The notes beneath the pieces are model-generated. The model was given only the letters and a program-made list of their open reading frames with translations, made no database searches and was not told where the DNA came from. From Bacteroidaceae bacterium (GTDB lineage Bacteria; Bacteroidota; Bacteroidia; Bacteroidales; Bacteroidaceae), in the NCBI GenBank assembly GCA_017649485.1, contig JAGCGS010000006.1, forward strand, positions 1 to 33,397: a DNA stretch of 33,397 nucleotides, written 5' to 3'. Position 1 is the stretch's first letter. The number at the start of each line of letters is the position of its first letter. Of the stretch, positions 1 through 33,397 are shown piece by piece. The translations under genes and the position numbers were made by a program.

Positions 1-67
1 GGCGGGATTCAAACCCACAACCTTTTGATCCGTAGTCAAATGCTCTATTCAGTTGAGCTACGGAACC
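1..67 (-). tRNA. tRNA-Arg (anticodon ACG), 3' end cut by window edge
   Basis: Read on the minus strand, the gene starts GGTTCCGTAGCTC at 67 and has a normal D arm. The anticodon stem TTTGA/TCAAA encloses the loop CTACGGA, giving anticodon ACG. A T arm follows (GTGGG, TTTGAAT, CCCGC). The window begins inside the 3' acceptor strand, so about six acceptor bases plus the discriminator are missing. ACG is expected to be edited to ICG by TadA and to read CGN arginine codons. Confidence 0.93.
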
Positions 68-88
68 AATCCGTTTGTTTAACGGCTG

Positions 89-119
89 CAAATTTACATA
101 CTTTTTTTGAATTAGCAAT
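89..119 (-). promoter_or_regulatory. Bacteroidetes-type promoter for tRNA-Arg(ACG)
   Basis: On the minus strand a -7 element TAAATTTG (89-96) matches TAnnTTTG exactly. ATTG lies 19 nt upstream at 116-119, in the -33 position. The -7 element is followed by GCAGCCG, the same GC-rich stretch as in the other tRNA-Arg promoter of this window. An inverted repeat CTGCAAAT/ATTTGCAG (about 88-95 and 127-134) brackets the element. Confidence 0.6.
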
Positions 120-145
120 GCTTATTTGCAGTTTTTTTTATTCTT

Positions 146-2194
146 TTATTTCATCAATTCTATACTACGTTTGATGAAATTGCTCAGTGCTTCGCCCTTT
201 AGCAGGCCGTTTTGCAATAGAGCCAGGTCGATGAGCTGCTTCACTTGCTGGTTTTTGCCAGCATACTCAGAATACACTGCCTCTTTCTTCTTCTTCAGTT
301 CATTCCACTGCTTGTCAAGCTCTTCCACCTTGTCCTTATCGGCCTGTGGAATCTCCTCGTCCTTCTTGCCCTTCTGCTGATCTTTCAACCCGTTGCGTAG
401 CTTGGTCACTTCATCCATTTCCTGCTGTATAGGCTGAACATTAGCCTGACATTTAGCTTCCTCGTCGCTGATGATATCTTTTACCAACTGATGATCGCTG
501 TTCAGTACCACATTATACATATCCGGCATTTCGCCATAGAAACTCATACCCGTTTGTATATTTGCCATCTCCTTCATGCGGCGCATATATTCGCTTTGCG
601 TAATGATGATAGGGATGTTGCTTTCACCCATGGCTTGCGTCATCACCTCAAATTCGGTCTTCGGCAACTTAGGCATCTGCTGCTTGAAGATGCTGTTTAT
701 AGCTTCCAGCTGACTGCTGCTCAAGGTGTTGGCTTTCTTGTCCTCCTTTACTATCAGGTTGTCAATCACATCACTGTCAACACGTGTAAAGCGGCACTTC
801 TCCAGTTTCTGCTCCAGCATACTTACCATGGCTATGTCCAACTGACCACCCATAAGCAGCACGTTATAACCCTTGTTGGTAGCACCTTCAATAAAGCTGT
901 ACTGCTCGTCTTTGTTGTTTGCATACAAATATATCAGGTTGCCATCCTTATCAGTCTGGTTATCCTTTATCAAAGTCTTGTACTCATCAAAGGTGTAGTT
1001 CTTGCCATCAGTGTCAGTAAAGAGGGCAAAGTCTTTTGCACGGTCATAGAAATCTTCCTGTGTAAGCATACCATAGTCGATAAAAATCTTCAGGTCGTTC
1101 CATTTTTCCTCAAACTTCTTACGGTCTTTCTTAAATATATCTTGCAGACGGTCTGATACTTTCTTTGTGATATAGGTGGAAATCTTCTTCACGTTCGAGT
1201 CGTTCTGCAGATAAGAACGTGATACGTTCAATGGGATATCAGGAGAGTCCAATACACCATGCAGCAGTGTCAGGAAGTCAGGAACAATACCCTCTACTGA
1301 GTCAGTCACATACACCTGGTTGCAATACAACTGTATCTTGTTCTTGTTCAGCTCTACATTACTCTTTACCTTCGGAAAATATAAGATACCTGTCAGGTTG
1401 AACGGATAATCAACATTCAGGTGAATCCAGAACAATGGTTCGTCAGACATTGGATAGAGCTGTGAGTAGAACTTCTTGTAATCCTCCTCCTTCAGTTCCG
1501 ATGGCGTGCGGGTCCACAGTGGAGTGGTATCGTTGATGATATTATTCTCTTGGGTTTCCACCTGCTTGCCGTCCTTCCATTCCTTTTTTTTGCCAAAAGC
1601 TACAGGAACAGGTAAGAAGCGACAATACTTCTTCAGCAAGCCTTCAATGCGACTTTCTTCGAGGAATTCCTTGCAGTCGTCATCGATGTAAAGCACTATG
1701 TCAGTACCACGACCGTACTTCTCTGTTTCCTCCATAGTAAACTCAGGACTTCCGTCGCACGTCCACTTTACTGCTTGTGCACCTTCCTTACATGATTTCG
1801 TTATGATTTCTACTTTTTTAGCCACCATGAAGGCAGAATAGAAACCTAATCCGAAGTGACCAATGATGGCGTTTGCATCGTTCTTATACTTCTCCAAGAA
1901 ATCGTTAGCACCAGAAAAAGCGATTTGATTAATATACTTATCAATCTCCTCAGCTGTCATACCGATACCGCGATCAGACACTGTAATGGTTTTTTTGTCG
2001 AGCTTCACCTCAATGGTTAAGTCACCTAACTCGCCTTTGAAATCACCCATTGAAGCCAGGGTCTTGATTTTTTGCGTAGCATCTACAGCGTTAGATATCA
2101 ATTCACGTAAGAATATTTCATTCTCACTATAAAGAAACTTTTTAATAACAGGAAAAATGTTTTCGGTTGTTACACCAATATTACCTTTTTGCAT
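146..2194 (-). CDS. htpG: Molecular chaperone HtpG (Hsp90)
   Basis: Bacterial Hsp90, 682 aa, a usual length for Bacteroidetes. It is a cytosolic, ATP-driven dimeric chaperone acting on partly folded clients. The GHKL ATPase motifs are visible near the N-terminus: NAVDAT (35-40), DRGIGM (74-79) and the ATP-lid glycine motif GHFGLGFYS (112-120). The middle domain and an acidic/lysine-rich C-terminal dimerisation region follow. It lies downstream of clpC on the same strand. The clpC terminator and a separate good promoter lie between them, so it is probably its own transcription unit. No CIRCE inverted repeat is seen upstream. No clear hairpin terminator follows the stop before the tRNA-Arg promoter. 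Confidence 0.97.
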   Translation of the reverse strand: MQKGNIGVTTENIFPVIKKFLYSENEIFLRELISNAVDATQKIKTLASMGDFKGELGDLTIEVKLDKKTITVSDRGIGMTAEEIDKYINQIAFSGANDFLEKYKNDANAIIGHFGLGFYSAFMVAKKVEIITKSCKEGAQAVKWTCDGSPEFTMEETEKYGRGTDIVLYIDDDCKEFLEESRIEGLLKKYCRFLPVPVAFGKKKEWKDGKQVETQENNIINDTTPLWTRTPSELKEEDYKKFYSQLYPMSDEPLFWIHLNVDYPFNLTGILYFPKVKSNVELNKNKIQLYCNQVYVTDSVEGIVPDFLTLLHGVLDSPDIPLNVSRSYLQNDSNVKKISTYITKKVSDRLQDIFKKDRKKFEEKWNDLKIFIDYGMLTQEDFYDRAKDFALFTDTDGKNYTFDEYKTLIKDNQTDKDGNLIYLYANNKDEQYSFIEGATNKGYNVLLMGGQLDIAMVSMLEQKLEKCRFTRVDSDVIDNLIVKEDKKANTLSSSQLEAINSIFKQQMPKLPKTEFEVMTQAMGESNIPIIITQSEYMRRMKEMANIQTGMSFYGEMPDMYNVVLNSDHQLVKDIISDEEAKCQANVQPIQQEMDEVTKLRNGLKDQQKGKKDEEIPQADKDKVEELDKQWNELKKKKEAVYSEYAGKNQQVKQLIDLALLQNGLLKGEALSNFIKRSIELMK

Positions 2195-2219
2195 ATCTTA
2201 TTTATTTTAAGTTATTAAT

Positions 2220-2250
2220 CAAGATTATAGTCTGTATAGTTATTGACAAA
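2220..2250 (-). promoter_or_regulatory. htpG promoter
   Basis: On the minus strand TTTG (2247-2250) is followed after exactly 19 nt by TAATCTTG (2220-2227). This is one mismatch from the Bacteroidetes -7 consensus TAnnTTTG. The -33 TTTG is formed by the end of the clpC terminator T-tract. Confidence 0.6.
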
Positions 2251-2278
2251 AAAAATGCCAGTCATTACTGACTGACAT
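2247..2278 (-). terminator. Rho-independent terminator of clpC
   Basis: On the minus strand a 10-bp stem, ATGTCAGTCA pairing with TGACTGGCAT (one U-G wobble) around a GTAA loop, is followed directly by eight T residues. It begins 23 nt after the clpC stop. Confidence 0.85.
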
Positions 2279-2300
2279 TTTGACTGATTATTTATCAATT

Positions 2301-4829
2301 TTATTTTGCAAATAACAGTTTATCGTTTTCACAATTATACGTTACCTGAATGGTTGCTCCTTCCGCAAGTTGTTCATTAATAATCAGCTCCGAAAGCTCA
2401 TCTTCCAAATAATTTTGAATTGCACGTTTAAGTGGTCGTGCACCAAACTGTACATCGTAACCATGCTTTCCTAAAAACTGTTTTGCTTGATCATCAATAA
2501 CCAACTTGTAGCCAATACTTTCTATACGCTTCTTAAGTGCTTCCAACTCTATATCCACAATTCTCAAGATAGCCTCTTGGGATAATTGGTCAAAGGTAAT
2601 AATCTCGTCAATTCGGTTTAGAAATTCAGGGGCAAACTGTTTATTCAGTGCCTTGCGAATTACATTGCGTGAATACTCCTTGTCATGCGCCCGCTCACTG
2701 GCATTAAACCCAATGCCACCACCAAATTCCTTCAACTGTCGGGTACCGATATTAGATGTCATGATGATCACTGTATTCTTGAAATCTACTGTTCTGCCAA
2801 AACTGTCAGTCAGTCTGCCCTCATCAAGTAATTGTAATAACACGTTAAACACTTTAGGATGTGCTTTCTCTATTTCATCAAGTAACACGATAGAGTATGG
2901 CTTACGGCGCACTTTCTCAGTAAGTTGTCCACCTTCCTCATACCCTACATATCCTGGAGGTGCACCAATCAGGCGCGATACATTATATTCATCTGTATAC
3001 TCACTCATGTCAACGCGAATCAGAGAATCGGTTGAACCAAACATAAACACAGCTAACTGCTGGGCGAGATATGTTTTACCGACGCCTGTGGGTCCTAAGA
3101 ATAGGAATGTGCCGATAGGGTGATTAGGCTCATTTAAACCGATACGGCTACGCAAAATGGCTTTAGAAATTTTATCGATGGCATCATCTTGTGCAATGAC
3201 ATGACGCTTCAACTCCTCTTTCATACCTGCCAATCTAATGCCTTCATCCTGCGCTAACTTTTGTACAGGTACACCAGACATCATTGACACAACGTCAGCA
3301 ATTTGTTCTGCATCAACCACTTTTCGGTTCCCCTTTAAATTTTTCTCCCATTCAGCCTTCATGACATCCAACTCGGAGGCTAACTCCCTAACCTTATCAC
3401 GGTAGCTGGCTGCCAACTCATAATTTTGCTCTTTCACTGCCTCAGATTTCTTATCGATGGCTTTCGCAATCTCTTGCTCCTTTTCCTCAATCTCATGTGG
3501 AACTTTTATATTAGTAAGATGTATGCGTGAGCCTGCTTCATCAAGGGCATCAATGGCCTTATCTGGGAACTGACGATCGGTGATATAACGGTCTGTGAGT
3601 TTGACACATGCAAGTAATGCTTCATCTGTAAACATCACATTGTGGTAATCTTCATATTTTGTCTTAATATTCTGTAAAATCTGCAGTGTCTCCTCAGCTG
3701 TAGTGGGCTCAACCATCACTTTTTGAAAACGACGATCTAAAGCCCCATCCTTCTCGATTGTTTTCTTAAATTCATCTATCGTAGTGGCACCAATACACTG
3801 AATCTCACCTCTTGCCAAGGCTGGCTTCAACATGTTTGCAGCATCCATGGAACCAGAGGCTGCTCCAGCACCTATAATCGTATGAATTTCATCAATAAAC
3901 AAAATAATGTCTGGGTTATTTTGTAACTCCTTCATGATAGTTCGCAAACGTTCTTCGAATTGTCCGCGATATTTCGTCCCTGCCACAACGGCAGCCATGT
4001 CAAGCATGATGACACGTTTGTTGAAAAGCATGCGCGAAACCTTCTGTTCCACGATGCGAGTGGCTAGTCCTTCTACAATAGCAGACTTACCCACACCCGG
4101 CTCACCAATCAAAATAGGATTATTCTTCTTTCGCCGACTTAGTATTTGAGCTACACGTTCAATTTCACGTTCTCGCCCCACCACTGGGTCCAACTTACCC
4201 TCAGCAGCAGCCTTTGTTAGGTCAGAGCCGAAATTATTCAAGGCTGGAGTATCACCCTGAGTGCGTGTAGTTGTTACTTTCTGCTGTGTAGGTGACTGTT
4301 TGCCAGTGGGTTGATTGGATGATCTGTAGTTGTCTTCCTCTTCGTCATCATCCATGTCATCATCCTCAGTAAATCCCATGCCATCTTGTGTGTCAGTCTG
4401 TCTTGTCGCTATTTGATTCAATATCATGCGATAATCTAATCCACAATCATTTAGTGTATTGGCAGCATTCGTATTATTATCCTTTAGGATAGCCAGAAGC
4501 AAGTGCTCAGTATCTACCTGGTTGTCTTTTAACAACCGTGCTTCCAGCAGACTGATGCGCAGAATACGACTTGTTTCTTCATTAAACGAAACTTCTGAAC
4601 CTATCTGTCTTTCAGAGATTTTCATCTTTAGAGCATCCTCAAGGTTATTCTTTAGTTCCAACAGGTCCACGTGTTGTTTTTTTAGTAGTTCAATCGCTTT
4701 TCCTTCACCTTCTCGTAAGATGCCCAATAACAAATGCTCAGGAGCGATAGTGCTATTCCTGAGTCTGTTAGCTTCTTCCTTGCTGAAATTAATAATGTTA
4801 GTTACTCTATCTGTAAATCTGTTTTCCAT
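2301..4829 (-). CDS. clpC: ATP-dependent Clp protease ATPase subunit ClpC
   Basis: Hsp100/AAA+ unfoldase, 842 aa, which feeds substrates to ClpP. Order of domains: double Clp_N repeat (about 1-145); an acidic linker rich in Asp/Glu (about 155-167) and a Gln/Thr-rich stretch; AAA module 1 with Walker A GEPGVGKS (242-249); a UVR-type coiled coil in the middle (IDKKSEAVKEQNYELAASY region), typical of ClpC rather than ClpA or ClpB; AAA module 2 with Walker A GPTGVGKT (about 579-586); and a C-terminal D2-small domain. The tripeptide IGF in the second module matches the ClpP-docking loop. An AGGAGG lies 12 nt before the ATG, unusual for this phylum and somewhat far from the start. Divergent from gyrA; followed by its own terminator. 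Confidence 0.97.
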   Translation of the reverse strand: MENRFTDRVTNIINFSKEEANRLRNSTIAPEHLLLGILREGEGKAIELLKKQHVDLLELKNNLEDALKMKISERQIGSEVSFNEETSRILRISLLEARLLKDNQVDTEHLLLAILKDNNTNAANTLNDCGLDYRMILNQIATRQTDTQDGMGFTEDDDMDDDEEEDNYRSSNQPTGKQSPTQQKVTTTRTQGDTPALNNFGSDLTKAAAEGKLDPVVGREREIERVAQILSRRKKNNPILIGEPGVGKSAIVEGLATRIVEQKVSRMLFNKRVIMLDMAAVVAGTKYRGQFEERLRTIMKELQNNPDIILFIDEIHTIIGAGAASGSMDAANMLKPALARGEIQCIGATTIDEFKKTIEKDGALDRRFQKVMVEPTTAEETLQILQNIKTKYEDYHNVMFTDEALLACVKLTDRYITDRQFPDKAIDALDEAGSRIHLTNIKVPHEIEEKEQEIAKAIDKKSEAVKEQNYELAASYRDKVRELASELDVMKAEWEKNLKGNRKVVDAEQIADVVSMMSGVPVQKLAQDEGIRLAGMKEELKRHVIAQDDAIDKISKAILRSRIGLNEPNHPIGTFLFLGPTGVGKTYLAQQLAVFMFGSTDSLIRVDMSEYTDEYNVSRLIGAPPGYVGYEEGGQLTEKVRRKPYSIVLLDEIEKAHPKVFNVLLQLLDEGRLTDSFGRTVDFKNTVIIMTSNIGTRQLKEFGGGIGFNASERAHDKEYSRNVIRKALNKQFAPEFLNRIDEIITFDQLSQEAILRIVDIELEALKKRIESIGYKLVIDDQAKQFLGKHGYDVQFGARPLKRAIQNYLEDELSELIINEQLAEGATIQVTYNCENDKLLFAK

Positions 4830-4841
4830 TTATCTTTAAAA

Positions 4842-4847
4842 CCTCCT
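4842..4847 (-). promoter_or_regulatory. Strong Shine-Dalgarno-like AGGAGG upstream of clpC
   Basis: The minus strand reads AGGAGG ending 12 nt before the clpC ATG. Most genes in this window have AT-rich leaders with no such match, so it stands out. The spacing is longer than the usual 6-9 nt, so its use is uncertain. Confidence 0.4.
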
Positions 4848-4875
4848 AAAATAAATAAAACAAAACAAGTTATTG

Positions 4876-4883
4876 CAAAGATA
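4876..4883 (-). promoter_or_regulatory. Candidate clpC promoter -7 element
   Basis: The minus strand reads TATCTTTGC, an exact TAnnTTTG, about 47 nt upstream of the clpC ATG. No good TTTG is found 19-20 nt further upstream, so the -33 element is weak. No CIRCE operator is seen in the clpC-gyrA gap. Confidence 0.5.
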
Positions 4884-4952
4884 CGAAATTGTTTCATATC
4901 ACCGCATAATAAATACAAATAATGTGCCAAAAATTTTTTTTGTCGAAAACAC

Positions 4953-4987
4953 TTTCGTATGTCACAAAAAAGTAGTAATTTTACACG
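4953..4987 (+). promoter_or_regulatory. Candidate gyrA promoter
   Basis: TAATTTTACACG (4976-4987) resembles a -7 element whose last base is A instead of G. A TTTCG lies about 19 nt upstream (4953-4957). The same block, TAAYTTTACACGSTTTTT, occurs upstream of lon at 18492, which supports a functional element. Confidence 0.4.
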
Positions 4988-5030
4988 GTTTTTATATAAA
5001 GCCTAAAAGAGTTTTTATTTATTTTTGTAA

Positions 5031-7583
5031 ATGATTGACCAAGACAGAATTATAAAAGTGAACATAGAGGAGGAGATGAAGTCATCATACATAGACTATT
5101 CTATGTCTGTGATTGTGGCTCGTGCTCTTCCAGATGTAAGAGACGGATTCAAGCCTGTTCATCGCAGGATCTTGTATGGTATGAAACAAGTTGGTAATAC
5201 CTCAGACAAGGCATATAAAAAATGTGCTCGAGTTGTAGGTGAAGTGCTCGGTAAATATCATCCACATGGTGACTCATCAGTGTATGGTGCACTTGTGCGC
5301 ATGGCTCAACCTTGGGCTTTACGTTATATGCTCGTAGATGGTCAGGGTAATTTTGGCTCTGTTGATGGCGATGGACCTGCAGCCATGCGATACACAGAGT
5401 GCCGCCTTCGTAAGATTGGTGAGGAGATGATGCAGGATCTTGACAAGGATACTGTTGACATGCAGCCAAACTTTGACAATGAAGAGCTGGAGCCTACCGT
5501 TATGCCTACTCGTATTCCTAACTTACTTGTAAACGGAGCCTCTGGTATAGCCGTTGGTATGGCTACTAATATGCCAACACACAACCTGAGAGAGGTAATT
5601 GATGCTTGCGTTGCTTACGTCGATAATAATGATATCACAACCGAGGAATTGATGCAATACATCAAGGGTCCCGACTTCCCTACTGGTGGTATTATTTTGG
5701 GAACCAGTGGCATTCGGGATGCTTATGAAACGGGTAGGGGACGTATCGTAGTGCGTGGCAAGGCGGACATAGAGACAGGTGCCACTCATGACAAAATTGT
5801 CATTAGCGAGATCCCTTATGGAGTGAATAAGGCAGAACTGATAAAATATATTGCAGATCTGGCTAATGAGAAGAAGGTGGAAGGCATTGCCAATGCAAAC
5901 GATGAGAGTGATCGTGAGGGCATGCGTATCGTAATAGATGTTAAAAGAGATGCTAACGCCAATGTGTTGTTAAATAAATTGTATAAGCTGACGCAGTTGC
6001 AGACATCCTTCAGCGTTAACAATGTAGCATTGGTACATGGAAGGCCACGTCTCTTGACGCTTCGCGACTTGATCAGATATTTCATTGAGCATCGTCATGA
6101 GGTGGTTATCCGTCGCACTAAGTATGATTTGGCAAAGGCTAAAGAAAGGGCACATATCCTTGAAGGTCTGATTATTGCCAGTGATAACATTGATGAGGTG
6201 GTACACATCATCCGCGCTGCGAAGTCACCTGCAGAGGCCATTGAAGGCTTGATGCAACGTTTTGAGCTTGATGAGGTGCAGGCCAAGGCAATTGTTGAGA
6301 TGCGTCTCCGCCAACTCACCGGTTTGATGCAGGAGCAGCTGCATGCAGAATATGAGGAGATAGAAAAGAAAATAGCGTTCTATGAGTTGATTCTTTCCGA
6401 TGAGGAGGTTTGTCGCAAGGTTATCAAGGATGAGCTTATCGAAGTGAAAGAAAAATATGGTGATGAGCGCAAGACTGAGATTAGTCTGTTGGATGGTGAC
6501 ATCAATCCTGAAGATTATTACCCGGATGATGAAGTGGTGATTACCATCTCTCACTTGGGTTATATCAAGTGTACACCATTGCATGAGTTCCGTACCCAGA
6601 ACAGAGGTGGTGTGGGCTCAAAGGGTTCTAACACCCGCAACGAAGACTTTGTAGAGCATATTTACCCTGCGACGATGCACAATACGATGTTGTTCTTCAC
6701 GCAGAAGGGTAGGTGTTTCTGGTTGAAAGTTTATCAGATTCCAAATGAGACCAAGACTTCGAAGGGTCGTGCTATCCAGAACTTGCTGAATATTGAGGCA
6801 GATGATAAGGTAACGGCTTATCTGCGTGTAAAGAACTTGGATGACAAGGAGTTTAATCAGAACCACTATGTGGTGTTCTGTACAAAGAACGGCGTTATTA
6901 AGAAGACGAGCTTGGAGGAATACTCACGTCCAAGACAGAATGGTGTGAACGCCATCAATATCTTGGAAGGCGATAAGGTAATTGAGGTACGCCTCACCGA
7001 TGGTGACAACGAAATCATCTTGGCCAATAAGAACGGTCGTGCCATCCGTTTCAATGAAACTGCCGTACGCCCAATGGGTAGAACAGCTACTGGTGTAAGA
7101 GGTATGACACTTGATGAAGATGGACAAGACGAGGTGGTAGGCATGGTTTGCGTGAAAGATTCCGAGAACGAAACCATCATGGTAGTGTCTGAACAGGGCT
7201 TCGGCAAACGCTCTGACATTGAGGACTATCGCAAGACCAACCGTGGCGCTAAGGGTGTTAAGACTCTGAACATCACAGAGAAAACGGGCAAACTGGTAGC
7301 CATCAAGACGGTAACGGAAGAGAATGACCTGATGATTATCAACAAGTCGGGTATCACTATACGCCTGAAGGTGGCAGATGTGAGAATCCAAGGCCGTGCT
7401 ACTCAGGGTGTAAGGCTCATAAACCTTGAGAAACGTAATGATGAGATTGGCTCTGTATGCAAAGTCATGTCGGAAGTTGAAGAAGAGGAGATTGAGATGA
7501 ACGTAAACGAACAGGAAACTATACAGCCAGAGAATCCTTCAGTTGAAGATTCTCAGACTGAAATAGATAATAGTGATGAATGA
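5031..7583 (+). CDS. gyrA: DNA gyrase subunit A
   Basis: Breakage-reunion subunit of the type II topoisomerase that introduces negative supercoils with GyrB; 850 aa. The catalytic tyrosine is Y121 in AAMRYTECR. The quinolone-determining region reads [18 protein letters not shown], with Ser82 at the E. coli Ser83 position and Gly86 at the Asp87 position. The C-terminal beta-pinwheel begins around 510. The GyrA box is non-canonical: [10 protein letters not shown] (523-532) rather than QRRGGKG. The last 40 residues are strongly acidic. ParC is the alternative, but the length, the box-like motif and the tail favour GyrA. It leads a plus-strand group, with a TPR gene starting 34 nt downstream and no terminator between them. 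Confidence 0.93.
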
Positions 7584-7617
7584 AAGTAATTATTTAATTT
7601 AATCGTTTTTTAAAAGT

Positions 7618-8817
7618 ATGAAGAAGTTATTTGTTTCAATGGCTTTTGTTTTGGTGGCTGGCAGTGCTTTCGCACAGATGGATGCCGTTAAGAACGCTAC
7701 CAAGGCTGCTAACAAGGGTGATTTTGCTACTGCAACTTCACTGATCGAACAGGCTCTGAACAATCCAGAGACTGCTAATTTGGCTGACACTTGGTTTGCT
7801 GCTGGTCAGGTACAGCAGAAGATTGGTGCAAAGCAGCTGGAGAACCAGGTTAAGCGTCAGAATTTTGACGAGGGTGCCATGCACAATGCTGCCCTGCAGA
7901 TGGTAAAGTATTTCCTGAAGGCTGACCAATTGCCAGATGCAAAGGGTAAGATGAACTCATTCACTTCAAAGATGGTTTCTGCAATTAAGGCTGATATGGG
8001 TAACTTAGTAAATGGTGGTATTGCTGCTTTCAACGGAAGTGAAGAGGGCTCAGATGCGAAAGCTTTGGATTTCTTCGGTACTTATGTTGATTTGGCTAAT
8101 GCTCCTATGTTTGAGAAGGAGAATCTGGCTGCTGATCCTCAGATGGCTACCATCGCTTACTATGCAGCTCTGGCAGGTATCCGTGCTGAGAACTATGCTG
8201 CTGTTGAGAAGTATGCTCCTATGGGACAGGCTGATCCTGAGAATGGTCAGAACGCTACAGAGTTCCTGATTGAGGCTCTGAAGAAGCAGAACAAAACTGA
8301 CCAGATGCTGAGTGTGTTGAGAGGTGCTTTGGACAAGTTCCCAAGCAACCAGTCATTCTTTGCTAACATGATTGACTATTACACCTCATCTGACAAGTAC
8401 GATGAAGCTCAGGCTTTTGCTGATCAGCAGATTGCTAAGGATCCAACCAACTTCTTCTTCAATTACGTGAAGGGTTTCTTGTATTCTCAGCAGAAGAATG
8501 ATGATAAGGCCATCGAGCAGTACGAGCAGGCTATCCAGAAGAACCCTGATTATCCTCAGGCATACAGCGAGCTGGGTAAGTCATACGTTCTGAAAGCTCA
8601 GGACTTCTCAGAGACAGCATCTTCAAATCCTAACGATCCTAAGTTTGCAGAGGACGCTAAGACACTTCGCAGCTTCTATGAGAAGGCAATGCCTTACTAT
8701 GAGAAGGCTCGCCAGCTGGCTCCAGACAACACCAGTCTGTGGAAGCAAGGTCTGAGCAGCGTTTATTACAACCTGCAGATGACAGACAAGTATGAAGAAG
8801 TAATGCAAGCTTATTAA
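7618..8817 (+). CDS. Secreted tetratricopeptide-repeat protein (first of a tandem pair)
   Basis: 399 aa. Residues 1-19 form a clear signal peptide (MKKLFVSMAFVLVAGSAFA, then Q), so it is exported, probably to the periplasm. The rest is helical. TPR-like repeats are best seen at about 240-330 (DKYDEAQAFADQQIAKDP; DDKAIEQYEQAIQKNPDY) and 355-385. Its specific role is unknown; TPR domains bind proteins. Codon choice is strongly restricted (mostly CTG for Leu, AAG for Lys, GCT for Ala), suggesting high expression. It follows gyrA by 34 nt with no hairpin, so it may be cotranscribed, although no promoter is obvious. A strong terminator follows it. The next gene is a diverged paralogue along its whole length. 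Confidence 0.85.
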   Translation: MKKLFVSMAFVLVAGSAFAQMDAVKNATKAANKGDFATATSLIEQALNNPETANLADTWFAAGQVQQKIGAKQLENQVKRQNFDEGAMHNAALQMVKYFLKADQLPDAKGKMNSFTSKMVSAIKADMGNLVNGGIAAFNGSEEGSDAKALDFFGTYVDLANAPMFEKENLAADPQMATIAYYAALAGIRAENYAAVEKYAPMGQADPENGQNATEFLIEALKKQNKTDQMLSVLRGALDKFPSNQSFFANMIDYYTSSDKYDEAQAFADQQIAKDPTNFFFNYVKGFLYSQQKNDDKAIEQYEQAIQKNPDYPQAYSELGKSYVLKAQDFSETASSNPNDPKFAEDAKTLRSFYEKAMPYYEKARQLAPDNTSLWKQGLSSVYYNLQMTDKYEEVMQAY

Positions 8818-8870
8818 AATAAGAAACCTCTAATTAGGTTTTCTTGCATTATAGTTTAAGTTAAACTTAG

Positions 8871-8905
8871 GAACCCCAGAAGCGTCATACTTTTGGGGTT
8901 CTTTT
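8871..8905 (+). terminator. Rho-independent terminator after the first TPR gene
   Basis: GAACCCCAGAAG (8871-8882) pairs with CTTTTGGGGTTC (8890-8901) around a 7-nt loop, 12 bp with one wobble, followed by TTTT. A weaker hairpin AAACCT/AGGTTT lies at 8824-8841. Confidence 0.85.
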
Positions 8906-8942
8906 ACAATAAAAACAACCAAACTACACCTTATTTATATAT

Positions 8943-10178
8943 ATGATGCGAAAGATTCTTGCTATTGTTATCCTGCTAACCATCCCATGCTGTTTTCTCT
9001 CTGCCCAGAAAGATGTGCTGAAGCAAGCCAAGACTACGCTGAAAAACGGCGATGTCAAGGAGCTGCAGAAACTGGTGGACAAGATGATTGTCAATCCAGA
9101 AACAAAGGAGCTGGCAGAAACTTGGCATGTGGCAGGTAGGGTGCAGCAGCGCAAGGCAGAGCAGCAGATGGAAAAAGCTTATCTGCGCAAACCTTATGAC
9201 ACACTCACTATCTACAATAGCGTACTGAATATGAGCAAGTATTTCCTTACCTGCGACTCGTTGGCGCAGCGAGAAATGAAACCCGGCAAAATCAACAAAT
9301 ACCGCAAGGATAACCAACGCGCCATTCTGGCTGACAAGGGTAACCTACTCAACGGCGGCATCTACTATTATAACCACGCCCTTAATGGCGATACAGTGAA
9401 ACTCACACAGTCGCTCGACTTTTTTAAGACTTACATTGATTTGACACTTAGTGATATGTTCGCAGAAGACAACCTTTTGCAACGTGATTCAGTGTTTACG
9501 CAGGTGGCATATTACGCCAGCTTGGCCGCCATGAAGATTGGCGATTACGCCAATGTGCTGAAATATGCTCCGTATGCCGAGGATGATGCCAAGGTAGGTC
9601 AGTATGCCATGGAGTTCATTGCCCAGGCACACCAGCATTATGGTAATACATCAGCTTGGATTGAAATCTTAAAACGAGGTATCGAGAAATATCCGCAAGA
9701 CGATTATTTCTTTGCGAACCTCATAGACTTCTATGACGAGAACGAAAACTATGATGAGGCATTGGCATTTGCCGATGGTATGCTGGCGAAAAATCCAAGC
9801 AACTATTACTACTTGTTTATAAAAGGTTTCCTGTATCAAAACATGAAGAGATACAATGATGCCTTGGCTTATTACAAGCGTTCCATTAACGCTAATCATA
9901 ACTATGCCGAAGCATACAGTAACGTTGGCTTAGTGTATTGCCTTCAAGCTCAAGATTTCTCTGTGGAAGCTGTGACAGACATCAAAGATCCTCGCTATCC
10001 TGTTGATCAGGCACACCTTAAGTCTTTCTACGAGAAAGCTCTCCCTTATTATGAAAAGGCTCGTGAACTAAAGCCCAATGACCGCATCCTGTGGCTCAAT
10101 GGTCTTCATCGTGTTTATTATAACCTCAGCATGGGTGACAAGTTCAATGAGGTGGATATGATGATAAATAATGAATGA
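8943..10178 (+). CDS. Secreted tetratricopeptide-repeat protein (second of a tandem pair)
   Basis: 411 aa, paralogous to the preceding gene from end to end. Shared blocks include NPET..LA.TW..AG.VQQ, KGNL.NGGI, ..DFF.TY.DL, DEA.AFAD....K.P.N, the IKGFLY/VKGFLY motif and SFYEKA.PYYEKAR. Signal peptide about 1-21 (MMRKILAIVILLTIPCCFLSA). TPR-like helices occur at about 250-330 and 355-395. Unlike its neighbour it has mixed, unbiased codon use, suggesting weaker expression. It lies behind the neighbour's terminator, so it is probably transcribed separately or by read-through; I see no consensus promoter in the 40-nt gap. The start could also be the next ATG at 8946. Function unknown. Confidence 0.83.
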   Translation: MMRKILAIVILLTIPCCFLSAQKDVLKQAKTTLKNGDVKELQKLVDKMIVNPETKELAETWHVAGRVQQRKAEQQMEKAYLRKPYDTLTIYNSVLNMSKYFLTCDSLAQREMKPGKINKYRKDNQRAILADKGNLLNGGIYYYNHALNGDTVKLTQSLDFFKTYIDLTLSDMFAEDNLLQRDSVFTQVAYYASLAAMKIGDYANVLKYAPYAEDDAKVGQYAMEFIAQAHQHYGNTSAWIEILKRGIEKYPQDDYFFANLIDFYDENENYDEALAFADGMLAKNPSNYYYLFIKGFLYQNMKRYNDALAYYKRSINANHNYAEAYSNVGLVYCLQAQDFSVEAVTDIKDPRYPVDQAHLKSFYEKALPYYEKARELKPNDRILWLNGLHRVYYNLSMGDKFNEVDMMINNE

Positions 10179-10196
10179 AATTAATTTGGAAACTAA

Positions 10197-10232
10197 GAGA
10201 GGAAGCATTTAATGTGCTTCCTCTCATTTTTT
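10197..10232 (+). terminator. Terminator after the TPR pair, facing prs
   Basis: GAGAGGAAGCA (10197-10207) pairs perfectly with TGCTTCCTCTC (10215-10225) around a 7-nt loop, followed by ATTTTTTAT on the plus strand. It lies between convergent genes. On the minus strand the stem is followed only by TTAGTTTCC, so termination of prs here is less certain. Confidence 0.85.
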
Positions 10233-10255
10233 ATCTGTTGTGATAGTTGTCTTTT

Positions 10256-11197
10256 TTAGATTAGGTATTGCGAGCTGATGGACTCGTTGCAAACCACGCG
10301 GCGGATGGTTTCAGCAAAGATGTCTGCAATGCTGAGCTGTTTTACCTTATCGCACTTCTTACTATATGGGATGCTATCAGTAAAGACCATCTCAGACAAC
10401 TGTGATTCCTGAATACGGAAAGACGCAGGGTCGGACATCACGCAATGGCTTGCGATAGCACGTACGGAACGAGCACCGTTTTCAATCATCAGATTAGCCG
10501 CTTTGGTAATAGTGCCTGCTGTATCTACAATGTCATCAATCAGAATCACATCCTTGTCTTTCACATCGCCAATCACTTGCATGCTAGCAACTACATTTGC
10601 CTTCTCACGAGTCTTGTTGCAGAGCACCAATGGCACATCGAAGTATTTGGCGTATGCACCTGCACGCTTGGAACCACCTACGTCTGGTGAAGCCATAACG
10701 AGGTTGTCACCCAAGTTGAGAGATTCGATATAAGGGATGAATACACTTGATGCATACAAATGATCAACAGGGACATTAAAGAAACCCTGAATTTGGTCAG
10801 CATGTAAGTCCATTGTAATCAAGCGGTCGATACCTGCTACTGACAACAAATCAGCTACCAGCTTCGCTCCTATAGATACACGTGGTTTGTCCTTGCGGTC
10901 TTGGCGTGCCCATCCGAAATAAGGAACTACAGCACAGATTGACTTAGCAGAGGCACGTTTAGCAGCATCGATCATCAGCAACAGTTCCATCAGATTGTCG
11001 GAATTGGGGAAAGTTGATTGAACCAGGAAGACAATTGAGCCACGAATTGATTCTTCATAAGACACAGCGAACTCGCCATCGGCAAAATGAGTAATGTTCA
11101 TATTGCCCAACGGACAATTCAGACTGGCGCAGATGCGCTCAGCAAGGTACCTTGAATTGGTACCAGAGAAAACCATAAAAGGTGAAGTCTCGTTCAT
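10256..11197 (-). CDS. prs: Ribose-phosphate pyrophosphokinase (PRPP synthetase)
   Basis: Makes 5-phosphoribosyl-1-diphosphate from ribose 5-phosphate and ATP for purine, pyrimidine, His, Trp and NAD synthesis; cytosolic, 313 aa, normal length. Visible family features: the N-terminal FSGTNSRYLAERI nucleotide-binding region, the FADGEF motif (38-43), the flexible-loop RQDRKDKPR (98-106), DLHADQIQGFF (130-140), and the PRPP-binding loop DVILIDDIVDTAGTITK (216-232). It is the last gene of a minus-strand run after the ASCH, esterase and TlpA-like genes, 28 nt behind the ASCH gene, so it may share their transcript. Confidence 0.97.
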   Translation of the reverse strand: MNETSPFMVFSGTNSRYLAERICASLNCPLGNMNITHFADGEFAVSYEESIRGSIVFLVQSTFPNSDNLMELLLMIDAAKRASAKSICAVVPYFGWARQDRKDKPRVSIGAKLVADLLSVAGIDRLITMDLHADQIQGFFNVPVDHLYASSVFIPYIESLNLGDNLVMASPDVGGSKRAGAYAKYFDVPLVLCNKTREKANVVASMQVIGDVKDKDVILIDDIVDTAGTITKAANLMIENGARSVRAIASHCVMSDPASFRIQESQLSEMVFTDSIPYSKKCDKVKQLSIADIFAETIRRVVCNESISSQYLI

Positions 11198-11225
11198 GAT
11201 TATACTTTAATTAATATTGATTGTT

Positions 11226-11987
11226 TTAGATTTTGTCACCAATGGTGTAGAGTAAGTAGTAAAGATACTCCCATCCGCCAACTTTCTCGATTTTGAGAGG
11301 CATACCGTCGTCATCACGATCGAGAATGAGATCGACCTTCGTAACCTCATAGCTTTGTTGCTCTCCTGAAGGACTAACAGCTACGAGTTTCTTAACAGAA
11401 CGGGGATTCCATATCTTGCCTGTATAGCCAGTAAAAAGATCTCGGTTGTCAGCATAGAGGTTGATATCTACCTCTTTGTCACCATCAACTAAACTGTCAA
11501 ACTTCAGCTGGTTGAGCGGAAGTGTCAACACTCCATCATCAGTGAGAGAAGGTTGTAAGACATCTTGGGTCTCAGGTAAAGCTGCCTCGTCTATTAAGTT
11601 GGTCTCAAACACAAACTGCTCTACAACATCGCAAGGGATAGGTTGTTTGAGAGAGCGTGGATTAGCCAATTTCCAATTAACGCAGTCAGGCAAACTCCAC
11701 ACAGACTCTTCCTTCTCAGAGAAGCCAGTTACATCCACATAGCCCACAATTGCCGCTGTTGGCAATTTGGTGAATGTGGGTATCTGTCCCATAAGAAGAT
11801 AGTTGTCTATGCGATAGGACCAGCAATCAGGCAACGCCTGGTGGTATTCTGGCGGGATTTGCATCCGCGTGGCAATTATAGCTATCTTGCCTGGGTTTTC
11901 CTTTGGCTTCCATGCCATGCTCATCACATCCTGTAGGCCTGAGCAAATAAGCGAGGCCCAAGGTTGTGGCATACAAACAGCTTTCAT
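11226..11987 (-). CDS. ASCH-domain protein with uncharacterised C-terminal half
   Basis: 253 aa, no signal peptide, so cytosolic. The N-terminal part (about 1-120) looks like an ASCH domain, a PUA-related fold that binds RNA or modified nucleotides. It opens KAVCMPQPWASLICSGLQDV, continues with a GKIAIIAT strand and a VGYVDVTGF strand, and closes with VNWKLANPRSLKQPIPC, matching the usual W-x-L-x-N...PI ending. Residues about 125-253 (acidic, with ladder-like beta strands) match nothing I recognise. The start is 1 nt after the stop of the upstream esterase gene, so the two are almost certainly cotranscribed; prs follows after 28 nt. The substrate is unknown. Confidence 0.75.
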   Translation of the reverse strand: MKAVCMPQPWASLICSGLQDVMSMAWKPKENPGKIAIIATRMQIPPEYHQALPDCWSYRIDNYLLMGQIPTFTKLPTAAIVGYVDVTGFSEKEESVWSLPDCVNWKLANPRSLKQPIPCDVVEQFVFETNLIDEAALPETQDVLQPSLTDDGVLTLPLNQLKFDSLVDGDKEVDINLYADNRDLFTGYTGKIWNPRSVKKLVAVSPSGEQQSYEVTKVDLILDRDDDGMPLKIEKVGGWEYLYYLLYTIGDKI

Positions 11988-11988
11988 G

Positions 11989-13185
11989 TTACTTAAACAA
12001 TAAAGGAGTAAATTCAGTTAGGTAAATGCGCCAGTTTCGCCAAATATGACCACCATCGGTCTCCATATACTGATACTTGTAACCCAGTTGGTCGAGTTTC
12101 TGGCGATAAGCATTATTGGCAGCAATGAGGAAATCGGTCTTGCCGATACCAATCCAGTACAGAGCAGGCTTCTTGCCGAACTGAGTCTTCAACTTGGCAT
12201 CCTCATTCTGATAGATAGGTGAGATGGATGGGTCTGTAACACCCAGTGCAGCAGAGAACAAACCTACATAGTCGAAGGTGTCAGGATTGTTCAGCGAGAT
12301 AAACTTTGAGTGGAAACCACCCATTGACAAACCTGCGATGGCGCGACCTTGCTTCTTTGCGATGGTACGATAGTTTGAGTCAATAAACTTCACTACATCC
12401 ATGAATGAAGTCTCAAACGAACCTTCCATAGTCTTAGGCAGATTCATTGAAGGAGGAACAAATCCTGCTGATGTTTCACCTGGAGCAGCCTCCTGGGAGA
12501 TATTACCATTGGTCATTACCACAATCATTGGCTCAGCCTTACCCTGTGCGATAAGGTTGTCAAGAATTTGAGCTGTACGACCTTGTGTTAGCCAAGCTTC
12601 TTCATCGCCACCCATGCCGTGTAATAAGTAGAAAACAGGATAACGCTTGTTGCTGGTCTCATAGCCTGCTGGGGTATAAACACTTAGACGACGGGTCATA
12701 CCATCTTGAGTGTACCAGCGTTTTGCTACAGTACCATGGGGAACAGCATTCACCTTATAAAGGTCTGAACGTCCGCCACCAATCAGCAAGATGCTACTCA
12801 GGGTTGATACATCGCGATTCACATACACATTGTTGAGGTCCAGCATTCTCTGGCCATCAATAAGGAAATTATAAGTGTAGAATTCAGGAGCAACAGGTTC
12901 TGGAGTAGTGTATTCCCACACGCCATCCTTCTCAGTAAAGTTGCCAACACCTGGCATGTCCATCTCCATCTCGTTGTTGCCAAATTTCACAGTCTGCTTC
13001 TGGGTAGGGAGGAAGTCTCCGGTAACCTGCACTTTCACAGCTTTTGGAGCTACTACACGGAAAGTCACTGTGTTGTCTGGGTGAATTTCAGGAGACACCA
13101 AACCTGCGCCTCCAAACAGTGCTTGCTGAGCAAAAGCAATTGTTGTGGCCAACAGAGCCACCAATGTCAATGATACCTTTTTCAT
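11989..13185 (-). CDS. Secreted esterase of the esterase D / feruloyl-esterase family
   Basis: 398 aa. Signal peptide 1-19 (ends AFA, then Q). Residues about 28-130 form an immunoglobulin-like E-set/CBM48-type domain (VTFRVVAPKAVKVQVTGDF; YTYNFLIDGQ). The alpha/beta-hydrolase domain follows (about 150-398) with oxyanion region YLLHGMGGDEEAW, nucleophile elbow GLSMGG (Ser287), probable acid Asp351 and His380 in GGHIWRNW. This layout is common among Bacteroidetes acetyl-xylan and feruloyl esterases; the actual ester cannot be told from sequence. It lies 10 nt downstream of the TlpA-like lipoprotein gene and 1 nt upstream of the ASCH gene. Confidence 0.85.
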   Translation of the reverse strand: MKKVSLTLVALLATTIAFAQQALFGGAGLVSPEIHPDNTVTFRVVAPKAVKVQVTGDFLPTQKQTVKFGNNEMEMDMPGVGNFTEKDGVWEYTTPEPVAPEFYTYNFLIDGQRMLDLNNVYVNRDVSTLSSILLIGGGRSDLYKVNAVPHGTVAKRWYTQDGMTRRLSVYTPAGYETSNKRYPVFYLLHGMGGDEEAWLTQGRTAQILDNLIAQGKAEPMIVVMTNGNISQEAAPGETSAGFVPPSMNLPKTMEGSFETSFMDVVKFIDSNYRTIAKKQGRAIAGLSMGGFHSKFISLNNPDTFDYVGLFSAALGVTDPSISPIYQNEDAKLKTQFGKKPALYWIGIGKTDFLIAANNAYRQKLDQLGYKYQYMETDGGHIWRNWRIYLTEFTPLLFK

Positions 13186-13195
13186 ATTAATAATG

Positions 13196-14287
13196 TTATT
13201 TAATTAATTCCGCAATCTTCTCATATAGTTTCTCGCCTCTCAAGTTACGCTCCACAATTGTGCCGTCTTTATCAATCAGTACCGTATGGGGAATAGCGTT
13301 AACACCATAGATGGCAGCTGCTTCGCATTGCCAGTATTTCAGGTCGGACATCTGAGGCCAAGTGATACCCAAGTTGGAGATACCTTTTTTCCATGCTTCT
13401 GCAGTTTGATCAAGTGAAACACCTACAATCTCCAACCCTTTGTTCTTATATTGGTTGTACACTTTAATCACGTTAGGCATCTCCTGAATGCATGGTCCAC
13501 ACCAACTTGCCCAGAAATTCACCAGGACCACCTTTCCCTTGCCGGCATAGTCACTCAGTTTTACAGGTTTGCCATCTGGGTCTTTCAGCTCAAAGTCTGT
13601 GAATTTCTTTCCTACAGCGGTAGCTGTCAGCTTAGTGACTTGCTCTTTGATTCGATTTATACTCTCGTCAGAAGAAAATCTGTCGGGAATCAATTCCACA
13701 ATTTCTGCCAACTGAGGTGTGTCCATATAGTAATAGAAGTTTTTAAGCATGTGTATGCCTACCTCATTGGTGGCATTTTCCTTTGTACTTTTCACAAGCA
13801 AGTTTACGAATTGTTCCTCAAAAATTTCGCTCTGCTTGACCAAGCTGGCATGTTGATCATCAGTAAGATTATCGTCATCCAGCTTTTCATACAGGTCATT
13901 CATCTGTGTTTGTAAATCAAAGATTTCATCACGTATCTTCTGATATGCATCATTATTGGGAGTACCTGTGGCAGAAGTGGTTTCCGTGTCCATTTTCACT
14001 ACGATGGTACCGTTTTCCAGGAAAAATTCCATCGCCTGGTCATTCTCATTTCCTGGCTGATACATCAAATATTTCAGCATGGGGGTATCTTGCTTGCCCT
14101 TGAACTTAAACTTACCTTTTTTGATTACTGTCGCCTGTTGTTTTTGCATCTGACGACCACTTATGTCCACCAGGAAAATGGAGTCGCCATCCTGAGCGTC
14201 AGAAATCTCGCCTTTAATGGTATAGCCCTCATTTCCTGTGCAAGCTGTTAAGGCAGCCAGCATTCCCACATAAAAAAACTTCCTCAT
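13196..14287 (-). CDS. TlpA/ResA-type thioredoxin lipoprotein with N-terminal DUF4369-like domain
   Basis: 363 aa from the ATG at 14287. This start is chosen because it gives a clean lipoprotein signal, MRKFFYVGMLAALTAC with Cys16. It also lies just downstream of a consensus promoter; an upstream in-frame ATG at 14395 lies before the promoter and inside the rpsP terminator region. Residues about 20-115 resemble the DUF4369 domain found on Bacteroidetes thiol-disulfide proteins. A charged helical linker follows, then a thioredoxin fold (about 225-363) with active site WCGPC (Cys263, Cys266) and the cis-Pro segment NAIPHT. Probably a periplasmic-side membrane-anchored thiol-disulfide oxidoreductase. 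First gene of the run through esterase, ASCH and prs. Confidence 0.88.
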   Translation of the reverse strand: MRKFFYVGMLAALTACTGNEGYTIKGEISDAQDGDSIFLVDISGRQMQKQQATVIKKGKFKFKGKQDTPMLKYLMYQPGNENDQAMEFFLENGTIVVKMDTETTSATGTPNNDAYQKIRDEIFDLQTQMNDLYEKLDDDNLTDDQHASLVKQSEIFEEQFVNLLVKSTKENATNEVGIHMLKNFYYYMDTPQLAEIVELIPDRFSSDESINRIKEQVTKLTATAVGKKFTDFELKDPDGKPVKLSDYAGKGKVVLVNFWASWCGPCIQEMPNVIKVYNQYKNKGLEIVGVSLDQTAEAWKKGISNLGITWPQMSDLKYWQCEAAAIYGVNAIPHTVLIDKDGTIVERNLRGEKLYEKIAELIK

Positions 14288-14324
14288 ATCCAATATATCA
14301 TATTTCTTTATACACATTTGGGAA

Positions 14325-14356
14325 CAAAGGTAAATATAATTTGGGAATTGAACAAA
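14325..14356 (-). promoter_or_regulatory. Promoter of the TlpA-esterase-ASCH-prs group
   Basis: On the minus strand TTTG (14353-14356), 20 nt, then TACCTTTG (14325-14332), an exact Bacteroidetes match. The -33 TTTG is the end of the T-tract of the rpsP terminator. The start codon at 14287 is about 30 nt downstream of the expected transcription start. Confidence 0.7.
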
Positions 14357-14387
14357 AAAAACCTCTCCGATTTTGCAATCGGAGAGG
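14353..14387 (-). terminator. Rho-independent terminator of rpsP
   Basis: CCTCTCCGATT (14362-14372) pairs perfectly with AATCGGAGAGG (14377-14387), 11 bp with a 4-nt loop. On the minus strand it is followed by GGTTTTTTTTG. It lies 31 nt after the rpsP stop. Confidence 0.9.
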
Positions 14388-14418
14388 CCGTTCATTCGTA
14401 ATATGCAATCTATGAAGA

Positions 14419-14955
14419 TTACTCTGCGGCAGGAGCCTCTGCAGCAGCTTCCTCAGCAGCCTTAGCGGCTTCTTCAGCAGCTTTTGCAGCTTCTTCAGCG
14501 GCCTTTTTCTCTGCCAGAGCTTTAGCCTTAGCTTCGTTTACTTTCTTCTCTGCTTCCAAACGAGCATTTGCAATAGCCTTCTTCTCAGCAGCAGCCTTGT
14601 CAGATGCAGCCTTCAGACCATTCTGCTTATCCTTCTTCCAAGCCTCGAAACGCTTCTGTGCCTCAGCTTCATCAAACGCGCCCTTCTTTACACCAGTCAG
14701 GAGGTGTCTCATTAGATAAACGCCCTCATGTGACAAGATGTTGCGTACTGTATCGGTTGGCTGTGCGCCTACATTTACCCAATACATTGCACGTTCGAAC
14801 TTCAAATCTACAGTGGCAGGATCGGTGTTAGGGTTGTAAGTACCAATTCTTTCGATGAACTTTCCATCACGTGGAGCTCTTGCATCGGCAATGACGATGG
14901 TATAGAACGCATAATTCTTGTGACCATGTCTTTGCAGTCTAATTCTTGTTGCCAT
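14419..14955 (-). CDS. rpsP: 30S ribosomal protein S16 with long low-complexity tail
   Basis: S16 binds 16S rRNA early in 30S assembly. The conserved core occupies about the first 80 residues: [40 protein letters not shown], and [20 protein letters not shown]. The protein is 178 aa, about twice the E. coli length. The extra part is a lysine-rich helical stretch and then an Ala/Glu/Lys tail with AAEEAAK-type repeats (about 150-178). Extended S16 tails are common in Bacteroidetes. A consensus promoter with a GC-rich discriminator lies upstream and a strong terminator downstream, so it forms a monocistronic unit, apart from possible read-through from nhaC. Confidence 0.95.
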
Positions 14956-14992
14956 AATTTTGTTTTAAAAGTTTATAAATGATTTGAATGAT

Positions 14993-15011
14993 GCCTTTAT
15001 CTCGTAAAGGC
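14993..15011 (-). promoter_or_regulatory. Hairpin at the 5' end of the rpsP mRNA
   Basis: GCCTTTA (14993-14999) pairs with TAAAGGC (15005-15011) around a 5-nt loop. It lies just downstream of the rpsP -7 element, so it would start at or within a few bases of the mRNA 5' end. It lacks a following T-tract, so it is not a terminator. A stabilising or regulatory role is possible. Confidence 0.4.
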
Positions 15012-15016
15012 GGGTG

Positions 15017-15048
15017 CAAAGGTAGTGGTTTTCTTTGACATACCCAAA
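15017..15048 (-). promoter_or_regulatory. rpsP promoter
   Basis: On the minus strand TTTG (15045-15048), 20 nt, then TACCTTTG (15017-15024), both exact Bacteroidetes consensus elements. It is followed by the GC-rich CACCCGCC discriminator, similar in position and composition to the tRNA promoters of this window. Confidence 0.75.
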
Positions 15049-15064
15049 TAATTGCCTTCTTTTT

Positions 15065-16372
15065 TTACGAATACTTTCTGGGGAGCCGCAACAATATCGC
15101 TAAAATGGCACAACATCCCATGCAGAATGGGTAAAATAGCGATCCTGTGATGCTCACGGGCGAGATGCCAGCCAACCCTGATGCTATCAGCATCTGTGCT
15201 CCGTAAGGAATGATGCCCTGCACCATGCAAGAAAATGTGTCGAGAATACTTGCCACCTTGCGCTTGTCAAGCCCAAACTGCTGGGATATCTGTCTGGCAA
15301 TAGGCGCTGTAGTAATGATGGCAATGGTGTTGTTGGCGGTACAGAGATCGGCCAATCCCACCAAGGCACCAATGCTCATCTCTGCCCCTCGCTTACCCTT
15401 GATGTGCTTCGTCATCTTCTTTATAATGAAGGCAATACCTCCGTTAAAGCGAATCATCTCCAACATACCTCCTGCCAACAGTGTTACAATAATCAGCTCA
15501 CTCATGCCCAAAATGCCTTCGCCCATAGCGGCAAACCAATCGAAGAAAGCAGTGCCTGTCAGAGTTCCTACAATGCCAGTAGCAGCTAAGCCTATGAGTA
15601 GCACCTGCATCACATTTACCCCGAACAGGGCAAGACCCAACACCAGCAAGTAAGGTATCACTTGTAGCCATTTAACCTCTCCAATCTCAGGTGTCACATC
15701 CAATGCCATACCTTGTATTATATATAGCACAAGTGATATAAGAGCTGCGGGCAAAATGATTTGAATATTAACCCGAAACTTATCCCTCATTAAGCAATCT
15801 TGTGTTTGTGTGGCGGCAATGGTGGTATCGCTGATGAATGATAGGTTGTCGCCAAAGAAAGAACCACCCACCACTACTGCTGTCATATAGGATAGGTCAA
15901 TGCCTGTCTTAGCTGCTAATCCTGAAGCCACGGGAACAAGAGCTGCAATAGTACCCACACTTGTGCCAATTGACAAAGATATGAAGCAGGAAGCCAAGAA
16001 GATACCTGCCAAAATTAGGTTGCCAGGTAAAATGGTTAGTGTCAAGTTCACAATGGAGTCGATGGCTCCCATCTGCTTGGCACCTTGGGCAAAGGCACCT
16101 GCCAGGATGAATATCCATACCATTAGTAAGATACTTTTCTCGCTGGCACCTTTAGAAAAGACACTAATTCGATCCTCCATAGGCAAACCTCGCGTGATGG
16201 CTACTGCATAGCACGACGAGAAAAGAAATGCCACAGTTATGGGAATCTTATAAAAGTCATTGAGGATGAGGGAGGCAACAAGATACATGCACAAGAATAC
16301 TGCCATCGGACTCAAGGCCAACCAACCGTGAATCCTGTACTTTTGCTTGATTTCATTCGCTTTTTCCTGCAT
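15065..16372 (-). CDS. nhaC: NhaC-family Na+/H+ antiporter
   Basis: 435 aa integral inner-membrane protein, hydrophobic almost throughout, with about ten to twelve predicted membrane segments. Family-like stretches include SIGTSVGTIAALVPVASGLA, VVGGSFFGDNLSFISDTTIAAT (a conserved NhaC segment with likely ion-binding Asp and Ser residues), and the C-terminal SCMVQGIIPYGAQMLIASG. Expected to exchange Na+ for protons for pH and sodium homeostasis. It follows the efflux-pump gene by 87 nt; a TACCTTTG lies in that gap, so it may have its own promoter. No terminator is seen between it and rpsP, only the rpsP promoter. Confidence 0.88.
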   Translation of the reverse strand: MQEKANEIKQKYRIHGWLALSPMAVFLCMYLVASLILNDFYKIPITVAFLFSSCYAVAITRGLPMEDRISVFSKGASEKSILLMVWIFILAGAFAQGAKQMGAIDSIVNLTLTILPGNLILAGIFLASCFISLSIGTSVGTIAALVPVASGLAAKTGIDLSYMTAVVVGGSFFGDNLSFISDTTIAATQTQDCLMRDKFRVNIQIILPAALISLVLYIIQGMALDVTPEIGEVKWLQVIPYLLVLGLALFGVNVMQVLLIGLAATGIVGTLTGTAFFDWFAAMGEGILGMSELIIVTLLAGGMLEMIRFNGGIAFIIKKMTKHIKGKRGAEMSIGALVGLADLCTANNTIAIITTAPIARQISQQFGLDKRKVASILDTFSCMVQGIIPYGAQMLIASGLAGISPVSITGSLFYPFCMGCCAILAILLRLPRKYS

Positions 16373-16402
16373 CCTGTTCTCTTGGTTTGTAGATTATGGC
16401 GT

Positions 16403-16410
16403 CAAAGGTA
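16403..16410 (-). promoter_or_regulatory. Candidate nhaC promoter -7 element
   Basis: The minus strand reads TACCTTTG, an exact match, about 31 nt before the nhaC ATG. No TTTG is found 19-20 nt upstream of it. Confidence 0.4.
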
Positions 16411-16459
16411 ATGAATTTTATCCTTTTTGCTGGTCTTTTTGTATTAAAAATGTTATCTA

Positions 16460-17650
16460 CTATCCAACAGACACTCTTTTACTCAATTTCCAAGCCAATA
16501 TGCAGATGGTGAGGGTGGCGAAGGTGAGTAGCATAGGGGTGGTGTGGATTATGTTGCCAATTGAGACAAGGGGCGAAACGATGCCACCCATAACAAACGA
16601 AGCAGCTCCCATAATGGCAGAGGCACTTCCGGCATTCATGCGCTCGGCATCCATGCCAATGGTGGTTGTCTGTGTCTGCAACATACCAAATCCTATCATC
16701 AGCAAAGTGAAAAGGGTCACTACAATTATTACTGAGGCGTGGAAAGTGAGAGCTATGCCCAAATCGATGGCACAAAACAACATCAATCCAGCAGCTGTAT
16801 AAAGACTATATTTGGGGTTACTGAATCTTGGAAATAGCCAAGCTCCTACAGGTATTGCCAAAGTACAGACGGCAAAACAAAGACTATAATAAAATGGCGA
16901 AAGATTGTATATACCAGTATCTTGTAGGATGAATGGAGAAGAAGAAACAAAGGTGAAGAACGCGAAGAAAATGCACATTTGGGTGAGCATAGCCAACGTA
17001 TAGGTAGGGTTTTGTAACACCTTGAAAAGGTTGGCATAGCTATGCCATATATTGCCTTGCATACGATGTTCCTTGGTCAATGTTTCCTTCAAAGTTCCAC
17101 TCATGAAAAACAATGCAATGCCTATGAGAAGCACTAACCAGAAGATGCCTCTCCAATCAGTAAAGCTTAGTAATATACCACCTATCACAGGTCCTGCCAC
17201 TGGGGTAATGCCATTGATAGCAGCCAAGATGGCTAAAAACTTAGCTAAGTCTTTGCCTGTAAACATGTCTGTAGAGATGCTTTTAGACAAGACAATGCCT
17301 CCTGCACCTCCTAACCCCTGAAATATACGACAGGTGTTGAAAGAAAATATATCTGTACTGAATAAACAACAGATAGTAGCAATGACAAAAAGGAGCAAAG
17401 AACCTAATAACAAATGTTTTCTGCCATATTTATCACTCAGCGGACCAATAATGAGTTGACCTATTGCCAATCCGAATACACTGGTGGTAAGGCTCATCTG
17501 TACCATCGATGGGGAAGTGTTGAAATAATCGGTCATTTCAGGCAATGCAGGCAGATAGAAATCTGTAATAAATGGCCCGAAAGCGGACAACAAGCCTAAG
17601 GTTATGGGTAGCAGGATACCTGCATTATAGTTTGTTGTATTTTTATTCAT
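16460..17650 (-). CDS. Bcr/CflA-type drug-efflux MFS transporter
   Basis: 396 aa with twelve predicted membrane segments. The N-terminus LGLLSAFGPFITDFYLPALPEM carries the Bcr/CflA-type acidic residue and DxYLPA-like motif in the first membrane segment. MFS motif A follows after segment 2 (GPLSDKYGRKHLLLGS), and the proline/glycine-rich antiporter motif C lies in segment 5 (GITPVAGPVIGGIL). A proton-driven exporter of drugs or other small molecules; the substrate is not predictable. It overlaps the stop of trmN6 by 4 nt (17647-17650), so the two are translationally coupled. Probably one operon, trmN6-efflux pump, perhaps extending into nhaC. Confidence 0.88.
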   Translation of the reverse strand: MNKNTTNYNAGILLPITLGLLSAFGPFITDFYLPALPEMTDYFNTSPSMVQMSLTTSVFGLAIGQLIIGPLSDKYGRKHLLLGSLLLFVIATICCLFSTDIFSFNTCRIFQGLGGAGGIVLSKSISTDMFTGKDLAKFLAILAAINGITPVAGPVIGGILLSFTDWRGIFWLVLLIGIALFFMSGTLKETLTKEHRMQGNIWHSYANLFKVLQNPTYTLAMLTQMCIFFAFFTFVSSSPFILQDTGIYNLSPFYYSLCFAVCTLAIPVGAWLFPRFSNPKYSLYTAAGLMLFCAIDLGIALTFHASVIIVVTLFTLLMIGFGMLQTQTTTIGMDAERMNAGSASAIMGAASFVMGGIVSPLVSIGNIIHTTPMLLTFATLTICILAWKLSKRVSVG

Positions 17651-18375
17651 AATTTGATGTAAAAATCTTTGGTTAGTAATCTGTATTCAGTGGAGTATTT
17701 ACCATCAGCATCCATCAGATAAAGCGTGTTTTCTTGAAGTTTATCAGGATAGTATAAATCATAATCATCCCCTCTCCAATAGGTGATAAACAATCGGCGA
17801 CAGGGTTTGCCTGGCTTTGTGAAAATGTGTGTGACAGCTTTAGGGAAAAAGTGGTTACGAGCACCCATTTCATTCACAAAATCAGCCATTTCTGTAGGAA
17901 TGATAAGGCAACACAAGCCAGACTTTTGTAGTAACTTACGAGCTTGAAGGAACAACTGGTAATAGTTCAATGTGTCGTTGTGGCGAGCTACACTGCGTTG
18001 TGGATCAGGATTTTTCAAAGCATCAGCAAAATAGGGGGGATTGCTAACTATCAGGTCGAATGGCTCATCTGTCTCATATTCGTTGAAATCGCTTAGCACC
18101 AAATGAATGCGCTCATTCCAAGGTGAGGATGCGAAATTCTCTTTGGCTTGAGAGGCGGCTGATTCGTCAATCTCAATGGCAGTAATCTCGGCATCTGGAC
18201 ATCTTTGTGCCATCATGAGGGCAATAAGTCCACTGCCTGTGCCAACATCGAGAATTCGCTTGAAACCTTGTGAGGGAGCCAAAGCGCCAACAAGTACCCC
18301 ATCAGTACCTACCTTCATGGCGCAACGATCGTGCCAGACAGTAAAATGCTTAAATTGAAAATATGCGTTCGACAT
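17647..18375 (-). CDS. trmN6: tRNA1(Val) (adenine37-N6)-methyltransferase
   Basis: 242 aa Rossmann-fold methyltransferase using S-adenosylmethionine. SAM motif I is LDVGTGSGLIALMMAQ (about 40-55) and the N6-adenine methyltransferase signature NPPYF lies at about 110-114. The N-terminal FQFKHFTVWHDRCAMKVGTDGVLVG is the usual TrmN6/YfiC opening. Methylates A37 next to the anticodon of tRNA-Val in characterised homologues; substrate assignment here is by family. First gene of the minus-strand run, overlapping the efflux gene by 4 nt. Divergent from lon across 180 nt. Confidence 0.9.
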   Translation of the reverse strand: MSNAYFQFKHFTVWHDRCAMKVGTDGVLVGALAPSQGFKRILDVGTGSGLIALMMAQRCPDAEITAIEIDESAASQAKENFASSPWNERIHLVLSDFNEYETDEPFDLIVSNPPYFADALKNPDPQRSVARHNDTLNYYQLFLQARKLLQKSGLCCLIIPTEMADFVNEMGARNHFFPKAVTHIFTKPGKPCRRLFITYWRGDDYDLYYPDKLQENTLYLMDADGKYSTEYRLLTKDFYIKL

Positions 18376-18397
18376 CTTGTTTTGACCTAAATCAGTG

Positions 18398-18405
18398 CAA
18401 ATTTA
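18398..18405 (-). promoter_or_regulatory. Candidate trmN6 promoter -7 element
   Basis: The minus strand reads TAAATTTG, an exact TAnnTTTG, 22 nt upstream of the ATG. No clear -33 partner at 19-20 nt. Confidence 0.4.
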
Positions 18406-18491
18406 TAGATTATTCGGGTATTTCTACTGTTTTTTGGCATTGTTTTTTGTTTTTTAAGAGGTGAGAGCGTGGGAAAATGAATAATAAGCTG

Positions 18492-18509
18492 TAACTTTAC
18501 ACGCTTTTT
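18492..18509 (+). promoter_or_regulatory. Candidate lon promoter element shared with gyrA
   Basis: TAACTTTACACGCTTTTT resembles a -7 element with a final A, and matches the block upstream of gyrA at 4976-4993 at all but two positions. It lies about 50 nt before the chosen lon start. No good -33 TTTG is visible. Confidence 0.35.
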
Positions 18510-18555
18510 TAGACTTTGCCACATGTGGTGGCAGATTATTATAGGTGAAAAGACG

Positions 18556-21030
18556 ATGAGTAATTTTTTATTTAACGACAAAGAAGACAGACAAGAGAAT
18601 TTAATTTCAGTGTTCACAGATCTCGATAGCGAATCAGATGAGAAGTTTGTGAGTATAGATGTAAAGGAAGAAATGCCCATTTTGCCCATTAGGAATATGG
18701 TGCTCTTCCCAGGAGTTGTGTTGCCTGTAACTATTGGCAGGAAGCCTTCATTAAGATTGGTGAAGGATGCAGAACGCAAAGGAATGCAAGTAGGTGTGTT
18801 CTGTCAAAAGCAATCAGATACTGATGACCCCATGTTGGATGACCTGCATAATGTGGGTGTGGTGGCTAAGGTGGTGCGTATGCTGCAGATGCCTGACCAG
18901 ACAATAACTGTGATTTTACAAGGATTCAGACGCATTAATCTATTGGAACTTACAGAATATGTTCCTTATCTAAAGGGTAGGGTAAAGCCCATGAGGGATA
19001 TTATGTTCCAAAAGAATGACAAGGAATATAGGGCATTGGTTGATGCCGTTAAAGAACAGGCTATCAAATACGTAAGATTGTCGGACATGGTTCCGCCAGA
19101 TTCTGCTTTTGCCATTAAAAACATCACAAGCGACTTTTTCCTCGTGGATTTCCTTTGTGCCAATCTGCCTCTGAAAAAAGACGAGAAGATTGAGTTGCTG
19201 ATGATGGACTCTCTCAAAGACCGTACTTACCGATTGTTGGAGTTAATGAGCAGAGAGGTTCAGCTGGCTGAAATCAAGGCATCAATACAGATGAGAGCAC
19301 GTGAGGATATCGACCAGCAACAGCGTGAATATTTTCTGCAGCAACAGATTAAGACGATCCAAGACGAATTGGGCAATGGCTCTCGAAGGGACATTGAAGA
19401 AATGCGCAAGAAGGCCGATAGCATCAAGTGGAACGAGGATGTGAAGCAAACTTTCTTGAAAGAGGTGGATAAGCTGGAGCAGATGCACCAGCAATCTCCT
19501 GAATATAGCATGCAATTGGATTATCTCAAGACGATGATGGCATTGCCTTGGGGCATCTATACTAACGATAACCTGAATATTCAGAATGCGGAGAAAGTAC
19601 TCAACAAAGATCATTATGGGTTGCAACGCGTCAAGGAACGCATTTTGGAACACCTGGCCGTGTTGAAACTGAAAGGCGACATGAAATCGCCCATCATTTG
19701 CCTCTATGGTCCTCCGGGAGTGGGCAAGACCTCGTTGGGTAAGTCTATTGCAACGGCATTGAAACGCAAGTATATACGCATGTCGCTTGGTGGTGTGCAC
19801 GACGAAGCAGAGATTCGTGGACATCGCAAGACCTACATCGGTGCTATGCCTGGCAGAATCATCAAGGGTATGATCAAGGCAGGCTCTTCCAACCCCGTGA
19901 TTGTATTGGATGAGGTAGATAAGTTGGGCATTGATGTGCATGGAGACCCCTCTTCAGCTTTGTTGGAAGTGCTCGACCCGGAACAGAATTCTACTTTCCA
20001 CGATAATTATTTGGATGTGGATTACGACCTATCGAAGGTGATGTTCATCGCTACAGCCAACAACTTGCAGAACATTCCTCAGCCTTTGCTCGACCGCATG
20101 GAACTGATAGAATTGAGTGGTTATCTGACTGAGGAGAAGATTGAAATTGCCCGTAGGCATTTGGTTCCCAAACAGCTAGATGCTAATGGCATGAAAAAGG
20201 GTGAGGTGAAGTTCCCCAAGGCAACTTTGGAAGCTATCATTGAGGACTATACCCGAGAGAGCGGTGTGCGAGAGTTGGAGAAGAAGATAGGCAAGGTTCT
20301 TCGTAAGATGGCTCTCCAATATGCTAAAGATGGCTATTTGCTAAAGAATGATGTCAAGCCAGCTGATTTGCGTGGTTATTTAGGTGTGCAGGAATACAGT
20401 CGCGACAAATACCAAGGCAATGACTATGCTGGTGTGGTGACAGGCTTGGCATGGACGGCAGTTGGCGGAGAGATTCTCTTTATAGAGACCAGTCTGAACA
20501 GGGGCAAGGGCAAGTTGACACTGACTGGTAGTCTGGGTGATGTGATGAAGGAGTCGGCTATGCTGGCAGTTGAATATATCAAGGCACATCCGCAACTGTT
20601 GAACATCGATGTGAGGGTGTTTGAGCAATGGGACATCCATATTCATGTACCAGAAGGAGCTGTACCTAAGGATGGTCCTTCGGCTGGTATCACAATGGCC
20701 ACCTCTCTTGCTTCGGCTCTGACCCAACGCAAGGTGAAAGCCAACATCGCTATGACAGGAGAAATCACCTTACGCGGTAAAGTATTGCCTGTGGGAGGTA
20801 TCAAGGAGAAGATCTTGGCAGCTAAACGTGCTGGAATCAAGGAGATAATCTTGAGTGAGGCCAATCGAAAGAATATTGAGGACATTCAGCAAATGTACAT
20901 TGAAGGTCTGACTTTCCACTTCGTGAAAGATGTGAAAGAGGTGTTTGACCTGGCATTGTTGCAGGATAAAGTGGCGGATGCCATCGACCTGACGGTGGTT
21001 GAAGAACATAAAACGAAAGAAGAAGAATGA
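18556..21030 (+). CDS. lon: ATP-dependent protease Lon
   Basis: 824 aa from the ATG at 18556 (MSNFLFNDK). An in-frame ATG at 18523 would add 11 unrelated residues (MWWQIIIGEKT) close to the promoter, so I prefer the later start. The N-terminal LAN domain ([20 protein letters not shown]) is followed by a long coiled coil, the AAA+ domain with Walker A GPPGVGKT (385-392) and Walker [11 protein letters not shown], and the protease domain with the catalytic pair Ser709 (DGPSAG) and Lys752 (GGIKEK). Degrades misfolded and regulatory proteins in the cytosol. No HSP-type operator is seen. tgt follows after about 70 nt that contain a heptad repeat array. Confidence 0.96.
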
Positions 21031-21066
21031 TTTTTGTTCATTGATGTTGTCCATCTGTACATGAAT

Positions 21067-21100
21067 GGTCAATAATCAATCGTCAATGGTCAATGATAAT
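21067..21100. repeat. Heptad array abutting the tgt start
   Basis: Four phased 7-bp units on the plus strand: GGTCAAT (21067), AATCAAT (21074), CGTCAAT (21081), GGTCAAT (21088), then a degenerate GATAAT to 21100. This orientation contains ATG and no stop codons, so it creates an in-frame extension of tgt back to 21065. Same family as the arrays at 23418, 23553, 32248 and 32343-32459. Confidence 0.85.
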
Positions 21101-21103
21101 ATG

Positions 21104-22234
21104 ATGACTTTTGAGTTACAATATACTGATAGCAAAACAAATGCCCGTGCCGGACTGATGACTACGGCTCACGGCCAGATAGAGACTCCTATCTTCATGC
21201 CCGTGGGAACAGTAGGGTCTGTCAAAGGAGTGCAGGTGAATGACTTAATGGATGATGTGAAGGCACAGATTATCTTGGGCAACACATATCATCTATACCT
21301 CCGTCCAGGACTGGAAGTCTTGGAACGGGTAGGAGGTCTTCATAAATTCAATGCTTTCAATCGTCCGATGTTGACTGACAGTGGAGGTTTCCAAGTGTTT
21401 TCGTTGGCAGACATCCGCAAGATGAAAGAGGAAGGTGTGGAGTTTCGATCACATATCGACGGTAGTAAATTGTTCTTCACCCCAGAGAAGGTGATGGATA
21501 TTGAACGTAGCATCGGTGCAGATATTATCATGGCTTTCGATGAATGTACACCTGGCACAGCCGATTATACATATGCCAAACCATCGATGGAGCGCACACA
21601 CCGTTGGTTGGATCGTTGTATTCAACGCTATCAGGAAACAGAGCCCAAGTATGGTTATCACCAGTCACTTTTCCCTATTGTACAAGGATGTGTTTATCGT
21701 GATTTGCGTACCCAATCGGCTGAGTACATCGCTTCAAAGGAGGCTGAAGGCAATGCCATAGGTGGATTGGCAGTTGGGGAACCTACCGAGGTGATGTATG
21801 AGATGATTGAATTGGTCAATGGTATCTTGCCAAAGGACAAGCCTCGTTATCTAATGGGAGTGGGAACACCCGCCAATATTTTGGAAGCCATAGAACGAGG
21901 TGTAGATATGTTCGATTGTGTGATGCCTACTCGCAATGGTCGTAATGGTATGTTGTTTACCAAGCACGGCATCATGAACATGAGGAATAAGAAATGGGAG
22001 TTTGATTTCTCGCCCATCGAAGAGGATGGTGCATCGAAGGTGGATACGCTGTATAGCAAGGCCTACTTGCGTCACCTGTTTCATGCTCAGGAACTCCTTG
22101 CTATGCAGATTGCCTCGCTCCACAATCTCGCATTTTATTTGTGGTTGGTTGGCGAGGCCAGGAAACATATCATTGCAGGAGATTTTGCCACATGGAAGCC
22201 CAAAATGGTTGAACAGGTATCACAAAGATTGTAA
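21104..22234 (+). CDS. tgt: tRNA-guanine transglycosylase lacking the zinc-binding cysteines
   Basis: 376 aa from 21104 (MTFELQYTD). The adjacent ATG at 21101 is equally possible; ATGs at 21065 and 21086 lie in the heptad array and give a repeat-encoded tail, so I reject them. Exchanges G34 for a queuine precursor in tRNAs with GUN anticodons. TIM-barrel motifs are present: PIFMPVGTVGSVKGV, LTDSGGFQVFSL, GGLAVGEP, and the nucleophile Asp271 in FDCVMPTRNGRNG. Where bacterial Tgt has CxCxxC, this protein has Gly309, Ser311 and Asp314; only the fourth ligand, His340, remains, at the expected 26-residue spacing. The stop overlaps the next gene start (TAATG). Confidence 0.94.
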   Translation: MTFELQYTDSKTNARAGLMTTAHGQIETPIFMPVGTVGSVKGVQVNDLMDDVKAQIILGNTYHLYLRPGLEVLERVGGLHKFNAFNRPMLTDSGGFQVFSLADIRKMKEEGVEFRSHIDGSKLFFTPEKVMDIERSIGADIIMAFDECTPGTADYTYAKPSMERTHRWLDRCIQRYQETEPKYGYHQSLFPIVQGCVYRDLRTQSAEYIASKEAEGNAIGGLAVGEPTEVMYEMIELVNGILPKDKPRYLMGVGTPANILEAIERGVDMFDCVMPTRNGRNGMLFTKHGIMNMRNKKWEFDFSPIEEDGASKVDTLYSKAYLRHLFHAQELLAMQIASLHNLAFYLWLVGEARKHIIAGDFATWKPKMVEQVSQRL

Positions 22235-23418
22235 TGGGAAAGTTTTGGAATATAGGAGGATGGAGAGATAAGCTTAAGCTTTGGTTAAATAATCATGCTT
22301 GGGTTCAGGCCGTGTGGGAGAAGATGCCTCATAAGTACCTGAAACGCTTGGATTATTATATTATGGCTAAGTTTTTGGGTACTTACGTCTTCGCCATTGC
22401 CTTGATTATCTCTATTGCGGTGGTGTTCGATTTTAACGAGAAGATGGACCGTTTCATGCAGCATGAAGCTCCTTGGAAAGCCATCATCTTCGACTATTAC
22501 CAGAACTTCATCCCATATTTTGCCAACCTGTTCAGTCCGTTGTTCGTCTTTATTGCCGTGATATTCTTTACCGCTAAGATGGCGGAGAATTCCGAGATCA
22601 TTGCAATGTTCTCAACGGGCATGAGCTTCAAGCGTATGCTTCGTCCATACATGGTGTCAGCGGCGATTATTTCTATCGTAACTTTCTTTTTAGGGGCATA
22701 TATCATTCCCAAGGGAAGTGTTACCCGCATTAACTTCGAGGATAAGTACTACAAGGAACGTAGGCAGAGTACGGCTCGTAATATCCAGATGCAGGTAGAT
22801 ACCAATGTGGTGGCCTATATCGAACGCTATGAGGATAATCGCAAGACAGGCTATCGTTTCTCGCTCGACAAGTTTGAGGGCAAACAATTGGTATCACATA
22901 TGACGGCTCGTACCATTGTTTATGACACGCTTCATGCCAACCACTGGTCGGCAAGAGATTATATGATTAGAGAGTTAGGTGGTGAACGAGAGATTATCAA
23001 GCGAGGCAATCGCATTGACACCTTGATTCGGCTTACACCTGACGACTTGATCTTGATGCAGAATCAGCAGGAGATGATGACCAATCCTGAACTGAGTGCC
23101 TATATTGACCGTCAACGAGCAAGGGGCTTATCGAATACCGAAGAGTTTGAGATTGAGTATCATAAGCGCATAGCCATGTCGTTTGCGTCATTTATCCTGA
23201 CACTGATTGGTGCCTCGTTGTCTTCACGTAAGATGAAGGGAGGTATGGGCTTAAACTTGGGTATAGGTTTGGGTTTGAGCTTCAGCTACATCCTGTTTCA
23301 GACAGTGTCTTCTACCTTTGCTGTCAATGGTAATATGCCTCCTGTTATTGCCGTTTGGATTCCCAATATACTCTATGCCTTTATCGCTTTCTTCTTGTAT
23401 CGTAGAGCGCCGAAGTGA
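22234..23418 (+). CDS. LptF/LptG-family permease (YjgP/YjgQ)
   Basis: 394 aa. Three membrane segments near the N-terminus (about 50-75, 95-118, 140-162), a large soluble periplasmic beta-rich region (about 165-300), and three C-terminal segments (about 315-390) match the LptF/G permease layout. With LptB it would extract lipopolysaccharide from the inner membrane and pass it to the LptC/A bridge. Whether it is the F or G member cannot be told here. The start ATG shares its A with the tgt stop, indicating coupling. The TGA stop at 23416-23418 abuts a 13-unit heptad array; the only stop-free frame of that array is the frame of this gene. Confidence 0.88.
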   Translation: MGKFWNIGGWRDKLKLWLNNHAWVQAVWEKMPHKYLKRLDYYIMAKFLGTYVFAIALIISIAVVFDFNEKMDRFMQHEAPWKAIIFDYYQNFIPYFANLFSPLFVFIAVIFFTAKMAENSEIIAMFSTGMSFKRMLRPYMVSAAIISIVTFFLGAYIIPKGSVTRINFEDKYYKERRQSTARNIQMQVDTNVVAYIERYEDNRKTGYRFSLDKFEGKQLVSHMTARTIVYDTLHANHWSARDYMIRELGGEREIIKRGNRIDTLIRLTPDDLILMQNQQEMMTNPELSAYIDRQRARGLSNTEEFEIEYHKRIAMSFASFILTLIGASLSSRKMKGGMGLNLGIGLGLSFSYILFQTVSSTFAVNGNMPPVIAVWIPNILYAFIAFFLYRRAPK

Positions 23419-23508
23419 TTGACCATTGACCATTTACCATTGACGATTGACCATTTACCATTGACGATTGACCATTTACCATTGACGATTGACCATTTAC
23501 CATTGATA
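23418..23508. repeat. Thirteen-unit heptad array, 21-bp higher-order period
   Basis: Thirteen perfectly phased 7-bp units on the plus strand: ATTGACC, ATTGACC, ATTTACC, then three copies of the 21-bp block ATTGACG-ATTGACC-ATTTACC, and a final ATTGATA. The first base of the array is the last base of the upstream permease gene's TGA stop. It faces a smaller inverted array at 23553 across a hairpin. Confidence 0.95.
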
Positions 23509-23522
23509 GACTTACTAATTAG

Positions 23523-23554
23523 TGAAAGAAAAAGCTCGGCAATTTGCCGAGCTT
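23523..23554 (-). terminator. Terminator hairpin between convergent permease and yebC genes
   Basis: AAGCTCGGC (23532-23540) pairs with GCCGAGCTT (23546-23554) around AATTT. On the minus strand it is followed by TTTTTCTTTC, so it serves yebC best. On the plus strand there is no T-tract. It sits between two inverted heptad arrays. Confidence 0.75.
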
Positions 23555-23594
23555 CAATGGTCAATTGTCAATGGTCAATTGTCAATGGTAATCA
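23553..23594. repeat. Inverted heptad array at the yebC 3' end
   Basis: On the plus strand GGTCAAT, TGTCAAT, GGTCAAT, TGTCAAT, GGTAAT (23559-23592), preceded by a partial TTCAAT. Read from yebC on the minus strand it starts at its TGA stop: TGATTACC, ATTGACA, ATTGACC, ATTGACA, ATTGACC. Here the higher-order period is 14 bp, unlike the 21 bp of the facing array. Confidence 0.92.
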
Positions 23595-24320
23595 TTCCTC
23601 TGGCTTCATGTTGGTATAAACATTCTGCACATCGTCGAATTCCTCAAGACGTTCCACCATCTTGTCAATGGTTTCACGTTGCTCTGCAGACACATCCTTC
23701 AAGTCGTTAGGAATGTAAGTAAAGTCACCACCAACATCTTCAAAACCTTGCTCCTCCAAATGCTTCTGTATAGCAGAGTAGCTCTTGGGGTCGCCATAGA
23801 TAGTGATGGTACCTTCCTCATCATCAACGTCGTATTCCTCTTCCACATCATAGTCAATCATCTCCAGGATAAACTCATCCATGTCCAGATTGTCTTTCTT
23901 TTTGAAAGTGAACACCGCCTTATGGTCGAACAAATATGCCAGTGAACCCATAGTACCCAGAGTGCCACTGAATTTATTGAACACTGAACGCACATCAGCT
24001 ACAGTACGAGTAGGGTTGTCAGTCAGTGCGTCAACAAAGATAGCCACGCCATGAGGGCCATAGCCTTCATAGGTCATGCTCTTATAATCACTCTGATCTT
24101 TACCCATCGCATTCTTGATGGCGCGATCAATATTATCCTTTGGCATGTTCTCACGCTTGCAGTTGGCGATGAGTGAACGCAAAGTAGGATTGTTTTCAGG
24201 ATCTGGGCCACCTGCTTTAACGGCAATAGCTATTTGCTTGCCCAGACGTGTGAAGGTCTTAGCCATGTGACCCCATCTCTTCAGCTTAGCTGCTTTTCTA
24301 TATTCAAACGCTCTTCCCAT
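23592..24320 (-). CDS. yebC: YebC/PmpR-family protein
   Basis: 242 aa, cytosolic, normal length. Opens MGRAFEYRKAAKLKRWGHMAKTFTRLGK and continues with NPTLRSLIANCKRENMPKDNIDRAIK and YEGYGPHGVAIFVDALTDN, the most conserved YebC segments. An acidic middle region (DVEEEYDVDDEEGTI) follows. Members bind DNA as regulators or, in several bacteria, help ribosomes through proline stretches; which applies here is not visible. It starts 21 nt after pheT on the same strand, so the two are probably cotranscribed. Its TGA stop is the edge of a heptad repeat array. Confidence 0.93.
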   Translation of the reverse strand: MGRAFEYRKAAKLKRWGHMAKTFTRLGKQIAIAVKAGGPDPENNPTLRSLIANCKRENMPKDNIDRAIKNAMGKDQSDYKSMTYEGYGPHGVAIFVDALTDNPTRTVADVRSVFNKFSGTLGTMGSLAYLFDHKAVFTFKKKDNLDMDEFILEMIDYDVEEEYDVDDEEGTITIYGDPKSYSAIQKHLEEQGFEDVGGDFTYIPNDLKDVSAEQRETIDKMVERLEEFDDVQNVYTNMKPEE

Positions 24321-24341
24321 TGGTAATTATTTTTTTATTAT

Positions 24342-26804
24342 TTATCTCAATCTTGCTCCAACCTTATCTTCCAGGTTCTTGATAAGCTTCTGCATCACTT
24401 TGTCAATCACCTTGTCATTCAAAGTTTGTGTTTCATCTTGCAACATGAAACTCACGGCATAGGATTTCTTGCCAGGTTCCAGGTGTTTGCCCTCATAAAC
24501 ATCGAACAGGTTCACGGATTTGATAAGCTTGCGGTCAGAATCAAAGGCAATCTTCTCAATCTGAGCAAACTGTACATTCTTATCCACCAGCAATGCCAAG
24601 TCACGGCGAACGGCAGGGAACTTAGGTAATTCCTTGAAGCTAACTTTCAGCGAACGGATGCTACGCATCACCTCAATCCAGTTGATATCAGCATAATAAA
24701 CGGCATTGTCGATGTCAAACTGCTTCAGGATCTTGCGGGTCACTGAACCTATCATCGCCAAACGCTTGCCTCCATGTGTCTTAATCACGATAGCAGAGGC
24801 ATATATGTCAGTTTTCAGGTTCTCAATGTTGAGATCACGCATACGCAATCCCAGACGACCAAAGATATTCTCTACAAATGCCTTCAGCATATAGGCATTA
24901 TTCTCCTCGTCACCATGAATCCAAGAACCTTGCTTATCCTTACCTGTGAGCCACAAGGCCAAGTGATAACTCTCAGAGTAGGGGGCTAACGCCTTTTCTT
25001 CATTGCGCTTGTCTTCACGATAATAATAGCAGTTGCCAAACTCGAACAACTTTAAGTCTGGATTCTTGTGATTAGCATTGCGTGCAATCGTTTCCAAACC
25101 ACCAAATAACAAGGTCTCCCTCATTACGTTCAAATCGCTGCTTAATGGGTTCATCAGACGTACCAGGTTCTCAGCTGGATATGAAGAAAGGCCTTCATAG
25201 TAAGCAGCTTTTGTCAGCGAATTATTCATGATCTCGTTAAAGCCTGCACCCACTAACTGCTCAGAAATTATATTCTGCAATTTGTTACTCTTATCCGTTT
25301 CCGTCTCAGCCACCAAGCTTGATTTAAGCGTTGTAGGAATCTCCACATTATTATATCCATAAATGCGAAGGATATCCTCAATCACGTCGCAATCGCGCTG
25401 TACATCCACACGATACTGAGGCACATCGAGTGTCAGACCCTCAGCGGTTTCAGCAACCACCTCCATCTCCAAACTCTTTACAATACTTTTCACTGTTTCA
25501 GCTGGGATAACCTTGCCTATCAGTTCGTTAACACGCTGATAAGTCAATTCAACCCTGAATGGAGGGAAGTCTTTACATGATACATCCTTAATCTCAGAAG
25601 AGATTGTACCCCCTGCCAATTCTTTCACCATCATCGCAGCCAGCTTCAAAATATATATTGTGTTGTTTGGGTCGATGCCGCGCTCATAGCGGAAAGAGGC
25701 GTCAGTGCTCAATCCGTGACGACGTGCTGTCTTGCGAATCCATGTTGGGTGGAAGTAAGCACTCTCTAAGAACACATTCTTTGTCTCCTCAGTAGTTCCA
25801 GACTCTAAACCACCAAACACACCACCAATGCACATGGGCTCTTCCGTGTTGCAAATCATCAGATCTCGCTCGCTCAACTTACGCTCCACACCATCCAAGG
25901 TTACGAAAGGCGTTCCTTCCGGCATCGTCTTCACAATCACCTGGTTGCCCTTTATCTTGTCGGCATCAAAGCAGTGCATAGGGTGACCGAAGGCAAACAA
26001 TATATAATTGGTGATATCTACAATGTTGTTGATAGGACGCAAACCTATCATGCGGAGGTCGTTCTGCAACCACTCAGGACTCTCCTTCACTGTAACGCCC
26101 TTGACGGTTATACCAGCATATCTCGGACAAGCTTCGCCATTCTCAATGGTCACGCTGATGTCCAGATCGTTGTTATCCACCTTAAATCCATCCACACTCG
26201 GTTTATGCAGTTGGGTAGGGATGCCACGTTGCACCAGGTATGCATATAGGTCGCGGGCAACTCCATAATGAGAGCAAGCATCAGCACGGTTAGGTGTAAT
26301 GTCCACTTCCAATACAAAATCGCTCTTAATATTGTAATAATCTTTGGCAGGTGTACCAACCACAGCATCTTCAGGTAAAACAATGATGCCAGAGTGGTCT
26401 GTTCCAATACCTATTTCATCTTCGGCGCAAATCATGCCGCAAGAATCAATGCCGCGGAGCTTGGATTTCTTGATGGTAAAGCAATCGTCACCGTCGTACA
26501 GTTTCGTGCCGATGGTAGCCACCACCACTTTCTGTCCTGCGGCAACATTAGGTGCTCCGCATACAATCTGTACAGGCTCACCCTTGCCAATATTCACCGT
26601 TGTTACATGCATGTGGTCTGAGTTAGGGTGGGGTTCACAAGTCAACACCTCACCGATAACAAGACCTTCTAATCCGCCCTTGATAGCCTGGATCTCTTCC
26701 ACGCCTCCCACTTCAAGACCTATAGAAGTCAGTGCGTCAGCCAGTTTCAAAGGACCTAAATCGAAATCTACAAACTCTTTAAGCCAGTTATAAGATATGT
26801 TCAT
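24342..26804 (-). CDS. pheT: Phenylalanyl-tRNA synthetase beta subunit
   Basis: 820 aa, full length. Typical start MNISYNWLKEFVDFDLGP. The tRNA-binding EMAP/OB-like domain covers about 40-155 (GLVIGEVLTCEPHPNSDHMHVTTV in segments). A B3/4 editing domain follows, with the B5 domain and the catalytic-like core containing RYERGIDP (about 375). A C-terminal anticodon-binding FDX-ACB domain opens FPAVRRDLALLVD. With PheS it charges tRNA-Phe. pheS is not adjacent here; yebC follows instead. A promoter-like TAACTTTG lies about 37 nt upstream. Divergent from the patatin gene. Confidence 0.97.
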   Translation of the reverse strand: MNISYNWLKEFVDFDLGPLKLADALTSIGLEVGGVEEIQAIKGGLEGLVIGEVLTCEPHPNSDHMHVTTVNIGKGEPVQIVCGAPNVAAGQKVVVATIGTKLYDGDDCFTIKKSKLRGIDSCGMICAEDEIGIGTDHSGIIVLPEDAVVGTPAKDYYNIKSDFVLEVDITPNRADACSHYGVARDLYAYLVQRGIPTQLHKPSVDGFKVDNNDLDISVTIENGEACPRYAGITVKGVTVKESPEWLQNDLRMIGLRPINNIVDITNYILFAFGHPMHCFDADKIKGNQVIVKTMPEGTPFVTLDGVERKLSERDLMICNTEEPMCIGGVFGGLESGTTEETKNVFLESAYFHPTWIRKTARRHGLSTDASFRYERGIDPNNTIYILKLAAMMVKELAGGTISSEIKDVSCKDFPPFRVELTYQRVNELIGKVIPAETVKSIVKSLEMEVVAETAEGLTLDVPQYRVDVQRDCDVIEDILRIYGYNNVEIPTTLKSSLVAETETDKSNKLQNIISEQLVGAGFNEIMNNSLTKAAYYEGLSSYPAENLVRLMNPLSSDLNVMRETLLFGGLETIARNANHKNPDLKLFEFGNCYYYREDKRNEEKALAPYSESYHLALWLTGKDKQGSWIHGDEENNAYMLKAFVENIFGRLGLRMRDLNIENLKTDIYASAIVIKTHGGKRLAMIGSVTRKILKQFDIDNAVYYADINWIEVMRSIRSLKVSFKELPKFPAVRRDLALLVDKNVQFAQIEKIAFDSDRKLIKSVNLFDVYEGKHLEPGKKSYAVSFMLQDETQTLNDKVIDKVMQKLIKNLEDKVGARLR

Positions 26805-26840
26805 ATCATTGAAAATTTATTGTTATCACATAAAATCATG

Positions 26841-26848
26841 CAAAGTTA
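26841..26848 (-). promoter_or_regulatory. Candidate pheT-yebC promoter -7 element
   Basis: The minus strand reads TAACTTTG, an exact TAnnTTTG, 36 nt upstream of the pheT ATG, followed by the AT-rich CATGATTTTA. No good TTTG lies 19-20 nt upstream. Confidence 0.5.
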
Positions 26849-26931
26849 GCATATTTTTTCTGAAAGAGATACATAAATCGCAAGAAATTGATTACTTTAG
26901 CAGACCAATTAGGAAAAACTGCGTTAATTCT

Positions 26932-27690
26932 ATGGCAACTGGCTATAAATATCAGACTGGTTTCGTGCTCAGTGGAGGCTTTATCAAGGGCTTTGCACAC
27001 CTTGGTGCCATGCAGGCTTTGATAGAGCGCGACATCCGTCCACAGATTATCAGTGCCACCAGTGCAGGTTCGTTGGTTGGGGTGCTATATGCTGATGGCA
27101 ATGAGCCCTATCAAGTGTTGGAATTCTTCAAAGGTATGAAGTTCTCCGACCTCACCAAGCCTGTGTTACCCACCACCGGTTTCTTTGAGCTTGATGAGCT
27201 ACGGGATTTCCTCAAATCACATCTTAAACGCCAAAGATTGGAACTGTTGCCTGTGCCTATGGTGGTCACAGCCACCGACCTTGATCACGGCAAGACGGTG
27301 CTTTTCCGCCAAGGGGATATAGCCCTGTGTGTAGCTGCTTCGTGTTGTATGCCAGTGCTATTTACACCCATCACCATTGATAATACACGCTATGTGGATG
27401 GGGGTGTACTGATGAACCTACCTGTATCGCCTATCCGCCAAGAGTGCAAAACCATCTATGCCATCAATGTCAGTCCGATGCCCAGTCCTGAGAGTAAGAT
27501 GAACATCCTGAGCATTGCTGAGCGCACCTATCACTTGATGTTCCGCTCTAATGCAGTAGGCGAACGGACTTTGGCTGATGTGTTGATAGAACCCATGAAC
27601 CTCTCTGGCTATAGCAACATAGATTTAGACAAAGCAGATGAGATTTTCAGGTTGGGATATGAGAAAGCTAATGAAATAATTAAGCATTGA
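26932..27690 (+). CDS. Patatin-like phospholipase
   Basis: 252 aa from ATG 26932 (MATGYKYQTG). The frame is open further upstream to 26797, but that part is AT-rich, overlaps pheT and its promoter, and does not resemble the family. Serine lipid acyl-hydrolase fold: oxyanion loop LSGGFIKGFAHLG (13-25), nucleophile elbow ATSAG with Ser44, and Asp156 in VDGGV completing the Ser-Asp dyad. The first elbow residue is Ala, where the family usually has Gly (GxSxG). No signal peptide. It leads a tight plus-strand group: GH13 enzyme 6 nt later, then a phosphatase and an outer-membrane protein. Substrate unknown. Confidence 0.85.
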   Translation: MATGYKYQTGFVLSGGFIKGFAHLGAMQALIERDIRPQIISATSAGSLVGVLYADGNEPYQVLEFFKGMKFSDLTKPVLPTTGFFELDELRDFLKSHLKRQRLELLPVPMVVTATDLDHGKTVLFRQGDIALCVAASCCMPVLFTPITIDNTRYVDGGVLMNLPVSPIRQECKTIYAINVSPMPSPESKMNILSIAERTYHLMFRSNAVGERTLADVLIEPMNLSGYSNIDLDKADEIFRLGYEKANEIIKH

Positions 27691-27696
27691 TAATAT

Positions 27697-29382
27697 ATGA
27701 AAAAGATAATCTATCAGGTGTTACCCCGTTTGTTTGGCAATGGTAACGAACGCTGTGTGAAGAATGGCACCATCCGTCAAAACGGATGTGGTAAGTTGGC
27801 TAACTTCACACCTTTGGCATTACAGAGAATCAAGGAGTTGGGGGCTAATTATATTTGGTACACCGGCATCATAGAACATGCTACGCAAACAGACTATTCG
27901 CGTTATGGCATTCAGCAAGACCATCCTGCGGTGGTGAAAGGCAAAGCTGGCTCTCCTTATGCCATCAAGGATTATTATGATGTAGATCCAGATTTGGCAA
28001 TGGATGTGCCCAGTCGCATGCATGAGTTTGAGGCATTGGTAGAGCGTACCCATCAGGCAGGATTAAAGATGATTATTGACTTTGTGCCCAACCATGTGGC
28101 TCGCCAGTATCATAGCGATCAGTTGCCTTCGGGTGTGAAACAGCTTGGTGAGACTGACAATACAGATTATGCTTTCAGCCCCACCAATAATTTCTATTAC
28201 ATACCCAAGACAGAGCTGCAAGGACAGTTCGACATGCAGGGCGAGGCACCTCTGCCATACCATGAATACCCAGCCAAGGCAACGGGTAATGATAAGTTCG
28301 ATGCTTATCCGGGTAAGAATGATTGGTATGAAACCGTCAAGTTGAACTATGGCATCGACTATATGAGTGGTTGGCAACGGTATTTCAACCCTGTGCCAGA
28401 CACTTGGCACAAGATGCTGCACATTCTACTCTTTTGGGCAGGCAAGCACATTGACGGTTTCCGTTGTGATATGGCGGAGATGGTGCCTGTGGAGTTCTGG
28501 GAGTGGGCGATACCGCAGGTCAAGAAGCAATATCCCGGTATCGAGTTCATAGCAGAAGTCTATAACCCGGCACAATACCGTGATTATATCCATCGTGGAC
28601 ATTTCGATTATTTATATGATAAGGTGGGTTTGTACGACACGCTTTTCGCAGTGATTCAAGGTCGTCAGTCAGCTTCTGCAATTAGTCAATGCTGGCAGCA
28701 AGTGGGAGATATTCAGGATCACATGCTGAACTTCCTCGAGAACCACGATGAGTTGCGCATCGCCTCTCGTTTCTTTGCCGGCGACCCGCGCAAGGCCATC
28801 CCAGCCTTGGTGATCTCCGCATGCCTGAACACCAACCCGATGATGGTGTATGCAGGCCAGGAGTTAGGTGAGGCAGGAATGGATGAGGAAGGCTTCAGTG
28901 GCCAAGATGGTCGGACAACTATCTTCGACTATTGGAGTCCTGATTCTTTGCGGCGTTGGTATAACATTGGCGCGATAGATGGCAAGTTGCTTACTCGCGA
29001 AGAGAAAACCCTGCTCAAGGTTTATACCCGAGTGCTGAACCTTTGCAACAGTGAGGCAGCCTTCCGTGAAGGTCAGTTCTTCGACCTTACCTATGCCAAT
29101 ATCGGTGGTTGGCGATTCAATGAACATCGTCAGTTTGCCTTCGTCCGTAAGTTCGATAAAGAATTGATATTAGTTATTGTCAACTTTGATGCAGACCCTG
29201 TTGATATAGCCATTAACCTTCCTACTCATCTGTTTGAATATTTCCATATTCCAGAGATGGAGCACGTCAAGGCTCAAGATTTGCTCACTGGAAAACACGA
29301 GTTTATCAACGTATCTCCGTGTCATGCTATGGACGCGGTGATTCCAGGCTATAGTGCCAAACTGCTAAAGATAATAATGTAA
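27697..29382 (+). CDS. Cytoplasmic GH13 alpha-amylase-family glycosidase
   Basis: 561 aa, no signal peptide. The four GH13 regions are present in order: DFVPNHV (128-134), GFRCDMAEM with nucleophile Asp258, EFIAEVY with acid/base Glu287, and FLENHDE with Asp351. The N-terminus starts directly in the barrel (KIIYQVLPRLFG), and a C-terminal beta-sandwich follows (about 465-561; FAFVRKFDKELILVIVNFD). Acts on alpha-glucans or related oligosaccharides in the cytosol; hydrolase or transglycosidase, and the linkage, cannot be told. Starts 6 nt after the patatin gene. Its TAA stop shares its last A with the ATG of the phosphatase gene. Confidence 0.87.
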   Translation: MKKIIYQVLPRLFGNGNERCVKNGTIRQNGCGKLANFTPLALQRIKELGANYIWYTGIIEHATQTDYSRYGIQQDHPAVVKGKAGSPYAIKDYYDVDPDLAMDVPSRMHEFEALVERTHQAGLKMIIDFVPNHVARQYHSDQLPSGVKQLGETDNTDYAFSPTNNFYYIPKTELQGQFDMQGEAPLPYHEYPAKATGNDKFDAYPGKNDWYETVKLNYGIDYMSGWQRYFNPVPDTWHKMLHILLFWAGKHIDGFRCDMAEMVPVEFWEWAIPQVKKQYPGIEFIAEVYNPAQYRDYIHRGHFDYLYDKVGLYDTLFAVIQGRQSASAISQCWQQVGDIQDHMLNFLENHDELRIASRFFAGDPRKAIPALVISACLNTNPMMVYAGQELGEAGMDEEGFSGQDGRTTIFDYWSPDSLRRWYNIGAIDGKLLTREEKTLLKVYTRVLNLCNSEAAFREGQFFDLTYANIGGWRFNEHRQFAFVRKFDKELILVIVNFDADPVDIAINLPTHLFEYFHIPEMEHVKAQDLLTGKHEFINVSPCHAMDAVIPGYSAKLLKIIM

Positions 29383-29855
29383 TGGACCAGACAAGAATTC
29401 TCTTTGTGTGCTTGGGCAACATCTGCCGTTCGCCAGCTGCTGAGGGTATTATGAAATATTTGGTGGAAAAGGAGGGTAGGGAGGATGAATTCTTCATCGA
29501 CTCTGCCGGCATTGGAGGTTGGCACATTGGCCAACTGCCCGACAGTCGCATGCGTCGTCATGGTAAGCTTCATGGCTACAACTTCAACAGTAGGGCTCGC
29601 CAGTTTCAGCGTGACGATTTCGACCGCTTCGACATCATTATTGGCATGGATCACGAGAACCTCAGTGATATCCGTTGGAAAGCTCGTTGCCAGGATGATA
29701 TTCTGAAGATTCACTCTATCACGGAATACCTGCGCCATCATCCGGGACATCATAGCGTGCCTGACCCTTATTATGGCGATGATGGCTGTTTCGAGTTAGT
29801 CATCGAATTGTTGGAGGATGCCTGCCAAGGTTTGTTGGATGCTCTTACAAAATGA
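29382..29855 (+). CDS. Low-molecular-weight protein-tyrosine phosphatase
   Basis: 157 aa, normal length. The P-loop FVCLGNICRSP gives Cys10 and Arg16 of the C(X)5R signature, and the general acid Asp lies in the VPDPYYG segment near residue 130. Cytosolic phosphatase. In other bacteria such enzymes often partner tyrosine kinases that control capsule synthesis, but no kinase or capsule gene is present here. It overlaps the GH13 gene by 1 nt and the next gene by 4 nt (ATGA), so translation of all three is probably coupled. Confidence 0.93.
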   Translation: MDQTRILFVCLGNICRSPAAEGIMKYLVEKEGREDEFFIDSAGIGGWHIGQLPDSRMRRHGKLHGYNFNSRARQFQRDDFDRFDIIIGMDHENLSDIRWKARCQDDILKIHSITEYLRHHPGHHSVPDPYYGDDGCFELVIELLEDACQGLLDALTK

Positions 29856-32248
29856 ATGTGTTGATGCAAAAACTATATAAAGCTTTATTGCTTATAGCAA
29901 TCGCCGTACTGCTGCCTGCTTCTCTCAAGGCGCAGGATATGGTAACCAGTGTCGAGAACCATGGATTGGAAAGAACTGTCAGCTATAATGTGGCCAGCTT
30001 CACAGACATACGCGACAAAAAGCTGGAAGATGTGATGAGTAAGATGCCTGGCATCTCGAAAATAGAGATGGGAGAGGGCTCTTATTCTTATAACGGCTTG
30101 GTTATCGACCGCATGTATATCAACGGCAAGGATGTGCTGGAAGGCAATTATACGGCTATCTATAATATGAAGCCGGAGGATGTGGAGCGTCTTGAGATTA
30201 CCGAGAACCATGTCTATATGAAGGTGATGCGCGGTAAGCAGTTCAGCAACTCTGCTTCCATCAATGTGGTTCTGAAGAAAGAGGAGACCAACCAGTGGTT
30301 TGGCTCCGTCAAAGGTGGACTGGGTTTGAGTCCGTTGCTGGTCAATACCGACCTCATCGCCATGAAGATGGGCAATAAATGGCAAACCACCCTGCTGTTT
30401 CAAACAGACAATACCGGTCTCACCTTGGGCAACGCCGTGAGAGGCTTTGGCGGAGTTGGTATGGATGATGGTGCATGGGACAGCGACCCTTACTCGCTGA
30501 GTGGCATCAACTATAAGGTCAAGAGCTTTCTCGACCTCGAACCCGAACTGGCTCCTTTGTCGCTCGATAGGGTGCGGTTCAACCGTAGTGGAGTCTTCAA
30601 CCTTGGTACCACTGTGCAGCTCAAGAATGACTATCAGTTGAATTTCCAGCTGCTCTTCCATTCCGACCGTCTTACGGCCTACAACGGCACTGAAACCACC
30701 TATTATATGGATGGTGGACAAACTATCGATTATGTCTCTACCGAGCGATCCAAGAACCACCAGAACGATATCCAGGCTGACCTGGTCTTGCTCTCTAACA
30801 CTGACAAGTATTTCCTGCGCAACAACTTGAGCTTTGCCACCCAATGGTATGATACCCATACTGTTGTGACAGGCTCAGCTCCCAATACAATGAATGGCAC
30901 CAACAAACCGCTGCTGCTGAAGAACAGTTTCCAGTATAAGTTGCCACTGGGTGAGAATGTGCTGACCATCGGAGCCAATGCCGGACTCTATTCCCGTCCG
31001 CAAAACCTCAGTGTTTCAAAGGAGCGTGAAGGTACTATCCGTCAGGAAATCAGTTCCTATTCAGCTTATGCCGAGGCTAAAGCCATGTTGGACAGGCGCA
31101 TCAGCAACCACCTTACATTCTCGCTTTATGCGGGACTGTCAGGCAACTTGCGTCAGCTGAAAGCCGATATGTTGGAGCTGGTTGATCACGAATTGCAGGA
31201 TGTGAAGTCGCGCTTCAATGCATATAATATTTATAGTGGAGCCTCGCTGACCTACATATCCGACCGCTTGCAAGCCTCTGTCTCGTTGCCTATCGACTAT
31301 TCGCATTTCGCTTTAAAAGACCTGATGAATCAGTCGAAGCGGCATGCGTCGAAGTACTATTTCTCGCCTGAGCTTACGCTAACCTACATACCTTTCCAAT
31401 TCCTTTCGCTCAATCTTGAGGCGGCTCTCTATGACAACGAGCATCCCCGTATGGATATATACAAAGGTATGGTGTTCAGCGATTTTCGTACGCTCAACGA
31501 AGGCTATGCAGGCTTTCGTGGCAGTAAATCTACCTACGCTCAGCTTACAGCCAGTTTCAGTTGGCCCAAGAGCTCCTTCTTCGTGAATGCCAATCTGGGC
31601 TATTGGGGTACGAAAGAATACTGGGGCGAGGTGATGGATCTCGACACGCAGTATATGGTCAACAAATATACCGAGGATCCTGGTGAGGAAAAGAGCTTTG
31701 ACGCCAGCATAGACATCAGCAAGGGCATTGAGACATTCAAAGGTATGGTGGGCATCAAGGTGGCTGCTTCTTTGTTCGACAGTGATGTTGAGCGTAATGG
31801 GGTCACATTGCCCTTCAAGAGTCGTGTGTTCAACGTTTCTCCCTATATCAATGGTCGCCTGAATGCTTGGTGGAACATGATATATAAGCTGCAGTATTCA
31901 AGACATAGTACCGAGATGGATGACAGTTCCACCTATTTTGTATTCCACGACTACAACCACTCGCTTGAAATGATATTCTCGCCTTGGAGTAAGTTCAACT
32001 TCAGTGTCTTGGGTGAGCACTACCATACTGAATTCTCTAATAACCTGACGAAGGATTTGGTGCTGTTCGACTGCAAGGCTGAGTATAATCTCACGAATAA
32101 TCTGCAGCTCATCCTCTCTGCCAAGAACATCTTGAATCAGAAGATTTACAAACTGACTGTCGAAGATACTGATTTGTTTGCCAAGTCGTATTCATCTTAC
32201 GACATCCGCCCCCGAAATGTCCTGCTGAGCTTGTATTATAAGTTTTGA
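29852..32248 (+). CDS. Outer-membrane beta-barrel protein with TonB-receptor-like plug
   Basis: 798 aa. Signal peptide about 1-28 (LLLIAIAVLLPASLKA, then QD). Residues about 40-135 resemble a TonB-dependent receptor plug (LEDVMSKMPGISKIEMGEGSYSY, IDRMYINGKDVLEGN, ERLEITENH, SINVVLKK). The rest is a barrel of amphipathic strands ending in LLSLYYKF with a terminal Phe, the signal recognised by the Bam complex. It lacks the N-terminal carboxypeptidase-regulatory-like domain of SusC proteins and has no SusD neighbour; no clear TonB box is seen. It may be a receptor/transporter or an outer-membrane assembly factor. The ATG at 29864 is an alternative start. The TGA stop abuts a heptad array. Confidence 0.82.
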   Translation: MNVLMQKLYKALLLIAIAVLLPASLKAQDMVTSVENHGLERTVSYNVASFTDIRDKKLEDVMSKMPGISKIEMGEGSYSYNGLVIDRMYINGKDVLEGNYTAIYNMKPEDVERLEITENHVYMKVMRGKQFSNSASINVVLKKEETNQWFGSVKGGLGLSPLLVNTDLIAMKMGNKWQTTLLFQTDNTGLTLGNAVRGFGGVGMDDGAWDSDPYSLSGINYKVKSFLDLEPELAPLSLDRVRFNRSGVFNLGTTVQLKNDYQLNFQLLFHSDRLTAYNGTETTYYMDGGQTIDYVSTERSKNHQNDIQADLVLLSNTDKYFLRNNLSFATQWYDTHTVVTGSAPNTMNGTNKPLLLKNSFQYKLPLGENVLTIGANAGLYSRPQNLSVSKEREGTIRQEISSYSAYAEAKAMLDRRISNHLTFSLYAGLSGNLRQLKADMLELVDHELQDVKSRFNAYNIYSGASLTYISDRLQASVSLPIDYSHFALKDLMNQSKRHASKYYFSPELTLTYIPFQFLSLNLEAALYDNEHPRMDIYKGMVFSDFRTLNEGYAGFRGSKSTYAQLTASFSWPKSSFFVNANLGYWGTKEYWGEVMDLDTQYMVNKYTEDPGEEKSFDASIDISKGIETFKGMVGIKVAASLFDSDVERNGVTLPFKSRVFNVSPYINGRLNAWWNMIYKLQYSRHSTEMDDSSTYFVFHDYNHSLEMIFSPWSKFNFSVLGEHYHTEFSNNLTKDLVLFDCKAEYNLTNNLQLILSAKNILNQKIYKLTVEDTDLFAKSYSSYDIRPRNVLLSLYYKF

Positions 32249-32296
32249 TTGACCTTATACCATTGACCATTGACGATTTACCATTGACCATTTAAA
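32248..32296. repeat. Seven-unit heptad array after the beta-barrel gene
   Basis: Seven phased 7-bp units on the plus strand: ATTGACC (32248), TTATACC, ATTGACC, ATTGACG, ATTTACC, ATTGACC, ATTTAAA. The first base is the last base of the TGA stop of the beta-barrel gene, exactly as at 23418. It faces an inverted array at 32343-32459 across a terminator hairpin. Confidence 0.9.
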
Positions 32297-32311
32297 GACA
32301 TATTGCTTTAC

Positions 32312-32340
32312 AAAAAAGGCTGCAGAAATGCAGCCTTTTT
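32312..32340. terminator. Bidirectional terminator between beta-barrel and SGNH genes
   Basis: AAAAAAGGCTGCA, GAAA tetraloop, TGCAGCCTTTTT: a 7-bp GC-rich stem (32318-32324 with 32329-32335) with A-tract and T-tract on either side, so it can terminate in both directions between the convergent genes. Confidence 0.92.
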
Positions 32341-32342
32341 GG

Positions 32343-32356
32343 GGTCAATGGTCACT
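32343..32356. repeat. Two heptad units on the inner side of the inverted array
   Basis: GGTCAAT (32343-32349) and GGTCACT (32350-32356) directly follow the terminator. They are separated from the rest of the inverted array (from 32425) by about 68 bp of unrelated sequence, and the two blocks are not in the same 7-bp phase. Confidence 0.75.
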
Positions 32357-32424
32357 TTTCGGAGCAGTGAGAGCAGAGCGATGCTTGCATCAACTATGCC
32401 GAGTCGCGACGAAATTGGAGCGTA
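32357..32424. other. Non-heptad segment within the inverted array
   Basis: About 68 bp that is more GC-rich than the surrounding array. It contains a GATGC-TT-GCATC hairpin (about 32381-32392) and the palindrome GTCGCGAC (32403-32410). No coding potential and no tRNA-like fold. It may be a small dispersed repeat or a remnant; I cannot identify it. Confidence 0.45.
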
Positions 32425-32459
32425 GCTCAATGGTAAATTATCAATGGTCAATGGTCAAC
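32425..32459. repeat. Inverted heptad array containing the SGNH hydrolase stop codon
   Basis: Five phased units on the plus strand: GCTCAAT (32425), GGTAAAT, TATCAAT, GGTCAAT, GGTCAAC (32453-32459). Read on the minus strand, the TGA stop of the SGNH gene (32455-32457) lies inside the first unit, GTTGACC. Confidence 0.88.
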
Positions 32460-33165
32460 GGCAAAGCCTCAATATTTCAGCCTTCACGATAGGCTCCATG
32501 ATGGCATAGCCTTCCAGATTTGGATGCACGCCATCGGGAGAGTACTTCTTTGGCAATCCCTGATTCTCATCCTTCATCAGCGTAAAGAAATCGATGTAGC
32601 TAACACCATTCAGCTTTGCATAACTCTCCAACATAGCATTGATTTGCAGAATCTGTTGGGTTGAGTCAGTAATCTCTGGTCTCCAAGGATACTTAGCTGC
32701 AGGCAAGATGCTCAGAATAATAGGCTTGATGCCATGAGCCTGCGCTAATTCTACCATTGAGATAATATTGCCAACCACATGCTCCACAGGTACATATTTA
32801 TCATTGCGGGCAATGTCGTTGGTACCTGCCAGAATTACCACCACTTTGGGATGCAGGTTCAGCACATCGGCACGGAAACGGACCAACATCTGAGCGGTAA
32901 CCTGTCCGCTGATGCCTCTTCCCACGAAATTGTTTTCTGTAAAGAACTCACTGTGCATGCGAGCCCAGTTGTCTGTTATGGAATTGCCCATAAACACTGC
33001 CACTGGTGTGCCTGCTGTCTTGTTGGCTTCCGCATAGCGTTCATAGTTTGCCCAAGTCTTCAGGTCATTCACGTCAATGCCTTGGGCATAGGCATTAGGC
33101 AAATAAACCATAGTCATCATAATGCCCAACAGGACATACGATAAAACATAAAAACACTTCTTCAT
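32455..33165 (-). CDS. Secreted SGNH/GDSL hydrolase
   Basis: 236 aa. Signal peptide about 1-28 (MKKCFYVLSYVLLGIMM, ending NAYA, then Q). SGNH blocks are in order: block I VAVFMGNSITDNW (Ser nucleophile), block II GRGISG (Gly), block III GTND (Asn), block V SPDGVHPN (Asp and His). Such secreted members often remove acetyl or acyl groups from polysaccharides; the substrate here is not predictable. Convergent with the beta-barrel gene and divergent from tRNA-Arg(TCT). The last codons run straight into the heptad array, which supplies the TGA stop. A weak promoter-like TATCTTTA lies at 33195-33202 on the minus strand. Confidence 0.9.
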   Translation of the reverse strand: MKKCFYVLSYVLLGIMMTMVYLPNAYAQGIDVNDLKTWANYERYAEANKTAGTPVAVFMGNSITDNWARMHSEFFTENNFVGRGISGQVTAQMLVRFRADVLNLHPKVVVILAGTNDIARNDKYVPVEHVVGNIISMVELAQAHGIKPIILSILPAAKYPWRPEITDSTQQILQINAMLESYAKLNGVSYIDFFTLMKDENQGLPKKYSPDGVHPNLEGYAIMEPIVKAEILRLCR

Positions 33166-33194
33166 ATCTTAATTCTTTTTAGTTATTCGTGCCG

Positions 33195-33202
33195 TAAAGA
33201 TA
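33195..33202 (-). promoter_or_regulatory. Candidate SGNH hydrolase promoter -7 element
   Basis: The minus strand reads TATCTTTA, one mismatch from TAnnTTTG (final A), about 30 nt upstream of the ATG. The -33 region is weak. Confidence 0.3.
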
Positions 33203-33255
33203 AGCATTATTTCATTACGATAAGCCAGGTATCACAAAAAAACTTGTGATTAATG

Positions 33256-33286
33256 TTTGTAATTAGAATAAAAAGCCTTACCTTTG
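33256..33286 (+). promoter_or_regulatory. Promoter of tRNA-Arg(TCT)
   Basis: TTTG (33256-33259), exactly 19 nt, then TACCTTTG (33279-33286): a perfect Bacteroidetes promoter. It is followed by CAGCCG, the same GC-rich stretch as in the tRNA-Arg(ACG) promoter at the left end of the window. Confidence 0.8.
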
Positions 33287-33320
33287 CAGCCGAAAATCGG
33301 ACAATGCGGTTTTATTCGGA

Positions 33321-33394
33321 GGTTCCGTAGCTCAGCTGGATAGAGCAACAGCCTTCTAAGCTGTGGGTCCCGCGTTCGAATCGCGGCGGAATCA
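33321..33394 (+). tRNA. tRNA-Arg (anticodon TCT)
   Basis: Complete 74-nt cloverleaf. Acceptor GGTTCCG pairs with CGGAATC; the anticodon stem ACAGC/GCTGT encloses CTTCTAA, giving anticodon TCT for AGA/AGG. The T arm is CCGCG-TTCGAAT-CGCGG. The 3' CCA is not encoded (ACAA follows the acceptor). The first 13 bases match those of the tRNA-Arg(ACG) gene at the left edge. Confidence 0.96.
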
Positions 33395-33397
33395 CAA

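Follow-up and report, generated by a model that had tools for sequence, protein, structure and literature searches.

Heptanucleotide repeat arrays beside stop codons of a Bacteroidaceae genome and their likeness to the arms of small selfish elements

An intervening sequence (IVS) with an IVP/S23p open reading frame is known from the 23S rRNA of Coxiella burnetii, and in a published IVS tandem heptamers precede the S23p ORF, their unit number varying between strains (PMC4990558). In that account the IVS is selfish and small, with an ORF and with inverted repeats at its ends that give a long RNA stem (PMC4990558), and the arrays of the heptad ATTGACC and its relatives that we describe here probably belong to elements with these traits, some of them with an ORF of the same-named family. 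They differ in that the two ORF-bearing copies viewed in context lie in intergenic spacers, not in a helix of the 23S rRNA gene, and in that the inverted arms are the heptad arrays themselves, with most copies lacking an ORF; an ORF inside inverted repeats is found in the ORF-bearing copies only, not in the arrays of the window. The Avd protein of diversity-generating retroelements, which works with a reverse transcriptase, is described as resembling the same family, PF05635 (PMC10053308).

Heptamers of another unit, TAACTGA, occur in Beggiatoaceae, Cyanobacteria and some Bacteroidetes (MacGregor 2015, PMC4679880). Like the heptads here, they are reported as tandem 7-bp repeats that are mostly intergenic and patchy in phylogeny, whose forward repeats overlap stop codons, whose reverse repeats encode heptapeptides in proteins, and for which mobility was considered; unlike them, they lie mostly just upstream of start codons and, as described there, have no inverted-arm rule, core or link to IVP (PMC4679880). 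The arrays here fit the heptanucleotide repeats of the LSSR/TAACTGA type, being tandem 7-bp repeats longer than chance and mostly intergenic. BrickBuilt, a MITE of Porphyromonas gingivalis, likewise contains a tandem repeat and is present in many intergenic copies, but it is described as having units of 23 nt, flanked by leader and tail sequences, and as lying only in intergenic positions (PMC4596501), whereas the arms here have 7-nt units and some are intragenic. In-frame insertion of a repeat into metabolic proteins is shared with the Rickettsia palindromic elements, which are about 150 bp long and unrelated by description, the available part of the account mentioning no heptads (PMC10969869).

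The window, the whole stretch of DNA analysed (33,397 nucleotides), belongs to an assembly of 2.6 Mb in 69 contigs that is 82.6% complete (G000). Its arrays and their neighbours are as follows; genes were called with a simple caller of our own, with exact stops and approximate starts.

21067..21094, minus strand: third array, missing from the earlier note, 3 strict units
22234..23418, plus strand: LptF/LptG permease gene, stop codon TGA at 23416-23418
23418..23506, plus strand: left arm, heptad array of 12 full units (23418-23501) and a partial unit to 23506
about 23530..23554, no strand assigned: terminator-like hairpin between the arms (AAGCTCGG...CCGAGCTT), by direct reading and fold
23552..23589, minus strand: right (inverted) arm, heptad array with 5 strict units (23552-23586)
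23592..24320, minus strand: YebC/TACO1 gene, stop codon at 23592-23594
29852..32248, plus strand: gene called beta-barrel in the earlier note, left neighbour of the second array pair
32248..32296, plus strand: heptad array at the stop codon of that gene, one unit at 32248, a degenerate unit and 5 strict units (32262-32296)
32312..32340, no strand assigned: terminator-like hairpin of the second gap (AAAAAAGGCTGCA...TGCAGCCTTTTT), by direct reading and fold
32345..32430, minus strand: dispersed hairpin element of about 75-85 bp, embedded in the heptads of the second gap
32427..32459, minus strand: inverted heptad arm of the second gap, 3 strict units (32432-32459)
32455..33165, minus strand: gene for a GDSL-like lipase/SGNH protein, to the right of the second array pair

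Behind the LptF/G gene the earlier note had read 13 phased heptads; the array is real, but comprises 12 full units and one partial (Tandem Repeats Finder: period 7, 12.7 copies), organized in a 21-bp super-repeat ATTGACG-ATTGACC-ATTTACC with 98% matches at period 21. The hairpin and the roughly five opposed heptads that it placed next are present as read, and the same plan does recur in the second gap, where the dispersed hairpin element is additional. For all four arms of both gaps the ATTGACC strand is, as had been observed, the coding strand of the gene that the arm follows. The register is tight: the final base of the LptF/G TGA is the first A of the left arm, 5 nt separate the end of the right arm from the YebC stop codon, and the inverted arm of the second gap contains the lipase stop codon TGA in register. 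The third array is antisense to TGT and lies immediately upstream of its aligned start, which is residue 14 of the ORF at 21065, or about 21104. The gene called beta-barrel is without a Pfam match, and an Rfam search of positions 20500-33397 returned nothing above the gathering score except one tRNA.

For the arms of the LptF/G-YebC gap, folding predicts a stem of high stability (-70.1 kcal/mol, z -12.3), in keeping with the long stem proposed for them; as a general plan such a stem does not hold, with two opposed arms in 12 gaps of the G000 stretches (looser finder) against 57 gaps with any array. The orthologous gap of G066 repeats the identical plan with other heptad units and another terminator stem. 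Both the fold and this shared plan, together with heptads at the 3' end of hisG in G000, G066 and G100, favor the view of the earlier note that these are functional mRNA 3'-end arrays kept by selection, as an RNA stem or as protein-binding sites. We regard that view as improbable: the gap is free of heptad arrays in close relatives (L071, G071, G063, G053, G082 and G100), presence across the genus is patchy, most array gaps of G000 hold a single arm, and arrays occur antisense at 5' ends and inside conserved proteins. In the G100 gap (L178), the place of the heptads is taken by another repeat, CTGTCGCCCCTACAGGGCT and its complement.

Confinement of the arrays to the sites of the window, which the earlier note had named as grounds for abandoning its idea, is not what we found, as arrays occur throughout G000 and densely in other species. 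A strict finder (at least 3 heptad units per array) recovered 87 arrays in 730 kb of G000 and none in a second-order Markov shuffle, and the whole genome has 86 overlapping exact three-unit matches as opposed to 0 for a reversed control pattern. Across the genus, represented by 158 genomes with that of the window counted in, the strict three-unit pattern is present in 7, with G000, G066 and G100 as the heavy carriers (55, 56 and 64 overlapping strict matches), and a looser pattern matches 76 of 399 genomes of the family, where array-dense species are scattered over several genera beside array-free congeners. The heptad arrays are dispersed and lineage-specific. Spread by phage was considered and rejected; three exact units occur in 8 contigs of a viral collection.

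Period 7 dominates the short tandem repeats of G000, with 78 arrays compared to at most 6 for any other period from 4 to 15, and it is also the commonest period at the loci of 80 relatives (38 arrays; any other period at most 11), where the units differ by species and include CATTAAG or TAACTCA. This dominance, the species-specific units, the copy number varying at orthologous sites and the nearly always stop-free intragenic arrays would all suit a bacterial satellite without any mobile element, originating by slippage and spreading by recombination between arrays, with position and strand set by purifying selection alone (no stops in genes, no promoter damage, the stop codon kept). We consider such a satellite rather unlikely on account of the paired arms described below.

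To interpret the position of arrays, we counted gaps of at least 20 nt and left out arrays at stretch ends. Eight of the 40 G000 stretches were picked regardless of arrays and the others around or beside them, and the stretches of relatives were also picked for arrays; this choice inflates the share of gaps with arrays, while orientation should be unaffected. Across ten genome groups, 5'-ATTGACC-3' is directed outward from the closest gene in 117 of 139 gap arrays and inward in 22. The excess that the earlier note had expected of a genome-wide search, at 3' ends and with the coding strand reading ATTGACC, was found: in tandem gaps, 53 coding-strand arrays lie by the 3' end of their gene and 4 by the 5' end, and in convergent gaps 26 arrays point outward and 2 inward. 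The antisense arrays of tandem gaps lie by a gene 5' end in 32 of 47 cases and the other way in 15. Three further genera gave 5 of 5 outward from small samples (16 non-overlapping loci), and solo spacer arrays have a weak polarity (19 outward versus 7 inward, p 0.03). No array was found by the strict finder in 129 divergent gaps (at least 20 nt) of the G000, G066 and G100 stretches. A total absence from divergent gaps was nonetheless rejected as a general rule, with arrays in 4 of 12 such gaps in G164 and 1 of 7 in G343; over the ten genome groups, divergent gaps hold 6 outward arrays and 1 inward.

The polarity is accompanied by anchoring. Among 46 arrays in tandem gaps that span at least 150 nt, 22 have their 5' end (ATTGACC strand) no farther than 20 nt from a gene, and just 2 have their 3' end that close to one. 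Of 57 coding-strand tandem arrays, 37 overlap the stop codon or start no more than 6 nt from it, where uniform placement would give 10.9, and by the same criterion the 3' ends of antisense arrays do so in 8 of 47 (8.5 expected). The stop codon is TGA in 43 of 58 outward cases, and in 330 of 1037 when all genes are counted. Gene truncation by arrays, considered as a cause of this stop-codon register, is mostly rejected because orthologous proteins end at the identical residue in 55 of 79 outward comparisons, which are non-independent (up to six species per gene; a usable orthologue for 39 of 70 genes); the C-terminal residue of the LptF/G protein is at an identical position in the six relatives compared. 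As judged from these alignments, coding-strand arrays usually begin at the ancestral stop codon. The 3' end of hisG is a recurrent insertion site.

Arrays inside genes obey a different restriction, with the strand free of stop codons being the one read in 41 of 43 cases (the other strand in 2) and in 14 of 15 from three more genera. Their translation gives GQWSMVN/GQSSIVN repeats, and in several conserved proteins they occupy the identical site in G000, G066 and G100 with a varying number of units, the heptads being missing from some relatives. A Pfam scan of nine array-bearing proteins placed the arrays between two domains in five (MetH, CobW, HisD-HisC, an NtrC-like regulator and an ABC protein) and outside the matched domain in the remainder, except for a sulfatase with three arrays, one of which lies within the Pfam match (residues 363-373 in 217-486) and one at its edge (206-215). 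Such intragenic placement is the behavior of a tolerated insertion, unlike a 3'-end signal. By entering coding genes through its stop-free strand, the heptad repeat places heptapeptide repeats in conserved enzymes and can thereby supply novel protein sequence. In the fused HisD-HisC gene (L034 5975-8254) the linker contains residues encoded by heptads, and hits in L199 and L072 cover the HisD-HisC junction without heptads.

Where opposed arrays share a gap, ATTGACC is followed by GGTCAAT in 37 of 37 pairs (32 gaps), an order also seen in 2 of 2 pairs from three further genera. In G343, a member of another genus, the inverted arms bracket a conserved 24-nt core, and a genome search with this core alone found 45 copies (36 exact and 9 with one mismatch) there and none in two congeners, G248, G000 or G066. 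At 30 core loci that were read, some of them in the stretches where the core was first noticed, both inverted arms are present in 26, one arm in 4 and a wrongly oriented arm in 0. At parB of G343 the whole arm-core-arm unit begins directly after the stop codon, and neither heptads nor core occur within about 190 nt after the stop in any of the 14 congeners with a hit (15 searched). A satellite gives no reason to expect paired arms in one fixed order, a conserved two-armed core or the arm-core-arm insertion at parB. These features are those of MITEs: inverted repeats around a short non-coding core in many copies are found in G343, and presence or absence of a whole unit between relatives is seen at one site, parB, while most G000 arrays have one arm and no common core. 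A core search in G164 returned the two known copies and no more.

We consider it probable, on the sequence comparisons made here, that the heptad arrays are the arms of small selfish elements of Bacteroidales, non-autonomous or one-armed and IVP- or MITE-like, rather than a dedicated 3' regulatory array. For the window this reading is carried over from relatives, because the interiors of convergent pairs in G000 and G066 are often terminators that are not shared between gaps and the solo arrays of G000 have no common core. The arms around the G343 core and around PF05635 genes elsewhere are the reason that a 3'-end or protein-binding function, as suggested by the earlier note, is not the simplest reading, and arrays antisense at 5' ends and inside conserved proteins point the same way. 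Within the selfish-element reading, heptads would grow and shrink by slippage, and transcribed inverted arms could pair into a long RNA stem that makes insertion tolerable in operon and convergent spacers, perhaps through cutting of the stem by RNase III by analogy with 23S rRNA intervening sequences. In the LptF/G-YebC gap the arms would lengthen the terminator stem, and any influence on 3' ends is expected to be no more than incidental. Heptad arrays should not automatically be annotated as regulatory sites.

In one paired gap of G000 and another of G343 a small ORF stands between the arms, and searches assigned this ORF to PF05635/TIGR02436 (23S rRNA intervening-sequence protein, IVP/S23p, a four-helix bundle; closest solved chain 2rld). 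When PF05635 loci were themselves inspected, inverted heptads were present on both flanks in 8 of 24 from the family, a count first obtained with a wider flank than the control's and again 8 of 24 under the control's criterion; 30 loci from across the order had heptads on both sides in 3 cases and on one side in 11. Overall, both flanks carry inverted heptads at 11 of 54 PF05635 loci versus 6 of 1665 ordinary genes from G000, G066, G343 and 80 relatives (Fisher 1e-13), and in the G000, G066, G100 and G343 stretches inward-pointing arrays stand on both sides of 7 of 941 ordinary genes. A period-7 array lies near 26 of 58 IVP ORFs and 64 of 837 genes, and there is an enrichment for period 8 as well (10 of 58 ORFs, 19 of 837 genes), both controls being drawn from the 80 relatives only. 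No heptads lie near 31 of 52 ORFs selected by PF05635, and from reading the family's 24 loci the excess of inverted heptads is expected to be concentrated in the IVP subfamily 'KSFAIRIIKLYQFL'.

The heptad unit in the arms of these ORF-bearing copies differs among genomes. IVP ORFs lie inside inverted repeats of the ATTGAC type in G000, G066, G173 and G343, of other units in G053 (ATTGATA), G068 (AATTATG), G443 (GATTAAA) and also G071, and inside inverted repeats in G231 as well. The G000 and G066 elements align over about 520 nt, arms included, and their left flanks have no similarity, the G066 sequence used for the comparison ending inside its right arm. Both copies viewed in context occupy spacers between protein genes (L058 10988-11523 and L240 10838-11271). 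In a sample of 198 genomes from the order of the window, 147 have PF05635 matches, and the family was not found in the array-bearing G100 (78% complete), G471 (80%) or G164 (99%, 20 array matches). An IVP ORF stands directly upstream of yebC in three relatives (L136 9533-9965, L138 9588-9966 and L102 1610-2024), and the yebC upstream spacer holds heptads in other relatives of the window.

A satellite would not predict inverted heptads around IVP genes. From these comparisons we infer that the elements may be mobile and that the IVP protein may have a part in their mobility. To our knowledge PF05635 has no transposase activity, and we know of no function for the IVP family outside retroelements. 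The IVP-bearing form would be the fuller element, of which the forms with a short core or none would be degenerate relatives, comparable to MITEs beside transposons. More tentatively, the elements could form a class of mobile element not recognised before in Bacteroidales, related to the rRNA IVS but intergenic, in which a four-helix-bundle, IVP/Avd-like gene between inverted lineage-specific heptads acts in mobility, perhaps helped, like Avd, by a reverse transcriptase supplied in trans. The heptad arrays scattered over these genomes, with those of the window, would then be its footprints and non-autonomous copies at stops and linkers. If true, this would join two orphans, the role-less heptameric repeats of several phyla and the widespread PF05635/IVP family, and would yield a testable claim on what IVP proteins act upon. 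The literature searched, with partial coverage, contained no link of Bacteroidales heptad arrays to IVP genes.

A different source of mobility would be a RAYT (Y1) transposase moving elements of the REP/REPIN type. REPs, like the dispersed palindromic elements found here, are described as short palindromes that lie mainly downstream of genes, in gaps of the tandem and convergent kind, with some inside genes (PMC3733652), and Y1_Tnp scores above the cut-off in G000, G100, G343, G248, G173, G443 and G180. Y1_Tnp (PF01797) was not found, however, in two array-bearing genomes, G066 (89% complete and rich in arrays) and G164 (99% complete), and the arms are tandem heptads with no matching RAYT pattern, unlike the 20-40 bp palindromes with GTAG or CGTC tags described for REPs (PMC3733652), which makes this explanation very unlikely.

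The 75-85 bp hairpin element embedded in the second gap is itself dispersed, with 41 model matches in G000 and many in relatives, and compensatory base changes occur in 9 of its 15 predicted pairs. Copies often lie by stop codons, usually inside heptads of one orientation, and some are translated within proteins; near stops they have no orientation bias (13 coding, 10 antisense). The possibility that heptads are merely the tails of this element was rejected as a general rule because its copies are many where ATTGAC arrays are few or none (18 in G053, 46 in G063), because it is scarce in some array-rich genomes (1 in G248, 0 in G343) and because its orientation at stops is unbiased. At the hisG stop (L034 8356, L163 10451, L186 4596, L199 2873, L072 and L096), heptad-like units whose sequence differs by genome follow in several genomes, and the hairpin element follows in G063. 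Heptad arms also have another palindromic repeat (CGTTCGTTCGGATT...AATCCGAACGAACG) next to them or in the space that they enclose (L040 18848-18976, L044 440-575, L066 1392-1682 and L058 13226-13300), and in some cases it is nested about the hairpin element's core.
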